A stretch of 64,000 bases of DNA from Algoriphagus machipongonensis (lineage in GTDB: Bacteria > Bacteroidota > Bacteroidia > Cytophagales > Cyclobacteriaceae), in the NCBI RefSeq assembly GCF_000166275.1, contig NZ_CM001023.1, positions 1,011,001-1,075,000 of the forward strand, given 5' to 3'. Both the position numbers and the translations under genes were made by a program. Each line of letters opens with the position of its first letter. The first letter of the stretch is position 1. The notes below the pieces were generated by a model that saw only the letters and a program-made list of their open reading frames with translations, had not been told where the DNA came from and searched no databases. Of this stretch, positions 1 through 64,000 are shown piece after piece.

Positions 1-90
1 GAAGCGCATACGATCCTTTTGTAGCTCTTTATCTCTCAGTTCCAAAAGGAACTGGTTGGCGACAGAAGTATTTTGCGAAAGAATAAACAT
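1..90 (-). CDS. upp: Uracil phosphoribosyltransferase, N-terminal fragment (cut by window edge)
   Basis: The first 30 codons of a gene on the minus strand, starting from the ATG complementary to 88-90 and open to the window edge. The peptide begins MFILSQNTSVANQF and continues with LRDKELQKDRMRF, which matches the start of Bacteroidota UPRT proteins as I remember them. UPRT makes UMP from uracil and PRPP in pyrimidine salvage. The catalytic part lies outside the window, so the call rests on the N-terminal signature alone. Confidence 0.7.
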   Translation of the reverse strand, partial: MFILSQNTSVANQFLLELRDKELQKDRMRF

Positions 91-106
91 GGTACGAAGA
101 TAAAAT

Positions 107-135
107 AAAACCCGGCTCTTTTGAAGCCGGGTTTT
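107..135 (-). terminator. Rho-independent terminator of the first OmpA gene
   Basis: A perfect 11-bp stem (107-117 with 125-135) has a 7-nt loop and is flanked by A and T runs, so it could act both ways. It lies 19 bp after the ompA stop codon and ahead of upp, which is also on the minus strand. Confidence 0.85.
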
Positions 136-154
136 ATACTTATTGAAATTTATC

Positions 155-1447
155 TCACTTTACTTCAAAACTTACTCTTCTAGCCATCTGCCTAGCATCT
201 GCAGAAGATTTGTCTACACTAGTATCTTCTCCATAACCTTTAAAACTTAATCTCGAGGCATCAATTCCTGTAGCAATTAGAAGGTCATAAACCGCTTTGG
301 CTCTTTTTTCTGAAAGTTGGATATTATAATCTTCTGACCCTAGCTCATCTGCGTATCCTTTTATTTCAACTGATACTCCCGGGTTCTTTTTCAGGAAGTT
401 GGCAACATAATCAGCTGCGCTAGCGGAATAAGCCAGAGGCTTAGAGCTATCAAAAGCATAATAAACATTGACATAGCCCTCATTGATGGCTTCCTTGAAG
501 TAATCAACCTGCTGAACAGTTTCTTTTATTGGACAACCCTTTGATGATGCTGGACCAGGTACGAAAGGACATTCATCTAAATGATCTGGGGTCCCATCAC
601 CATCTGAATCAAGAGTTTGACCAGAAGTATTAACTCTTGCTCCCACAGGAGTATTTGCCTCTTTATCTAAGTAATCAGGAATTCCGTCTCCATCACTGTC
701 TTTCAACATATCTTTAATCCCATTGATTTGCATGGCAAGTTCATCTTTGGTTACATATTTATCTTCTTCAATAAACCAATCGGCATGCTCATCAGCTTTT
801 CCTAGATAAACATTTAAGCCTATTGTTCCAGACCACCATGTGCCTGTCGCGTGAACGTATGGAATCTCAGGAGCATCAGGCCTTCCAGGAGATATAAAGT
901 CATTACCGTCAAAGGTGTAGCGCTGTCTACCATTGACTATTAGTGAAGTGTTACCTGTCAATGATATTCTATCCGACAATTTATATAGTAAGGAAACTCC
1001 TGTATTAATGGAATAAACATAATCTGGGTCAAAGTCTCCAATAGGGCGTGTGTCTTGTTTCAAATATCCAAATCCAGGTCCAAAATAGCCTAATAGACCT
1101 AATTTATTGGAGAATGATTCAAAATTTAAAACCCTTGCCAGATTGACAACTCCCTCGAAACTTACGTTGATATAGTTGGAATTAAATTCAGGGCTTTTGT
1201 CTTTGACTTCTGAAAATGAGCCAAAACCAAATTTTCCTTTCACTCCATACTTACTATTTAGCATATAACGAAGGCCCAGTTCCCCATGACCTAAATTTAG
1301 CGTGGGACTGTAATAACCTTGCGTCAAAGGACCCATTGATTTGTTGAAGCCATATCCAGCTTCTAAGGACCATTTGTTGAAATCTGATTGGGCGTATGTG
1401 GTGATACCCAGGCTAAAGAAAGCTAAAGCCAGCAGAGTTTTTTTCAT
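155..1447 (-). CDS. OmpA-family outer-membrane protein with TSP3 repeats (copy 1)
   Basis: A 430-residue protein with a signal peptide (about residues 1-19, ending TYAQ). An N-terminal region likely forms an outer-membrane beta-barrel. Two thrombospondin type 3-like calcium motifs follow near residues 250-290 (DSDGDGIPDYLD and DSDGDGTPDHLDECP). A C-terminal OmpA peptidoglycan-binding domain spans about 320-430, with the typical LSEKRAKAVYDLL helix. It probably links outer membrane to cell wall. The gene is a tandem paralogue of the next one and has its own terminator at 107-135 and a -7-like box at 1474-1481. The fold is clear; a specific ligand or transport role is not. Confidence 0.9.
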   Translation of the reverse strand: MKKTLLALAFFSLGITTYAQSDFNKWSLEAGYGFNKSMGPLTQGYYSPTLNLGHGELGLRYMLNSKYGVKGKFGFGSFSEVKDKSPEFNSNYINVSFEGVVNLARVLNFESFSNKLGLLGYFGPGFGYLKQDTRPIGDFDPDYVYSINTGVSLLYKLSDRISLTGNTSLIVNGRQRYTFDGNDFISPGRPDAPEIPYVHATGTWWSGTIGLNVYLGKADEHADWFIEEDKYVTKDELAMQINGIKDMLKDSDGDGIPDYLDKEANTPVGARVNTSGQTLDSDGDGTPDHLDECPFVPGPASSKGCPIKETVQQVDYFKEAINEGYVNVYYAFDSSKPLAYSASAADYVANFLKKNPGVSVEIKGYADELGSEDYNIQLSEKRAKAVYDLLIATGIDASRLSFKGYGEDTSVDKSSADARQMARRVSFEVK

Positions 1448-1473
1448 GAAAATTTGAATTTTGGGTGTGGCCG

Positions 1474-1481
1474 CAAAAGTA
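1474..1481 (-). promoter_or_regulatory. Candidate -7 promoter box for OmpA copy 1
   Basis: The minus strand reads TACTTTTG, matching TAnnTTTG, 27 bp before the ATG. The nearest -33-like TTTG (1495-1498) is only 13 bp away, shorter than usual, so the -33 element is weak. Confidence 0.45.
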
Positions 1482-1522
1482 GAAAAAATCGTTCCAAATT
1501 TTCATGAATTGGGAGCAAAAAA

Positions 1523-1545
1523 AAAGCCCGGAATAACCGGGCTTT
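1523..1545 (-). terminator. Rho-independent terminator of the second OmpA gene
   Basis: A 9-bp perfect GC-rich stem (1523-1531 with 1537-1545) has a 5-nt loop. The following A run on the plus strand (1517-1525) gives a U-tract on the minus-strand transcript. It lies 22 bp after the stop of the OmpA copy at 1568. Confidence 0.85.
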
Positions 1546-1567
1546 AAATATTGATATTAAGTGGAGC

Positions 1568-2848
1568 TTATTTTACTTCGAAACTTGCTCTTCTTGCCAT
1601 TTGTCTTGCGTCAGCAGAAGACTTATCTACACTAGTATCTTCTCCGTAACCTTTGTAAGAAAGTCTTGATCCGTCTACACCTGAAGCGATCAATAGATCA
1701 TAAACAGCTTTCGCTCTTCTTTCAGAAAGTTTCATGTTATAATCTTCTGGACCTAATTCATCCGCATAACCTTTAACTTCTACATTTACACCTGGGTTCT
1801 TCTTCATGAAGTTAGCTACATAATTTGCAGCACTTGTAGAGTAACCTAGTGGCTTATCGCTATCAAATGCATAGTATACGTTGATGTAACCGTCATTGAT
1901 TGCTTTCTGTAAGAAGTCAACTTGTTCTACAACTTCCTCAACTGGACATCCATTAGTAGATGCTGGGCCAGGAAGGAATGGGCATTCGTCCATGTGATCA
2001 GGAGTACCGTCACCGTCGGAGTCCATAGTAGTACCTTGAGAGTTAACTCTTGCTCCAGCTGGAGTGTTTGGCTCTTTATCTAAGTAATCAGGTACACCGT
2101 CACCGTCAGAATCTTTCAACATATCTTTGATACCATTGATCTGAGAAGCTAACTCTTCTTTAGTAGCATACTTGTCAGCAGCAATATACCAGTCAGCGTG
2201 CTCTTCAGCAGAACCTAAGTAGAACTGAAGTCCTAAAGTACCAGTCCACCATACACTATTCGCTCCGTAATATCCGTTACCAAGATCTGGTCTAAGTGCA
2301 GTAGCACCATCCCAAGTTACAGTCTGACGACCGTTAATGATAGCAGAGATATCACCTACTAAAGCTATGCTCTTACCAAGTTTTAATTGTGGAGTGAAAC
2401 CAACGATGAAATTATAAACATCATCAGTAAAGTCACTATAAAGATTTTCTTCTGGATTAACGTTTCCAATACCTGCACCACCGTGAACTAAAAGTCCAAC
2501 TGATCTAGTGAAAGATTCAAAGTTTAAAACTCGTCCAGCATTCATTACACCCTGAAGGTTCAGTCTGTAATATTTTGTGTCGAATGTAGGAGATTCGCCA
2601 TCTACTTCACTCATGGAACCAAATCCATAATCGAGCTTCATACCGAACTTTTCGTTGAACATGTAACGTGCACCGAAATCAATATGACCAAAGTTAGCAG
2701 TTGGTGAAAGGTAACCAGGAGTTAAAGGGGCCATTGGTTTGTTGACACCTCCGTTGATTTCCAAAGAGAATTTATCAAATTCCTTCTGGGCATTTGCGCT
2801 GATTGCCAAGGCACCAGCCATTAGTGTTGAGAGTATTAGTTTTTTCAT
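1568..2848 (-). CDS. OmpA-family outer-membrane protein with TSP3 repeats (copy 2)
   Basis: A 426-residue protein built like its neighbour: signal peptide ending SANAQ, a beta-barrel-like N-terminal half, two acidic TSP3 motifs (DSDGDGVPDYLD and DSDGDGTPDHMDECP) and a C-terminal OmpA domain. The C-terminal domains of the two copies are nearly the same and end in the same residues (ARQMARR.SFEVK), while the barrel halves have diverged. This points to tandem duplication. Its promoter is stronger than that of copy 1, with both -7 and -33 boxes, so it may be the more highly expressed copy (inference). Confidence 0.9.
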   Translation of the reverse strand: MKKLILSTLMAGALAISANAQKEFDKFSLEINGGVNKPMAPLTPGYLSPTANFGHIDFGARYMFNEKFGMKLDYGFGSMSEVDGESPTFDTKYYRLNLQGVMNAGRVLNFESFTRSVGLLVHGGAGIGNVNPEENLYSDFTDDVYNFIVGFTPQLKLGKSIALVGDISAIINGRQTVTWDGATALRPDLGNGYYGANSVWWTGTLGLQFYLGSAEEHADWYIAADKYATKEELASQINGIKDMLKDSDGDGVPDYLDKEPNTPAGARVNSQGTTMDSDGDGTPDHMDECPFLPGPASTNGCPVEEVVEQVDFLQKAINDGYINVYYAFDSDKPLGYSTSAANYVANFMKKNPGVNVEVKGYADELGPEDYNMKLSERRAKAVYDLLIASGVDGSRLSYKGYGEDTSVDKSSADARQMARRASFEVK

Positions 2849-2895
2849 AACAAAAAATTTTTGTTCAAATTTTAAGTGTTTGATTGATGTGATTA

Positions 2896-2925
2896 CAAAT
2901 TTAGAAACTTTTAACTTACTGCAAA
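2896..2925 (-). promoter_or_regulatory. Bacteroidota-type promoter of OmpA copy 2
   Basis: On the minus strand TTTG (2922-2925) is followed after 18 bp by TAAATTTG (2896-2903), matching the TTTG/TAnnTTTG consensus. The ATG is about 48 bp downstream, leaving an AT-rich leader. Confidence 0.75.
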
Positions 2926-3020
2926 TCTAGCTGAATTATTTAATTCGCAATTCGGTAAAAGAAATATTTCCTAACAATTTTAGTGTTTATTACAAGATTT
3001 ACTACACAATTAATGCCAAA

Positions 3021-3929
3021 ATGAAAATATTAAATGATTTGCTAGCATTAACTGGAGTCTCCGGTGATGAAGCAAATACAGCTAAATTTATTAACGATTA
3101 TGTTGAAAAACGAAAGAATAGTTGGAAAGTTTTACCAAAAATTTATTCCGGGGAAAAATTTCATGACTGTATCCTACTAAAATTTGGAAATCCTGACATT
3201 GCAGTATTTGCCCATATAGACACAATTGGCTTTATGTCAAGGTATTATAATCAGTTGATCCCCGTGGGTGGTCCTGAGGTTATTCCAGGGACTAAAATTA
3301 TCGGAGAAGATAGTCTAGGAGAAATAAGATGTCAGGTCCAAGGGGATGAAGAGGGTATTTATCATGATTTTCCTCGAGGAGTAGATACTGGGACCTATTT
3401 TTCCTTTGAGCAGAACGTTAGAATAGATGAAGATTTTATCCAAGCAGCCTACCTGGATAATAGAATTGGAGTATATAATGCCTTAAAGCAATGTGAAACA
3501 ATTGAAAATGGTTGGATAGTTTTTTCCACCTATGAGGAGCATGGAGGAGGGAGCATGCCTTTCCTTTTGAGATTTATCCAAGAAACAGCACCCATAACCA
3601 AGGCTTTGGTTTCTGATATTACTTGGATTACAGATGGGGTGAAGCACCATGAAGGGGTTGTAATTTCAATTAGAGATAGATTGATTCCTAGAAGGAGCTT
3701 TTTAAATAGAGTTTTAGATTTGGCTAAGGAGAGTGAAATTCCTTTTCAATTAGAAGTAGAAGAGTCAGGGGGGAGTGATGGACGTGAAATCCAATTTTCA
3801 CCCTATGCAATTGATTGGTGTTTTATAGGTGCTGCAGAAGGTAACGTTCACTCTCCAGATGAAAAAGTGTCATTATCGGACATTGATTCGATGATAAGTT
3901 TATATAATTACCTACTCGCAAATCTTTAA
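3021..3929 (+). CDS. M42-type aminopeptidase-like metalloprotein (short form)
   Basis: A 302-residue cytosolic protein of the M42/M20-like di-metal peptidase clan. Visible ligand motifs are AHID (His65, Asp67), LDNR (Asp146), YEEHG (Glu172/173), a late Asp199 and His287 in VHSPDE, so the metal site looks complete. It is shorter than the 340-360 residues usual for M42 and is clearly different from the second M42 protein at 62780. It opens a same-strand run with hpt 10 bp downstream. Substrate unknown; probably a peptide or peptide-like amide. Confidence 0.8.
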   Translation: MKILNDLLALTGVSGDEANTAKFINDYVEKRKNSWKVLPKIYSGEKFHDCILLKFGNPDIAVFAHIDTIGFMSRYYNQLIPVGGPEVIPGTKIIGEDSLGEIRCQVQGDEEGIYHDFPRGVDTGTYFSFEQNVRIDEDFIQAAYLDNRIGVYNALKQCETIENGWIVFSTYEEHGGGSMPFLLRFIQETAPITKALVSDITWITDGVKHHEGVVISIRDRLIPRRSFLNRVLDLAKESEIPFQLEVEESGGSDGREIQFSPYAIDWCFIGAAEGNVHSPDEKVSLSDIDSMISLYNYLLANL

Positions 3930-3939
3930 AATTCGGAAA

Positions 3940-4476
3940 ATGTCTGTTCAGTTAAAGGATAAAAATTTCAAACCCTTTATCAATCGAAAACAAATTCAGG
4001 AGAGAATTTCTCAAATTGGGGCTGAAATATCTCAGAAGTATAAAGGTGAAGACCTTCTATTAATAGGTGTATTAAATGGTTCATTTATTTTTATGGCAGA
4101 TCTTTGCCGTGCAATTGACCTCCCTTTAGAATGCTCATTTGTTAAGATTAGCTCTTATCAAGGGACAGAAAGCACTGGAAAAGTAAAAACTTTGATTGGG
4201 TTGGGAGAAAATTTAACAGGTAAAAATATTCTAATTGTGGAAGATATAGTTGATACCGGAATCAGCATGAATCACATGCTAGAGCAGATTTCTGACTATA
4301 ATCCAGCAAATATTTCTATCGTTACCCTTCTCTATAAACCTGAGGCTTTTCAGTTTAATTATGCAATTGATTATGTGTGTTTTGAAATTCCCAATAAATT
4401 TGTCGTCGGCTACGGCCTTGATTATGATAGTTTGGGTAGAAATCTGCCGGAGATCTATCAGCATGATACTCCTTAA
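3940..4476 (+). CDS. hpt: Hypoxanthine phosphoribosyltransferase
   Basis: A 178-residue purine salvage enzyme making IMP or GMP from hypoxanthine or guanine and PRPP. The PRPP-binding loop is EDIVDTGIS (residues 101-109), and VGYGLDYDSLGRNLPEIY near the C-terminus is typical of bacterial HPRT. Length is normal. It lies just before adk, so two purine-nucleotide enzymes are probably co-transcribed. Confidence 0.93.
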   Translation: MSVQLKDKNFKPFINRKQIQERISQIGAEISQKYKGEDLLLIGVLNGSFIFMADLCRAIDLPLECSFVKISSYQGTESTGKVKTLIGLGENLTGKNILIVEDIVDTGISMNHMLEQISDYNPANISIVTLLYKPEAFQFNYAIDYVCFEIPNKFVVGYGLDYDSLGRNLPEIYQHDTP

Positions 4477-4491
4477 TTAATGAAATCAGGA

Positions 4492-5064
4492 ATGTATAAC
4501 ATCGTATTATTTGGCCCTCCGGGTGCGGGCAAAGGCACCCAAAGTGAAAAATTAATTCAGAAATATGGATTGACCCATTTATCAACAGGGGATTTGTTCA
4601 GGAAACATTTGGGAGAAGGCACTGAGTTGGGGCTGCTTGCAAAGAAATACATGAACGAAGGTCATCTTGTGCCAGATGAAGTGGTGATTAAGATGGTGGA
4701 GGAGAAAATCAGCGAAACGAAAGATTCTAAAGGGTTCATTTTTGATGGGTTTCCTAGGACCACCGCTCAAGCTGAGGCTTTGGATAAGATGTTGTCGCAC
4801 CATGATCTGGTTATTTCTGGTATGATCGCCTTGGATGTCCCACAGGATGTTTTGAGAGAACGTATCAAGGAAAGAGGAAAGACTTCGAATAGAGCCGATG
4901 ATCAGGACGATGAGAAAATTAATACTCGAATTCAGGTTTATATGAATGAGACTTTACCAGTGGCTGGATACTATGAGCAGCAAGGTAAGTTTCAAAAAAT
5001 CAATGGAGTAGGTGAGATCGATGAGATTTTTAATCAGATCACTTCGGTAATTGATAGCTACTGA
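4492..5064 (+). CDS. adk: Adenylate kinase
   Basis: Converts ATP + AMP to 2 ADP. The P-loop GPPGAGKGT is at residues 8-16, followed by LSTGDLFR (AMP site) and DGFPRT. The LID is short (RGKTSNRADDQDDEK) and has no Cys4 zinc site, giving a 190-residue protein. I chose the ATG at 4492 because family members start one or two residues before NIVLFGPPG; an in-frame ATG at 4480 would add four residues. The gene follows hpt and is followed by a hairpin terminator at 5101-5127. Confidence 0.95.
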   Translation: MYNIVLFGPPGAGKGTQSEKLIQKYGLTHLSTGDLFRKHLGEGTELGLLAKKYMNEGHLVPDEVVIKMVEEKISETKDSKGFIFDGFPRTTAQAEALDKMLSHHDLVISGMIALDVPQDVLRERIKERGKTSNRADDQDDEKINTRIQVYMNETLPVAGYYEQQGKFQKINGVGEIDEIFNQITSVIDSY

Positions 5065-5079
5065 TTGCCTATAATTTCC

Positions 5080-5087
5080 TAATTTTG
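5080..5087 (+). promoter_or_regulatory. Candidate -7 box upstream of obg
   Basis: TAATTTTG matches TAnnTTTG, but no well-spaced -33 box is visible. If used, its transcript would begin just before the hairpin at 5101-5121, so the hairpin would be in the obg leader. Confidence 0.35.
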
Positions 5088-5100
5088 CAATTCACAATTT

Positions 5101-5127
5101 GGCTAGGCTTCCAGCTTAGCCTTTTTT
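5101..5127 (+). terminator. Hairpin with T-tract between adk and obg
   Basis: A 9-bp stem with one G-T wobble (5101-5109 with 5113-5121), a 3-nt loop, then six T. It probably ends the hpt-adk message. The obg start codon is only 11 nt beyond the T-run. Confidence 0.7.
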
Positions 5128-5137
5128 CTTTCTAGAA

Positions 5138-6133
5138 ATGGCTGATTCTAATTTCATTGATTACGTAAAATTTTGTTCACGATCCGGAGCAGGAGGTGCA
5201 GGTTCTTTGCATTTCCGCAGGGAAAAGCATGTTCCTAAAGGAGGCCCAGATGGAGGTGACGGTGGACGCGGTGGTCATATTATATTAAGAGGAAATGCAC
5301 AGCACTGGACACTTCTTCATTTAAAATATAAAAAACATGTCATTGCTGAATCAGGAAAAGGTGGAGAAGGTGGTCGAAGGAAAGGAGCAGATGGGAAGGA
5401 TATTATTTTAGATGTTCCTTTGGGTACAGTGGCCAAAGATGCAGAAACCGGTGAAAAGAGATGTGAAATCACAGAAGACGGTCAAGAAGTTATCCTGACC
5501 AAAGGAGGTAGAGGAGGTCTTGGAAATGATCATTTCAAAACTTCCACCAATCAAGCCCCACATTACTCCCAACCCGGAGAAGAAGGGATTGAGGAATGGA
5601 TTATTCTTGAATTAAAATTACTTGCCGACGTAGGATTAGTAGGTTTTCCAAATGCAGGAAAGAGTACTTTGCTTTCTTCTATTTCAGCAGCCAAGCCTGA
5701 GATAGGAGATTACCCTTTTACTACGCTCGTTCCAAATTTGGGTGTGGTTGGTTATCGAGATGATAAATCATTCGTGATGGCGGATATCCCAGGAATCATT
5801 GAAGGAGCATCGGAAGGGAAAGGACTTGGGATTAGATTTTTGAGGCATATAGAAAGGAATTCTATCCTATTATTTATGGTGCCTGTAGATGCTCCAAGTA
5901 TCCAGGAGCAATACCAGATATTGTTAGGTGAATTGGAAAAGTATAATCCTGAACTTTTGGATAAGCAAAGAATACTGGCTGTCTCAAAATCAGATATGCT
6001 GGACGAGGAGCTCATGGGTGAAATGAAGTCAGATTTACCGGAAGGCGTCCCTTACGTTTTCATTTCTTCTGTCAGTCAATTTAACCTAGATAAGTTGAAA
6101 GATCTGATTTGGCAGGCAATTCACCAGTCTTAA
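5138..6133 (+). CDS. obg: GTPase Obg/CgtA
   Basis: A 331-residue ribosome-associated GTPase involved in 50S assembly and stress control. The glycine-rich Obg fold covers about residues 1-158. The G domain has G1 GFPNAGKST (169-177), G3 DIPG (216-219) and a G4-like SKSD near residue 289. The protein ends with the G domain and lacks the C-terminal OCT domain of some Gram-positive homologues; that is normal for many Gram-negative Obg proteins. Confidence 0.95.
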
Positions 6134-6208
6134 AGTGTCAGATTGTCAGTTTAGAAAGGATGGCAACAATATTGTTAAAATGCTGGAGCCAACTATTGCA
6201 AAATATTT

Positions 6209-6781
6209 ATGAAAAATAAAGAACAAGTGGATAAGGAACTAGATCAAGCAGAGGAGCAGCTAGTAAAAGAAACACAAGAAGCACAGGAAAACGAAGAAGC
6301 GAAAGCTGAATCGAATGAAGAAAATGTTTCGGCAGTAGATAAACTTGAAGCTGAAAATGCTGAGTTGAAGAATAAGTATTTGAGGTTGTATTCTGATTTT
6401 GAAAACTTCAGAAAAAGAACTTCAAAAGAGAGGTTGGATTTAATCACCAACGCTTCTGAGGAAGTTTTAAGAGAACTTATTCCTGTGGTAGATGATTTTG
6501 AGCGTGCTTTTAAAGTGAATGAAACGGAAGAAGATGCTTCTAAGATCAGAGAAGGTAACCAATTGATCTTTCATAAATTGCTTAAAATCCTTGAGAATAA
6601 AGGACTTAAAGTGATGGATGATTTAGTAGGAAAGCCTTTTGATGCAGATACTCAAGAGGCAATTTCTCAAATTCCTGCTCCAAATGAGGAAATGAAGGGA
6701 AAGGTAATCGATGTAGTAGAAAAAGGTTATACACTAGGAGACAAAGTAGTACGCTTTGCGAAAGTGGTAACGGGAGCTTAA
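6209..6781 (+). CDS. grpE: Nucleotide exchange factor GrpE
   Basis: A 190-residue DnaK co-chaperone. The first 100 residues are highly charged and coiled-coil-like (repeated EAEN/EENEEAKAESNEEN). The beta-wing domain has the typical EAISQIPAPNEEMKGKVIDVVEKGYTLG stretch, read here as two blocks around residues 150-180. It lies 7 bp before dnaJ, forming a grpE-dnaJ operon. dnaK is not in the window. No CIRCE operator is seen upstream; the 75-bp leader holds only a 12-bp palindrome (6165-6176). Confidence 0.95.
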   Translation: MKNKEQVDKELDQAEEQLVKETQEAQENEEAKAESNEENVSAVDKLEAENAELKNKYLRLYSDFENFRKRTSKERLDLITNASEEVLRELIPVVDDFERAFKVNETEEDASKIREGNQLIFHKLLKILENKGLKVMDDLVGKPFDADTQEAISQIPAPNEEMKGKVIDVVEKGYTLGDKVVRFAKVVTGA

Positions 6782-6788
6782 TTAAATT

Positions 6789-7901
6789 ATGGCAAAAAGA
6801 GATTATTACGAAGTATTAGGTGTGTCTAAGTCGGCCTCTCCGGAGGAGATCAAAAAAGCATACCGTAAACTGGCAATAAAGTATCACCCAGATAAAAATC
6901 CTGACAATCCTGAGGCAGAGGATAAATTCAAGGAAGCTGCGGAAGCCTACGAAGTCCTAAGTAACCAGGAAAAGCGTCAGCGCTATGATCAATTTGGTCA
7001 TCAGGGCGTTTCTGGAAACGGTGGCTACGGAGGTGGAGGTATGAATATGGATGATATCTTCTCTCAATTTGGTGATATTTTCGGTGGAGGAGGATTTGGT
7101 TCTTTCTTCAGTGGAGGAGCTGGTGGCGGAGGTCGCCGAACCAAAAAAGGAACAAACCTTCGCGTCAAGCTTAAACTCAACCTTGCAGAAATTGCAAATG
7201 GAGTTGAGAAAAAAATAAAGGTTAAAAGACATGTCGTTGCTCAAGGGGTGACATTTAAATCATGTTCTACTTGTCAAGGAAGCGGTCAGATCAAAAAGGT
7301 AGTCAATACGATGCTTGGTCAGATGGTTTCAGCAAGTACCTGTGGAGTTTGTGGTGGTAGTGGTCAAATAGTTGACAAAAAGCCAGCAGATGCAGATTCC
7401 AGAGGTTTGATCGTAAAAGAGGAGGTGATCTCTATCAACATTCCTGGAGGAGTAGCTGAAGGCATGCAGTTGAGTATGTCCGGAAAAGGAAATGAAATTC
7501 CAGGAGGAATAGCCGGAGACCTTTTGATCGTCATCGAGGAGGTAGAAGATCAAATTTTACAAAGAGATGGCAATAATGTCATTTATGATCTTTACGTTTC
7601 ATTCATCGATGCAGCTTTGGGTGCTTCTGTAGAAGTTCCTACGATCGAGGGAAAAGTAAAAATTAAAATTGATGCTGGAACCCAAAGTGGTAAAATGCTT
7701 CGATTGAAAGGAAAAGGGATCAAAGATATCAATGGCTACAGCCGCGGTGATCAACTGATCATGGTGAACGTGTGGACACCAACACATTTGAGTAAGGAAG
7801 AAAAACAATCTTTGGAAAGTCTGAAAGATTCAGAAAATTTCAGGCCTGACCCAGGGAAATCGGATAAAACCTTTTTCGATAAGATGAAGGAGTTCTTTTA
7901 A
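6789..7901 (+). CDS. dnaJ: Chaperone DnaJ with a two-motif zinc region
   Basis: A 370-residue Hsp40. The J domain has the HPD triad at residues 33-35, and a Gly/Phe-rich linker runs from about 73 to 115. The cysteine-rich region has only two CxxCxGxG motifs (159-166 and 185-192) where E. coli DnaJ has four, so one zinc site at most can form. The C-terminal substrate-binding domains are complete. I believe the reduced zinc region is shared by other Bacteroidota DnaJ proteins rather than being a mutation. Co-transcribed with grpE and closed by a terminator at 7912-7937. Confidence 0.94.
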
Positions 7902-7911
7902 AAAATCAATT

Positions 7912-7937
7912 AGCCAGAATCATTTCTGGCTTTTTTT
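7912..7937 (+). terminator. Rho-independent terminator of grpE-dnaJ
   Basis: An 8-bp stem (7912-7919 with 7924-7931), a 4-nt loop and a run of seven T, 10 bp after the dnaJ stop. Confidence 0.88.
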
Positions 7938-7981
7938 ATATTTTTAAAAACCTTTTGAAAGCCTCCCCGTAACTTATCCGT

Positions 7982-8869
7982 ATGCTTAAAAAATTGTGTC
8001 TACTGTTTCTCGGAGTTTTTGGATGGGTAGGTGTGAACAAGGCACAGCTTGTAAAAGAGTTTAAAGTCACTGATACAAAGGGGTTTGAGATGGTAAATCT
8101 CGGATTCTCTACTTATAAAAGCACCACTCATCTTAAAAGGATCAAGTCCATGGAGCCTCTCTATATCCATGGTCACCTCCAGAAAACGAATATTCTTCCG
8201 GTTTTTTCTCAAGAAATTAAAAATAATCTTCTTGAGGCTTCTTTGGTGCACAAAAACGTAGAAGCAGATAACCTAGGTAAAAGCATTACTTCCAAGTTAT
8301 TTTCGGGTAGCAAAGATGATTTTGATCATACCTGGGATCTTGGCTTAGCTTCCAATTTTCTGTACAACTTGGATTTTACCCTAGGGATGGGGAAAGCCGA
8401 GTTTGATTTGGCACAACTCCCCATCAGTAAGATGAAAGTGAAAAGTGCCAGCGCAGACGTGTTAATTCATTATGGCACAAGAGACCCCAATCAAGTCCAA
8501 ATGGACACCCTTTTGGTAACTCTGAATATGGGATCAGTAAAACTAAATGATATCAATTTTTCGAATGCTAGAAAAATGATCTTTGAGGTTAACTATGGTT
8601 CATTGGATCTTAATTTTTCCGAAGCCATGCCTTCCAAGTGCCAAGTAATTGCTGCCGTGGGAGCTGGAACACTCAATTTACTCTTGCCGGATGAATCCAA
8701 CCCCGTAAAGATTAGAGTGAAAACTACTGCCATGTGTCGAACCACTCTTCCCAAATATTTGAAATCTATCGATGAGCATACTTATATTACCAAAGGCTAT
8801 AAAGAATCTGATCCACGATTGCTCGAATTGATCGTTGACGTGGGTGTAGGATCTTTAACGATTGAATAG
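7982..8869 (+). CDS. Secreted protein with repeated beta-strand, LiaF/toast-rack-like architecture
   Basis: A 295-residue protein of unknown function. A signal peptide occupies about residues 1-21 (ending NKAQ). From about residue 125 onward the pattern LGMGKAEFDL, LNMGSVKLNDI, VNYGSLDLNF, VGAGTLNLLL and VGVGSLTIE recurs at roughly 30-45 residue spacing. This is the stacked-strand pattern of DUF4097/toast-rack and LiaF C-terminal domains. It lies 17 bp before an ABC exporter operon and may be co-transcribed, suggesting a cell-envelope stress role, which is inference. No catalytic motif is visible. Confidence 0.6.
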   Translation: MLKKLCLLFLGVFGWVGVNKAQLVKEFKVTDTKGFEMVNLGFSTYKSTTHLKRIKSMEPLYIHGHLQKTNILPVFSQEIKNNLLEASLVHKNVEADNLGKSITSKLFSGSKDDFDHTWDLGLASNFLYNLDFTLGMGKAEFDLAQLPISKMKVKSASADVLIHYGTRDPNQVQMDTLLVTLNMGSVKLNDINFSNARKMIFEVNYGSLDLNFSEAMPSKCQVIAAVGAGTLNLLLPDESNPVKIRVKTTAMCRTTLPKYLKSIDEHTYITKGYKESDPRLLELIVDVGVGSLTIE

Positions 8870-8886
8870 AATAGTTTTTTGCCTTT

Positions 8887-9780
8887 ATGCTTCAAATAAA
8901 TAACCTCAATAAAACTTACGGTTCGAATAAAGCGCTTACAGATGTAAATCTGTTTGTTCCGAAAGGCGTCATTTTTGGTTTGTTAGGTCCCAATGGTGCC
9001 GGAAAAACCACCTTGATACGAATCATTAACCAAATTATCGAGGGAGATTCAGGAGAGATTTTAATCGAGGATGTTCCTTTAAATCCATCTCATATTTCTA
9101 AAATAGGTTATCTCCCAGAAGAAAGAGGACTTTACAAGAAAATGAAAGTCTGGGATCAGCTATTGTATTTTGCCAGATTAAAAGGTTTGTCCCAGCAAGA
9201 TGCCAAAGACAAAATAAAATTCTGGCTTGAGAAAATGGATATTGCTTCCTGGAAGGAAAAGAAGATAGAAGATCTCTCCAAAGGAATGGCTCAGAAAGTA
9301 CAGTTTATTTCCACCATTATTCATGAGCCACCTTTACTTATTTTAGATGAGCCTTTTTCAGGTTTTGATCCGGTAAATGCGGAGTTGATCAAAAACGAAA
9401 TTCTAGAACTGAAGACAAAAGGGACTACTGTCATCCTCAGTACCCACCGAATGGAGTCTGTGGAGTTGCTTTGTGATCAAGTAGCGATGATTAACCGTTC
9501 TAAGAAGATTCTAGACGGCACGATAAAAGAAGTGAAGAAAAGCTTTAGACCTGAGGTTTATAGCATTTCACTTTCGGATCCTAAAAAATTAATACCCCAG
9601 GAATGGACCGCTAAAGAAGAGGATGGTGTCCATCACTTTACCTTGCCGCTCAGTGGGAAATCTCCCAATGAACTTTTATCTGAATTAATGCAATATGGAC
9701 AAGTTCGGGTGTTTCAGGAAATGACACCCAGTATGGAGGAAATTTTTATTCATCAGGTAAAAGCAACAGAAAATGGATAA
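8887..9780 (+). CDS. ABC exporter ATP-binding protein (NatA-like)
   Basis: A 297-residue ATPase. Walker A is GPNGAGKTT (34-42), the signature is LSKGM (130-134), Walker B is LLILDEP (150-156), and the switch histidine is in LSTHRMES. The roughly 80-residue C-terminal extension (DUF4162-like) is typical of NatA-type exporters. It overlaps the permease gene by 8 nt (ATGGATAA), so the two are translationally coupled. Substrate is not predictable; sodium, lipid or drug export are all known for the family. Confidence 0.88.
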   Translation: MLQINNLNKTYGSNKALTDVNLFVPKGVIFGLLGPNGAGKTTLIRIINQIIEGDSGEILIEDVPLNPSHISKIGYLPEERGLYKKMKVWDQLLYFARLKGLSQQDAKDKIKFWLEKMDIASWKEKKIEDLSKGMAQKVQFISTIIHEPPLLILDEPFSGFDPVNAELIKNEILELKTKGTTVILSTHRMESVELLCDQVAMINRSKKILDGTIKEVKKSFRPEVYSISLSDPKKLIPQEWTAKEEDGVHHFTLPLSGKSPNELLSELMQYGQVRVFQEMTPSMEEIFIHQVKATENG

Positions 9781-11083
9781 AATCTGGCTTGTGATAAAGC
9801 GGGAATATCTCGCTCGTGTGAAGAAGAAATCTTTTTTGCTGGCCACCTTATTGACGCCATTGATCTTTCCGGCGATCATGGGAGTCTTTGTTTGGATTGC
9901 CTTGGAGGATGATACCAGTCAAGGGCTTCGCATTATCGAAGTGGTGGACAAAAACAAAATGTTTTTTCTAGAAAGTTCCGAGCAATATGCTTTTTCATTT
10001 TCCGACTCCAATGTGAATGAAGCCAAACAGAAAGTAATGGATGGAGACCGGTATGGGTTTTTGCTCATTCCTGAATTTGACCTTAAAGACCCGAAAGGGA
10101 TTGTTTTCTATGGGGAGGAAAATCCCAGTATGAATTTGATTAACTACCTCGAAAATAACCTAAAAAAGAAGATAGAGGAGCAACGGTTGTATGAAAGTGG
10201 TATTGACCCTAAAATAATCAATGAAGTCAGAACAAAAGTGGGAATTCGCTCTATTACTCTTGGTGATGAAGGGGAAGAAACTGTCAATGATGCCACGGTA
10301 AACTATGCTTTAGGCTTCTTGACAGGCATCTTGATCTATATCTTTATTTTTGTTTACGGCAATCAAATCATGCAAGGGGTGATTGAAGAAAAATCCAGCC
10401 GAATTGTAGAAATTCTGGTTTCTTCATTAAAACCTTTTCAATTGATGCTTGGTAAAATTGTTGGTATTGGAGCAGTTGGGTTAACACAGTTTCTAATCTG
10501 GGTGGCATTAATAGGGACGCTATCTACAGTGGTAATGGGCTATCTGGGAATGCAGATGCCTCAGCAAACAGCAATGGAATTAGCAAATCCTGAACTGGCA
10601 GGAAGTATACCTCCAACAAGTGATTTTGCAGAGATCATGCAGGTGATTTCAGGGATAGATTTCGTGGGCTTAGTTCTGTGCTTCCTTTTCTATTTCTTGG
10701 GAGGGTATTTACTCTATGGAGCATTGTTTGCTGCAATAGGATCTGCAGTGGAAGCTCCTTCAGAAGCCCAGCAATTTATGTTTCCAGTAACAATTCCGCT
10801 CATAGCGGCATACATGGGCTTATTTGTCTTTGTCCTAAATGACCCTAACAGTTCAGCTTCATTCTGGCTTTCCGTGGTGCCATTGACCTCTCCAATCGCA
10901 ATGATGGGTAGAGTCAGTTATGGAGTGCCTTGGACAGAGCTTGCACTTTCCATGTCATTATTAATTGCTGGGTTTTTATTTACAACCTGGATGGCTGGGA
11001 AAATATACCGAATTGGGATATTGATGCATGGAACCAAGCCTTCTTATAAAACGCTTTGGAAGTGGATCAGAATGAATAATTAG
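9773..11083 (+). CDS. ABC exporter permease (NatB/ABC2_membrane_3-like)
   Basis: A 436-residue inner-membrane protein. One N-terminal membrane segment (about 22-43) is followed by a large extracytoplasmic domain to about residue 175, then about five more helices. The motif GVIEEKSSRIVEILVSS after the second helix is characteristic of NatB-type permeases. It pairs with the preceding ATPase. The gene is followed by a degenerate tandem repeat at 11082-11143. Confidence 0.87.
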   Translation: MDKIWLVIKREYLARVKKKSFLLATLLTPLIFPAIMGVFVWIALEDDTSQGLRIIEVVDKNKMFFLESSEQYAFSFSDSNVNEAKQKVMDGDRYGFLLIPEFDLKDPKGIVFYGEENPSMNLINYLENNLKKKIEEQRLYESGIDPKIINEVRTKVGIRSITLGDEGEETVNDATVNYALGFLTGILIYIFIFVYGNQIMQGVIEEKSSRIVEILVSSLKPFQLMLGKIVGIGAVGLTQFLIWVALIGTLSTVVMGYLGMQMPQQTAMELANPELAGSIPPTSDFAEIMQVISGIDFVGLVLCFLFYFLGGYLLYGALFAAIGSAVEAPSEAQQFMFPVTIPLIAAYMGLFVFVLNDPNSSASFWLSVVPLTSPIAMMGRVSYGVPWTELALSMSLLIAGFLFTTWMAGKIYRIGILMHGTKPSYKTLWKWIRMNN

Positions 11084-11143
11084 AATCAAGAACCAAGAAT
11101 CAAGAGCAAAGAACCAAGAACTAAGAATCAAGAACCAAGAACT
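11082..11143 (+). repeat. Degenerate tandem repeat (AAGAATC/AAGAACC units)
   Basis: About nine imperfect heptamers of the types AGAATCA, AGAACCA and AGAACTA follow one another directly after the permease stop. The segment is purine-rich on the plus strand and has no coding potential. It looks like replication-slippage sequence. Confidence 0.7.
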
Positions 11144-11208
11144 CTAGAATTTGGAATAAAAATCAAATGCAATGTTCTTGGATACAAGTTTTAAGATGGT
11201 AATGCAAA

Positions 11209-11242
11209 AAAAATCCCGATTCAGAATAGAATCGGGATTTTT
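11209..11242 (-). terminator. Rho-independent terminator of dps
   Basis: A 14-bp perfect stem (11209-11222 with 11229-11242) with a 6-nt loop and A/T flanks lies 13 bp after the dps stop on the minus strand. It could also stop the ABC operon from the other side. Confidence 0.88.
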
Positions 11243-11255
11243 CAGTTTATGGGTA

Positions 11256-11735
11256 TTATCTCAAGTAAGCCGATAACATCCAGACAACTTTTTCTTTAGC
11301 AGTAATGTAATCACTCATCAAAGAAGAGGTTCCTTCATCATCAAAGCCTGAAGCGGCTTCTAGTGTTTCTCTTTCAAGTATTAGCAAAGTGTTTAGATTC
11401 TCTTTTACGATCTCTACCATGTTGGTTGGATCGGTTATTACTCTTGCTTCCTTGATTTTAGCATTTTCGATGTACTCTTCATAAGAGGATAAAGGCCTTG
11501 CACCTAAGGTTAAAATACGTTCAGCTACCTCGTCAACTCCTGCATTTGCTTCATTATATAACTCTTCAAATTTCGCATGAAGCTCGAAGAAGTTAGGGCC
11601 TGTTACATTCCAGTGGAAGTTTCTCAGGTTTTGATAGTAAATCTGGTAGTTTGCCAATAACTCATTCAATTTATCTACTAAGATTTTACTTTCTTTTATC
11701 TCTAGTCCTATTTCGTTTGTTTTCATATTGGTCAT
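11256..11735 (-). CDS. dps: Dps-family DNA-protecting ferritin
   Basis: A 159-residue four-helix protein that forms dodecamers, oxidises Fe2+ with H2O2 and shields DNA in stress. The ferroxidase motifs are visible: NFHWNVTGPNFFELHAKFEELY followed by the NEANAGVDEVAERI helix, which hold the His, Asp and Glu iron ligands. Length and single-domain layout are normal. It stands alone, divergent from the histidine kinase gene at 11864. Confidence 0.93.
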   Translation of the reverse strand: MTNMKTNEIGLEIKESKILVDKLNELLANYQIYYQNLRNFHWNVTGPNFFELHAKFEELYNEANAGVDEVAERILTLGARPLSSYEEYIENAKIKEARVITDPTNMVEIVKENLNTLLILERETLEAASGFDDEGTSSLMSDYITAKEKVVWMLSAYLR

Positions 11736-11863
11736 AATTTTCTCATATATTGAAGTATAAATTTACGATTTGGCTAAGTAAGTTGCCAACTGAAAAATTC
11801 TATGGGAGGTTTATACGATCTATCGGATTGAGCAGTTTGTACTTTTAGGAATTAAATTCAAGA

Positions 11864-13099
11864 ATGAAAAACCGTTTTCAGGATCTTACTACAGTTGATC
11901 TATACAAAAACAGGAAGCAGGTCAAATGGCTCGTTATATTTGTTTCGATCATCATTGGTGGAGGATCAATTTTATATACCAATATTCTCGTAGAGGAGCT
12001 TCGAGAGCGAGAAAGGAGACAGATCGAATTGCTCTCCTCCGCTTTGGAGTATGCAGCATCCACTGCAGAAAATCTTACTTTCATCAACCAAGAGATTATT
12101 CAGCAAAACTATTCCATTCCGATCATCATGGTGGATCAGGATGAGAACCCAATTGAATTTAGGAATATACCTTTCAAAGCCAATTCAAATGCAGAGGACT
12201 CTGTCAAAACATTGGCAAAGGAACTGGCAGAAATGAGAGCCGAATATGAACCTATTTTACTGAGAGAAGCGGATATAAATGTTTTTTATCGCAACTCGGA
12301 ACTGCTGACCAATTTAAAATACTATCCTTATATCCAGCTCGCAGTGATATTGGTTTTTGGGGTGTTGGCTTATACGCTCTTTAATCAAAGTAAAGTTGCT
12401 GAGCAAAATAGGGTTTGGGCAGGCCTCACAAAAGAAACGGCGCATCAACTTGGAACCCCTATTGCCTCACTGATGGCTTGGATTGATTATCTGAAAAATT
12501 CACCCGTTTGGGAGGAAAACAAAGAGATTATCACTGAAATGGATAAGGATGTGGTCAAATTGAGAATGGTCACAGAAAGGTTTAGTAGTATCGGAAGCAA
12601 ACCGGTGATTCAGACAGAAAATTTATACGAAAGCATTGAGGAAACTATAAATTATCTTCGACCTAGAATCTCTACCAAAGTAGATTTGATCATCAACGCT
12701 GACACGAAAGATTTGGATGCAATGATGAACCGCCCCCTATTTGAATGGGTAGTAGAGAACATTTGTAAAAATGCAGTGGATGCAATGAAAGGAAAGGGTA
12801 AGATCACCATCGATGTGATTCAGGACTCAGATAAGTTTGTCATCGTTGATATTACAGATACAGGGAAAGGGATGGAGAAAAGGATGTATAAAAAAGTCTT
12901 TAATCCCGGATTCTCTACCAGACAAAGAGGTTGGGGCTTAGGGCTCACATTGGCAAAAAGAATCATTGAAGGTTATCATGGAGGAAAAATCTTTGTCAAG
13001 AATTCTGAGGTTGGGGTAGGGACCACATTTCGAATTGTTTTGCATTGCAGCATCGAAGGAGCTTCGCAGTTTATTACGGAAGGAATCCTGGAATATTAG
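11864..13099 (+). CDS. Membrane sensor histidine kinase
   Basis: A 411-residue protein with transmembrane segments at about 22-41 and 153-171, enclosing a periplasmic sensor of about 110 residues. The dimerisation helix has a histidine box KETAHQLGTPI (His194), a variant of the usual HELRTPL. The ATPase domain has N box ENICKNAVDAM, G1 DTGKGM and G2 GWGLGLTLAKRI. No response regulator is adjacent, so the partner is unknown. It is flanked downstream by a foldback repeat (13101-13280). Confidence 0.88.
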   Translation: MKNRFQDLTTVDLYKNRKQVKWLVIFVSIIIGGGSILYTNILVEELRERERRQIELLSSALEYAASTAENLTFINQEIIQQNYSIPIIMVDQDENPIEFRNIPFKANSNAEDSVKTLAKELAEMRAEYEPILLREADINVFYRNSELLTNLKYYPYIQLAVILVFGVLAYTLFNQSKVAEQNRVWAGLTKETAHQLGTPIASLMAWIDYLKNSPVWEENKEIITEMDKDVVKLRMVTERFSSIGSKPVIQTENLYESIEETINYLRPRISTKVDLIINADTKDLDAMMNRPLFEWVVENICKNAVDAMKGKGKITIDVIQDSDKFVIVDITDTGKGMEKRMYKKVFNPGFSTRQRGWGLGLTLAKRIIEGYHGGKIFVKNSEVGVGTTFRIVLHCSIEGASQFITEGILEY

Positions 13100-13100
13100 G

Positions 13101-13280
13101 GATTTACGAAGTTAGAAATACGAATTACGAGATCTATTTGAATTTCGGGTAATTTCTATATCAGTTGCCTTTTATGAAAGTAGAATACAAGTTGATTATG
13201 ATTTCGCTTATTTCAACTGTTTAAAATTGGAGAAGGAATTTACCTCTCTCAAAAATCTCGTCAATCGTATTTCGTAAATC
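13101..13280. repeat. Foldback (MITE-like) element of about 180 bp
   Basis: The left end (13101-13133, starting GATTTACGAA) is repeated in inverted form at the right end (13255-13280, ending TTCGTAAATC). The two arms differ by a 7-bp insertion and a few mismatches. Inner stretches also pair imperfectly, for example TTTGA and CAGTTG on both arms, so most of the segment can fold back. It has no coding potential and fills the gap between the histidine kinase and prfC. Confidence 0.65.
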
Positions 13281-13335
13281 TTATTTCCCCAAATTCTACT
13301 TTAGAACTTCTGTCTCACTTTTAGTGGTTTTTCCC

Positions 13336-13343
13336 TACCTTTG
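13336..13343 (+). promoter_or_regulatory. -7 promoter box for prfC
   Basis: TACCTTTG matches TAnnTTTG and lies 21 bp before the ATG at 13365. It overlaps the possible TTG start at 13341, which argues that translation begins at 13365. No clear -33 box. Confidence 0.6.
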
Positions 13344-13364
13344 CCCGCTGAAATACATTTTCTT

Positions 13365-14945
13365 ATGAGTTTGACAGACCAAATCAAGAAGCGCAGAACA
13401 TTTGCCATTATTGCTCACCCAGATGCAGGAAAGACTACTTTGACTGAAAAGCTGTTGCTTTTTGGTGGAGCGATCCAGACTGCCGGAGCTGTGAAGTCTA
13501 ATAAGATCGATACGGCCACCAAATCTGACTGGATGGCAATTGAGAAGCAAAGAGGTATTTCTGTTGCCACTTCTGTGATGGGTTTTGAATACAAAGACAT
13601 CAAAATCAATTTGCTCGATACACCGGGTCACCAGGATTTTGCGGAAGATACCTACCGAACGTTGACTGCGGTTGATTCAGTAATTATGGTAATTGACTGC
13701 GTAAAAGGCGTGGAGATTCAGACCGAAAAGCTCATGGAAGTTTGTCGGATGAGAAATACTCCTGTGATCTGTTTTATCAATAAGTTGGATAGAGAAGGTC
13801 GAGATCCTTACGAGTTAATAGAGGAAGTAGAACAAAAACTCAACATTCAATGCCGCCCACTTTCCTGGCCGATCGGTATGGGAAAGACTTTCAAAGGAGT
13901 ATATAATTTGTTCGACCATAAACTCAACCTTTTCACACCTTCTCAGAGGAAGTTAAGTGATGTGAGACAGGAATTTGAAAATGTGGATGATCCTAAACTG
14001 GACGAACTGATCGGGAAAAACTATGCTGAGCAACTTAGGGAAGATGTGGAATTGATCGAAGGAGTTTATCCTGACTTTGATCCTACAGAATATTTAGAAG
14101 GTAAAGTGGCTCCGGTTTTCTTTGGCTCTGCAGTGAATAATTTCGGGATCAATGAGATGCTGGATACTTTTATCAAAATCGCTCCTGCTCCTAAAAGCCG
14201 TAGAACTGAAGATCGGGAAGTGATGCCTGATGAGAAAAAATTCTCAGGTTTCGTGTTTAAAATCCACGCGAATATGGATCCCAATCACCGAAACAGAATT
14301 GCTTTCTTGAGAATTTGCTCTGGTACTTTTGAGCGAAATAAACCTTACAACCATGTGCGTGGCCCGAAACCTTTACGATTCTCTAATGTGACCCAATTTA
14401 TGGCACAGGATAAGGAGATGATCGATGAGGCATTTCCTGGAGATATTGTGGGTTTGTACGATACAGGTAACCTGAAGATCGGTGATACTTTGACCGATGG
14501 AGAAAACATGCAGTTTGTTGGGATTCCTAGTTTCTCGCCCGAGATTTTCCGTGAGGTGGTAAACAAGGATGCGATGAAGACCAAGCAACTGGAAAAAGGA
14601 CTTCAGCAATTGATGGAAGAAGGGGTTGCACAGCTATTTACCTTTGATATGGGTTCTAGAAAAGTAGTGGGTACGGTTGGCCAACTTCAGTTTGAAGTAA
14701 TCCAGTTCCGTCTGAAAAACGAATACAATGCGACGGTGGAGTTTCACCCGATGAACCTCTACAAAGCCTGCTGGATCACAAGCAAGGACAAGAAGCAGTT
14801 AGATGAATTTGTCCGATCCAAAAACCGTCACATTGCCCATGACAAAGATGGCAAGCTGGTCTTTATGGCCGAATCAAAAGCCTGGCTTCAGATGGTGATG
14901 GATAATTATCCAGAGATTGAGTTTCACTTTACTTCTGATATTTAA
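13365..14945 (+). CDS. prfC: Peptide chain release factor 3
   Basis: A 526-residue translational GTPase that recycles RF1/RF2 from the ribosome after termination. The G domain starts at once: P-loop [15 protein letters not shown], switch [17 protein letters not shown] and the G4 motif NKLD. RF3-specific regions follow ([20 protein letters not shown]). Length agrees with E. coli RF3 (about 529). The ATG at 13365 is chosen over an in-frame TTG at 13341 because a promoter box overlaps the latter. Confidence 0.96.
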
Positions 14946-14950
14946 AAACA

Positions 14951-14986
14951 AACCCTTCAGAATTAAATAATCTGGAGGGTTTTTTA
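14951..14986. terminator. Terminator between convergent prfC and the SIR2-like gene
   Basis: An 11-bp stem with one wobble pair (14951-14961 with 14971-14981) and a 9-nt loop is followed by T-runs. It serves prfC and, less strongly, the opposing gene ending at 15012. Confidence 0.8.
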
Positions 14987-15011
14987 CTTTTTATTTTTTC
15001 AAAAGATGGAA

Positions 15012-16328
15012 TTATTTAGCTAAAATCCTCAGGTACTTTAAATGAGGAGGTTCTGTTTGATCGACTAGGAAATCTTTGAAAGTCATTGTATAAGCCTTGA
15101 TTATACCTGAATTAAACTCATGCTCAAGACCTGTTCGGATAGTCCTCGGTAATGATGTTATGCCTTGGGAATAATGTCCTAAAGAAGCGATGATGATTTT
15201 TGTGTCATTTTTCTGAAAGGAGGGGTCAACAAAAATTAATTTTACTTTTTGATTGTTTCTTATAGCCTCACCGATAGCTGAATTTATGTGTTCGTCTCCA
15301 TAAGAATAGCCAATAATGTAGATAATATCGGCTGTAATGCAATCTCTATCAAACGCATATTTCATTTGGCGAAATGGCGTTATTGCAGATTTTTGAAGCT
15401 TTTGATAGCCTGCTATAAAGTTTGAAATAAGTATGGTTTTTCCTTTTTCACTTTGAACTATTGGGTAATCATTGTTAATAGTAAGATTTCCATATCCAGT
15501 TAAAAAATATCTAGGGGCCATAAAGCCATTTTCATTTTCAGACTCTATATCCCAATATACTGAGCCATGTAAATTGTAATGGCAATGGGTTTCAAAATCT
15601 GTTAATATTCTGGTAGCATTTGGAGGGATTCTATCTTCATAATTTATGTCAGCTGCCGCTTCAAATCCTTCAAAGATATTCATACCCGAAATTCCTTTTT
15701 CCAAAATCACTTTGAAATTTCTCTCGTAGTTTAATGAAAACATCCTGAGGATTCCATTTTGGTTGATTTTTTCAATCCAATCACAGAATAATTTATTCAG
15801 TTCTTTTTTGTCTTCACATATTACGTTGGATTCGTTTAATCTGTGATCTCCGTATTTTTCTATAAAATTATAAATGGTTGTTAACAAAGTTTGAACTAAC
15901 TCCTGAAGGAAAAGCTGATTTGCATTTTCTCCGTGTTTGGCTAGAGGACTAAAATCTTTATTTAATCCAGGTATGTGAATTTTGAAACTATGTGAGAAGT
16001 TTTCCTCTTCGAAATTCAAAAGATCTTTTTCAAAAGTCGAGGTAAAAAAGGAAGCTATATATGAAGGAAGTTTTTTGCTGCCAGCTTGGTTTGCATAATA
16101 GGAAATCAACTCTTCTAGTACGTTGAGAATTGTTTCAAAATTGACTTCATCATCACTAAAGCCAGATTCTAGTAGTTTTTGATATATGAATTCAGTAATT
16201 CTCGTTTTCCCGTCTTTAGTCCAAAATCCATTATTACGAATTAGGGCTGTGATATCAGGGGTTTTTGGGCCACCCCAATCAATTACTGCCCCAGCCCCAA
16301 AAAGTATTACAGTTCTTTTTCTATTCAT
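15012..16328 (-). CDS. SIR2-domain protein, probable NAD(P)-binding hydrolase
   Basis: A 438-residue single-domain SIR2-like protein. Visible motifs are the nucleotide loop LFGAGAVIDWGGP (about residues 9-21), SLNYE (198-202, with Asn200 in the place of the catalytic Asn), LHGSVYWD (253-260, with His254 in the place of the catalytic His), and a late IGYSYGDEHIN (339-349) typical of this SIR2 subgroup. The active-site pair therefore looks intact. Related SIR2 domains act as NADases in anti-phage systems, but here no nuclease, TIR, SMODS or helicase partner is present. The gene begins 13 bp after adenine deaminase ends on the same strand, so co-transcription is likely. Confidence 0.7.
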   Translation of the reverse strand: MNRKRTVILFGAGAVIDWGGPKTPDITALIRNNGFWTKDGKTRITEFIYQKLLESGFSDDEVNFETILNVLEELISYYANQAGSKKLPSYIASFFTSTFEKDLLNFEEENFSHSFKIHIPGLNKDFSPLAKHGENANQLFLQELVQTLLTTIYNFIEKYGDHRLNESNVICEDKKELNKLFCDWIEKINQNGILRMFSLNYERNFKVILEKGISGMNIFEGFEAAADINYEDRIPPNATRILTDFETHCHYNLHGSVYWDIESENENGFMAPRYFLTGYGNLTINNDYPIVQSEKGKTILISNFIAGYQKLQKSAITPFRQMKYAFDRDCITADIIYIIGYSYGDEHINSAIGEAIRNNQKVKLIFVDPSFQKNDTKIIIASLGHYSQGITSLPRTIRTGLEHEFNSGIIKAYTMTFKDFLVDQTEPPHLKYLRILAK

Positions 16329-16341
16329 TTATTGGGAAATA

Positions 16342-17970
16342 TTATTCATTAAGAAAAGTATCGATGAACTCAAACTTTTGCCCATTAAACAGTCCTTTGT
16401 CGCTCAATTTCAAATCTGGTATCACCAGCAAGGCCATAAAACTCAAAGTCATAAAGGGAGAATTCAGCGTAGCTCCCATTTCTTTGGACATTTTGTCTAT
16501 TCGAGTGTAGGCTTTGGCAACTTCATATCCGTCCGAAGCAGACATAATTCCGCCGACTGGAAGTGAGAGAATATCTTCCTGGTCTCCGGAAACTGCAGAT
16601 ACGCCACCTTTGGCTTCAATGATTAAGTTGACCGCTTTGCAGATGGATTCATCATCGATTCCTACCGCAATGATATTATGTGAATCATGTCCCACTGAAG
16701 AAGCGATCGCTCCGGTTTTCAGTCCAAAGTTTTTGATAAACGCCACCGCCGGAGCAGCATCTTCGTAGCGATTGACTACAGTAATTTTTAAGATATCTTG
16801 TTCTGGATTTGATTCTGCAAAGCCATCTTTGATCAAAATATCTCCTGAGATTTCCGGAGTGATCAATTGACCATCCAATGCTTCGATGACTCTGACTTTA
16901 TTTCCTTTGGCTTTGATTTGAAATTCTTCGGGCTTTTTTAGGGAGGTATTGAAATTATTGATGATGTCGTTTTGGATTGGTTGGATCAGTGTCCTTCCAT
17001 TTTCTGCTACTTTTTCTCCATTGATATAAGTGCTGATCACTTGGAAGTCTTTCAGGTCTTTCACTAAAATAAAATCAGCTGGATCTCCTTCTCTAAGTTG
17101 CCCAACATTCATCGCATAGTGAGCGATAGGATTCAGGCAGGCTGCCTGGAGTACCTTGAATAAATCTTTACCTTTTGCGACAGCTCTGGCAGCTAGTTCA
17201 TTGATATGGGAAATGGCGAGATTATCCGGATGTTTATCATCCGAGCAAAACATAATTTGATCCGGGAATTCATCGATTAGATCGATCAGGGCCTCAAAGT
17301 TTTTTGCAGCGGAACCTTCCCGGATGGCGATTTTCATTCCCAGTTTGATTTTGCCTAGTGCCTCTTCATAGGTAAAACACTCATGATCGGTGCTAGGTCC
17401 TGCAGAGACGTATTTCTCTGCCAATTCGCCTTTGAGTCCAGGAGCATGACCATCGATGGGTTTCCCATATTTCTTCGAGATCCGAATTTTCTCCATGACC
17501 AATTCATCCCGGTTCACCGTTCCTGGCCAGTTCATCATTTCCGCCAAGTAATGAATCTCAGGTCTGGACATCAGGTTTTCTATGTCAGCTGCATCGATTT
17601 CTCCACCTGCAGTTTCAAAGGGAGTAGCAGGAACGCAGGAAGGCGCACCAAAGTAGAATTTAAAAGGAACCTGTCTTCCATTTTCGATCATATAGTCCAC
17701 CCCTTCCATTCCGCAGACATTTGCTATTTCGTGTGGATCAGAAATGGTGGCCACCGTTCCATGTACTACCGCCAGCCTAGCAAACTCAGATGGCACCAGC
17801 ATGGAGCTCTCCACGTGGACATGAGCGTCGATAAATCCCGGCATGAGATAGGGTAAGGGTTTATTTGTTTTTAATGAACTTACTTTTTGAATAACTCCAT
17901 TTTCTATCTCGATTGAAGCTGGGTAAATAGATTTATTTGGGATGTCAACGAGTTGTCCTTTTATGATCAT
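16342..17970 (-). CDS. ade: Adenine deaminase
   Basis: A 542-residue amidohydrolase converting adenine to hypoxanthine and ammonia, feeding purine salvage through Hpt (encoded at 3940). The metal site motif [14 protein letters not shown] follows the N-terminal barrel strand, SDDKHPD supplies later ligands, and the C-terminal domain with [11 protein letters not shown] and GGISAS-like [12 protein letters not shown] is typical of AdeC. I chose the ATG at 17970 (MIIKGQLVD), as family members begin there; an in-frame start at 18012 would add 14 unconserved residues. It is divergent from cmk. Confidence 0.92.
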
Positions 17971-18013
17971 AAAAAATTTGTTCTGTGGATTAAGGGGATG
18001 GTTTTTTCTCAAG

Positions 18014-18035
18014 GTGGATGAATTCGGCCATCCAC
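18014..18035. repeat. Inverted repeat between ade and cmk
   Basis: Perfect 7-bp arms GTGGATG and CATCCAC are separated by 8 bp in the divergent intergenic region, just upstream of the cmk -7 box. It could be an operator, but nothing else supports this. Confidence 0.35.
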
Positions 18036-18057
18036 GAATGGTTTAGATTAAAACTAC

Positions 18058-18065
18058 TATATTTG
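18058..18065 (+). promoter_or_regulatory. -7 promoter box for cmk-ispH
   Basis: TATATTTG matches TAnnTTTG, 36 bp before the cmk ATG. No convincing -33 element. Confidence 0.55.
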
Positions 18066-18101
18066 TGCCTGAAATAAAAAGCGAACTTAGCTGGTTTTTG
18101 G

Positions 18102-18809
18102 ATGGGAAAAATCGTCATCGCCATCGATGGATATTCAGGTTGTGGTAAGAGTTCGACAGCAAAAGCTGTTGCAAAGGACTTAGGCTACACTTATATAGAT
18201 ACTGGAGCCATGTACCGGGCGGCAACCCTACACTTTTTAAATAACCACCTTTCCGCGACCAATCCTCAAGATGTTGAAAAAGGCCTTAAGTCTCTGGAAA
18301 TATCCTTTCACTTAAATCCAGAAAATCAATTACAGGAAACCTATCTTAATGGTCTTCACGTAGATGACGCTATCCGTTCGATGCAAGTTTCTAATAATGT
18401 CTCACGCATTGCTGCTTTACCGGCAGTTCGTAAGGATTTGGTAGCTCAACAACAGCGCTTGGCGAAGAAAAAAGGTGTGGTCATGGATGGTAGAGATGTA
18501 GGATCAGTGGTTTTTCCTGAGGCGGAATTGAAGATTTTCATGACAGCCGATTTGGAGACTCGAGCGATTCGTAGACAGGCAGAGTTATTAGAAAAAGGAG
18601 AAACCATTCCTTTAAAAGATATTATTGAAAATCTTGCCTCCCGTGATGAGATTGATTCCACTCGGGAAGTTGGTCCTTTGATAAAAGTGGAAGATGCTAT
18701 CGAAGTGGACACCAGTAATATTACCTTTGCCGAGCAGGTGGCTTTTATAGTTAATAAAGCCAGAGAAATTATAGATAAAGAGAAAAGCTATGCAAGTAAC
18801 CATAGATAA
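18102..18809 (+). CDS. cmk: Cytidylate kinase
   Basis: Phosphorylates CMP and dCMP. P-loop DGYSGCGKSS at residues 9-18, then the conserved YIDTGAMYRA, the NMP-binding insert, and DGRDVGSVVFPEAELKIFM. Length 235 is slightly above E. coli Cmk. Its last 20 nt overlap the start of ispH, so the two genes form one transcription unit. Confidence 0.95.
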   Translation: MGKIVIAIDGYSGCGKSSTAKAVAKDLGYTYIDTGAMYRAATLHFLNNHLSATNPQDVEKGLKSLEISFHLNPENQLQETYLNGLHVDDAIRSMQVSNNVSRIAALPAVRKDLVAQQQRLAKKKGVVMDGRDVGSVVFPEAELKIFMTADLETRAIRRQAELLEKGETIPLKDIIENLASRDEIDSTREVGPLIKVEDAIEVDTSNITFAEQVAFIVNKAREIIDKEKSYASNHR

Positions 18810-19686
18810 AAACTCAGGGTACTGTTTCGGAGTAGAGTTTGCCATAAAAATGGCAGAGGATGAGATGGAGACCAGTGAGAAACTTTATTGTCTGGGGGAT
18901 ATCGTGCACAATGATATGGAAGTGAGAAGACTGAGCAATAAAGGCTTGGTAGTCATTGACCGAGAGGAACTGCAGGAACTGAGAGATTGCAAAGTCTTGA
19001 TCAGAGCACATGGGGAACCACCGGAAACCTATAAAACGGCAATAGAAAATAATATTGAGCTGATTGATGCTTCTTGCCCAGTTGTATTGAAATTACAGCA
19101 TCGTGTGAAGACAGCGTTTGATCGGATGGAGAGAGAAAATGGCCAAATTGTCATTTATGGCAAAAAAGGTCATGCGGAAGTAATTGGATTAACTGGTCAA
19201 ACATTGGAGAAAGCCATTGTGGTGATGGAGGATAGCGATTTGGATAAAATTGACTTTCAGAAGCCAGTGACTTTGTTTAGTCAAACCACCAAGAGTACCA
19301 AAGGATTTTATGAATTGTCCCATAAAATCCAGGAAAGAATCAAAAACAGTAATTCTGAATTTGAGGAAGTACCGTTTAACGCAAATGATTCGATTTGTAG
19401 ACAAGTTTCCAACCGAGAACCACAGCTTCAGAGGTTTTCTCAGGAAAATGATGTGATACTCTTTGTGTCAGGAAAGAAAAGTTCGAATGGAAAAGCTTTG
19501 TATCAGGTTTGTCTTGGTCAAAACCCGAGAAGTTATTTCATTGAAAATGAGACAGAACTAGACCCAGAGTGGTTTAAGTCAAATGATAAAGTGGGTGTTT
19601 GTGGAGCTACTTCTACGCCTATGTGGCTGATGGAGCAAGTGAAATCGCACCTTGAAATGATGTCTGAAAATGCTTTGCCGATCTGA
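18790..19686 (+). CDS. ispH: 4-hydroxy-3-methylbut-2-enyl diphosphate reductase
   Basis: The last enzyme of the MEP isoprenoid pathway, making IPP and DMAPP with a 4Fe-4S cluster. The three cluster cysteines are Cys12 (SGYCFGV), Cys96 (DASCPVV) and Cys203 (DSICRQV). The HGEPP motif is at about 74-78. Length 298 is normal. It overlaps cmk by 20 nt. ispE, another MEP gene, is at 39332, so the pathway is used but its genes are scattered. Confidence 0.95.
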   Translation: MQVTIDKNSGYCFGVEFAIKMAEDEMETSEKLYCLGDIVHNDMEVRRLSNKGLVVIDREELQELRDCKVLIRAHGEPPETYKTAIENNIELIDASCPVVLKLQHRVKTAFDRMERENGQIVIYGKKGHAEVIGLTGQTLEKAIVVMEDSDLDKIDFQKPVTLFSQTTKSTKGFYELSHKIQERIKNSNSEFEEVPFNANDSICRQVSNREPQLQRFSQENDVILFVSGKKSSNGKALYQVCLGQNPRSYFIENETELDPEWFKSNDKVGVCGATSTPMWLMEQVKSHLEMMSENALPI

Positions 19687-19779
19687 ATCAAATATTGCCT
19701 TCAGAAATAATTGGCAACCATTCTCTTAAAAAGTGAAACATAATATCTTGATTACCCCCTAAATAAAATTTGTATTTAT

Positions 19780-19787
19780 TAGATTTG
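19780..19787 (+). promoter_or_regulatory. -7 promoter box for the nqr operon
   Basis: TAGATTTG matches TAnnTTTG and lies 36 bp before the nqrA ATG at 19824. It is inside the reading frame that would start at TTG 19770, which supports the later start. Confidence 0.6.
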
Positions 19788-19823
19788 GGGCGTTTTTCAA
19801 AGGCTCATAGTTCAAAAACAGAT

Positions 19824-21176
19824 ATGTCTAAAATAGTGAAGCTTAAGAAGGGTTTTGATATAAAACTGGAAGGAGAGGCTAAAAAAGAATTAGCTGACTT
19901 CACGCCAGCTCAGACCTTCGCCATTAAGCCGACGGACTTTATTGGTCTCCAAAGGCCGAAAGTGCTAGTCAACGTTGGAGATACCGTTAAGGCAGGTACT
20001 CCCGTCATGTTCGATAAAGCCATGGATCAAGTTATCTACGCGGCTCCGGTTTCCGGGGAAGTGGTGGATGTCAAGAGAGGAGAGAAGCGAAAGCTTCTTG
20101 AAATCACGATCCTTGCTGATCAAACTATTTCCCACGAAGATCTAGGTAAAGCTGATCCAAAATCTCTTGATAGAGATGCTTTGGTGGCAAAGCTAGCAGC
20201 AGGAGGAGTTTGGCCTCAATTGATCCAACGTCCATACGGCGTCGTGGCAAATCCAGAAGATACACCAAAAGCAATTTTCATTTCAGGTTTTGATACCAAT
20301 CCTCTAGCGGCTGATTATGGCTTTATGTTAGAGGGGGAAGAAAAATACTTCCAAGCTGGAATTGATGCTTTAGGCAAGTTGACTTCAGGAAAAGTACATT
20401 TGAATTTGAATGGCGCTTCAGCAGCACCTTCTGTATTTGCCAATGTGAGCAATGCAGAAATCAATAAGGTTTCCGGACCACACCCTGCAGGGAATGTTGG
20501 TGTTCAGATTCACCATATTGATCCAATTAACAAGGGCGACTTGTTATGGACAATAAGTCCGTATGGGGTTATTCAGATTGGTAAATTGATGGTAGAAGGT
20601 GTTTACGATGCCTCTAAAACAATTGCAATCTCTGGATCTGAAATCACAAATGCTGCCTATGTGAAAACATATATGGGGGCTAATGTGTCTTCCTTTGTGA
20701 AAGGAAACTTAAACTCAGGCCATGTAAGAGTGATCTCTGGAAATGTATTGACTGGTGAAAAAATCTCAATGGATGGATTTGTTGGTTATTACCATAATCA
20801 GATAACAGTTATCCCAGAAGGAGACTATGAGGAGTTTTTAGGTTGGTTAATGCCTAGTACCTCCAAATTGAGTTTCCATAAAGCTTTGGGAATGTTCTCT
20901 TTCTTGAATAAAGGGAAATTTAAAGTAGATACAAATACCCACGGAGAGGAACGACCATTTGTTGTTTCAGGGGTATTTGAAAAAGTGCTTCCAATGGATA
21001 TTCTTCCTACTTATTTGTTTAAAGCGATTCTCGCAGAAGACTTTGACGAAATGGAAGAGTTAGGACTATATGAAATTATAGAAGAGGATGTAGCACTTTG
21101 CGAGTTTGTGGATCCTTCTAAAAATGATTTACAGAAGTTGGTAAGATCAGGGGTTGAATTATTGATGTATAGTTAA
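19824..21176 (+). CDS. nqrA: Na+-translocating NADH:quinone reductase subunit A
   Basis: A 450-residue cytoplasmic subunit of the Na+-pumping NADH:ubiquinone/menaquinone reductase. The N-terminal KLKKGFDIKLEG and following lipoyl/biotin-like beta domain (VNVGDTVKAGTPVMFDK) are typical. ATG 19824 is preferred over TTG 19770, which lies upstream of the promoter box. First of five genes in order A-B-C-D-E, with a 3-bp gap to nqrB. Confidence 0.95.
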   Translation: MSKIVKLKKGFDIKLEGEAKKELADFTPAQTFAIKPTDFIGLQRPKVLVNVGDTVKAGTPVMFDKAMDQVIYAAPVSGEVVDVKRGEKRKLLEITILADQTISHEDLGKADPKSLDRDALVAKLAAGGVWPQLIQRPYGVVANPEDTPKAIFISGFDTNPLAADYGFMLEGEEKYFQAGIDALGKLTSGKVHLNLNGASAAPSVFANVSNAEINKVSGPHPAGNVGVQIHHIDPINKGDLLWTISPYGVIQIGKLMVEGVYDASKTIAISGSEITNAAYVKTYMGANVSSFVKGNLNSGHVRVISGNVLTGEKISMDGFVGYYHNQITVIPEGDYEEFLGWLMPSTSKLSFHKALGMFSFLNKGKFKVDTNTHGEERPFVVSGVFEKVLPMDILPTYLFKAILAEDFDEMEELGLYEIIEEDVALCEFVDPSKNDLQKLVRSGVELLMYS

Positions 21177-21179
21177 GAT

Positions 21180-22379
21180 ATGAAGGCATTAAAAAATCTT
21201 TTCGATAGTGTAAAGCCAAACTTTGAGAAGGGCGGCAAATGGGAAAAGTTCTACACTCTCTATGAGGGCCATAGAACGATTGTATTTGCTCCAGACTTGA
21301 CTACCAAAGCCAAGGGAGCTCAAATTAAGGATGCAACAGACTTGAAGCGTGTGATGATCACAGTGGTAATAGCCATGATCCCAGCATTGCTTTTCGGTAT
21401 TCTAAATATTGGACACCAGCATTTCTTAGCCGTAGGCGAAGAAGCTACTTTCTTGGATAAAGCAATTTTTGGGTTGATCTCAGCATTGCCTATCCTGGTT
21501 GTGTCTTATGGTGTCGGCTTGTTGACAGAGTTTATTTTCTGTGTTGTAAGAAATCATCCGATTTCTGAAGGATTCCTGGTTTCAGGGATGTTGATTGCTT
21601 TAGTCATGCCTCCTCATATTCCATTATGGCAGGTTGCGGCAGCGACTATCTTTGCCGTAGTGATTGGTAAAGAGGTTTTTGGTGGTACAGGGATGAACAT
21701 TCTTAATGTGGCCTTGACTGCTAGAGCTTTCTTATATTTTGCATATCCTGCGAATATTTCTGGTGACCAAGTATGGACTTACCTAGGAGATAAAATGGCA
21801 GTTGATGGTTTCTCTGGAGCGACTGCTCTTGGAGTTGCTTATAGCGCAAGTAATGATGGAACCCCGGTAGTGGAGGCTCTTGCTTCTCACAATGCCAGTA
21901 TAGGTGCAGATTACAGCTTCATAAACATGTTTATGGGTTGGATTCCTGGATCTATCGGAGAAACATCTGTTTTGATGGCTTTGGTGGGAGCAGCAATTTT
22001 AATTGGTACTGGAATCGGAAGCTGGAAAATCATGCTTTCCGGATTTTTAGGAACCTACGTAATGGGTACTATCATGAACCTGTTGGCAGTCAATGAATAC
22101 ATGGCTATGCCAGCTCATTACCATTTAGTAATGGGAGGTTTAGCCTTTGGAATTATCTTCATGGCTACGGACCCAGTATCAGCTGCGCAAACAGAAACTG
22201 GTAAATGGATTTACGGATTGTTGATAGGTGTTTTGACCGTCATCATTCGAGTTACAAACCCTGCGTATCCAGAAGGGATTATGCTGGCAGTGTTGCTTAT
22301 GAACGTATTTGCTCCACTGATTGATTATTATGTAGTAAAAGCTAACAAAACAAGGAGGTTACAACGTGCAACAGTCTAA
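21180..22379 (+). CDS. nqrB: Na+-translocating NADH:quinone reductase subunit B
   Basis: A 399-residue inner-membrane subunit with about ten helices. The covalent FMN attachment motif SGAT is at residues 212-215, with Thr215 as the expected flavinylated residue. MNILNVALTARAFLYFAYP and MATDPVSAAQTETGKWIYG are conserved RnfD/NqrB blocks. Its end overlaps the nqrC start by 14 nt, and its C-terminal Arg codons double as a Shine-Dalgarno-like sequence for nqrC. Confidence 0.96.
   Translation: MKALKNLFDSVKPNFEKGGKWEKFYTLYEGHRTIVFAPDLTTKAKGAQIKDATDLKRVMITVVIAMIPALLFGILNIGHQHFLAVGEEATFLDKAIFGLISALPILVVSYGVGLLTEFIFCVVRNHPISEGFLVSGMLIALVMPPHIPLWQVAAATIFAVVIGKEVFGGTGMNILNVALTARAFLYFAYPANISGDQVWTYLGDKMAVDGFSGATALGVAYSASNDGTPVVEALASHNASIGADYSFINMFMGWIPGSIGETSVLMALVGAAILIGTGIGSWKIMLSGFLGTYVMGTIMNLLAVNEYMAMPAHYHLVMGGLAFGIIFMATDPVSAAQTETGKWIYGLLIGVLTVIIRVTNPAYPEGIMLAVLLMNVFAPLIDYYVVKANKTRRLQRATV
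22352..22359 (+). promoter_or_regulatory. Perfect Shine-Dalgarno sequence for nqrC
   Basis: AAGGAGGT lies 6 nt before the nqrC GTG start and inside the nqrB coding sequence. Such sites are rare in Bacteroidota, which usually use A-rich leaders; here it may rescue a GTG start and re-initiation after nqrB. Confidence 0.6.
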
Positions 22380-23130
22380 CGCATATATCATTACATTTTC
22401 GGTCATTTTGACCGTCGTGCTAGGTTTGCTTTTATCAGGCACCTCGCAAGTATTGGGGCCTTTGCAAAAAGAAGCCCAGGCTTTGGATAACAAGAAGCAG
22501 ATTTTGGGAGCTGTGATTCCTTTAGAGCAAATTGATGGAATGACACCTCAGGAAATCAATGAATTCTACGCAAACCGTGTAGGTTCACTTGTGGTGAATA
22601 TCAATGGTGAGGAAGTGACAGAACAAGACGGTGTAGCTGTGACTGCCGACTTGGTAGATGTTGCCAAAAACTATAAGAAGCCAGCTGAAGAGCGTCTTTT
22701 CCCTGTTTATATTTTCCATAAGGAAGGTAATCCTGAGGCTGTAGATAACTACATCTTGCCATTATACGGTGCTGGACTTTGGGATGCTATCTGGGGATAT
22801 ATTGCCTTGGATACTGATATGAATACTGTAGGTGGTGTTACTTTTGGTCATGCGGGTGAAACTCCAGGACTGGGAGCAAGAATCACTGAGCCAGGAGTTC
22901 AGGAAAGATATGTAGGTAAAACTATATACAATGAATCTGGTGAATTGGTAGCTGTGGAAATGCAGAAAGGTGAAGGAAAAGATTATTCTGATGACCCACA
23001 TCAAGTGGATGGAATGTCTGGTGCTACTATTACTGGTAAAGGAGTGAATAATATGCTTAAGAACTACTTGAGTTATTATGAAGCTTACCTTAAAAGTCAG
23101 AAATCATCTTCAGCGGTAGCCACGCTTTAA
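22366..23130 (+). CDS. nqrC: Na+-translocating NADH:quinone reductase subunit C
   Basis: A 254-residue subunit with one N-terminal membrane segment (about 6-26) and a periplasmic FMN domain. The FMN attachment motif is SGAT at 218-221, Thr221 being the expected site. It starts at GTG behind an AAGGAGGT site and overlaps nqrB by 14 nt. Flavinylation needs an ApbE enzyme, which is not encoded in this window. Confidence 0.95.
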   Translation: MQQSNAYIITFSVILTVVLGLLLSGTSQVLGPLQKEAQALDNKKQILGAVIPLEQIDGMTPQEINEFYANRVGSLVVNINGEEVTEQDGVAVTADLVDVAKNYKKPAEERLFPVYIFHKEGNPEAVDNYILPLYGAGLWDAIWGYIALDTDMNTVGGVTFGHAGETPGLGARITEPGVQERYVGKTIYNESGELVAVEMQKGEGKDYSDDPHQVDGMSGATITGKGVNNMLKNYLSYYEAYLKSQKSSSAVATL

Positions 23131-23161
23131 TTAGAACATCAACTCAATAATTATTTTAAAT

Positions 23162-23845
23162 ATGAGTGCTGAAACATTAGAAAAATCAATAGAGAAAAAG
23201 CCGGCGGAGGCGTTACTCTCCAAACGAAGGAAGAAGCTCGTTTCCGATCCTTTGGTGGATGATAACCCAATCACCATTCAGGTATTGGGGATTTGTTCTG
23301 CTCTTGCAGTAACAACTCAAATGAAGCCAACCTTGGTTATGGCTATTGCGGTAATCTTCGTAGTAGTAATGTCCAACTTGCTTATTTCTCTTCTTAGAAA
23401 TACTATCCCTAGCCGTGTTCGTATTATTGTCCAGTTGGCAGTAGTAGCAACCTTGGTAACCTTGGTAAATGAGGTGTTGAAAGCTTTTGCATTTGATATG
23501 TACAAAGAGCTTTCTGTATTCGTTGGATTGATTATCACCAACTGTATTGTAATGGGGCGTTTAGAGGCATTTGCTTTAGGTAATAAGCCATATGACTCTA
23601 TTCTTGATGGATTTGGATCTGCCTTAGGGTACTCCTGGATTATTTTGACCGTTGCTTTCTTTAGAGAGTTGCTTGGTTCAGGATCTGTTTTTGGAATTCC
23701 AATTTATGATTATGTCTCTAGCCTATTCGGATCAGATTTTAGTTTGGCTACAAACGGTCTTATGGTATCTCCGGTAGGTGCATTTATGGTTCTTGGATTA
23801 ATCATCTGGATCCAGCGTACCAAAACAGGATATGTTGAACACTAA
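23162..23845 (+). CDS. nqrD: Na+-translocating NADH:quinone reductase subunit D
   Basis: A 227-residue membrane subunit of the NqrD/RnfE family with about six helices. [32 protein letters not shown] and [11 protein letters not shown] are the family signatures; the Cys in ITNCIVMG is a ligand of the intramembrane iron centre shared with NqrE. The soluble N-terminus of about 40 residues is longer than in Vibrio. Confidence 0.95.
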
Positions 23846-23859
23846 AACCAACTGAAGAA

Positions 23860-24471
23860 ATGGAATTATTTAACTTAGGTATTCGGTCGATCTTTATCGA
23901 CAATATGGTTTTTGCTTACTTCCTTGGGATGTGTTCTTTCTTGGCCGTATCCAAAAAAGTAAGTACTGCGATCGGTCTTGGTGCTGCAGTAATCTTTGTA
24001 TTGACAGTGACTGTTCCAGTAAACTGGTTATTGAATGAATTTGTATTGAAAGAAGGAGCCCTTTCTTGGGCAAGTGCCAGCTTGGCAACTATTGACCTTA
24101 CTTTCTTAAGATTTATCATGTTTATCGCGATCATCGCAGCGATGGTACAGTTGGTAGAAATGGTAGTTGAGAAATTTGCTCCAGCACTTTACGGTGCCTT
24201 GGGTATTTTCCTTCCATTGATTGCTGTAAACTGTGCGATCCTTGGTGGATCACTTTTCATGGCGCAAAGAGATTATACTTTAGCAGAATCTGCTGTTTAC
24301 GGATTCGGATCAGGTACAGGTTTCTGTCTTGCTATTGTAGCACTTGCTGCAATCCGTGAAAAATTAAAATACTCCAACGTGCCAAATGGTCTAAAAGGAT
24401 TGGGTATTACCATGCTATTGACAGGGTTAATGGGATTAGCGTTTATGTCCTTCATGGGAATTGACCTTTAA
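23860..24471 (+). CDS. nqrE: Na+-translocating NADH:quinone reductase subunit E
   Basis: A 203-residue six-helix membrane subunit of the NqrE/RnfA family. [15 protein letters not shown] and [12 protein letters not shown] hold the conserved Cys ligands of the intramembrane iron site. It follows nqrD by 14 bp. The operon stops here at a strong terminator; the expected nqrF is not next and not in the window. Confidence 0.95.
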
Positions 24472-24501
24472 TCTTATTTTAAACCTACGTTTAACATACT
24501 T

Positions 24502-24536
24502 AAAACCCGAAGAAGTAATTCTTCGGGTTTTTGTTT
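24502..24536 (+). terminator. Strong terminator ending the nqr operon after nqrE
   Basis: A perfect 13-bp stem (24502-24514 with 24519-24531), a 4-nt loop GTAA and a T-rich tail, 31 bp after nqrE. Confidence 0.93.
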
Positions 24537-24602
24537 TTAGAAGCTAGGGTTTATTCAAGATTTGAGTTTAAATTTCAGAAATATTAAACAAATACAATTG
24601 CT

Positions 24603-25226
24603 ATGAAAAACCTATTTTCATTACTGGCTTGCTTTTTAATTTCCCTATCACTTTCTGCACAAAGTGGAGAATGGGTGGAGCTATTTAATGGTCAAAATTT
24701 TGAAGGATGGAAAATTTCTGAAAATCCAGATTCTTTTTCCATTGAAGATGGAATGTTAAAAGTAAATGGACCTAGAGGTCACATGTTTTATGAAGGTGAA
24801 GTTGGAGACCATGACTTCAATAATTTCGAATTGGAAGTGACCTTGAAGACTTTACCAGAAGCCAACTCTGGGATTTTCATCCATACAAAATATCAAGAAA
24901 GAGGATGGCCAAACATCGGGCATGAAATTCAGGTTAATCAAAGCCACGGTGACTGGAGAAAAACAGGAAGTGTTTATTCATTCAAAGACGTGAGAGATAC
25001 TTTTGTAGAAGATGGAGAGTGGTATAAAGAAACCATCATCGTTCAAGGTGATAAAGTTACCGTGAAAGTAAATGGAGAAGTAATCAACGAATATGATGAG
25101 ACAAAAGACCGTGAAGGTGATTTAGGTACTAAAAAACTAGATCATGGTACTATTGCTCTCCAAGCCCATGATCCAAACTCTGTGGTTTACTATAAAAGTG
25201 TAAAAATTAAAATTCTTCCAGATTAA
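24603..25226 (+). CDS. Secreted DUF1080 (3-keto-disaccharide hydrolase-like) protein
   Basis: A 207-residue protein with a signal peptide (1-19, ending LSAQ) and a single DUF1080 concanavalin-like domain. WVELFNGQNFEGWK, NSGIFIHTKYQERGWPNIGHEIQV and the late LDHGTIALQAHDPNSVVYYKSVKI are family signatures. Some family members hydrolyse 3-keto-glycosides. The two Gfo/Idh/MocA oxidoreductases at 54952 and 56452 could make such substrates, but they are 30 kb away. It has its own terminator. Confidence 0.85.
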   Translation: MKNLFSLLACFLISLSLSAQSGEWVELFNGQNFEGWKISENPDSFSIEDGMLKVNGPRGHMFYEGEVGDHDFNNFELEVTLKTLPEANSGIFIHTKYQERGWPNIGHEIQVNQSHGDWRKTGSVYSFKDVRDTFVEDGEWYKETIIVQGDKVTVKVNGEVINEYDETKDREGDLGTKKLDHGTIALQAHDPNSVVYYKSVKIKILPD

Positions 25227-25256
25227 GAAAAAATTTAACTGAACCCAATTTCTATA

Positions 25257-25295
25257 AAAATCCTGATTATTATTGAACGATAATCAGGATTTTAA
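25257..25295 (+). terminator. Terminator of the DUF1080 gene
   Basis: A perfect 14-bp stem (25257-25270 with 25280-25293), 9-nt loop and T-rich tail. An apparent TTG start for the next gene (25273) falls in its loop and is thus unlikely. Confidence 0.88.
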
Positions 25296-25305
25296 TTTTC
25301 CAGCC

Positions 25306-25860
25306 ATGGCATTTACTTATAAACGAATTCTTTCCTACTTCCTACGGGGATTGTTGTTTGTCACTCCAGTGGTAGTGACCATTTATATCATCTTCGAAAC
25401 GATTCTGTTCTTAGATAACCTGATTCCGGTGCCTTTGCCAGGGATTGGGATCTTGATGGTTTTGGCTTTGATTACGTTTGTTGGTTACCTAGCAAGTTTA
25501 TTCTTTGCAAAACCGATTTTTGATTGGTTTGAAAGAGGATTAATAAAAATCCCATTGGTTAATTTGATATATACCAGCATCAAGGATTTGATGGGTGCAT
25601 TCGTTGGAGATAAAAAGAAATTTTCTTCTCCAGTAAAAGTTCAGCTTACCGATTCATTGATGCGATTGGGTTTTATTACTCAAGAAGATATGTCCATAGT
25701 AGGAGAGGCTGATCTAGTAGCTGTTTACTTTCCTCATAGCTACAATGTTTCTGGAAATGTGTTCTTGGTTCCAAAAGAGAACGTTACTCCATTAACTGGA
25801 GTTAAGAGTTCAGATGTGATGAAGTTTATGGTAAGCGGAGGAGTGTCTCCATTGGTTTAA
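25306..25860 (+). CDS. DUF502 family membrane protein
   Basis: A 184-residue protein with two N-terminal membrane segments (about 7-35 and 45-68), then RGLIKIPLVNLIYTSIKDL and a soluble domain with PHSYNVSGNVFLVPKENV. This matches the DUF502 family, whose function is unknown. The ATG at 25306 is chosen because the upstream TTG lies in a terminator. It is monocistronic between two hairpins. Confidence 0.82.
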   Translation: MAFTYKRILSYFLRGLLFVTPVVVTIYIIFETILFLDNLIPVPLPGIGILMVLALITFVGYLASLFFAKPIFDWFERGLIKIPLVNLIYTSIKDLMGAFVGDKKKFSSPVKVQLTDSLMRLGFITQEDMSIVGEADLVAVYFPHSYNVSGNVFLVPKENVTPLTGVKSSDVMKFMVSGGVSPLV

Positions 25861-25882
25861 ATTCACAAAACAATAAAAAGGG

Positions 25883-25909
25883 AAGCCAGCTTTAAAGCTG
25901 GCTTTTTTA
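25883..25909. terminator. Shared terminator between convergent DUF502 gene and selD
   Basis: A 22-bp perfect palindrome (25883-25904) followed by T's. The last bases overlap the selD stop region at 25907, so both transcripts likely use it. Confidence 0.88.
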
Positions 25910-26947
25910 GTTTACTGCCACGGTAAACTCATTTTTCTCAGTAAATTTTCCAATCTCCCAGATTACTTGATTTTGTTGCTTCATTGCATTTTCAAACCAA
26001 GACTGATTTTCAGGATCTACCGCCAGCATTAATCCACCGCTAGTCTGAGGATCGCATAGTTTGACCAAATCCATGCCCTCTACACCTTTGGTTTTGGCAC
26101 TATATGCATTCCAATTTCGGTAGGTGTTATCCGGGAAAATGAATTGATTGATATATTCCTGTATCCCTTCTATCAAGGGAAGTTTGTGGATTTCAATGGC
26201 TGCTGAAACTTCCGATCCCTCGCACATTTCAATAAGGTGTCCTAGCAATCCAAAACCAGTCACATCAGTCATCGCATGAACCTCCTCATGATTTCCTATC
26301 AGCTCGCCAATTGAATTTAGACGACAGGCAGTATCAATCAAATGGGCATAATCCTTGTCTTGAATCTTTTGTCTTTTCAGCGCAGTGGCCAAAACGCCAA
26401 TTCCCAGTGGTTTGGTTAGATAAATGATGTCTCCAGATTTTGCTCCTTTGTTGGTTTTAATCTTTCTAGGGTGGATTATCCCGTTTACAGAAAGCCCAAA
26501 AATCGGGTCTTTTGCAGCGATGCTATGACCTCCTGCCAGTTCGATTCCAGCAGTTTTACAAATGCTCTTAGCACCTTCCATTACCTTAGCTGCGAGTTCA
26601 GGAGCAAGTTTCTCTACGGGCCAGCTTAAAATAGCATTGGCGAAGACAGGCTTCCCACCCATAGCGTATATATCAGAAATGGCATTCGCAGCGGCAATTC
26701 TTCCAAAATCAAATGGATCATCTACAATCGGGGTGAAAAAGTCTACGGAATTGATCATTGCAAGATCATCCGAAACCTGATAAACTGCTGCATCATCTTT
26801 TCCAGAGTTGCCCACCAATAGATTTGGATCAACTTGGGTGAAAGAGCCGCTGGAGCTAAGAATTTGGTCAAGAATTGCTGGGGCTATTTTACAGCCACAA
26901 CCTGAACCTTCACTCCATTCAGTGAGCCGGATTACTGATTTTTCCAT
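25907..26947 (-). CDS. selD: Selenide, water dikinase (selenophosphate synthetase)
   Basis: A 346-residue enzyme making selenophosphate from selenide and ATP. The active-site motif GSGCGCK has Cys17 and Cys19 and no in-frame TGA, so this is the Cys form, not the selenocysteine form. The ATP-binding NSVDFFTPIVDDPFDFGRIAAANAISDIYAMGG block is conserved, split here around residues 68-100. The start overlaps the end of mnmH by 29 nt, so selenium goes to tRNA selenouridine. No selA, selB or tRNA-Sec is seen in the window. Confidence 0.94.
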   Translation of the reverse strand: MEKSVIRLTEWSEGSGCGCKIAPAILDQILSSSGSFTQVDPNLLVGNSGKDDAAVYQVSDDLAMINSVDFFTPIVDDPFDFGRIAAANAISDIYAMGGKPVFANAILSWPVEKLAPELAAKVMEGAKSICKTAGIELAGGHSIAAKDPIFGLSVNGIIHPRKIKTNKGAKSGDIIYLTKPLGIGVLATALKRQKIQDKDYAHLIDTACRLNSIGELIGNHEEVHAMTDVTGFGLLGHLIEMCEGSEVSAAIEIHKLPLIEGIQEYINQFIFPDNTYRNWNAYSAKTKGVEGMDLVKLCDPQTSGGLMLAVDPENQSWFENAMKQQNQVIWEIGKFTEKNEFTVAVN

Positions 26948-27974
26948 TTAGTTGGTTTTTAATTTCCATTATTAATTTGACTGATTCTTCCACTCCTATT
27001 CCTGTAAGGTCAATCCTTTTTAATTTGTTAGGGTCATGACGCTCCAAATCAAATTGGTATGTTTTGTCATAATAGATCAACAGGTTGGAAATCCATGATT
27101 CATGATGATCATTGATGATGTCTTCTATGGCTGTGGTCGTTCGAAGACCGCCTAGTTTTTTCTTCAGCCGATTAATTGCCTTGATAAGTTCTTCCTTGGG
27201 AAGTGATGCATATTCCTCTTTGATCAGTTGGATTCTTTCCTCTTCTGATTTTAAGATATCAATCAATGGAGAGCAACCCATCAAGTTAAAAAACTGATCG
27301 TTGATAATTATTTTACCGATTCGCCTACTTTCATTTTCTAGCCAGATAGTTTCATTTGAGTTAAACTGACGTAGTTTTTCAGCCATTAAATTTTCAAATT
27401 GTTCTACACTCGGCTGAGGCTGTTGACCAATGCCTCCAAAAGCGGAACCTTTGTGATTAGCTAAGTCTTCTAAATCCAGCACCTGCTCATTTTTGTCTTC
27501 TAAAGCTTTTAAAAGTCTGGTTTTTCCAACACCAGTTTTACCTCCGAGTACCAATAGATTCCAAGGTTTTCTAACTTCATCAAAAGTGTAGTTTCGATAA
27601 GTTTTGTATCCGCCTTTGAGTCGGAAGACTTCAAATCCTACCATGCTTAAAAGCCAGGAAAGAATCTGACTTCTCATACCGCCCCTCCAGCAGTACACGA
27701 TTATTTTTTGCTTAGGAAAAAGTTCTATTGCCTTTTTTTGAATTTGGTGAAATCTTGGGCCTACCAGTTCAAATCCCTTGATGGTGGCATCAAGAGCCCC
27801 TTTTTGTTTATAAAGTGTTCCTACTTCAGTGCGCTCACTATTGGAAAGTATTGGGATATTGATCGATTGGGGTATGTGGCTTTGGAGAAACTCCGCTTCA
27901 CTTCTTGCATCTATTAATGGCAATTGTTCTCGCAAAGACCAAAACTCCTCAAGTGAAATCAGTTTTTCTATCAT
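26919..27974 (-). CDS. mnmH: tRNA 2-selenouridine synthase
   Basis: A 351-residue enzyme (also called SelU or YbbB) that replaces sulfur by selenium in 2-thiouridine at tRNA wobble position 34. The rhodanese domain carries Cys95 in YCWRGGMRS, and a P-loop domain follows (GGKTGVGKT, 144-152). I prefer the ATG at 27974 (MIEKLIS) because the 9 extra residues from 28001 would lie in the trxA terminator. It is translationally coupled to selD. Confidence 0.93.
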   Translation of the reverse strand: MIEKLISLEEFWSLREQLPLIDARSEAEFLQSHIPQSINIPILSNSERTEVGTLYKQKGALDATIKGFELVGPRFHQIQKKAIELFPKQKIIVYCWRGGMRSQILSWLLSMVGFEVFRLKGGYKTYRNYTFDEVRKPWNLLVLGGKTGVGKTRLLKALEDKNEQVLDLEDLANHKGSAFGGIGQQPQPSVEQFENLMAEKLRQFNSNETIWLENESRRIGKIIINDQFFNLMGCSPLIDILKSEEERIQLIKEEYASLPKEELIKAINRLKKKLGGLRTTTAIEDIINDHHESWISNLLIYYDKTYQFDLERHDPNKLKRIDLTGIGVEESVKLIMEIKNQLNGKISNPAH

Positions 27975-27990
27975 CTTAGGCTCAAGATAA

Positions 27991-28022
27991 AAAAAAGCCA
28001 CAAGGAATACCCTGTGGCTTTA
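27991..28022 (-). terminator. Terminator of trxA
   Basis: An 8-bp stem (27995-28002 with 28013-28020), partly extended inside the loop, with an A run on its left that gives a U-tract on the minus-strand transcript. It sits 21 bp after trxA. Confidence 0.82.
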
Positions 28023-28042
28023 CTAAGAATGTTATTTATAAA

Positions 28043-28363
28043 TTAAAGTTGTGCGTCTAGCTTCTGAGCCAAAACTGCTTTAGGCACTGCGCCAACTTGC
28101 TTGTCTACGATTTCACCGCCTTTGAAGAACAAAAGGGTAGGGATCGATCTGATTCCAAATGCTTGAGCTACAGCAGGGTTAGCGTCAACATCAACTTTTC
28201 CAATTACTGCTTTTCCATCATAATCACCAGCCAATTCTTCCACTACTGGACCGATCATTTTACAAGGTCCACACCATTCAGCCCAGAAGTCAACCAAAAT
28301 CGGTTGGTCTGATTTGATGATTTCCTCAAAGTTTGCATCTGTGATTTCAATTGATTTTCCCAT
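28043..28363 (-). CDS. trxA: Thioredoxin
   Basis: A 106-residue cytosolic disulfide reductase with the standard active site WCGPC (30-34), a cis-Pro loop RSIPTLLFF, and normal length. It is monocistronic with a promoter at 28398-28430 and its own terminator. Confidence 0.95.
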   Translation of the reverse strand: MGKSIEITDANFEEIIKSDQPILVDFWAEWCGPCKMIGPVVEELAGDYDGKAVIGKVDVDANPAVAQAFGIRSIPTLLFFKGGEIVDKQVGAVPKAVLAQKLDAQL

Positions 28364-28397
28364 TGTATGTTTAGTTTTAATTTTGCTTAATTTTTGC

Positions 28398-28430
28398 CAA
28401 ATATATGAGCTAAAGCGTATTGATGGGCAA
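28398..28430 (-). promoter_or_regulatory. Promoter of trxA
   Basis: On the minus strand TTG (28428-28430) is followed after 22 bp by TATATTTG (28398-28405), with the ATG 35 bp further on. Confidence 0.6.
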
Positions 28431-28491
28431 TAAGTTCCGAGGGATTTAATTTTTTTATCTATGACTCATTGATAGAATAAATGAAAACTGA

Positions 28492-31400
28492 TTAGACAAT
28501 TTTATAAATCACCTCTGGAATCTCTTTCAGCTCTTTGATCATATCTGCGCTTGGATCTATGGAGAAGCGTTTAGAGAATAGTTCTAAGGCAATATTTTCC
28601 TTTCTATCAATGACATCAAAATAAAGTTTTGCATCGCCTTTGTACTTCTCTGTAATGGATTCTAATTTTTCCATCAAGTCAAGAGTTAAATCATCCAAAT
28701 CGATATTAATCCGCATTCCCTTAACCATTTTACCACGTACTTCGCTGAGTAGCATGATATTACTGATTTTAAACTCCAGCTCATTCTCTGCCCATTTTTT
28801 TGGTTCAATCCTACCAGTAATGAAAAGGAACCATCCAGTCATGAAATACTCCTTGAACTTCACATAATCTTCACCAAACAAGAAAAAAGTAAATCCACCA
28901 TGGTAGTCTTCCATCGTTAGCGTACCAAAAGGTTTCCCGTTTTTGGTAGTTCTATGAGCAAAACTACTTACAGATCCGGCTAGCTTGATTTCTTTCTTGT
29001 TTTTAAAGCTGTCAATATCATTTAGATCTGGAAGATTCGCATTTGTAAATGATTCAATCTCTAACCTATATTGATCCAGTGGGTGTCCTGAGATATAAAG
29101 CCCCACCACTTCTTTTTCAATGTTCAATTGCTGTAGTTGGGAGAAGGGCTCCATCGGTGCCACTGAAGGCAAAGGAATATCCATACTTCCGCTGCTTCCT
29201 CCAAATAAACTAACTTGAGCACTTTCTTCTTCTTGTTGTACTTTTTGAGCGTATTTCGTTGCTTTTTCTATCAAAGTCAGGTCTCCATCCGCTGCTTCAA
29301 GGTATTGGCGTCTATGGTGCTCAGGGAAGCAGTCAAAGCCCCCTGCCATTGCTAGTGCCTCCATGGTCTTTTTGTTAAGAGCTTTAGAGTTGACACGCTT
29401 CGCAAAATCAAAAAGATTTTTAAACGGACCATTCTCCTCTCTTTCCTTGATGATTTCATCTACAGCAGCTGAGCCTGCACCTTTGATTGCTGCCATCCCA
29501 AATCGGATTTCTCCTTCAGCGTTTACCGTAAATCCGTTTTTGGATTCATTGACATCCGGGCCTAAAACAGGAATTCCAGATCGCTTGCATTCCTCCATAA
29601 AGAAGGTTACTTGCGAAATATCATTCATGTTATTACTCAAAACCGAAGCCAGGTATTCGGCAGGATAATGAGCCTTTAAATAGGCCGTTTGGTAAGCTAC
29701 CCAAGCATAACAAGTAGAGTGTGATTTGTTGAAGGCGTAAGAGGCAAATGCTTCCCAGTCTTTCCAAATCTTTTCAAGTTTGGATTTATCATGGCCTTTT
29801 TCTGCCGCTTGGTTGACAAATTTAGGCTTCATTTTGTCCAAGACATCCTTCAGCTTCTTACCCATTGCCTTACGCAATACATCCGCCTCACCCTTTGTGA
29901 ATCCAGCAAGTTTCTGAGAAAGTAACATCACTTGCTCCTGGTAGACCGTAATCCCATAGGTTTCATTGAGGTACTCCTCCATGTCATCCAGATCATAGGT
30001 AATGGGCTCCTCACCATGCTTCCTTCTAATAAAGCTTGGGATGTATTCCAATGGACCTGGACGATACAAGGCGTTCATAGCAATCAAATCGGCAAATACA
30101 GTCGGTTTGAGCTCACGCATGTACTTCTGCATTCCGGCAGATTCATATTGGAAGATTCCTACCGTCTCACCTCGCTGGAATAGCTCATAAGTCTTTACAT
30201 CATCGATCGGGAATTTTTCCGGATCTAATTCGATGCCATGCCTTTCCTTGACAATTTTGACAGCATCCTTAATCAAGGTTAAGGTTTTGAGTCCCAAGAA
30301 GTCCATTTTAAGGAGTCCGGCCGATTCTACCACAGAGTTATCAAACTGAGTGCAGACCATGTCAGAATCCTTTGCCAGAGCTACCGGAACAAAATTGGTA
30401 ATGTCATCGGGTGTGATAATAACCCCACAAGCGTGAATCCCCAGGTTTCTGACCGAACCTTCAAGCATGGTGGCCTGATTGATTGTTTTAGCCGATTCAT
30501 CCTGCCCTTTTGAAATTCGGATCAGTTCATCAGCTTTGGCAATGAGTTCACCTTGACCTTTTAATTTATCAGAAAGTGCAGCTCTGTTTCCCGCCAGTCC
30601 AAATAAAGCTTTCAGTTTAATGTCAGGCACCAAATTGGCTAGCCTTCCGGCATCTGCTAAAGGTAGATTCAATACTCTAGCAGTATCACGGATAGCAGAT
30701 TTTGCAGCCATGGTACCATAAGTGATGATTTGGGCTACCTGATTTGCTCCATATTTTTTGATTACATAGTCAATCACTTTTTGTCGGCCATGATCATCAA
30801 AGTCAATATCAATATCGGGTAGTGAAACTCGATCTGGGTTTAGGAATCTCTCAAAAAGTAGGTTGTAAGCGATCGGGTCAATATTAGTAATGCCTGTGCA
30901 ATAGGCAACTGCGGATCCTGCTGCAGATCCACGTCCCGGTCCCACAGAAACCCCAAGCTTTCTTGCTTCTACAATGAAATCCTGCACAATCAAGAAGTAT
31001 CCTGGATACCCGGTGTTTTCAATCGTTTTTAACTCAAAATCCAGGCGCTCCTCAATCTCCGGAGTGATTTCCTCGTATCGTTTTTTTGCCCCTTCATAGG
31101 TTAGGTGTCGTAAAAAGGCATTTTCACCCCGTTTTCCACCGTCCACTTCATCTTCAGGATGCTTGAATTCATCAGGAATATCAAAGGCAGGAAGTAAAAC
31201 TTCGCGAGCTAGTTTATAGGGTTCGATTTTATCCGTAATCTCTGCGGTGCATTCAATAGCCTCGGGTAAATCAGCAAAGAGCTTCTTCATCTCCTCAGGG
31301 CTTTTGATGTAATACTCATCATTTGGGAAGCCATACCGGAATTCCCGTCCTCTTTTACCGATGTATTTCTTTGGTTTTTCTACCAGTTCCCCATCCTTAA

Positions 31401-32778
31401 CACAAAGTAAAATATCGTGGGCCTTTGCATCCGCTTTATTTGTATAGTAGGAATTATTTGCGGCGAAGTATTTAACGTCATGCTTTTTAGCAAACTCCAA
31501 AAGCACCTCGTTTACCTTTTCCTCCTCGGGTATCCCATGCCTACAAAGTTCTACATAGAAATCTTCTCCAAATTGTTCTTTCCACCACAAAAAGGCTTCT
31601 TCCGCTTGTGTTTCCCCTACATTCAGGATCAAAAACGGAATTTCACCCCATAGCCCACCAGTCGTTGCGATGAGGTCTCCTTTGTATTGCTGAAGGACCT
31701 CCTTATCAATTCGAGGTAGATAATAGAATCCTTCGATATTGGCATAGGAAGCCAGTTTAGCCAGGTTATGATATCCGGCTTTGTTTTTAGCGATTAATAC
31801 AGTTTGATAACCATCGTCTTTGCTTGATTTATTTTTTCTGTCCCGGCAAAGGTTAAATTCACAACCGAGAATAGGTTTGATATCGTTGGATAGTGCCTCT
31901 TTTACAAAATGAAAGGCTGCCATCATATTGCCATGGTCAGTCATGGCGATTGCAGGCATCCCCATTTCTTTAGCCTTCGCTACCATAGCAGGAATCTCTG
32001 AGGTAGCTTGTAGGACGGAGTATTGACTATGGACGTGTAGGTGCGTAAAAGGAATATCAGTCAGGTCTGAAATGTCTGCTTTTCCTGCCTGTTTCAATAC
32101 ATCTTTGGCTGCAGCTTTTTGAGTATCTTTTGCCTGTGCAAAATTGGCTTCATCAAGCTTCGGAGCCTCATAGATCACTTCAGAAATTGCAATCCCTTCT
32201 TCAGGAGCTTGTACACCCTGAGTGATCAAACCAAAGAAACAGCGTGCTGTAGCATCTACATCATAGGCTGCATCGTGAGCATCTCCAAAGCCTTTACCAA
32301 AAAGTTTTTGGTGTAACTCAGTCAGCGTAGGCCATTTGAATTTTCCCCCTCTACCACCAGGGATAGCACAGAATTCAGTGGATATGTCTTTGGTGTCTAG
32401 TTGATCGGCGGTAAGGGGCATGGTAGCCTCTGCTCGCAGGTACTCCGAACCGACCACGTTGATGTCGAACTCGACATTGTGACCCACCAGATATTTGGTC
32501 TTTTTTACATCTCCTTCAAAAATCCCAAGTATTTGCTTTAGGTCATGTCCTTCTTTTAAGGCTCTTTTGGTAGAGATTCCATGGACTTTCTCCGCATTAT
32601 AGGGGATGGTAAAACCTTCTGGACGGATAATGTAATTATGATTCGAAATCAGATTTCCCTTCTCATCATGCAATTGCCAGGCAAGCTGGACCAGTCGTGG
32701 CCAGTTATCCACATCTGACATGGGGGCATTGTAATCGCGGGGTAATCCGGTGGTTTCGGTATCAAAAATTAAATACAT
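28492..32778 (-). CDS. dnaE: DNA polymerase III alpha subunit with fused proofreading exonuclease
   Basis: The 1428-residue replicative polymerase. Unlike E. coli DnaE, it begins with a DEDDh exonuclease domain: Exo I DTE (Asp6, Glu8), Exo II HNVEFD (Asp105), Exo III His168 and Asp173. The PHP domain starts at HLHVHSQYS (246-254). The polymerase active site includes GPGRGSAAGS (613-622) and PDIDIDF (654-660). The helix-hairpin-helix and OB domains follow. The exonuclease is thus covalent and not supplied only by DnaQ. The 286 bp upstream (32779-33064) are AT-rich; I see no clear promoter box there. Confidence 0.95.
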   Translation of the reverse strand: MYLIFDTETTGLPRDYNAPMSDVDNWPRLVQLAWQLHDEKGNLISNHNYIIRPEGFTIPYNAEKVHGISTKRALKEGHDLKQILGIFEGDVKKTKYLVGHNVEFDINVVGSEYLRAEATMPLTADQLDTKDISTEFCAIPGGRGGKFKWPTLTELHQKLFGKGFGDAHDAAYDVDATARCFFGLITQGVQAPEEGIAISEVIYEAPKLDEANFAQAKDTQKAAAKDVLKQAGKADISDLTDIPFTHLHVHSQYSVLQATSEIPAMVAKAKEMGMPAIAMTDHGNMMAAFHFVKEALSNDIKPILGCEFNLCRDRKNKSSKDDGYQTVLIAKNKAGYHNLAKLASYANIEGFYYLPRIDKEVLQQYKGDLIATTGGLWGEIPFLILNVGETQAEEAFLWWKEQFGEDFYVELCRHGIPEEEKVNEVLLEFAKKHDVKYFAANNSYYTNKADAKAHDILLCVKDGELVEKPKKYIGKRGREFRYGFPNDEYYIKSPEEMKKLFADLPEAIECTAEITDKIEPYKLAREVLLPAFDIPDEFKHPEDEVDGGKRGENAFLRHLTYEGAKKRYEEITPEIEERLDFELKTIENTGYPGYFLIVQDFIVEARKLGVSVGPGRGSAAGSAVAYCTGITNIDPIAYNLLFERFLNPDRVSLPDIDIDFDDHGRQKVIDYVIKKYGANQVAQIITYGTMAAKSAIRDTARVLNLPLADAGRLANLVPDIKLKALFGLAGNRAALSDKLKGQGELIAKADELIRISKGQDESAKTINQATMLEGSVRNLGIHACGVIITPDDITNFVPVALAKDSDMVCTQFDNSVVESAGLLKMDFLGLKTLTLIKDAVKIVKERHGIELDPEKFPIDDVKTYELFQRGETVGIFQYESAGMQKYMRELKPTVFADLIAMNALYRPGPLEYIPSFIRRKHGEEPITYDLDDMEEYLNETYGITVYQEQVMLLSQKLAGFTKGEADVLRKAMGKKLKDVLDKMKPKFVNQAAEKGHDKSKLEKIWKDWEAFASYAFNKSHSTCYAWVAYQTAYLKAHYPAEYLASVLSNNMNDISQVTFFMEECKRSGIPVLGPDVNESKNGFTVNAEGEIRFGMAAIKGAGSAAVDEIIKEREENGPFKNLFDFAKRVNSKALNKKTMEALAMAGGFDCFPEHHRRQYLEAADGDLTLIEKATKYAQKVQQEEESAQVSLFGGSSGSMDIPLPSVAPMEPFSQLQQLNIEKEVVGLYISGHPLDQYRLEIESFTNANLPDLNDIDSFKNKKEIKLAGSVSSFAHRTTKNGKPFGTLTMEDYHGGFTFFLFGEDYVKFKEYFMTGWFLFITGRIEPKKWAENELEFKISNIMLLSEVRGKMVKGMRINIDLDDLTLDLMEKLESITEKYKGDAKLYFDVIDRKENIALELFSKRFSIDPSADMIKELKEIPEVIYKIV

Positions 32779-33064
32779 ACAGCTTTGGGAATTGAGACTT
32801 CAAATTAGCGCTAATCTCTGAAATGAGGCAAGAGTAGCGGAGCTAATTGTCGGGAAATAAAAAAAATAATTACAAGTAATCCCTGATTGAACGGATAAAG
32901 CTATTACTGAATAATCTCGGCAAAAAATTTAGAAATTGAAAAAATAGTAATAGTCAATTTTCGATTTCTCACACCAAAAATCTAAAAAAAATTCATTTGA
33001 ATTTCTGACTTTCATCTTATCGCTTTACATCAGAAATACATACTTCAAACATTTAAAACCTTTA

Positions 33065-33709
33065 CTACCTCTTATCCTCCCAGGGCATGTAAACCACTTT
33101 TTTGGTTTCAAAAAACTCCTCCTTGAAATAGTCCTCCAAATGGTAAACCACATAGGATTTACCTAATTCTTCCATCTCCTCATCAACTTCACCACCTTTT
33201 AAATAAAGAATTCCATTGGGGTATTCATTGAAATCTTCCTTACGGATTTTGTTTTTGACCCAAGGGTAAAAGTTAGCCATTCGGGTGACAGCCCGACTGA
33301 TCACAAAATCATATTTACGAACAAGTTGCTCGGCTCTTGTTTGCTGAGCTTCCACATTTGCTAATTTTAACTGCTTCGCAACATCCTTCACCACAGTGAT
33401 TTTCTTTCCGATAGAGTCAACTAAATGAAAATGTGTATCAGGAAATAGGATGGCTAGAGGAATCCCAGGAAAGCCTCCACCTGTACCGATATCAAGAATT
33501 TTGGTGCCGGGTTGGAAGTTCATGACTTTACTAATACCTAATGAATGCAGGACGTGGTGGATATAAAATTGATCCATATCCTTTCTTGAAATCACGTTTA
33601 TTTTAGAATTCCAATCCTCGTAGAGTTCTTGAAGTCGATCAAATTTTGCTATTTGATCCTCAGTGAGATTGGGAAAATAAGCTTGGATAAGCTGGGTGCC
33701 GGAATTCAT
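33065..33709 (-). CDS. rsmG: 16S rRNA (guanine-527-N7) methyltransferase
   Basis: A 214-residue SAM-dependent methyltransferase. The SAM loop ILDIGTGGGFPGIPLA is at about 71-86, with the following FHLVDSIGKKITVVKD and SRAVTRMANFY typical of RsmG/GidB. Its ATG overlaps the stop of the upstream sigma factor gene by one base (TAATG). It is last in a three-gene unit. Confidence 0.95.
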   Translation of the reverse strand: MNSGTQLIQAYFPNLTEDQIAKFDRLQELYEDWNSKINVISRKDMDQFYIHHVLHSLGISKVMNFQPGTKILDIGTGGGFPGIPLAILFPDTHFHLVDSIGKKITVVKDVAKQLKLANVEAQQTRAEQLVRKYDFVISRAVTRMANFYPWVKNKIRKEDFNEYPNGILYLKGGEVDEEMEELGKSYVVYHLEDYFKEEFFETKKVVYMPWEDKR

Positions 33710-34320
33710 TAGATGTGTTTTTGTTTGCCAGCGGCGATTTCATATAGTAATTCTCTAGAGCGGTGAAGCTGAGCTTTGACTGTCCCTAAAGGTTTTTCTA
33801 GTTCTTGGGCAATCTCCTCATAGGATAGTTCGTCAAAATATCTCAACTGCACTAGTTTACGGTATTTTGCCGGTAGCTTATCTACAAAAATACGCACCAT
33901 CTCTATTCTTTGGGATCTGATAAATTCATCCTGCGGATTGTTGTCATCATCTTCCACGTCAATATTGACCGAGTTACCGCTGTCATCCGTCAAAGTATTA
34001 TTAAGACTCATGGTCTTTAATTTTTTCTTTCGGATAAAATCAATGGTATTGTTTGTGGCAATTCTGAAAAGCCAGGTACTGAAAGTGTAATCTTTTTTGA
34101 ATCTATGTAGATTTTTAAAAGCTTTAGCAAAAGCTTCCATTGTCAGATCCTCTGCATCATCAGCATCACGGATCATTTTTAGGATCATAAAAAAGACCGC
34201 TTTTTTATACCGCTTCATCAAGCTGGCATAGGCTTGCTGATCTTTATCCTGAACCGCTCTGTCGATTAGTGCAAAATCTTCTAGTGCTTTATTTGAAAAA
34301 CCTCTTTCGTTTATTTCCAT
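33709..34320 (-). CDS. ECF-type RNA polymerase sigma factor
   Basis: A 203-residue sigma-70 family protein with regions 2 (DADDAEDLTMEAFAKAFKNL, FSTWLFRIATNN) and 4 (LPAKYRKLVQLRYFDELSYEEIAQ and LGTVKAQLHRSRELL) and no region 1 or 3. I chose ATG 34320, which overlaps the upstream glycosyltransferase stop by 10 nt; an upstream in-frame start at 34362 would add 14 residues. No anti-sigma gene is adjacent, which is unusual for ECF factors, so its control is unclear. Confidence 0.9.
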   Translation of the reverse strand: MEINERGFSNKALEDFALIDRAVQDKDQQAYASLMKRYKKAVFFMILKMIRDADDAEDLTMEAFAKAFKNLHRFKKDYTFSTWLFRIATNNTIDFIRKKKLKTMSLNNTLTDDSGNSVNIDVEDDDNNPQDEFIRSQRIEMVRIFVDKLPAKYRKLVQLRYFDELSYEEIAQELEKPLGTVKAQLHRSRELLYEIAAGKQKHI

Positions 34321-35447
34321 TGGATGTCTTTTGCCTGGTGGGATATAGTCCCTAGTACCCAAAAGTAACCTAAATACAAGAAATCCAATATCCAGATGTT
34401 TTTTGGGGCCTTAGTTCCTTGGATCTTCTTACTGGAAGACGAAAATACGGCTACCATTATTACAGACCTTAAAAGAATAATACCGAAAACTATTGAAAAA
34501 TGTTCCCAACTCTTATCAATTCCGAAATAAATCATTAATCCGAGGCCTCCCAACCAGAACAAAGCATGCGAAAGAGTAAAGAAACCGATTTTTTGTTTAT
34601 CCTCTGATCGATAGTACTTTCCAGCATGTAAGTGCCTCTTCTTTTGCACTAAATACTCTTTGACTGTCTTTTTAGGAATAGAGGTGGTGTTGGATTCTGG
34701 ATCTAAAACCACTGCCGTATTTCTGCCTGTCGCATACTTATTAACGAAAAGATCATCATCTCCGCCTTCAATATGCCAAAGATCTTTAAAAGCCTTTACT
34801 TCCATGAAAAAACTTCTTCGATAACAAAGGTTTCTGCCTACTCCCATAAAAGGAGCTTTCCAAAGGCCAAAAGAGAAGTAATAAAGAACCGTAAGAAGGG
34901 TTTCGTATTGAATCCAGCTATTGAGAAAACCCTTTTCTTTTTCATAACCTGAATATCCCAGAGCAAAAGTTTTATTGTTTTCTCGTACAGGTGCAGTTAT
35001 TTTTCTTACCCACTGATTTGAATTGGGACGGCAATCGGCATCTGTTAATAAAATGATATCATTTTTCGTCACTTTAATTCCCAGGGTCATGGCAAACTTT
35101 TTGGCAGTGACATGATTCGGAGTGTACTTGATGGTAACCGATCTAAGTTTCGGGTAAATGGCCATCATTTCTTCGAGTAATCGTTTGGTTCGATCCGTGG
35201 ATCTATCATTGACGATTAGAACTTCGTAATTAGGGTAATCTTGCTCGAAGAGTTTGGGAATGAGTGTCTTAAGGTTTTTAAACTCATTATGTGCTGAAAC
35301 TAGTATAGTGACAGCTTCCTCTTTTGAAGGGTTGTTAGTTGCCTTGGAAGGCTTTGAGAATGCGGTACGTCCAAATATTACTAACAGGTATATGACCTGG
35401 ATAATTAATCCAACACCGAAGAAAAACCAAAGTAAAAATAGGCCCAT
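34311..35447 (-). CDS. Family 2 glycosyltransferase, membrane-anchored
   Basis: A 378-residue GT2 protein with one N-terminal helix (about 4-25), a GT-A domain (ILVSAHNE, VNDRSTD, TDADC at 135-139, EGGDDDLFVNK) and three or four C-terminal helices. It resembles transferases building surface polysaccharide or glycolipid. First gene of a unit with a sigma factor and rsmG, divergent from tgt. Confidence 0.87.
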   Translation of the reverse strand: MGLFLLWFFFGVGLIIQVIYLLVIFGRTAFSKPSKATNNPSKEEAVTILVSAHNEFKNLKTLIPKLFEQDYPNYEVLIVNDRSTDRTKRLLEEMMAIYPKLRSVTIKYTPNHVTAKKFAMTLGIKVTKNDIILLTDADCRPNSNQWVRKITAPVRENNKTFALGYSGYEKEKGFLNSWIQYETLLTVLYYFSFGLWKAPFMGVGRNLCYRRSFFMEVKAFKDLWHIEGGDDDLFVNKYATGRNTAVVLDPESNTTSIPKKTVKEYLVQKKRHLHAGKYYRSEDKQKIGFFTLSHALFWLGGLGLMIYFGIDKSWEHFSIVFGIILLRSVIMVAVFSSSSKKIQGTKAPKNIWILDFLYLGYFWVLGTISHQAKDIQWK

Positions 35448-35464
35448 AGATCAATTTTGCTGGG

Positions 35465-35472
35465 CAAATATA
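35465..35472 (-). promoter_or_regulatory. -7 box for the glycosyltransferase-sigma-rsmG unit
   Basis: The minus strand reads TATATTTG, 17 bp before the ATG at 35447. A proper -33 box is not clear. Confidence 0.5.
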
Positions 35473-35508
35473 AAATCAAATTCAGCAAGTCATTTAAGAA
35501 TAAGCGTA

Positions 35509-35516
35509 TATTTTTG
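35509..35516 (+). promoter_or_regulatory. -7 box for tgt
   Basis: TATTTTTG matches TAnnTTTG, 52 bp before the tgt ATG, in the divergent region shared with the glycosyltransferase gene. Confidence 0.5.
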
Positions 35517-35568
35517 TACCCTAGAACATACAATTTGCGGATTGTATACTCAATTGCATCATTTCCTT

Positions 35569-36699
35569 ATGAAGTTTAACCTTTCTCATCAAGATCCCAA
35601 GAGTAAAGCCAGAGCAGGAGTAGTCAAAACTGATCATGGTGATATTCAAACTCCTATTTTCATGCCTGTAGGTACTGCAGGTTCTGTAAAAGCAGTGCAT
35701 CAGCGGGAATTGATGTATGATATCAAAGCAGAAATAATTTTAGGAAATACCTATCATTTGTATCTGCGTCCAGGATTGGATATTCTGGAAAAAGCAGGAG
35801 GTCTCCATAAATTCAATGGTTGGTCTAAACCAATCCTGACGGATAGCGGAGGATATCAAGTGTTTTCTTTGGCGGGGACCAGAAAAATCAAAGAGGATGG
35901 TGTGATGTTTAAATCTCATATTGATGGTTCAAAGCATCATTTCACTCCAGAAAATGTGATGGATATCCAGCGAACCATTGGAGCTGATATCATTATGGCT
36001 TTTGATGAGTGTACTCCTTATCCATGTGAGTATGGCTATGCCAGGAATTCCATGGAGATGACCCATAGATGGCTAAAAAGATGTATCGATCGATTTGATT
36101 CCACAGAAGGGAAATATGGCTATAGTCAAACTTTGTTTCCTATCGTCCAAGGATCAGTTTATAAAGATTTGCGAAAGCAAAGTGCTGAGTTTATAGCTTC
36201 CACCAACCAAGAAGGAAATGCGATCGGAGGTCTTTCTGTGGGAGAACCAGCAGAAATGATGTATGAAATGACTGAACTGGTGACCGATATTCTACCTACA
36301 GATAAGCCGAGGTATCTGATGGGAGTAGGAACACCCGCCAATATTTTGGAATGCATTGCGCTTGGCGTGGATATGTTTGATTGTGTTATGCCCACTAGAA
36401 ATGCCAGAAATGGAATGCTATTTACTTCTGAGGGGATTATCAATATAAGGAATGAAAAGTGGAAGGATGACTTTTCGGCCATCGATCCTGCTATTGGAGG
36501 TCATGTCAGTACTTTTTATTCAAAAGCATACTTGAGACATTTGGTGATCAGTAAAGAGATTTTGGCTGCGCAGATTGCAAGTATCCATAACCTAAGTTTT
36601 TATCTTTGGCTGGTAAAGCAGGCAAGAGAACATATCCTTTCAGGAGATTTTGCCGTTTGGAAAGATCAAATGGTAAAGAAAGTAAGCACCAGATTATAA
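35569..36699 (+). CDS. tgt: Queuine tRNA-ribosyltransferase
   Basis: A 376-residue enzyme exchanging guanine-34 for the queuine precursor in tRNAs for Asp, Asn, His and Tyr. TDSGGYQVFS (91-100, Asp92), GGLSVGEP (220-227) and VDMFDCVMPTRNAR (Asp271 as expected nucleophile) are present. The C-terminal zinc site of E. coli-type TGT (CxCxxC) is missing: positions 307-315 read DPAIGGHVS. ATG 35569 is the family start; the open frame runs 105 codons further upstream without conservation and overlaps the divergent gene. lptG follows by 3 bp. Confidence 0.94.
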   Translation: MKFNLSHQDPKSKARAGVVKTDHGDIQTPIFMPVGTAGSVKAVHQRELMYDIKAEIILGNTYHLYLRPGLDILEKAGGLHKFNGWSKPILTDSGGYQVFSLAGTRKIKEDGVMFKSHIDGSKHHFTPENVMDIQRTIGADIIMAFDECTPYPCEYGYARNSMEMTHRWLKRCIDRFDSTEGKYGYSQTLFPIVQGSVYKDLRKQSAEFIASTNQEGNAIGGLSVGEPAEMMYEMTELVTDILPTDKPRYLMGVGTPANILECIALGVDMFDCVMPTRNARNGMLFTSEGIINIRNEKWKDDFSAIDPAIGGHVSTFYSKAYLRHLVISKEILAAQIASIHNLSFYLWLVKQAREHILSGDFAVWKDQMVKKVSTRL

Positions 36700-36702
36700 T
36701 TC

Positions 36703-37776
36703 ATGAAACTTCTCGATAAGCTGATCATCAAGGATTTTTTGAAAACCTACTTTTTTGTAGTGTTGATGCTGATCTTGATTGTATTGGTTCTTGATTTTAC
36801 AGAGAAGAATGATTCGTACATCAGAAATGATGTTCCTTCCGGGGAGATAATGAAATACATGATCAATTATGGTCTGTATCTCAATAATCTATTAACTCCG
36901 ATTACCGTTTTTATTTCGGTCATTTTCATTACCTCTAAAATGGCTGGGAGAACGGAGATCATAGCCATCTTGAGTAGTGGAGTCAGTTTTCCCAGAATGC
37001 TCAGGCCCTTTATTTTTGCCGCTATGTTGATTGGAGGAGTCAGTTTTTTGCTAAATGGTTGGGTGTTGCCTGTTGCTACGGAGGGAGTGACCAAATTTAA
37101 GCTTACCTATATAGACAAAACAAGAACTGCTTCAGATCCTAATGTTCATATCAAAGTTGGGACTGATTCTTATGCCTACCTGAGTAGGTTTTATAAAACA
37201 GGTAACACAGGATACCATTTTACACTTGAGACCATTCGTGATGGTAGATTGATCAATAAGTTATCTTCAGACCGGATTCAGTGGGATACTGCCAAAAATG
37301 TTTGGACATTAAAGAATTGGCGATTTAGAGAACTCAATGAATTTGGGGAAGATTATTCGGTAGGGGAAGAAATGGATACTACCCTTTCTATCACGCCTGA
37401 TGATTTTGACCTTCCTGAAAACCACCATGAAACCTTAAAGCTACCTGAGCTTAGTAGGCAAATTAGGGTTTTGGAAGATCGAGGTGCAGACAATGTTGCC
37501 TTTTATAAAATAGAGCGGTATGTTCGGTTTATGTCTCCTTTTGCGGCCATTATTTTGACTTTCATTGGAGTGATAATGTCTGCCAAAAAAAGTCGTGGGG
37601 GCTCCGGTTTCCAGATTGCCATGGGATTTTTATTAGCATTTATTTATATCTTATTATTTATCCTTTCCCGGACTTTTGCAGAAAATGGGGCATCCTATCC
37701 GATTTTTGCGGTCTGGCTTCCAAATATCGTATTTGGATTGACAGGGTTGGTACTTTATAAAACCGTTCCTCGCTAA
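36703..37776 (+). CDS. lptG: LptG/LptF-family permease
   Basis: A 357-residue inner-membrane protein of the YjgP/YjgQ family, part of the LPS export machine LptBFG. It has three N-terminal helices (about 12-35, 55-78, 100-120), a periplasmic beta-jellyroll-like domain (about 130-265) and three C-terminal helices. LptF and LptG are hard to tell apart; the start MKLLDKLIIKDFLKTYFFV favours LptG-like. The partner genes are not here. Directly followed, with no gap, by an EamA transporter. Confidence 0.85.
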   Translation: MKLLDKLIIKDFLKTYFFVVLMLILIVLVLDFTEKNDSYIRNDVPSGEIMKYMINYGLYLNNLLTPITVFISVIFITSKMAGRTEIIAILSSGVSFPRMLRPFIFAAMLIGGVSFLLNGWVLPVATEGVTKFKLTYIDKTRTASDPNVHIKVGTDSYAYLSRFYKTGNTGYHFTLETIRDGRLINKLSSDRIQWDTAKNVWTLKNWRFRELNEFGEDYSVGEEMDTTLSITPDDFDLPENHHETLKLPELSRQIRVLEDRGADNVAFYKIERYVRFMSPFAAIILTFIGVIMSAKKSRGGSGFQIAMGFLLAFIYILLFILSRTFAENGASYPIFAVWLPNIVFGLTGLVLYKTVPR

Positions 37777-38685
37777 ATGACAGGTTCCTTTCGAGATTAC
37801 CTGATGCTTCACTTTATCGTCCTGATTTGGGGTTTTACCGCAATTTTGGGTTTGTTGATAAGCTTGCCTGCCATCGAACTGGTTTTTTACAGGACATTGA
37901 TAGCTTCCATAGGAGTAGCATTACTTTTTACGGTAAAAAAGGGAAGCCTGGTATTACCTCCAATTGATATTTTAAAAGTCACTGCCACAGGTGGGATCAT
38001 TGCACTTCACTGGATTCTGTTTTTTTGGTCTGCTAGAGTTTCTACAGCCTCGGTTTGTTTGGCGGGGATGGCTACAACATCCTTATGGACGGCCTTTGTT
38101 GAACCAATTTTTAACAGGTCTAAAATTAAATGGTATGAGGTAGCTTTGGGATTATTGGTAATTTCTGGCTTACTGGTGATTTTTAGCTTCGAGACAGGAT
38201 ATTGGCTTGGATTGCTAATGGCATTAGGCTCAGCCATGTTAGCAGCCATATTCTCAGTCATCAATGGGAAGCTGACCAAAAAACACGGGCCTTACCAAAT
38301 TACCTTTTATGAAATGACGGGAGCTTGTCTCGCATCAGCATTATTCCTTCCGATTTATTCAGTATTGATAGCTGAGGATGGGTTGAAGATGAATTGGGAA
38401 GGCTATGATTGGTTTTGGCTATTTATTTTGGGAGGTGTTTGCACAGTTTATGCATTCTCTGTTTCGGTAGATCTGATGAAGCGGCTAACCGTTTTCTCTA
38501 TCAACCTGACAATTAATCTTGAACCCGTTTATGGGATTGTGTTGGCGGTTTTGATTTTCGGAGAAAGTGAAAAAATGACGCCTCAGTTTTATTTAGGCAC
38601 AGCTATCATTCTGGTGTCAGTGCTATCGTACCCAGTGATCAATTATTTTAATCGCAGAAGAAAACCTGTGCGGCCGCTTGGTTGA
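37777..38685 (+). CDS. EamA/DMT-family transporter
   Basis: A 302-residue membrane protein with ten predicted helices in two EamA repeats. HFIVLIWGFTAILG opens repeat 1, and INLEPVYGIVLAVLIFGE in repeat 2 is a family signature. DMT members export amino acids, nucleosides or other metabolites; the substrate cannot be told. Its ATG immediately follows the lptG stop. Confidence 0.85.
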   Translation: MTGSFRDYLMLHFIVLIWGFTAILGLLISLPAIELVFYRTLIASIGVALLFTVKKGSLVLPPIDILKVTATGGIIALHWILFFWSARVSTASVCLAGMATTSLWTAFVEPIFNRSKIKWYEVALGLLVISGLLVIFSFETGYWLGLLMALGSAMLAAIFSVINGKLTKKHGPYQITFYEMTGACLASALFLPIYSVLIAEDGLKMNWEGYDWFWLFILGGVCTVYAFSVSVDLMKRLTVFSINLTINLEPVYGIVLAVLIFGESEKMTPQFYLGTAIILVSVLSYPVINYFNRRRKPVRPLG

Positions 38686-38689
38686 AATT

Positions 38690-39022
38690 TTATAGTGTTG
38701 TGATGTCTTGTAAGGTGGTTAGAGCTATTTTCAATTCATCACTGGAAATCTCGCCTACTTTTTCGATCAACCTTTTTTTGGATATCGATCGAATATGAAA
38801 AACCAAGAGTTCAGACTCCAGTTTCAGCCCGTTTTTGGTAGATGGTTTCAAAATTGGATTTCCTTGATAGTTTTTGATTTTGGTAGTCAAAGGAGCAGTG
38901 ATAACCACTTGGAGAAATTTATTCATCAAGTTTCCACTTAAGATGACTACCGGTCTTCTTCCAGCTTGTTCCGATCCTACCGATGGATTCAGATCAGACA
39001 TCCAGATCTCACCCTGCTTCAT
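38690..39022 (-). CDS. PemK/MazF-family toxin
   Basis: A 110-residue endoribonuclease-type toxin. It starts MKQGEIWMSDLNPSVGSEQ and has GRRPVVILSG and APLTTK, the beta-barrel signatures of MazF/PemK. Length is typical. It overlaps the antitoxin gene by 14 nt. Members cut mRNA at short motifs; the target sequence is unknown. Confidence 0.9.
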   Translation of the reverse strand: MKQGEIWMSDLNPSVGSEQAGRRPVVILSGNLMNKFLQVVITAPLTTKIKNYQGNPILKPSTKNGLKLESELLVFHIRSISKKRLIEKVGEISSDELKIALTTLQDITTL

Positions 39023-39251
39023 CTTCGATTTGCTTAAGATATGAGTCCATGCCTTCTTCTGCTACCAAAAGTATGTCTTCATCCTGTGCTGCTTGCTTAT
39101 AGGATTTGATGTATTCAGCTCTTTTCAGATGTTCTAGATAAAGGTCAAGCGCATTCTCCATCAATTTATTTTTGGGAAGAGAAAGCTTCTTCGCATAATC
39201 AGCTAGCCTCTGAAGGAGCTCGTCGGGAAGTGTACTAGTGAATGTCGCCAT
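39009..39251 (-). CDS. Ribbon-helix-helix antitoxin partner
   Basis: An 80-residue protein. Residues 1-45 (MATFTSTLPDELLQRLADYA, then KNKLMENALDLYLEHL) form a MetJ/Arc-type ribbon-helix-helix DNA-binding fold. The acidic C-terminus (EDILLVAEEGMDSYLKQIED) is the likely toxin-neutralising tail. It is upstream of and overlapping the toxin gene, as usual, with an operator at its start. Confidence 0.87.
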   Translation of the reverse strand: MATFTSTLPDELLQRLADYAKKLSLPKNKLMENALDLYLEHLKRAEYIKSYKQAAQDEDILLVAEEGMDSYLKQIEDEAG

Positions 39252-39289
39252 TGTATTTCATATTTATGATTTACAAATATAAAATACAA
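39251..39289 (-). promoter_or_regulatory. Palindromic operator/promoter of the toxin-antitoxin pair
   Basis: Inverted 15-bp arms (39251-39265 and 39275-39289) match at 14 of 15 positions with a 9-bp spacer. The right arm overlaps a -7 box (TATATTTG on the minus strand, 39274-39281). This is where the antitoxin-toxin complex would bind for autorepression. Confidence 0.65.
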
Positions 39290-39331
39290 ATTCGTTTTAA
39301 AAATACAATTAACCTATTTATTTCTAGTGAC

Positions 39332-40141
39332 TTAAAGCCTTGCAATAAATTGGAAATAGGAGGAATTCCATTTTATCTTCTCCGGCTTTTGCTCAAAAAG
39401 TCCAAAAACAGTGGAACCTGAGCCGGACATGGAGGCATAAAAAGCTCCCATTTGATAAAGCTGATTTTTGACTTCAGCAATCTCAGGATGATTCTCAAAA
39501 ATACTCGGTTCAAAATCGTTTTTCAATTCTGCTTTCCATCTGGAAGTATCCTTCAAAACCTCTTTCAAAGCAATCTCCGATTTTTTAGGCTTGATACCTG
39601 CATAGGCTTCTTTGGTGCCAATATGAATTCCAGGATTAATGAGTAAAAGGTACTTTCCTTCAAGATTGATAGCTATGTCTTCTAGGATTTCACCTCTTCC
39701 TGTTGCGATTTTAGGTTTGTTTTCAATAAAGAATGGACAATCACTCCCCAATTTCAGAGCGTACTCTTCTAAAAAGAAATCGTCTAGAATCAGATCAAAT
39801 AGATTGTTCATAGTATTCAAAGCAAAAGCAGCGTCTGCTGATCCTCCACCCAATCCTGCACCCATTGGAATGTTTTTATGCAAATGAATTTGAACTTGAG
39901 GAAGGTTTGGGAAATCTTTCTTTAAAAGTTGATATGCTTTATTGATCAGGTTATCCTTTTGATCTCCGGGGATCGGTAGCCCAGTGCTTTGAAAGATGGA
40001 CTTTTTAGGATGTGTGATAATTTCCAATGCATCAAACAAAGGGATGGGGTAAAAGCAGCTCTCTATATTATGGAAGCCGTCACTTCTCTTAGAAGTAATC
40101 TGTAATCCTAGGTTGATTTTAGCGTTTGGAAAGCAAATCAT
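39332..40141 (-). CDS. ispE: 4-diphosphocytidyl-2-C-methyl-D-erythritol kinase
   Basis: A 269-residue GHMP kinase of the MEP isoprenoid pathway. PNAKINLGLQI at the N-terminus, the ATP loop PMGAGLGGGSADA (92-104) and MSGSGSTVFGLF near the C-terminus are all present. I chose ATG 40141 (MICFPNAKIN), since 7 extra residues from 40162 are not conserved. It works in the same pathway as ispH at 18790. Confidence 0.93.
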   Translation of the reverse strand: MICFPNAKINLGLQITSKRSDGFHNIESCFYPIPLFDALEIITHPKKSIFQSTGLPIPGDQKDNLINKAYQLLKKDFPNLPQVQIHLHKNIPMGAGLGGGSADAAFALNTMNNLFDLILDDFFLEEYALKLGSDCPFFIENKPKIATGRGEILEDIAINLEGKYLLLINPGIHIGTKEAYAGIKPKKSEIALKEVLKDTSRWKAELKNDFEPSIFENHPEIAEVKNQLYQMGAFYASMSGSGSTVFGLFEQKPEKIKWNSSYFQFIARL

Positions 40142-40162
40142 GTAGTATGAGGGTTTATCCAA

Positions 40163-40454
40163 AAATAGTGCATAATGATAAAAGCAGACAAAGGTTTTAT
40201 TTTAAAAATCTGTCGAATTAGGCCTTTTATTAAAAAAATGAGAGGTTTTAATTGAATTCATTTGATAAGAGTTAATTTTTTTTGAATTTTTCACGAAATA
40301 TTGAAATCAGTACAAAATTTCGAAAATTGAAAAAATGACAAATCTATTTCCTTAAAAACGGGGTGATAGAGGTGTTTAGCCATATTAAAGTTTAAAAAAT
40401 TTAATTTTACCTATAGAAAATTTCTAGCTATAGGCTTGATGGTAAAATTAAATA
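40163..40454. other. AT-rich intergenic region between divergent ispE and ilvD leader
   Basis: About 290 bp with no coding potential. It must hold the ispE promoter, though no exact TAnnTTTG box is seen on the minus strand. The only clear structure is the nested palindrome at 40399-40453. Confidence 0.6.
40399..40453. repeat. Nested palindrome just upstream of the ilv promoter
   Basis: Perfect 13-bp outer arms (40399-40411 and 40441-40453) enclose a second pair CCTATAG (40410-40416) and CTATAGG (40428-40434). The right end touches the -33 box of the ilv promoter, so it may be a regulator-binding site. Confidence 0.6.
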
Positions 40455-40485
40455 TTGTAAGTCTGAAAATTCGGTTTTAAGTTTG
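40455..40485 (+). promoter_or_regulatory. Promoter of the ilv-leu operon
   Basis: TTG (40455-40457) is followed after 20 bp by TAAGTTTG (40478-40485), a close match to the Bacteroidota consensus. Transcription would begin near 40492, some 35 nt before the leader peptide. Confidence 0.75.
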
Positions 40486-40526
40486 TCATGTAGTTCATAT
40501 CGAATACACAAAAAAACGACATAAAA

Positions 40527-40577
40527 ATGTATCAAGTAGTCATTTTGCTAAGCTTAATTATTCTCATTGGATGTTAA
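40527..40577 (+). CDS. ilv-leu leader peptide, rich in branched-chain residues
   Basis: A 16-codon reading frame, MYQVVILLSLIILIGC, preceded by an A-rich tract that suits Bacteroidota initiation. Ten of 16 residues are Val (2), Leu (4) or Ile (4), exactly the end products of the operon downstream. It ends 3 nt before the first pairing segment of the attenuator, so a ribosome at the stop codon would cover that segment. The composition, position and spacing make it an attenuation leader. A free small membrane peptide is a less likely alternative. Confidence 0.85.
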   Translation: MYQVVILLSLIILIGC

Positions 40578-40579
40578 AG

Positions 40580-40652
40580 GTGAGGCACTAGACTATTTAT
40601 AAAAAACTATACAAATCTTAAGTGCCTCACTAAACCTGAGGCACTTTTTTTT
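40580..40652 (+). promoter_or_regulatory. Transcription attenuator: antiterminator/terminator switch
   Basis: Three segments: 1 = GTGAGGCACT (40580-40589), 2 = AAGTGCCTCAC (40620-40630), 3 = TGAGGCACTT (40637-40646). Segment 2 can pair over 10 bp with 1 (antiterminator) or with 3 (terminator), not both. The 2:3 hairpin has a 7-nt loop and ends in eight T (40645-40652), 10 nt before the ilvD ATG. Confidence 0.88.
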
Positions 40653-40662
40653 ACACTCTATT

Positions 40663-42342
40663 ATGACCCTGAAAAAACACAGTTGGGAAATCAGCGACAA
40701 TTCGGAGCATCCGGCTGGGATGGCTATGTTGTATGCCACCGGAATGAGCGATAAAAAGATGAAACAGCCATTTGTAGGGATAGCGAGTTGCGGCTATGAA
40801 AGTAATCCCTGCAATATGCATTTGAACGACTTTGCCGGTCTGATCAAAGCTTCTTCACAAGAGCAAGATCTGACCGGTTTAGTTTTTAATACCATTGGTA
40901 TTTCTGACGGAACCACGATGGGAACCTTGGGGATGCGTTATTCACTGGTTTCTAGGGAGATAATTGCTGATTCTATAGAGTCTTTTATCATAGGGCATTC
41001 ATTTGATGCTTGTATTTCTGTTGCAGGATGTGACAAGAATATGCCTGGTGCATTGATGGGGATGATCCGTACTAACAGACCTTCTATTTTGGTGTATGGA
41101 GGAACGATAGCCTCTGGACATTATAAGGGAGAAAAGCTAAATATCGTTTCGGCATTTGAAGCCTTTGGAAAGCGAGTGAATGGAAACATTTCTGATGAAG
41201 ATTATGATGGTGTCATCAGAAACGCATGTCCAGGAAAAGGAGCTTGTGGAGGTATGTATACTGCCAATACCATGTCTTCAGCAATTGAAGCGATGGGAAT
41301 GTCATTGCCTTACTCCTCTTCTTATCCGGCAAACTCTCCAGAAAAATTGAGGGAGTGTGGAGAAGTGAATAAATATATGAGAATCCTTTTAGAAAAGGAT
41401 TTGAAACCTAGTGATATCATCACTAGAAAAAGTATTGAAAATGCAGTAACCGTAGCAATTGCCTTAGGTGGTAGTACCAATGCGGTAATGCATATCATTG
41501 CGATCGCCCGAACTGCCGGTGTAGATTTTACCATTGAGGATTTTAAAGCAATCAATGCAAAAACTCCAATGATTGGTGATTTCAAACCTTCTGGAAAATT
41601 CATGATGGAAGACCTTCACGAACAAGGTGGACTTCCTGCCTTTATGAAGTATATGTTGCAGAATGGGTTCATTCATGGAGATTGCTTAACTGTGACTGGA
41701 AAGACGGTTGCAGAAAACCTTGAGAATATTGAACCTGTGACTCCATCGATGGTGAATGTTATTCATCCTTTGGAAACGCCGATAAAAGCAACGGGTCATT
41801 TATGTGTGCTTTCAGGAAATCTTGCTCCAGAAGGAGCGGTTGCCAAAATTACAGGTAAAGAAGGAAGTTCTTTTACAGGACCTGCACATGTTTTTGACTC
41901 AGAGCAGGATGCCAATGATGCTATCAGAGATCATAAAATTGAGAAGGGTGAAGTTATTGTCATTCGAAATATCGGACCCAAAGGTGGTCCAGGAATGCCT
42001 GAAATGTTGAAGCCTACTTCTATGATTATAGGAGCTGGTTTAGGATCAGACGTTGCCTTAATTACTGATGGAAGATTTTCCGGAGGAACACACGGATTTG
42101 TGGTAGGGCACGTTACACCAGAAGCGTTTAGCGGAGGACCTATCGGATTGGTCAGAAATGGAGATATCATCACGATAGATGCTGATAACTTACAGCTGAG
42201 CGTTGCGATTTCTGAAGAGGAGTTTGAAGAAAGAAAGAAAACTTGGAAACGAAAAGAAATTTCTGATTTGCAAGGGACTTTGAAAAAATACAATAAACTT
42301 GTTGCCACTGCATCTGAAGGTTGCGTGACAGATAAATTCTAA
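40663..42342 (+). CDS. ilvD: Dihydroxy-acid dehydratase
   Basis: A 559-residue Fe-S enzyme making 2-keto-isovalerate and 2-keto-3-methylvalerate. Cluster and active-site cysteines are in [11 protein letters not shown] and [18 protein letters not shown], and [21 protein letters not shown] is conserved near the end. It is the first structural gene, 10 nt after the attenuator T-run, and is followed by ilvB after 4 bp. Confidence 0.96.
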
Positions 42343-42346
42343 GCCT

Positions 42347-44041
42347 ATGAAAGACTTGATGATCCGAGGAGCCGATATCGTAGTCAGAACACTCATAGAG
42401 GAGAATGCCGAAATTATTTTCGGATATCCCGGAGGGGCAATTATGCCAGTGTATGATGCACTATATGATTACCATGATCAAATCAAACACGTCTTAACAC
42501 GCCATGAGCAAGGAGCAATTCATGCTGCTCAGGGCTATGCGAGAGTATCTGGAAAAGTCGGGGTCTGCCTAGCTACTTCCGGTCCTGGAGCAACTAACCT
42601 GATTACTGGTCTAGCAGATGCATTGATTGATAGTACTCCTTTGGTTTGCGTCACTGGACAGGTAGCTTCTCATTTATTGGGGACTGACGCCTTTCAGGAA
42701 ACTGATGTAGTGGGAATGTCTATGCCATGTACCAAGTGGAATATCCAGGTGAGGTCTGTAGATGAGATTGCTCCTGCATTGGCAAAAGCGTTTTTTATTG
42801 CAAGGTCAGGAAGACCAGGGCCAGTACTTGTTGATATTACCAAGGATGCACAAACAGATTTTGGTGAATTTAACTATGTGCCTTGTTTAGGATTCAGATC
42901 CTATAAGACGAAAATCGAGATTAATAAATCAGATATTCAAAAAGCTGCCGAGATGATTGACGCAGCAGAAAGGCCTTATATTTTATTTGGTCAGGGAGTA
43001 GTTTTGGGGAAAGCAGAAGCTGAATTCAAAGCATTCCTGGATAAGACTGGGATACCAGCTGCTTCCACTTTATTAGGTTCAGGAGCTTTATCTCAGGATC
43101 ACCCAAATTATGTTGGGAAACTGGGTATGCATGGCAATTATGCTCCCAATGTATTGACAAATCACTGTGATGTTTTGATAGCTATTGGGATGCGATTTGA
43201 TGACCGGGTGACTGGTGATGTCAAGCGATATGCCAAGCAGGCTAAGATCATCCATTTGGAATTGGATGCTGCAGAAATCAATAAAACTATTCGATGCCAT
43301 CACTCTGTATTGGGAGATTGTAAGGATAGCTTGTCATTATTGACTGAGGCAGTGACTAAAAAGGGTCATGATGAATGGATGGAGCGTTTCAGAGAATTGG
43401 AAAGAGAAGAAAATGAAGCGGTTGTCCAGCATGATATCACTCCTACGAAGGTAGGGTTGACCATGGGTGAAGTCATTCATAATGTCAATCAATACAAAGC
43501 AGATGATGCGATATTGGTAACAGACGTAGGACAGCACCAGATGATCGCCTGGAGATATTTCAATTACAAAAAGTCTAGAACTCAAGTGACTTCTGGTGGA
43601 TTAGGAACGATGGGATTTGCTTTGCCAGCAGCCTTAGGCGCACAGTTATTTGATTACTCTAGACAAGTGATCTGTGTGGTAGGAGATGGAGGAATTCAGA
43701 TGACGATCCAAGAACTTGGAACGATCATGCAAACCAAAGCTCCGGTTAAAATCATTTTGCTGAATAATAATTACCTAGGGATGGTAAGACAATGGCAGCA
43801 GATGTTCTTTGATAAGCGATATTCCTTTACCGAATTGGATAATCCTGAGTTTGTCAAGATTGCCCAGGCTTATGGTATCAAATCACAACGTGTTGATGAT
43901 AGAACGGATCTTAACGAGGCGATAGAAGATATGCTGATTCATGATGGCCCCTATTTCTTGGAGGTAGTCGTGGAAAAAGAAGATAATGTATTCCCAATGA
44001 TAGCAACGGGATGTTCTGTAGAAGAGGTTAGACTTAGTTAA
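42347..44041 (+). CDS. ilvB: Acetolactate synthase large subunit
   Basis: A 564-residue ThDP enzyme making acetolactate or acetohydroxybutyrate. The ThDP glutamate is in FGYPGGAIMP, the FAD-site region LITGLADALIDSTPLVCVTGQ is conserved in two blocks, and the ThDP/Mg motif is GDGGIQMTIQELGT followed by LNNNYLGMVRQWQ. Paired with ilvN 9 bp downstream. Confidence 0.96.
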   Translation: MKDLMIRGADIVVRTLIEENAEIIFGYPGGAIMPVYDALYDYHDQIKHVLTRHEQGAIHAAQGYARVSGKVGVCLATSGPGATNLITGLADALIDSTPLVCVTGQVASHLLGTDAFQETDVVGMSMPCTKWNIQVRSVDEIAPALAKAFFIARSGRPGPVLVDITKDAQTDFGEFNYVPCLGFRSYKTKIEINKSDIQKAAEMIDAAERPYILFGQGVVLGKAEAEFKAFLDKTGIPAASTLLGSGALSQDHPNYVGKLGMHGNYAPNVLTNHCDVLIAIGMRFDDRVTGDVKRYAKQAKIIHLELDAAEINKTIRCHHSVLGDCKDSLSLLTEAVTKKGHDEWMERFRELEREENEAVVQHDITPTKVGLTMGEVIHNVNQYKADDAILVTDVGQHQMIAWRYFNYKKSRTQVTSGGLGTMGFALPAALGAQLFDYSRQVICVVGDGGIQMTIQELGTIMQTKAPVKIILLNNNYLGMVRQWQQMFFDKRYSFTELDNPEFVKIAQAYGIKSQRVDDRTDLNEAIEDMLIHDGPYFLEVVVEKEDNVFPMIATGCSVEEVRLS

Positions 44042-44050
44042 TTAAGGCCA

Positions 44051-44551
44051 ATGAAACGTTACACAATTTTTGTGATTACCGAAAATTTCATCGGTATTCT
44101 CAATCGCATCACAATTATCTTCACCAGAAGAGGGATCAATATCGATGCGTTAACTGCCTCTGAAAGCAGAATTGATGGAGTCCATAGAATTACTATTGAG
44201 GTTACCGCAAATGAAGACACGGTAATTCAACTGGTGAATCAGATTGAAAAAGTAATCGATGTAATCAAAGCATTTTATCATGAAGATGAAGGAGTTGTTT
44301 ATCAGGAGATAGCACTCTATAAAATTCCAGTTTCCAGATTGGATGGAGGATTGGAGAAGATCATTCGTCAGCATAATGCCAAGATTATTGCAGCGGAACC
44401 AGATTTTGTAGTCTTAGAGCTTTCGGGACATAAGGAACAAACTCAGGAACTTCTGGAAATATTAAAAGGCTATGGCCTATTGGAATTTGCTCGCTCAGGA
44501 AGAGTGGCTGTTGCCAAAAGGATGCATACCATTGATAGTTACGTCAAATAA
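44051..44551 (+). CDS. ilvN: Acetolactate synthase regulatory subunit
   Basis: A 166-residue protein with an N-terminal ACT domain (residues 1-75: ENFIGILNRITIIFTRRGIN) that binds valine for feedback control, and a C-terminal IlvH-like domain that activates the large subunit. The 165-bp gap to ilvC is the largest but one in the operon and holds a REP-like hairpin. Confidence 0.94.
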   Translation: MKRYTIFVITENFIGILNRITIIFTRRGINIDALTASESRIDGVHRITIEVTANEDTVIQLVNQIEKVIDVIKAFYHEDEGVVYQEIALYKIPVSRLDGGLEKIIRQHNAKIIAAEPDFVVLELSGHKEQTQELLEILKGYGLLEFARSGRVAVAKRMHTIDSYVK

Positions 44552-44666
44552 AAAAAATCAAATCATAAACCTATGTTATCGAGATGGCGAAGAGAATCCT
44601 GTGATTTTCCAAGCTGTGGAGATTTCATGAGAAATTAAACAAATAATAAACTCATGGAATGGATCA

Positions 44667-44687
44667 TTCGGAATTTGTAGTCCGAGT
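44667..44687. repeat. REP-like hairpin between ilvN and ilvC
   Basis: TCGGA (44668-44672) and TCCGA (44681-44685) flank ATTTGTAG. The central ATTTGTA core and the TTCG edge resemble the perfect hairpin at 52031-52051. Confidence 0.5.
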
Positions 44688-44716
44688 AGTTCATTTAAAT
44701 TCAAATTACTAAGCAC

Positions 44717-45760
44717 ATGAAATTAAAATTCGGATCAGTAGAAGAAAATGTAGTTACCAGAGAAGAGTTTCCTTTGGAAAAAGCTAGAGAAGTCCTGAAG
44801 GATGAAGTAATCGCAGTACTAGGTTACGGTGTACAGGGCCCAGGTCAGGCATTAAACTTAAAGGATAACGGCTTCAATGTAATTGTAGGTCAAAGAAAAG
44901 GTTCTAAAACTTGGGACAAGGCTGTTGCTGATGGATGGGTGCCAGGTGAGACTTTGTTTGAATTAGAAGAAGCCTGTGAAAAAGGCACCATTCTACAATA
45001 CCTTCTTTCCGATGCGGGTCAGATTGCCCTTTGGCCAACAGTAAAGAAACACTTAACACCAGGAAAAGCATTGTATTTCTCTCATGGCTTTGGTGTGACA
45101 TATAAAGACAAGACAGGTATTATTCCTCCTGCTGATGTAGATGTAATTTTGGTTGCTCCTAAAGGTTCGGGAACATCTTTGAGAAGAATGTTTGTTGAAG
45201 GAAGAGGGCTTAATTCTTCTTACGCTATTTATCAGGATGCTACTGGGAATGCAAAAGATCGAGTGGTAGCTCTAGGTATTGGTGTAGGATCAGGATATTT
45301 GTTTGAAACAGATTTCTATAGAGAAGTAACTTCAGATTTGACTGGAGAAAGAGGAACTTTGATGGGAGCTATCCAAGGTATTTTTGCTGCACAATATGAA
45401 GTATTGAGAGCAAATGGTCATACTCCTTCTGAAGCGTTCAATGAAACAGTAGAAGAATTGACTCAATCCTTGATGCCATTAGTAGCTGAGAACGGAATGG
45501 ACTGGATGTATGCCAACTGTTCTACCACTGCACAAAGAGGAGCATTGGACTGGTGGAAGCCTTTTAGAGATGCTACAAAGCCAGTATTTGAAGATTTGTA
45601 TAATAGTGTGAAAACTGGTCAAGAAGCACAAAAATCAATCGACTCAAATTCTAAAGAGGATTACAGAGTTAAATTGGAAGCTGAATTGAAAGAATTGAGA
45701 GATTCTGAAATGTGGCAAGCAGGTGCTGTCGTCAGACAATTGAGACCAGAGAACAATTAA
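44717..45760 (+). CDS. ilvC: Ketol-acid reductoisomerase
   Basis: A 347-residue class I-size enzyme that isomerises and reduces acetolactate with NADPH. The nucleotide loop is LGYGVQGPGQALNLKDNG (about 36-53) followed by VGQRKGSKTW, whose Arg and Lys suggest NADPH use. SHGFGVTY and the metal-site helix ETDFYREVTSDLTGERG are present. It follows the only long gap within the ilv half of the operon. Confidence 0.95.
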   Translation: MKLKFGSVEENVVTREEFPLEKAREVLKDEVIAVLGYGVQGPGQALNLKDNGFNVIVGQRKGSKTWDKAVADGWVPGETLFELEEACEKGTILQYLLSDAGQIALWPTVKKHLTPGKALYFSHGFGVTYKDKTGIIPPADVDVILVAPKGSGTSLRRMFVEGRGLNSSYAIYQDATGNAKDRVVALGIGVGSGYLFETDFYREVTSDLTGERGTLMGAIQGIFAAQYEVLRANGHTPSEAFNETVEELTQSLMPLVAENGMDWMYANCSTTAQRGALDWWKPFRDATKPVFEDLYNSVKTGQEAQKSIDSNSKEDYRVKLEAELKELRDSEMWQAGAVVRQLRPENN

Positions 45761-45778
45761 ACCTAAAACCCGATTATA

Positions 45779-47287
45779 ATGAGTGAAAAGCTATGGATAT
45801 TTGACACAACCCTAAGAGATGGGGAGCAAGTTCCTGGATGTCAGTTAAACACCCAGGAAAAGATTGTGGTAGCGAAAGCTTTGGAAGAACTGGGAGTAGA
45901 TATCATCGAAGCCGGCTTTCCAATTTCCAGTCCAGGAGATTTTAATTCTGTGGTGGAAATTTCAAAGGCAGTTTCAAATCCCATCATTTGTGCCCTCTCG
46001 AGAGCCGTTGAGAAAGATATCGAAGTAGCAGCGCAAGCACTCAAGTTTGCCAAAAAAGGACGAATCCATACCGGAATCGGCGTATCACCTTATCATATTC
46101 AATACAAACTAAGGTCAACTCCTGATGATATTATCAGGCGTGGAGTCGCTGCTGTCAAGTACGCAAAAAGGTTTGTAGAAGATGTGGAATTTTACGCAGA
46201 AGATGCCGGTAGGTCTGAACCTGATTTCCTTTGTAAAATTATAGAGGAGGTTATTAAGGCTGGGGCCACTGTGGTTAATATTCCTGATACTACTGGCTAT
46301 TGTTTGCCAGAACAGTATGGTGGGATCGTTGCCAACTTAAAGAATAATGTGCCTAACATTGATAAGGCTATTATTTCTACCCATTGCCATAATGACTTAG
46401 GGATGGCTACTGCCAATACCGTTGCGGGTGTTCAGCAAGGAGCTCGTCAAGTAGAAGTTACAATCAACGGAATCGGTGAGAGAGCTGGAAATACTTCTAT
46501 GGAAGAAGTGGTGATGGCGATTAAATGTCATCAATCTATTCCTGTTCATACGGATATCCAAACTCCAAGAATCTACAAAACAAGTCGATTAGTCTCTAAG
46601 TTGATGAATATGCCCGTACAGCCTAATAAGGCGATTGTGGGAAGAAATGCTTTTGCTCACAGTTCTGGAATTCACCAGGATGGAGTGTTAAAGCATAGAG
46701 AGAACTATGAAATCATTGATCCAAAAGAAGTTGGAGTAGAAGAGTCTTCTATTGTACTGACTGCTAGATCCGGAAGAGCTGCCTTGAAGCATCATTTGGA
46801 TGCCTTAGGAGTAGAATTGGAAGGAGATGCTTTGAGAGAAGTTTACGAAGCATTTTTGATTTTGGCAGATAGCAAAAGAGATATCGGAAGAAAAGATTTG
46901 ATGGGCTTGGTAGGTAAGTATATGGATGAGTCCAACTTTATAGAATTGGGCGAAGTTTCTTACTCTTCCAATGGTGAGATTCAAGCAAAGGTTTCTTTGA
47001 CAATTGGTGAGGAAGCTCATCAGGCTGTTTCCAGTGGGAATGGACCTGTTGATGCAGTTCTGAAAGCGATTGAAAAAATAGTGAAACCTCAAGTGGATCT
47101 AGAAGAATTCCTTATTCAGGCCATCACCCACGGAAGTGATGATGTCGCAAAAGTTCACATGCGACTAATCATGGGAGAAAAGCCTTACTATGGATTTTCG
47201 TCCAATACAGATATTGTCCTTGCCTCCGCTCAGGCATTCGTTGATGCGCTAAACAAAATACCAGTCAAAGAATATACGACTGCATAA
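45779..47287 (+). CDS. leuA: 2-isopropylmalate synthase
   Basis: A 502-residue first enzyme of leucine synthesis. [12 protein letters not shown] is at residues 9-20, the metal-binding [11 protein letters not shown] near 200, NGIGERAGN near 230, and a C-terminal LeuA dimer/regulatory domain (about 380-500) gives leucine feedback. It sits 18 bp after ilvC. Confidence 0.95.
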
Positions 47288-47291
47288 AATC

Positions 47292-48698
47292 ATGGAAAAG
47301 ACAACATTATTTGATAAAATATGGGATGCGCACGTAGTGCGGTCTGTACCTTCTGGTCCTGATGTGTTCTTTATAGATAAGCATTTTATCCATGAAGTGA
47401 CATCACCAGTTGCATTCCTTAACCTTGAAAAAAGAGGTGTTTCTGTAAAATACCCTCATCGAACTGTCGCTACACCGGATCATAATGTTCCTACTGTAGA
47501 CCAGGATCAAACGATCAAGGATAAACTTTCGCGTATGCAAGTTGAAAGGCTTCGCGAAAACTGTAATAAATACGGGATTGAACTGCATGACCTTGGGTCT
47601 GCTCATCATGGGATTGTTCACGTGATTGGTCCCGAGCTAGGGATTACCCAACCAGGAATGACTATTGTTTGTGGAGATAGCCATACCTCTACCCACGGTG
47701 CTTTCGGAGCTATTGCTTTTGGAATTGGTACCTCAGAAGTGGAAATGGTATTGGCCACTCAGTGTATCATGCAATCCAAGCCAAAGAAAATGCGAATCAC
47801 TGTAAATGGTGATTTGAGCAGTGGTGTGACTTCAAAAGATATTATTCTCTATATCATCGCAAAAATTTCTGCAGCTGGAGCTACAGGCTATTTTGTGGAA
47901 TATGCAGGATCTGCTATCCAAAGTCTTTCTATGGAAGCAAGAATGACCATCTGTAATATGTCCATCGAGATGGGCGCTAGAGGTGGTTTGATTGCTCCGG
48001 ATGAGACAACCTTTAATTATTTAAAAGGAAAACAATATTCTCCTGTAGGTGAAGAATGGGATAAAGTTGTGGAGGAATGGTCACAGCTTAAAACTGATGA
48101 CGGAGCTGTCTTTGACAAGGAATATGAATTTGATGCAGCCGACATCGAGCCGATGATTACTTATGGAACCAACCCAGGAATGGGAATCAAAGTAAAAGGT
48201 AACATCCCTTCTACGGATGGAATGGAAGGAAGTAATAAATCATCTTATTTGAAATCATTGGACTACATGGGCTTTGCTCCTGGAGAACCAGTTTCAGGTA
48301 AAAAAGTTGATTATGTCTTTGTGGGTTCTTGTACCAATGGACGAATCGAAGATATTAGATCAGTAGCTCAATTTGTGAAAGGTCATAAAAAAGCGGATAA
48401 TATTACCGCTTGGATAGTACCAGGATCAAAAGAGGTGGAGAAAATGGCTCAAGAAGAAGGTCTTGTGAAAATCTTGGAAGATGCTGGGTTTGAATTGAGA
48501 CAACCTGGTTGTTCTGCTTGCTTGGCAATGAATGACGATAAAATTCCCGCTGGGAAATACGCAGTATCAACTTCGAATAGAAACTTTGAAGGAAGACAGG
48601 GTCCGGGTGCCAGAACGATGCTAGCCTCACCATTGACAGTGGCAGCAGTGGCAGTAACCGGAGTGATCACCGATCCAAGAGAAGTGTTTCAAAATTAA
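47292..48698 (+). CDS. leuC: 3-isopropylmalate dehydratase large subunit
   Basis: A 468-residue aconitase-family subunit. 4Fe-4S cysteines are in VGSCTNGR and [29 protein letters not shown] is conserved. Works with LeuD, 88 bp downstream. The gap contains pyrimidine-rich, low-complexity sequence only. Confidence 0.96.
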
Positions 48699-48786
48699 AA
48701 ATACGAAGTCAGAAATGGGGAGTCAGAGTTTGCACAGATCAAACCTTTCAACTTTCCATTTTTCCAACCTTTGAACTAATTAAAAA

Positions 48787-49377
48787 ATGGCTTACGATAA
48801 ATTCACCGTTTTGAAAAGTAGGGCAGTACCGCTTCCCTCCGAAAATGTAGATACAGACCAGATTATCCCAGCTCGTTTCCTGAAGGCTACTGAGCGTGAG
48901 GGGTTTGGTGACAACCTTTTCCGTGATTGGAGATACGATGTAGAGGGAAATCCTAAAAAGGATTTCGTACTGAATGATCCAACTTATACAGGAAAAATAT
49001 TAGTTGCAGGAAAGAACTTTGGTTCTGGTTCCAGTAGGGAGCACGCTGTTTGGGCTATCTACGATTATGGATTCAGATGTGTAGTTTCCAGCTTCTTCGC
49101 AGATATTTTCAAAAACAACTGTCTTAATATCGGGGTATTGCCAGTGACAGTAACTCCAGAATTTGCAGATAAATTATTGAACGCAATCACTGAAGATCCT
49201 TCAACAGAAATCGAAGTGAGCATACCCGCTCAAACTATTACTTTACTTTCTACTGGAGAGTCTGAGTCATTTGACATCAATTCCTATAAAAAGGACAATA
49301 TGCAAAATGGCTTTGATGATATCGATTACTTGCTAAGCATGGAATCTGAGATCGATCAGTTTGAAAAAACAAGATAA
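48787..49377 (+). CDS. leuD: 3-isopropylmalate dehydratase small subunit
   Basis: A 196-residue swivel-domain partner of LeuC. NVDTDQIIPARFLK near the N-terminus and NFGSGSSREHAVWAI near residue 80 are diagnostic. Length is normal. Followed by the second synthase gene after 6 bp. Confidence 0.95.
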   Translation: MAYDKFTVLKSRAVPLPSENVDTDQIIPARFLKATEREGFGDNLFRDWRYDVEGNPKKDFVLNDPTYTGKILVAGKNFGSGSSREHAVWAIYDYGFRCVVSSFFADIFKNNCLNIGVLPVTVTPEFADKLLNAITEDPSTEIEVSIPAQTITLLSTGESESFDINSYKKDNMQNGFDDIDYLLSMESEIDQFEKTR

Positions 49378-49383
49378 ATTTTG

Positions 49384-50970
49384 ATGAATAATCAGAGACG
49401 CATAGAAATAATGGATACAACCTTGAGGGATGGAGAACAGACCTCAGGTGTTTCCTTTTTGCCTTCTGAAAAGCTTCAGATAGCAAAGCTACTTTTGGAG
49501 GAACTCCGAGTAGATCGTATCGAGGTGGCTTCAGCTCGCGTTTCTGATGGTGAGCTTGAAGGTGTTCAGAAAATCACCCATTGGGCAGCAGAGAAAGGTT
49601 ATTTGGATCGGGTAGAAGTATTGGGTTTTGTAGATACTCCTTCCTCGGTCAATTGGCTGCTAAAAGCAGGTGCCAAAGTGATGAATTTGCTAACCAAAGG
49701 ATCGCTTAATCATCTGACCCATCAACTTAGAAAAACTAAAGAGGAGCATTTCTCGGATATTGCAAAAAGTATTGCTCATGCCCAGGAAAATGGAATAGAT
49801 GTAAATATCTATCTCGAGGACTGGAGTAATGGGATGCGTAATTCCCCAGAATACACGATGGATCTGATTCAGTTTCTTTCAGAGAAGCCTATCAAAAGAA
49901 TCATGCTCCCCGATACTTTAGGTTTACTTTCGCCAGAAGAAACAAAAGCGTTTTTGCTGGATATTTCTGAAAAGTATCCTTCTGTTCATTTTGATTTCCA
50001 TGCCCATAATGATTACGATCTTTCTGTAGCAAATGTCATGGAGGCGATTCTAAATGGAGCTTCTGGTATTCATACCACCATCAATGGATTGGGTGAACGA
50101 GCAGGGAATGCACCATTGGAGTCAGTTATTGCTGTGATCAAGGATTTTACCAAGTTTGAAATCAATGTTCAAGAGCAGAAAATATACCGTGTCAGTAAGT
50201 TGGTAGAACAGTTTTCAGGTCAACATATTCCGGCTAATAAACCGGTGGTTGGAGAGAATGTATTTACCCAGACTGCAGGAATTCATGCGGACGGAGACAA
50301 TAAGAAAAACCTGTATTTCAATGATCTTCTTCCAGAGAGATTTGGAAGGGAGAGGAAATATGCCTTGGGCAAGACTTCCGGTAAAGCGAATATTGTCAAA
50401 AATCTGGAAGAGCTCGGGATTTCTTTAGAGAAGGATGAGCTAACGAAAGTAACGCAGCGGATTATTGAACTAGGAGATAAGAAAGAGAGAGTCACTACAG
50501 AAGACCTTCCTTATATTATTTCAGATGTTCTCCAGAATAATTCTATTTCAAAAAATATTCAGATCGAAGGGTATCACATGACACATTCGAAGGGATTGAA
50601 GCCAACGGTTCAACTCAAAATGAATATTTATGGAAAAATGTATGATGCCATAGCCACAGGTGATGGGCAATACGATTCCTTTATGCGTGCTCTTCGGAAA
50701 ATTTATAAGTCTCAGAAAAAAGAGCTTCCAAAATTGATTGATTATCATGTATCCATACCTCCAGGTGGTAAAACCGACGCATTCGTGGAAACGGTGATTA
50801 CCTGGGATTTTGGAAAGATATTTAAAACGAAAGGCCTTGATGCCGATCAAACAGTGGCAGCGATGATGGCCACAGAGAAAATGCTGAACATTGTCGAATC
50901 TTTTAATCAAATACCCACCCAAGAAGAATCAAAATTCTATGGAAATGAATATCGCGCTGTTGCCGGGTGA
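49384..50970 (+). CDS. Second LeuA-family synthase, probable (R)-citramalate synthase
   Basis: A 528-residue enzyme with [15 protein letters not shown] (about 9-23), HAHNDYDLS as the metal motif, NGLGERAGNAPLE, and a C-terminal LeuA-dimer regulatory domain. It is distant from LeuA at 45779 and more like the CimA/homocitrate group. If it is CimA, it condenses pyruvate and acetyl-CoA to citramalate, and LeuCD and LeuB then make 2-ketobutyrate for isoleucine without threonine deaminase. No ilvA is in the operon, which fits. A second isopropylmalate synthase is the alternative. ATG 49384 preferred to TTG 49381. Confidence 0.75.
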   Translation: MNNQRRIEIMDTTLRDGEQTSGVSFLPSEKLQIAKLLLEELRVDRIEVASARVSDGELEGVQKITHWAAEKGYLDRVEVLGFVDTPSSVNWLLKAGAKVMNLLTKGSLNHLTHQLRKTKEEHFSDIAKSIAHAQENGIDVNIYLEDWSNGMRNSPEYTMDLIQFLSEKPIKRIMLPDTLGLLSPEETKAFLLDISEKYPSVHFDFHAHNDYDLSVANVMEAILNGASGIHTTINGLGERAGNAPLESVIAVIKDFTKFEINVQEQKIYRVSKLVEQFSGQHIPANKPVVGENVFTQTAGIHADGDNKKNLYFNDLLPERFGRERKYALGKTSGKANIVKNLEELGISLEKDELTKVTQRIIELGDKKERVTTEDLPYIISDVLQNNSISKNIQIEGYHMTHSKGLKPTVQLKMNIYGKMYDAIATGDGQYDSFMRALRKIYKSQKKELPKLIDYHVSIPPGGKTDAFVETVITWDFGKIFKTKGLDADQTVAAMMATEKMLNIVESFNQIPTQEESKFYGNEYRAVAG

Positions 50971-52006
50971 CGGCATCGGCCCAGAAGTAATAGACCAAGC
51001 AGTAAAAGTAGTTAAAGCCATAGGGCAAAAATTTGGACATCAAATCACTTTCACCGAAGGTGTAGTAGGTGCCACAGCCATAGATGCGACCGGAGAACCT
51101 TATCCAGATGCTACCCATGAAATAGCAGCTGCATCTGATGCAGTATTGTTTGGTGCGATTGGTGACCCAAAGTATGATAATGACCCAAAAGCAAAAGTAC
51201 GTCCTGAGCAAGGATTGCTATTGATGAGACAAAAGTTGGGCTTATTTGCTAACGTAAGACCTACATTCACTTTTCCTTCTTTGGTGCATAAATCACCTTT
51301 GAAATTGGATAGAGTAGAAGGGGTGGATTTTGTTTTCTTCAGAGAATTGACTGGTGGAGTTTATTTCGGTGAACCTAGAGGAAGAAACGAGCAAGGAACC
51401 AAGGCTTTTGACACCAATATGTATAGCAAGGAAGAGATTACCCGCCTTGCTAGAATGGGCTTTGAAGCTGCGCAAAAAAGAAGAAAACTCCTTACTTGTG
51501 TAGACAAAGCAAATGTAATGGCTACTTCCAGACTTTGGAGAGAAACAGTACAAGAACTTGCGCCTGAATATCCAGATGTGAAGGTTGAGTATGAATTTGT
51601 GGATGCGGTAGCGATGCGATTGATTCAGTGGCCAAAAGCTTACGATGTGTTGATTACCGAAAACTTGTTCGGAGATATCTTGACAGATGAGGCTTCTGTA
51701 ATTTCAGGTTCTATGGGCTTGATGCCATCAGCCTCTTTGGGAACTTCTGTTAAATTGTTTGAACCAATTCACGGATCTTATCCTCAGGCAGCTGGAAAAG
51801 ACATTGCCAATCCATTGGCTACAGTTCTATCAGCAGCAATGATGTTTGATTATGCTTTCGACTTGAAAGAAGAAGCTCAATTGATCTCTGATGTAGTAAA
51901 CCAATCTCTATCTGAAGGATATGTGACCGAAGATATAGCAGATGGTGGACCTTCTTACAAAACTTCTGAAGTTGGCGACTGGCTAGCTGCGAAGATTTTG
52001 GCTTAA
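50939..52006 (+). CDS. leuB: 3-isopropylmalate dehydrogenase
   Basis: A 355-residue NAD-dependent oxidative decarboxylase. LLPGDGIGPEV at the start, RELTGGVYFGEPRG, CVDKANVMATSRLWRE and ENLFGDILTDEAS are diagnostic. ATG 50939 (or 50945) overlaps the previous gene by about 30 nt, suggesting coupled translation. It is the last gene; a terminator follows at 52059-52091. The aminotransferase ilvE is not in the operon. Confidence 0.95.
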   Translation: MEMNIALLPGDGIGPEVIDQAVKVVKAIGQKFGHQITFTEGVVGATAIDATGEPYPDATHEIAAASDAVLFGAIGDPKYDNDPKAKVRPEQGLLLMRQKLGLFANVRPTFTFPSLVHKSPLKLDRVEGVDFVFFRELTGGVYFGEPRGRNEQGTKAFDTNMYSKEEITRLARMGFEAAQKRRKLLTCVDKANVMATSRLWRETVQELAPEYPDVKVEYEFVDAVAMRLIQWPKAYDVLITENLFGDILTDEASVISGSMGLMPSASLGTSVKLFEPIHGSYPQAAGKDIANPLATVLSAAMMFDYAFDLKEEAQLISDVVNQSLSEGYVTEDIADGGPSYKTSEVGDWLAAKILA

Positions 52007-52030
52007 GCTAAACTATATATAACTGAGCTG

Positions 52031-52051
52031 TTCGAGATTTGTAATCTCGAA
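52031..52051. repeat. REP-like perfect hairpin after leuB
   Basis: 9-bp perfect arms TTCGAGATT and AATCTCGAA around TGT. It sits just before the operon terminator and resembles the hairpin at 44667-44687. Confidence 0.6.
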
Positions 52052-52058
52052 TTTCATC

Positions 52059-52091
52059 AAAAAACCACCTTAGAAATGGGGTGGTTTTTTT
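52059..52091 (+). terminator. Terminator of the ilv-leu operon
   Basis: An 11-bp perfect stem (52059-52069 with 52080-52090), a 10-nt loop and a T-run, 52 bp after leuB. Confidence 0.9.
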
Positions 52092-52175
52092 GTGTCCTAT
52101 AACTATGATAATCTTGAGCTAACCTTTCATTTGCATAAGCATGTTATATTTGGTTTACTCTAAACATTATGTGCC

Positions 52176-53381
52176 ATGAAATATCTTCCTCTCATTTTTG
52201 TTCTAATTTTTTTAAGTTTTGGTTCTTGTAAATCATCAGATAAAAGTGAGGAGCCTTCCAAAAAATGGTACAAAGGCAATCTTCATACACATTCTTATTG
52301 GTCGGACGGGGATGATTATCCAGAAATGATTATGGATTGGTATAAGTCTCATGATTATGATTTTGTGGTGCTATCGGATCACAACACTTTGGCAGTTGGC
52401 GAAAAATGGAAATTGATTCCGAAATCTCCTTCCCATGAAATGGGCTTTGAGAAGTACTTGGATAAATATGGTGATCAAGTCGTTTATCGGGAAGATTCAG
52501 CGGGAAGAGTTGAGGTAAAGTTGAAAACTTTGGCTGAATACGCTCCGATGTTTGAGGAAGAAGGTGAGTTTTTGATCATTCAATCTCAGGAGTTAACAGA
52601 GAGTTTTGAGAAAAAGCCACTTCATATGAATGTGACCAATATTCAGAAATTGATTCCGGCGGAAGGAGGGAATTCCATTCCTGAGATCTTACAAAATGGC
52701 TTAGACAGAGTGAAGGCTCAGCGGGATTCAACTGGCGTACCTATGTTTTTGCACATCAATCATCCGAACTTTGTCTGGGCGATCACTCCTGAAGATATGA
52801 TTGAATTAGATGGTGAGCGATTTTTTGAAGTCTATAACGGTCATCCTCAAGTGAATAATTACGGAGATTCTCTTCGCCCTAGTATGGAAGTGCTTTGGGA
52901 TAAAGTTCAAGCAGCCTATTTAGAAGCAGGAAAGCCATTGCTTTATGGTTTGGCAGTCGACGATGCACATAATTATCATGTGTTTGATCAAAATAGCAGT
53001 AACCCAGGCCGAGGATGGGTGATGGTTTTATCGGAAAGCTTAGACCCGGCTTCATTAATCGAAGCAATGGAAAAAGGAGATTTTTACTCGACCACAGGAG
53101 TGACGATGAATGAGATTGATTTTGATGGGGAAACCTTATCTGTTTCCGTTCAACCAGAAAGTGGAGTTAGTTATTCCATACAGTTTTTTGGTACCAAAAA
53201 ATCCAACCCAGGGGAAAGCGGAATTCTCTTAAAAGAACTGGAAGGGGATAGAGGTTCATATACGTTTGAAGACGATGATATGTATGTGCGGGCGAAAATT
53301 ATTTCCTCCAAACCCAAAGAAAACCCATATCAGATAGGAGATACTGAAACAGCTTGGACTCAACCTGTAATTCATAATTGA
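52176..53381 (+). CDS. PHP-domain lipoprotein, metal-dependent phosphoesterase-like
   Basis: A 401-residue protein with a lipoprotein signal: SFGSC with Cys18 as the lipid anchor, then a Ser/Lys-rich linker. The PHP motifs are NLHTHSYWSDGD (His37, His39), LSDHNTLAVG and a late HINHPNF. PHP domains hydrolyse phosphoesters through a metal cluster, and this surface-lipoprotein form is common in Bacteroidota with unknown substrate. The C-terminal 100 residues are beta-rich. Monocistronic. Confidence 0.83.
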   Translation: MKYLPLIFVLIFLSFGSCKSSDKSEEPSKKWYKGNLHTHSYWSDGDDYPEMIMDWYKSHDYDFVVLSDHNTLAVGEKWKLIPKSPSHEMGFEKYLDKYGDQVVYREDSAGRVEVKLKTLAEYAPMFEEEGEFLIIQSQELTESFEKKPLHMNVTNIQKLIPAEGGNSIPEILQNGLDRVKAQRDSTGVPMFLHINHPNFVWAITPEDMIELDGERFFEVYNGHPQVNNYGDSLRPSMEVLWDKVQAAYLEAGKPLLYGLAVDDAHNYHVFDQNSSNPGRGWVMVLSESLDPASLIEAMEKGDFYSTTGVTMNEIDFDGETLSVSVQPESGVSYSIQFFGTKKSNPGESGILLKELEGDRGSYTFEDDDMYVRAKIISSKPKENPYQIGDTETAWTQPVIHN

Positions 53382-53451
53382 GTTCAAGTTTTGAGTACTT
53401 GATGGATTTAAGCGAAATTGGGAAGAATTTCAACTAGTAAACCCCATCAAT

Positions 53452-54276
53452 TTGCAGTCTCGCCCATATTCTTACCTTTTTTCTATATCGTACTATGGAG
53501 CCCGATACAAAGGCTGGGCACCTCAACCCAACCAACAAACGGTACAACGACGATTGGAACGAGTTTTAAGACATGTGTTGGGGCATGAAGATTTCTCGTT
53601 GATCGGAGCCAGTCGGACGGATTCTGGAGTATCTTGTGTAGGAGGTTTCGTGCAGGTTTTTCTTCGGGATGAAGTAGAGATGGATTTGCTTTTGCCTCAA
53701 TTCAATGAGCATCTGCCACAGGATATTCACCTGAATTCGGTCAAGGAGGTGTCGACTACATTCAATTTGATCCAGTCAGTTAAAAAGAAAACCTACCGAT
53801 ACTATTTTTCAAATTCTTCTGATTTTCATCCCTTCGCCTCAGCTTTTATGGTGAATGCATCAGAAGAACTGAACTGGGAAGCGATGAATGAAGCTTGTAA
53901 ATCATTCATTGGTAAGCATGATTTTAAGAGCTTTTGCAAGCCTTCAGAAAATAAAACAGATTATAACCGAGAAGTTCTATCAGCTGAAATATGTGATTCA
54001 AATGAATTTATGGGTCAGTATTTTCCTCATAAGATTTATTACTTCCAAATCACCGGAACAGGATTTTTGCATCACCAAGTTCGCATGATGATGTCTGCAC
54101 TCTGGCAAATTGGAAAGGGAGAAATGGATTTGTCGGAAATTGAGGCTCGATTCGAGTCTTCTGATAGATTTGAAAAGCTTCCCCCAGCCCCAGCAAATGG
54201 TTTGGTGCTTTGGGAAACGATCCTAGATAACCTTCGAGGTTTTCCAAACCTCGAAGGTTTTGATTTGCAGAATTAA
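53452..54276 (+). CDS. truA: tRNA pseudouridine(38-40) synthase with repeat-derived C-terminus
   Basis: A 274-residue enzyme isomerising uridines 38-40 of tRNAs. The catalytic Asp57 is in GASRTDSGVSC; RYYFSNSSDFHP and FLHHQVRMMMSALWQIGKGE are conserved. It starts at TTG, since there is no ATG near the conserved N-terminus. The family sequence ends near GLVLWETIL; the last 16 residues (DNLRGFPNLEGFDLQN) are encoded mostly by a palindromic repeat at 54229-54259. Confidence 0.92.
   Translation: MQSRPYSYLFSISYYGARYKGWAPQPNQQTVQRRLERVLRHVLGHEDFSLIGASRTDSGVSCVGGFVQVFLRDEVEMDLLLPQFNEHLPQDIHLNSVKEVSTTFNLIQSVKKKTYRYYFSNSSDFHPFASAFMVNASEELNWEAMNEACKSFIGKHDFKSFCKPSENKTDYNREVLSAEICDSNEFMGQYFPHKIYYFQITGTGFLHHQVRMMMSALWQIGKGEMDLSEIEARFESSDRFEKLPPAPANGLVLWETILDNLRGFPNLEGFDLQN
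54229..54259. repeat. Perfect palindrome inside the 3' end of truA
   Basis: 14-bp perfect arms (54229-54242 and 54246-54259) with a 3-bp loop. The half-unit AACCTTCGAGG recurs at 54276-54286. Confidence 0.85.
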
Positions 54277-54357
54277 ACCTTCGAGGAGGTTTCTCAGTTC
54301 CCGATAAATCGGGACAAGCTGTTCCTCCTTCGAAATAACACCTCAAAGGTTGGATTT
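54276..54357. repeat. Composite repeat cluster between convergent truA and GNAT gene
   Basis: It contains another half-unit AACCTTCGAGG (54276-54286), a palindrome TCCCGAT/ATCGGGA (54299-54314), and a degenerate inverted copy CTCCTTCGAA...CCTCAAAGGTT (54325-54352). It has no gene. Confidence 0.65.
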
Positions 54358-54852
54358 TCAAAGCTTCATCTCAAACACATAATCATCCATTACATAACCA
54401 TTCCCAATATCAATTACTTCCTCTTTGATATTTACGAAACCCAAATACTCATAAAAGGAAATCGCTCCTTTGTTATACTTGTTGACATTCAGTAAAAGAC
54501 TCGATTGATTATTCGCTAATGCAATTTCTTTAATCGCTTGAATCAATTTCTTTCCAATACCTTTTCCTTGAGCAGTGGGAAGAATATAGATTTTATGGAT
54601 TTTTGTTTGTCCAGGGGTTTGATTGGGCTCGATTCCAGCAAACCCTAGGCATTCATCTTTTTCTTTTGCTAAAAGAAATATATGTCCATTTTTTTGCTGT
54701 TTCTCAAGAGTTTCCAAAGAATACATCCAATTTAGCATATACTCGATTTGCTCTGGACTGAGAATATCTCCAAACGTATCAGGCCATGTATGATGGGCCA
54801 AGTTTTGTACTTCTTTTAATTCTTTTGTGGAGGCTGAAGTGATATGAATCAT
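54358..54852 (-). CDS. GNAT-family N-acetyltransferase
   Basis: A 164-residue acetyltransferase. The acetyl-CoA loop is LPTAQGKGIGKKLIQAI (about 92-108), followed by LNVNKYNKGAISFYEYLGF, typical of GNAT motif B. Substrate unknown. Convergent with truA across the repeat cluster. Confidence 0.87.
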   Translation of the reverse strand: MIHITSASTKELKEVQNLAHHTWPDTFGDILSPEQIEYMLNWMYSLETLEKQQKNGHIFLLAKEKDECLGFAGIEPNQTPGQTKIHKIYILPTAQGKGIGKKLIQAIKEIALANNQSSLLLNVNKYNKGAISFYEYLGFVNIKEEVIDIGNGYVMDDYVFEMKL

Positions 54853-54900
54853 GGTTTGCTTAATCTTTAAGCCAATTTATTGTGAATCTCAGTAAAAAAT

Positions 54901-54932
54901 AAACCGAGCCCCAAAAAAATGAGACTCGGTTT
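54901..54932 (-). terminator. Terminator of the Gfo/Idh/MocA gene at 54952
   Basis: An 8-bp stem (54901-54908 with 54925-54932) with a long loop and A-rich left flank giving U's on the minus-strand transcript, 19 bp after the stop. Confidence 0.7.
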
Positions 54933-54951
54933 TAAGATAGATTTTTATTGT

Positions 54952-56316
54952 TTAAACCTGATTCGGGTCGGGGTGAGTATAACCTTCTCGGTAAGGTCTT
55001 TTTAACCTTTCTGTTGCCTCTGAATCTCCCACTACAGTCATGCTGGCAGGGTCGTATTTCAAAGCTCTACCACCCAAGTCCATTGAAATGTTGGCAAGAA
55101 TACAAGAAGCAGTAGAAATATGCCCTTCCTCAATATCCGCGACAGGTAAAGTGTCTTGATCAATAGATTTAAGCCAGTCTCTCATATGGAGTCGAGTAGC
55201 AGGAGCTGCATTTAGCTCTATGTCTTTTTCAGTGACATCTTCTGGATATTTTTCTCGCTCAAACAAGCAGTCAAAATGGATGCTCTCGCCATCACCATAT
55301 GGATGAAAATCAGCTTGCATGGTGCTACCAGCAAGCATTCCTTTTTCTCCAAAGATTTTAAAAGCCCAAGGGTAATCAGGATCTACTGGGTTGCCCCATG
55401 TTCTGTGTTGCCATACCACATTGAGTTCTGGGTATTCAAAAATGGCAGTTTGAGTATCTGAAATATTCGATTTTCCGTCTTTTTGCACATAAATACCTCC
55501 CGTGGATGTGATTTGAGTTGGCCAACCCAATTTTAACATCCATCGAACTGTGTCTAACATATGGACACACATATCCCCGGTAATACCATTTCCATATTCT
55601 ATAAATGTTCTCCACCATCGTCTATGTGGGAGTCCATCATAGGGTCTAAGTGGTGCGGGACCCGTCCAAAGATCGTAATTCAAGAAATCAGGAACGGGTT
55701 CAACCGGAGGGTTGCCATTGGCTCTCATATGATAATAACAGCAAACTTCTGCATGAGAGATTTTACCCAGTTTATTCGTGTCAATGATTTGTTCTTTGGC
55801 TTCAATCAAATGGGGTGTGCTTTTTCTTTGAGTTCCTACTTGGACTTTCTTGCCATATTTTCTAGCAGCAGCAACCATCGCTTCACCTTCGATCACATCT
55901 ACGGAGATTGGTTTTTGAACGTAGACATGTGCTCCAGCTTTAAGGGCGTCAATGCATTGAAGAGCATGCCAGTGATCAGGAGATCCGATCAAAACAAATT
56001 CCGGTTTTTCTTTATCCAGAAGCTCTTTGTAGTTTTCATAGAGTGCAGGGACTTTACCAGATTTCTGTCTAGTAGCTACTAAGTCGCCTGCTTCCTTTAG
56101 CATATTTTTATCGGGGTCACATAGGCCTACCACTTCTACATCTGCCACTTGGATTAGACGGAAAAGGTCAGATTTGCCATACCATCCAGCGCCGATTAAG
56201 GCAACTTGAATAGGACCTTCACGGTCTTTGAAATCCATCCCTAATAATCCAAAACTTGCAAGGGTGGCTAAGGCAGAAGAGCCTTTGAGAAAATCTCTGC
56301 GGTTAAGAGCATTCAT
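54952..56316 (-). CDS. Gfo/Idh/MocA oxidoreductase with Tat-type signal (copy 1)
   Basis: A 454-residue NAD(P)-dependent oxidoreductase. NRRDFLKGSSALATLASFG at residues 5-23 is a Tat-like signal, so export to the periplasm is likely. The Rossmann motif VALIGAGWYGKSDLFRL and the EKP-like block VYVQKPISVDV follow, then a C-terminal substrate domain. I chose ATG 56316, directly before the twin-arginine. About two thirds identical by eye to its neighbour at 56452. Substrate probably a sugar or inositol. Confidence 0.87.
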   Translation of the reverse strand: MNALNRRDFLKGSSALATLASFGLLGMDFKDREGPIQVALIGAGWYGKSDLFRLIQVADVEVVGLCDPDKNMLKEAGDLVATRQKSGKVPALYENYKELLDKEKPEFVLIGSPDHWHALQCIDALKAGAHVYVQKPISVDVIEGEAMVAAARKYGKKVQVGTQRKSTPHLIEAKEQIIDTNKLGKISHAEVCCYYHMRANGNPPVEPVPDFLNYDLWTGPAPLRPYDGLPHRRWWRTFIEYGNGITGDMCVHMLDTVRWMLKLGWPTQITSTGGIYVQKDGKSNISDTQTAIFEYPELNVVWQHRTWGNPVDPDYPWAFKIFGEKGMLAGSTMQADFHPYGDGESIHFDCLFEREKYPEDVTEKDIELNAAPATRLHMRDWLKSIDQDTLPVADIEEGHISTASCILANISMDLGGRALKYDPASMTVVGDSEATERLKRPYREGYTHPDPNQV

Positions 56317-56451
56317 TGATTGGGGGTTTAGGTTTATTGTAACGCTTAAGATACAAAAACCCAAAACCTTAGCAAATAGAAATATTGTAATGGGCTAAGA
56401 TGTATTTCGGTAATTCTTATACTATTTGTAAATGAAGCAACAATCAGTTTT

Positions 56452-57819
56452 TTAGACTTGATCTGGTTCAGGATGAATATATCCATCTCGATATGGCCTT
56501 CTTAAAAGAGATGTCGCCTCTTGATCACCAACGATAGTCATGGTTTTGGGGTCATACTTCAAGGCTCTACCTCCTAATTCCATGGACATATTTGCTAAAA
56601 TGCATGAAGCAGTGGAAATATGTCCTTGGAGAACATCAGCAACTGGCAGGGTATCATTATCAATTGCTTGAAGCCAGTCTTTCAACTGTTCTCGGGTAGC
56701 TGGAGCGGCATGGATTTCTATATCCTTCTCGGTGACATCCTCCGGGAATTGCTCCTTCTCTAACACCACTGGATAATGAATAGGCTCTCCATTGTTTCTG
56801 CCTTCCGGATAAAAATCGGCCCGCATCGGACTACCTGCAAGAGTCCCGTTTTCACCATAAATTTTAAATGCCCAAGGGTAATCTTTATCCACAGGATTTC
56901 CCCAAGTTCTATGTTGCCAAACCACATTGATTTCATCAAATTCAAAAATGGCAGTTTGTGTATCTGAGATATTAGCAATGGAATCTTTATCAACATAAAT
57001 CCCTCCTGTGGAAGATACTTGTACGGGCCAGCCTAAATCAAGCATCCATCTTACAGCATCCAGCATATGCACACACATGTCTCCGACGATACCATTTCCA
57101 TATTCCATAAATGCTCTCCATCCTCTATGTAAGATTCCACGGTAGGGCAGCTTAGGTGCTGGTCCTGCCCAGAAGTCATAATTGATGTTTTCCGGAACAG
57201 GGATGACATCTGGATGACTGCTGTTTCGCATATGGTAATAGCAGCAAACTTCCGCATGGGAGATTTTACCCAATTTTCCGGAATCAATAATTTCTTTCTT
57301 TGCCTGAACCAAATGGGGAGTACTTCTACGCTGAGTACCGATTTGTACCTTTCGGTCGTATTTTCTGGCTGCTGCCAAAATTGCCTCACCTTCAATGACA
57401 TCTACGGAAATCGGCTTTTGCAAATAAACATGTGCTCCACTTTTAACAGCTTCTATGGCTATCAAGGCATGCCAATGATCTGGTGTCCCAACTAAAACAT
57501 ATTCTGGTTTCTCTTTCGCAAGAAGTTCTTTATAATCTTCGTAAAGTGCAGGTACTTTACCTGATTTCTGACGGGTTGCTACCAGTTTGCCAGCTTCTTC
57601 CAACTGCTTGGAGTCCACATCACATAGCGCGACAACTTCCACATCAGCCACTTGAATCAATCGAAAGAGGTCAGACTTACCATACCAGCCTGTACCAATC
57701 AGCGCAACTTGCAAAGGGCCTTCCCGATCTTTAAAGTCCATTCCTAGCAGTCCAAAGCTAGCAAGTGACATGAGGGCAGTACTTCCTTTTAAAAATTCTC
57801 TTCGATTCAGGGGATTCAT
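56452..57819 (-). CDS. Gfo/Idh/MocA oxidoreductase with Tat-type signal (copy 2)
   Basis: A 455-residue tandem paralogue of the preceding gene. NRREFLKGSTALMSLASFG is the Tat-like signal; VALIGTGWYGKSDLFRL and VYLQKPISVDV match the same blocks. The 135-bp gap between the copies holds no terminator, so both may share a transcript starting from this gene. Differences concentrate in the middle of the substrate domain, suggesting related but distinct substrates. Confidence 0.87.
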   Translation of the reverse strand: MNPLNRREFLKGSTALMSLASFGLLGMDFKDREGPLQVALIGTGWYGKSDLFRLIQVADVEVVALCDVDSKQLEEAGKLVATRQKSGKVPALYEDYKELLAKEKPEYVLVGTPDHWHALIAIEAVKSGAHVYLQKPISVDVIEGEAILAAARKYDRKVQIGTQRRSTPHLVQAKKEIIDSGKLGKISHAEVCCYYHMRNSSHPDVIPVPENINYDFWAGPAPKLPYRGILHRGWRAFMEYGNGIVGDMCVHMLDAVRWMLDLGWPVQVSSTGGIYVDKDSIANISDTQTAIFEFDEINVVWQHRTWGNPVDKDYPWAFKIYGENGTLAGSPMRADFYPEGRNNGEPIHYPVVLEKEQFPEDVTEKDIEIHAAPATREQLKDWLQAIDNDTLPVADVLQGHISTASCILANMSMELGGRALKYDPKTMTIVGDQEATSLLRRPYRDGYIHPEPDQV

Positions 57820-57962
57820 AAGTTATGATTTGAGGGTTTAAGGTTTTGAATTTACAAAAAGCAAGAATTTTGGCAAGTGAAATAAATGATGGTGCATGGT
57901 GTCATTGATAAACCGAAGGGGGTTTCAAAAAATGGAAGGAACTAAATATCGAAATTCTAAAA

Positions 57963-58424
57963 CTATTTAGCTTGCCAGTCTAGCTGCTTTCCATTTTCAG
58001 CCGCCTCCTTGTCTTTTTGGTTTCCCACTGCAATTCCAATAGCTATTCCAATGGGTAACCCTATTCCCAAAAAGGCCAGATTTCCTAAAGACATTCCAAA
58101 CGCAACACCCATTGGAATTCCGAAGACTGCCATGCCTAAAGCAAGCCATTGAGTTTGATAATGGTTTTTGGGAACAATCCCCAGTTCTTTTTCTAGCAGT
58201 TTTAAAATAGATGTTTGTGCAGCCTTCATCTGCTTGATTAACTGTGGATCTGTTCCTCTGAATTCGTTTACCCCAGCGATAATTTCATTAAGCTGGGATT
58301 CAATTGAATCGGGGATTTCTTTTTCTTCAATTGCCTTCAAAAGTGTACTCAGATTATGAAAAGCTTTTGCAAGTTTTGGGTTTTCTTCGAAAGAAGGACG
58401 CGAAGTGAGTAGAGAAAGGGACAT
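57963..58424 (-). CDS. Hypothetical protein with C-terminal glycine-zipper membrane hairpin
   Basis: A 153-residue protein not assigned to a named family. Residues 1-90 are helical and charged; residues 95-138 form two hydrophobic segments rich in glycine (GMAVFGIPMGVAFGMSLG, then GIGLPIGIAIGIAVG), a pattern that lets helices pack tightly in membranes. It ends with a charged tail. ATG 58424 is preferred over an upstream TTG at 58445. Neighbours do not reveal a function. Confidence 0.65.
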   Translation of the reverse strand: MSLSLLTSRPSFEENPKLAKAFHNLSTLLKAIEEKEIPDSIESQLNEIIAGVNEFRGTDPQLIKQMKAAQTSILKLLEKELGIVPKNHYQTQWLALGMAVFGIPMGVAFGMSLGNLAFLGIGLPIGIAIGIAVGNQKDKEAAENGKQLDWQAK

Positions 58425-58527
58425 AAGAGTTAGTAGTAAATGCAAAATTTACTCATCACTAACTTGAAAAGCTAACCTGTTACCAAATTCTATTTGATTA
58501 CTAGTTGTTTTACTTTCGAGTCTGAAA

Positions 58528-59598
58528 TCAGAACTTCACTCCAAATCTTTCCCCTAATTCAGTTAAATCTTTTACTACCGGGTCTAGCAATGGGATTCCT
58601 TCTTTCATTCTGATTGTTTCCAATTCCCGCTCAGGATCTCCTGGTATCAAAACTTTTTCATTTCCAGGAGTTGGTTTTGCCTCTCTAAAGCGACTAATCC
58701 AATTGTCCATGTGAGCTTTGAATTCATCAGCCGGACGGAAAGCATCCACGCGCATAGCACCAAAGAAATGGCCTATTCCTTCTCCTACCGGATTAGGGTC
58801 TGGATCTAAAAAAGCAACAAATGGAGGGACCCAAGGACCATAATTGGCGCCAGATAAAACTGCCGAAAAAATATCCACTATAGAACCTAATGCATACCCT
58901 TTATGAGACCCATGTTCTCGGTCTCCACCCAAAGGAAGTAATGCTCCTCCTTCTTTCACGCCAGTTGCTGAGGTGGTGGGATTGCCATCTTTGTCTTGAA
59001 CCCAGCCTGTAGGAGTATCCATTCCTTTTCTTTGAAGGATTTCAAGCTTGCCATTTGCAGCCGTGGTGGTAGCCATATCTGCCACAAATGCCGGTTGGTT
59101 TTTTGCTGGAATGGCAACGGAAATGGGATTGGTGCCTAATAATCTCTCCTGGGAAAAAGTAGGAGCAACCAAAGGACTTGCGTTGGTAAGTGAGATGCCG
59201 ATCATATCATGCTCCAAAGCTTGCATCGCGTGATAGCCTGCAATTCCGTAGTGATTAGAGTTTTTGACTGAAACCCAACCCGTGCCTGCTATTTTGGCTT
59301 TTTCTATAGCTACTTTCATTGCAAAAGGGGCTACTACTAACCCCAGTCCGCCATCTCCATCTACCACCGCAGTGGAAGGAGTTTCATGAACGACTTTTAC
59401 ATTGGGGGTTGCATTAATTCTTCCTTTCTCCCATAATCTAACATATCCTGATAGTCTAGCGACACCATGACTGTCTACCCCTCTTAAATCTGCAGATAGT
59501 AAAACATCTGTTGCAGTTTTTGCATCGCTTTCAGGGCATCCGATTTTTGTGAGCATGCTAAAAGTAAATTCTCGGAGTTGATCGTAAGAATAAGTCAT
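58528..59598 (-). CDS. Ldh-family (malate/L-lactate/ureidoglycolate) dehydrogenase
   Basis: A 356-residue member of the NAD(P)-dependent Ldh_2 family, unrelated in fold to classical LDH. VLLSADLRGVDSHGVARL, VKNSNHYGIAGYHAM and GSHKGYALGSIVDI are family signatures; the His in SNHYG is the expected active-site residue. It acts on 2-hydroxy acids such as malate or lactate, but the substrate cannot be told. ATG 59598 fits the family start; an ATG at 59616 adds 6 residues. Confidence 0.87.
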   Translation of the reverse strand: MTYSYDQLREFTFSMLTKIGCPESDAKTATDVLLSADLRGVDSHGVARLSGYVRLWEKGRINATPNVKVVHETPSTAVVDGDGGLGLVVAPFAMKVAIEKAKIAGTGWVSVKNSNHYGIAGYHAMQALEHDMIGISLTNASPLVAPTFSQERLLGTNPISVAIPAKNQPAFVADMATTTAANGKLEILQRKGMDTPTGWVQDKDGNPTTSATGVKEGGALLPLGGDREHGSHKGYALGSIVDIFSAVLSGANYGPWVPPFVAFLDPDPNPVGEGIGHFFGAMRVDAFRPADEFKAHMDNWISRFREAKPTPGNEKVLIPGDPERELETIRMKEGIPLLDPVVKDLTELGERFGVKF

Positions 59599-59675
59599 GA
59601 AATTTAAATTTTTCAATAGCCTTCCATTGGGCTAAATGGTTAAAGTTACAAAAGCAGGAGCTTAGTAAAACAGGA

Positions 59676-60617
59676 TTAAACCGGAGTTGTAGAATTCAAA
59701 ACTCTGGAAATTGCCCCTTCCTTCAAAGCGTAATGAGAGCAAGTAATCGAGCGAACAGGTATTTGTCGCAGAATGAATTCAATTAAGCTTGAAGCGACCA
59801 CAATCATATCTACACGCATGGGGATCATTCCCGGTATTGCTAAACGTTCTTCTTTATTTTTTGTAAGCAGCATATGATGAATCTTTTGAAATTCCTCCAA
59901 TGGAAGTTCAAAAACATGCTGTCCAGTTAATTTGCACTGAAGCATGGATTCAAAGTAGATGTCTGTCAACGTATCAAAAGTGCCAGAAGCTCCAACAAGT
60001 CCTGTTGGTTTAAATTTGTCTATTGCCTCTAAAAGTGGACTCAGATTTTTTTGAAGATAAGATTCCAGTTTGGAAATTTCTTCTGGAAGAATTGGGTCAT
60101 GGTAATGGAAGAGTTCCAATAAACGCTGCCCTCCAATTTCAAAGCTTTGCTTCCAAAGAACTTCTTTGGAGCATCCGATGATAAATTCAACGGATCCCCC
60201 GCCGATATCCATCATCAATTCTACCTGTCCATTTAATGATCCGGAAAGCTTAATTCCCTCATAAATCATCTGCGCTTCTTCTACTCCTGAAATTACCTGA
60301 ATTTTGATGCCAGTGAGTTCAAGGACTTTTTCAACGAAATCAGGGCCATTTTCAGCATTTCTGACAGCACTGGTAGCAAAAGCAAAAACCTGATCGATGT
60401 TTTCTCCGTCAATCAGGTTTTTAAAATGTGTTAATGTATGGAAAGCTCTTTTTTGAGCGTCTTCAGCAAGTTGATTCTGATTGATCCCACCTTTACCCAA
60501 TTTTACAGGAATCTTCTCCTTGTAAATGGTTTTAAAGCCAAGTTCATTTAATTCTACCAATAACAAATGAAATGTATTGGTCCCCATATCTATTACCGCC
60601 GCTTTACGGGTGTTCAT
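59676..60617 (-). CDS. Exopolyphosphatase/GppA-family phosphatase
   Basis: A 313-residue member of the ASKHA fold. VIDMGTNTFHLLLVEL (about 8-23), TSAVRNAENG, VEEAQMIYEG and MDIGGGSVEFIIG are the Ppx/GppA signatures. It has only the N-terminal two-domain core and lacks the long C-terminal HD extension of E. coli Ppx and GppA. It cleaves polyphosphate or pppGpp; these two roles cannot be separated from sequence. Confidence 0.88.
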   Translation of the reverse strand: MNTRKAAVIDMGTNTFHLLLVELNELGFKTIYKEKIPVKLGKGGINQNQLAEDAQKRAFHTLTHFKNLIDGENIDQVFAFATSAVRNAENGPDFVEKVLELTGIKIQVISGVEEAQMIYEGIKLSGSLNGQVELMMDIGGGSVEFIIGCSKEVLWKQSFEIGGQRLLELFHYHDPILPEEISKLESYLQKNLSPLLEAIDKFKPTGLVGASGTFDTLTDIYFESMLQCKLTGQHVFELPLEEFQKIHHMLLTKNKEERLAIPGMIPMRVDMIVVASSLIEFILRQIPVRSITCSHYALKEGAISRVLNSTTPV

Positions 60618-60809
60618 ATGCCGCCAATTTTAAGATGGGCGAATATAGAAAGTTATTTGAAATGAGAGGGATGGAACATGTTTTTTATAGAGAATTTATT
60701 CATAAAAAATAAATGAAGTTTAAAATTGAGCTATTTCACCGCAAATCTCATTTTTGATTAGAAATCCTTCTTTTGTAATTGGAATATTTCGCAGCCTCAT
60801 AAAGCCTGC

Positions 60810-60817
60810 TATATTTG
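60810..60817 (+). promoter_or_regulatory. -7 box for the acyl-CoA carboxylase gene
   Basis: TATATTTG matches TAnnTTTG, 20 bp before the ATG at 60838. It lies inside the longer open frame from 60754, supporting the later start. No clear -33 box. Confidence 0.55.
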
Positions 60818-60837
60818 ACTTTAATAAATACCTACTT

Positions 60838-62421
60838 ATGAAGGAATCAAATAAACCCAAACAAGGATTGCCAAATGCAGCTGATAAAGTTGAGTTGTTA
60901 AAAAAGAAAAATGCGGAAGCCCTTTTAGGCGGAGGGGAAAAGAGGATTGAAAGCCAACATAAGAAAGGAAAGTTGACAGCCCGGGAGCGGGTTGAACTAT
61001 TAATGGACGAGGGGACTTTTCAAGAGATAGATAAATTTGTAATGCACCGGGCCAAGGATTTTGGACTAGATAAAGAACATTATTTGGGAGATGGTGTGGT
61101 TACAGGTTATGGAGATATTAATGGGCGTTTAGTCTATGTTTTTTCTCAGGATTTTACAGTTTTTGGGGGCTCCCTTTCTGAAACGCATGCTGAGAAAATT
61201 TGCAAAATCATGGATATGGCCATGAAAAATGGGGCTCCGGTGATAGGCTTGAATGACTCGGGTGGCGCCAGAATTCAGGAAGGAGTTAATTCTTTGGGAG
61301 GATATGCAGATATATTCTATAGAAATACTTTAGCATCAGGTGTCATTCCTCAAATCTCAGCGATTATGGGGCCTTGTGCTGGAGGAGCAGTTTATTCCCC
61401 TGCGATCACCGATTTTATTCTGATGGTAGAAAATACCTCTTATATGTTTGTGACCGGGCCTAATGTGGTAAAGACTGTTACCCAAGAAAATGTTACTGCA
61501 GAGGAATTGGGAGGAGCTTCTGCCCATAGTACCAAAAGTGGAGTTACTCATTTTGCCTGCGCAAATGAATTGGAATGCATTCAGCATCTTAAAAAGATTC
61601 TTAGTTATATGCCTCAAAATTGTGAGGAAATAGCCCCTGTCTATCCGTATGAATTATTGGAAGATGAAAGCAGGGCTGAACTTGACACCCTGATTCCAGA
61701 AAACCCGAATCATCCTTATGATATAAGAGATGCTGTAAATGGGATTGTAGATGAAGGTTCGTTTTTGGAAGTGCATGAAAATTATGCGGACAATATAGTA
61801 GTTGGCTTTGCGAGAATTGCAGGGAGAAGTATTGGGATTGTAGGGAACCAACCCCAGTCTATGGCCGGTGTTTTGGATAATCAAGCTTCAACAAAAGCTG
61901 CTCGATTTGTTAGAACTTGCGATAGTTTTAATGTCCCTTTGCTAGTTTTAGTTGATGTGCCGGGCTTTTTGCCTGGAACAGATCAAGAGTGGAATGGGAT
62001 TATTTCCAATGGAGCAAAACTATTGTATGCTTTCTCGGAAGCTACCGTTCCTAGAATTACTGTGATTACCAGAAAAGCGTATGGTGGCGCCTATGATGTG
62101 ATGAACTCCAAACATATCGGGGCGGATTTAAATTTCGCATGGCCCTCAGCCGAAATTGCTGTCATGGGTGCTAAAGGAGCATCTGAAATAATATTCAGAA
62201 AAGAGATCGCTGAAGCAGAAGACCCAGAAGCAAAGCTTCAGGAAAAAGTGGATGAGTATACGGCCAAGTTTGCTAACCCATATCGGGCGGCACATAGAGG
62301 ATTCATTGACGAGGTGATTATGCCATCGGAGACAAGAATTAAACTTATCAAAGCGTTTAAAATGCTGGAAAACAAAGTGGATAAAATCCCTAGGAAAAAG
62401 CATGGCAATATTCCTCTATGA
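60838..62421 (+). CDS. Acyl-CoA carboxylase beta subunit (carboxyltransferase)
   Basis: A 527-residue biotin-dependent carboxyltransferase of the PccB/methylmalonyl-CoA decarboxylase alpha type. The N-half has [31 protein letters not shown] and [17 protein letters not shown]; the C-half has [14 protein letters not shown] and [16 protein letters not shown]. Substrate is likely propionyl-CoA. No biotin carboxylase or biotin carrier is next to it, so partners lie elsewhere. The open frame extends to 60754 but the promoter box favours ATG 60838. Confidence 0.92.
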
Positions 62422-62450
62422 GTTAGTAGCTTCTATACAATAGACGTGTG

Positions 62451-62727
62451 AAGAAATTCCCACCAGAAAAGAGATTGGTTTTGGCTCAGTAAATACAATG
62501 CGAAGCTAGTTCTGTAGCATTGAATATTGCTGAAAGTTCTACTGGTCAGTCAAGGGGGAATTCAAGAAGTTTTTGGGTTATTCTATTCGGTTTTGAATTC
62601 AGGCGGTAAGTAACCTTTACTTTGGAAAGAAAAGAGAAATAATAAATGAAAGTGAATTTCAAAAACTTAATGAGGCTTATGATTTGCTAACAACAAAACT
62701 CCAAGCATTAAGAAATTCAATTAATTA
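62451..62727 (+). pseudogene. Decayed four-helix-bundle (S23/rRNA intervening-sequence type) gene
   Basis: Conceptual translation gives KKFPPEKRLVLAQ, then a TAA stop, then IQCEASSVALNIAESSTGQS, a frameshift at the GGGGG run (62569-62573), EFKKFLGYSIRF, a TGA stop, and ESEFQKLNEAYDLLTTKLQA up to the TAA at 62725-62727. The pieces follow, in order, the consensus of the S23 four-helix-bundle proteins first found inside 23S rRNA intervening sequences. Three lesions mean it is dead. The N-terminal 20-30 residues are not recognisable. Confidence 0.8.
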
Positions 62728-62732
62728 AAATA

Positions 62733-62763
62733 CCACCTACTGTGGACTGTCGTCCGTAGATGG
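62733..62763. repeat. Imperfect hairpin upstream of the second M42 gene
   Basis: CCACCTAC...GGAC (62733-62747) pairs imperfectly with GTCC.TAGATGG (62752-62763). It may be a repeat remnant or a weak terminator; no T-run follows. Confidence 0.35.
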
Positions 62764-62779
62764 TAGACTAAATAATATT

Positions 62780-63862
62780 ATGAGCAATAACATTACAAAG
62801 GAGCAACAAGCTTTCCTTACCAATTACCTAAATAACGCTTCGCCAACAGGTTTTGAAGCTTCAGGTCAGCAGATTTGGCTTGATTACATCAAACCATATG
62901 TGGACAGTTATTTCACAGATAACTATGGGACCGCAGTGGGAGTTATCAATCCCGATGCCGATTACAAATTTGTGATCGAGGCCCATGCAGATGAAATCAG
63001 TTGGTTTGTGAACTACATCAAAGAAGATGGTTATATCTATGTGCGTAGGAATGGAGGTTCGGATCATATGATTGCACCTTCTATGCGAGTAAATATTCAC
63101 ACAGATAAAGGGATGCTTCCAGGTGTTTTTGGCTGGCCGGCAATTCACGTTAGGAAAAATGGCAAAGAAGATACTCCAACTTTAGATAATATATTTATCG
63201 ATGTAGGAGCTAGGACAAAAGAAGAAGTGGAGGAAATGGGCATTCATGTTGGCTGTGTCATTACTTTCAAAGACGAGTTGACAGAATTAAATGGGAAGTA
63301 CTATTCAGGCCGTGCTTTGGATAATAGAATCGGAGGGTACATGATTGCTCAGGTTGCAAGAAAAATTAAGGAATCTGGCAAAAAACTTCCTTTTGGACTT
63401 TATGTTGTGAATGCAGTTCAAGAAGAAATCGGACTACGAGGTGCAGAAATGATTGCGGCAAAGCTGAAACCTAATGCTGCTATAATTACGGATGTTTGCC
63501 ACGATACTACTGCTCCTTTATATAATAAGGTAGTCAGTGGAGATTTGTCCGCAGGCAAAGGACCTGTATTACCCGTTGGAGCTTCTGTTCACAAAAAATT
63601 ATTAGACTTAATTATAGCCTCTGCAAAGAAGAACGATATTCCTTTCCAGCGATCAACTGCTTCAAGGTCTACAGGTACAGACACGGATGCTTTTGCCTAT
63701 TCTAATGAAGGTGTACCTTCTGCGCTGATCTCCCTACCGTTGAAATATATGCATACGACCGTAGAAACAGCCAGCAAAGAAGATATTGAGCAGGTGATCA
63801 ATTTGATGTATGAGTTCTTGATTGAATTTGATCCAAAATTTGATTTTCGTTATATAAAGTAG
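62780..63862 (+). CDS. M42-family glutamyl/leucyl aminopeptidase
   Basis: A 360-residue cobalt/zinc aminopeptidase that forms tetrahedral dodecamers in the family. Metal and catalytic residues are visible: AHADE (His69, Asp71), LDNR (Asp181), QEEIGLRGA (Glu215, Glu216), TDVCHD (Asp238) and MHTTVE (His335). Length is typical of M42. It is full-length, unlike the 302-residue relative at 3021. Confidence 0.92.
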   Translation: MSNNITKEQQAFLTNYLNNASPTGFEASGQQIWLDYIKPYVDSYFTDNYGTAVGVINPDADYKFVIEAHADEISWFVNYIKEDGYIYVRRNGGSDHMIAPSMRVNIHTDKGMLPGVFGWPAIHVRKNGKEDTPTLDNIFIDVGARTKEEVEEMGIHVGCVITFKDELTELNGKYYSGRALDNRIGGYMIAQVARKIKESGKKLPFGLYVVNAVQEEIGLRGAEMIAAKLKPNAAIITDVCHDTTAPLYNKVVSGDLSAGKGPVLPVGASVHKKLLDLIIASAKKNDIPFQRSTASRSTGTDTDAFAYSNEGVPSALISLPLKYMHTTVETASKEDIEQVINLMYEFLIEFDPKFDFRYIK

Positions 63863-63892
63863 TCGATTATTTAAGTACTGGCTATTTCAAAA

Positions 63893-64000
63893 ATGAAAAT
63901 CACTGACCAGCTTAGACGAACCCTTACAATTACTACCGCTCCAAAAAGGATAGTTTCTTTAGTCCCATCTCAAACAGAACTTTTGGTTTATTTGGGTTTG
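63893..64000 (+). CDS. BtuF-like metal/cobalamin-binding protein, N-terminal fragment
   Basis: 36 codons starting MKITDQLRRTLTI and including PKRIVSLVPSQTELLVYLG, which is the usual first strand of helical-backbone metal-receptor (TroA-type, BtuF-like) substrate-binding proteins. No signal peptide precedes it, which suggests a cytosolic or atypical member. It is cut by the window end, so the subtype is open. Confidence 0.65.
   Translation, partial: MKITDQLRRTLTITTAPKRIVSLVPSQTELLVYLGL

Follow-up and report, generated by a model that had tools for sequence, protein, structure and literature searches.

A very probable ribosome-mediated attenuator upstream of the ilv-leu operon of Algoriphagus machipongonensis and its relatives

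The window considered here, a 64-kb stretch of Algoriphagus machipongonensis DNA that is part of one 4.79-Mb contig, carries on the forward strand a run of nine genes (40663-52006) whose assignment by NCBIfam models agrees with the nine-gene ilv-leu operon of a preliminary description of this DNA. The following genes match their models above the cut-off: ilvD (dihydroxy-acid dehydratase, 40663-42342, TIGR00110), ilvB (acetolactate synthase large subunit, 42347-44041, TIGR00118), ilvN (acetolactate synthase small subunit, 44051-44551, TIGR00119), ilvC (ketol-acid reductoisomerase, 44717-45760, TIGR00465), leuA (2-isopropylmalate synthase, 45779-47287, TIGR00973), leuC and leuD (isopropylmalate dehydratase large and small subunits, 47292-48698 and 48787-49377, TIGR00170 and TIGR00171, respectively), and leuB (3-isopropylmalate dehydrogenase, 50891-52006, TIGR00169). 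The gene between leuD and leuB (49381-50970) is citramalate-synthase-like; the best model is NF042433 (E value 4e-212, 705 bits against a cut-off of 950), and the name cimA is accordingly tentative. The listed TTG start of leuB overlaps this gene, and the true start may lie later. A T-tailed hairpin on the same strand after leuB (about 52059-52091) is probably the end of the operon. All matches that the source genome has to TIGR02079, a threonine dehydratase model, score below the cut-off, so that, with a cimA-like gene in the operon, isoleucine may come from citramalate. The longest gap within the operon, 165 nt between ilvN and ilvC (44552-44716), contains a predicted hairpin and no T run.

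The first gene, ilvD, is separated by a 500-nt intergenic region from a GHMP-kinase gene (39332-40162) on the opposite strand, beyond which lies a PemK/MazF-like toxin gene (38690-39022, reverse strand, PF02452). Within the intergenic region, on the forward strand, promoter-like elements are found at 40453-40485, namely TATTGT (40453-40458, -33-like) and TAAGTTTG (40478-40485, -7-like), a pair that we take to be the Bacteroidota-type promoter motif. The TTG-N20-TAAGTTTG sequence previously placed upstream of the leader is thus present, and its role as a promoter is putative. A 20-nt inverted repeat (90%) at 40392-40460 overlaps the -33-like element; as a conserved operator it was rejected, given that it has 15 paired bases in the window against 4 to 13 in the best inverted repeat of 14 relatives.

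Downstream of these elements, an ORF of 16 codons (40527-40577, forward strand, ATG at 40527, TAA stop at 40575-40577) encodes the peptide MYQVVILLSLIILIGC, in which 10 of the 15 residues after Met are Val, Ile or Leu (ILV; 4 Leu, 4 Ile and 2 Val), precisely as described before, and which contains no Thr codon. When the 500-nt intergenic region is shuffled with its dinucleotides preserved, an ORF with at least 60% ILV turns up in 14 of 3,000 shuffles. Inspection of the window reveals no visible Shine-Dalgarno sequence before the ATG. Bacteroidota start translation mostly without Shine-Dalgarno pairing, and a title cited for the Corynebacterium ilvBNC leader reportedly concerns leader peptide formation without a ribosome binding site. 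Among 23 distinct 16-codon leaders, changes show no third-position excess (p 0.69), a codon-position test in which RNA pairing may constrain the same DNA; it is the composition, the kept frame and stop, and the spacing described below that suggest translation of the leader. The distance from the leader stop to ilvD is 85 nt, far from the translation reinitiation peak of 11-14 nt given for Bacteroidetes in the available text of the source (PMC4833913), and a reinitiation model was rejected on these grounds.

Three forward-strand segments follow the leader: segment 1 (classical segment 2; GTGAGGCACT, 40580-40589), the 5' arm of the antiterminator; segment 2 (classical segment 3; 40620-40630), common to antiterminator and terminator; and segment 3 (classical segment 4; TGAGGCACTT, 40637-40646), which together with a T run extends to 40652. 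The alternative pairing of segment 2 that had been proposed for this site is confirmed, with 10 of 10 positions complementary both between 40580-40589 and 40621-40630 and between 40620-40629 and 40637-40646. Segments 2 and 3 with the T run form an intrinsic terminator (40620-40652; a 10-bp stem and T run) before the first structural gene. The run does comprise eight T (40645-40652), as reported earlier, except that they do not all come after the stem: the first two lie inside it and six follow. Since antiterminator and terminator use one common strand, segments 1 and 3 are copies of one 9-mer, which is expected of any such design. The predicted free energies in the window are -18.6 kcal/mol for the antiterminator and -14.3 kcal/mol for the terminator. 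In the predicted minimum free energy (MFE) fold, a further helix is formed by the leader strand AAGTAGTC (40534-40541, classical segment 1) and GACTATTT (40591-40598), both on the forward strand, a putative protector hairpin; the ribosome-free predicted fold of the window consists of this leader hairpin and the terminator.

The arrangement of a 9-mer, its complement, and the 9-mer followed by T is found in none of the 3,000 intergenic dinucleotide shuffles, either by itself or together with an ORF of at least 60% ILV, and a relaxed 7-mer version is found in none of 2,000; in the 64-kb window, both strands included, the three-segment arrangement occurs once, upstream of ilvD. A detector that combines an ILV-rich ORF, a terminator and segment 1, with no mismatch allowed in segment 1, is positive for one of the 62 ORFs of the window (the ilvD site) and for none of 990 shuffled upstream regions. 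It is also positive for 8 of 198 reverse-complemented upstream regions, so that the detector alone is imperfectly specific. Per-locus chance values (p<0.05 in 16 of 22 loci; Fisher 1e-16) carry a bias: segment 1 was already a requirement of the detector.

A total of 201 upstream regions were examined, of which 108, including the window, are positive. The closest set consists of 80 named loci, the best 80 of 195 relatives found by ilvD, whose product in the window is 95% identical to those of A. iocasae, A. aestuarii and others. Leader, antiterminator and terminator are present in 78 of the 80, the two exceptions (L080 and L103) being contigs with only 142 and 0 nt, respectively, before the ilvD match. 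In all 79 own and named loci, the 120 nt that precede the leader ATG contain a relaxed -33/-7 pair, compared with 32 of 790 mononucleotide-shuffled upstream regions; for the 72 loci with listed distances, the pair ends 30-52 nt ahead of the ATG. The strict form TAnnTTTG, counted for own and named loci only, is present in 35 of 79.

The other loci were picked from the matches listed, mostly one per genus at the family level. Positives number 16 of 40 in the same family (181 genomes with an ilvD match), 4 of 40 in the same order (160 genomes), and 3 of 20 in the same class and 6 of 20 in the rest of the phylum (182 genomes); at many negative loci, another gene lies directly upstream of ilvD. When counting is restricted to operon heads, i.e. 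regions in which no same-strand frame of 80 codons ends 100 nt or less away, 27 of 72 are positive (family 14/19, order 4/22, class 3/15, rest of phylum 6/16). The detector is blank in the other 45 of these 72 operon heads outside own and named loci, in part through its no-mismatch rule for segment 1: by eye, L206, L212 and L214 have a leader, a terminator and a segment 1 with one mismatch, and L209 has two mismatches. In the same family, L120 combines a 21-residue ORF containing 5 ILV with a terminator of the same type as that of the window. Two of the four positives of the order, L179 and L187, are weak (p 0.05 and 0.33, values biased in that the detector had already required segment 1). The locus sets overlap (e.g., L113/L106 and L115/L108 are from the same genomes), and 96 loci are distinct in leader and spacer. 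Loci outside the window's stem type have other stems (such as TGAGAATGGT, GTTGAGAAGG, GGGTGAG and GGGAAG) in an unchanged arrangement. Peptide sequences vary between groups while ILV richness is kept, and segments 1 and 2 are separated by a spacer of variable length whose sequence, past its first bases, also varies. Related versions with other stems and peptides are present in Cytophagales farther removed from Algoriphagus and, with a patchy distribution, in other parts of the phylum. In five loci from another class of the phylum (L213, L216-L218 and L228), a putative antiterminator arm containing GGGAAG lies within the leader frame, in the stretch coding for YR(P/L)G near the leader end, so that peptide and RNA segment are one sequence.

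Among the 87 loci of the window's stem type, 751 of the 783 antiterminator cells are paired, as are 759 of the 783 terminator cells. In 9 of these loci, C to U in segment 2 is accompanied by G to A in both of its partners; the remaining stem changes in the 87 loci are mostly of the G-U kind or at the ends. In an alignment of 45 sequences, 93.4% of antiterminator cells are paired, compared with 25-48% when the partners are slid, and 97.1% of terminator cells are paired. Antiterminator cells changed on both sides number 12, against 2.6 +/- 2.5 after shuffling, with none of 500 shuffles as high. Counted by pairs, only two antiterminator pairs have two-sided changes in these 45 sequences, a number equalled by 79 of 500 shuffles. 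The comparison of relatives' ilvD upstream regions, proposed in the preliminary description as a check, therefore comes out in its favor, with the leader and both stems in 78 of the 80 named loci and with matched stem changes.

The position of a ribosome on the leader was modelled with its leading edge at P+15, the value for E. coli, which both the spacing and the masked folding assume. When the last ILV codon occupies the A site, the ribosome edge is a median of 0 nt before segment 1 in the 108 positive loci (range -21 to 6) and the distance is at or above 0 in 63 of the 108; all values of -14 or lower belong to order and phylum loci. A ribosome whose A site is at the stop codon overlaps segment 1 by 6 nt or more in 106 of the 108. 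In the window, masked folding predicts that each of the 10 ILV stalls yields the antiterminator, and that the terminator forms both with the ribosome at the stop and without a ribosome. Across the 108 loci, the terminator is predicted at the stop in 108 and without a ribosome in 105. Masked equilibrium folding predicts the antiterminator for at least one ILV stall in 67 of the 108 (own, 58 of 78 named and 8 of 29 others), and for a stall on the last ILV codon in only 24. The earlier proposal that a stall frees segment 1 and a ribosome at the stop masks it is thus consistent with the spacing and predicted folding of the window and, as an equilibrium switch, extends to 67 of the 108 loci. In loci without such a switch, the antiterminator would need to win by forming first, which it could do because transcription delivers segments 1 and 2 ahead of segment 3.

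Taken together, the conservation of the parts, the paired changes in the stems, the position of the ribosome and the masked folds lend strong support to the core of the preliminary description, a ribosome-mediated attenuator of the nine-gene ilv-leu operon, and the locus is very probably a classical ribosome-mediated transcription attenuator of a Val-Leu-Ile (ilv-leu) operon. Further points in favor of this reading are the downstream genes, which belong to the cognate biosynthetic pathways, and, in the source genome, the Trp- and His-containing leaders before trpE and hisG described below. We infer that amino acid supply is sensed, through coupling of ribosome and polymerase, in the following manner. 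RNA polymerase would start upstream of the leader, with a ribosome trailing on the 16-codon leader ORF. When charged Val, Leu or Ile tRNA is short, the ribosome would halt at one of the ten control codons, open the leader hairpin and leave segment 1 (40580-40589) free to pair with segment 2 (40620-40630), so that no terminator would form and the nine genes would be transcribed. When all three amino acids are ample, the ribosome would reach the stop codon (40575) and cover most of segment 1, segments 2 and 3 would pair, and transcription would stop within the T run, close to 40652. Without translation of the leader, the leader hairpin would hide segment 1, and termination is again predicted.

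The last of these outcomes depends on the protector hairpin. The preliminary description called the design minimal, with no pause hairpin, which is probably wrong in view of the potential of 40534-40541 to pair with 40591-40598 and of its conservation: in the 45 sequences, the inner six pairs of the leader helix are paired in 75.9% of cells, a count that is somewhat favorable to the helix, which was picked by hand from the window fold beforehand. If the same attenuator had three segments only, and no protector hairpin, an untranslated leader would lead to read-through. This is compatible with the RNAalifold analysis, which finds no consensus for the nascent part of the 45 aligned sequences, with the pairing of segment 1 to upstream sequence, which is barely above that in synonymous shuffles (median fraction 0.68 vs 0.63), and with the best leader helices, of which, over 90 distinct loci, only 22 reach p<0.05 (9 of the 27 loci other than own and named). 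Against it, in addition to the paired cells, leader helix and terminator counted together are 89.2% paired and drop to 26-51% when slid; in 80 of 96 distinct loci, the nascent leader exceeds the average of its synonymous-codon shuffles in stability (median z -1.26, with 27 values below -2); the ribosome-free fold is the terminator in the 105 of 108 loci noted above; and long leader helices are found in L128 (13 bp, p 0.003) and L134 (11 bp, p 0.066), the window helix having p 0.04 versus synonymous shuffles. One pair of the leader helix runs through A-U, G-U and G-C, with seven of the 45 rows changed on both sides. For protector plus terminator, shuffles reach the observed number of paired cells in 5 of 500 cases and that of two-sided changed cells in 2 of 500, and the number of pairs changed on both sides is equalled by 153 of 500. 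These predictions point, moderately and not decisively, to a four-segment design with a protector hairpin, which we consider the likelier layout, and the three-segment layout appears unlikely.

Two further explanations dispense with control by a ribosome altogether. A riboswitch, a T-box or a protein-bound leader that works without translation would show a similar terminator and antiterminator, and branched-chain amino acid operons in other phyla are under T-box control. However, no Rfam family, T-box included, reaches its gathering score in the window, so that a known RNA family was rejected; the seven Rfam matches with E values of 10 or less in 40400-40720 are all far below the gathering scores and of unrelated kinds. 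Moreover, it is the spacer between segments 1 and 2 that varies among relatives, whereas they retain the ILV-rich ORF at a conserved distance from segment 1, and we regard such a leader as the least probable of the alternatives, close to negligible. Alternatively, short ILV-rich peptides resemble transmembrane segments, and the region could hold a constitutive terminator after a small membrane-peptide gene or an sRNA, with ilvD expressed in some other way. The 16 nt from the terminator stem to ilvD in the window are too few for a promoter, however, and neither the change of peptide sequences between groups under constant ILV richness nor a conserved antiterminator partner with matched changes fits this explanation, which is highly improbable.

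Ribosome-mediated attenuation of branched-chain amino acid genes has well-known counterparts. The enterobacterial ilvGMEDA, ilvB and leu leaders are attenuators; they share with the present locus a branched-chain-rich leader ORF and a choice between antiterminator and terminator before branched-chain amino acid genes, and differ from it in that they belong to another phylum, whereas the Algoriphagus leader has no visible Shine-Dalgarno sequence and precedes ilv and leu genes in one nine-gene unit. The work of Lopatovskaya et al. (2010) is said to be a broad survey. Attenuation of ilvB in E. coli is mentioned in the available text of one report (PMC10272879). As described in the portions of the sources at hand (PMC11857589, PMC10272879), the Corynebacterium ilvBNC leader is rich in branched-chain residues, has 15 residues, and is followed by an anti-antiterminator, an antiterminator and a terminator. 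Thus, it shares the leader composition and the antiterminator/terminator design of the window; according to the same portions, it precedes ilvBNC only, has other sequences and was tested by mutation, whereas the Algoriphagus attenuator is predicted from sequence. The ilvB-OMG and Leptospira ilvB motifs also comprise a uORF rich in branched-chain residues before ilvB, for which attenuation is proposed; as far as the available text goes, these uORFs are Thr-rich as well, in contrast to the Algoriphagus leader with no Thr codon (PMC10272879).

Within the phylum, the Bacteroid-trp RNA (RF01692) has been described in Bacteroidetes (PMC2864571) and discussed in connection with Trp attenuation (PMC6414381), in the portions of both papers at hand. 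It resembles the present case in phylum and leader-peptide attenuator design and differs in its Trp codons and trp genes; the ilv-leu window has no match to RF01692. The transcriptome of Flavobacterium psychrophilum is reported, in the main text of the source, to provide strong clues for leader-peptide attenuation before amino acid operons, with structured elements before pheA and hisG (PMC9723704); phylum and proposed mechanism are the same, and the string 'ilv' is absent from this main text (PMC9723704). Hence the mechanism is already known and, in the text available from these sources, leader-peptide attenuation has been proposed before in Bacteroidota (Bacteroid-trp; F. psychrophilum), so that the ilv-leu attenuator is less singular than first thought. 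Among the matches listed for leader-peptide attenuation in Bacteroidetes, Bacteroidota or F. johnsoniae, there is no paper devoted to a Bacteroidota ilv/leu attenuator, which is not proof of absence. What appears to be new here, at the level of sequence, is the documentation of an attenuator for the ilv-leu operon of Algoriphagus, its relatives and some other Bacteroidota.

Attenuators of this phylum have so far been proposed from sequence and transcriptomes, and none has been dissected in the available text of the literature searched; the ilv-leu leader offers an example, clean, conserved and easy to test, of termination under ribosome control in a phylum whose translation initiation is unusual. 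It is quite possible, if tentative, that Bacteroidota have long used attenuation of branched-chain amino acid genes throughout the phylum, with stems and peptides replaced many times and a nearly fixed distance between the antiterminator arm and the last control codon. If so, the leading ribosome would be tightly coupled to RNA polymerase across Bacteroidota. The kept ribosome spacing makes transcription-translation coupling in this phylum a question for reporter experiments.

Other amino acid operons of the source genome were also inspected. An attenuator before pheA was rejected: this gene lies directly behind another gene, with no leader. Upstream of hisG (L192 1307-1450), there is a 27-residue His-rich leader ending in VLHHFHHSS, with no obvious T-tailed terminator and a possible hairpin followed by a run of A. 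Upstream of trpE (L233 1297-1440), a leader, MKTFANKYWWWHSYSFQKEV, with WWW precedes a T-tailed terminator according to the same attenuator logic, and a segment that overlaps the stop codon could form pairs with the terminator's upper part; the RF01692 match at this site (37.6 bits, E value 0.11) is below the 49-bit cut-off. A small SRP RNA (L233 110-203, reverse strand; RF04183, 75 bits) is encoded about 1.1 kb upstream of the trp leader.
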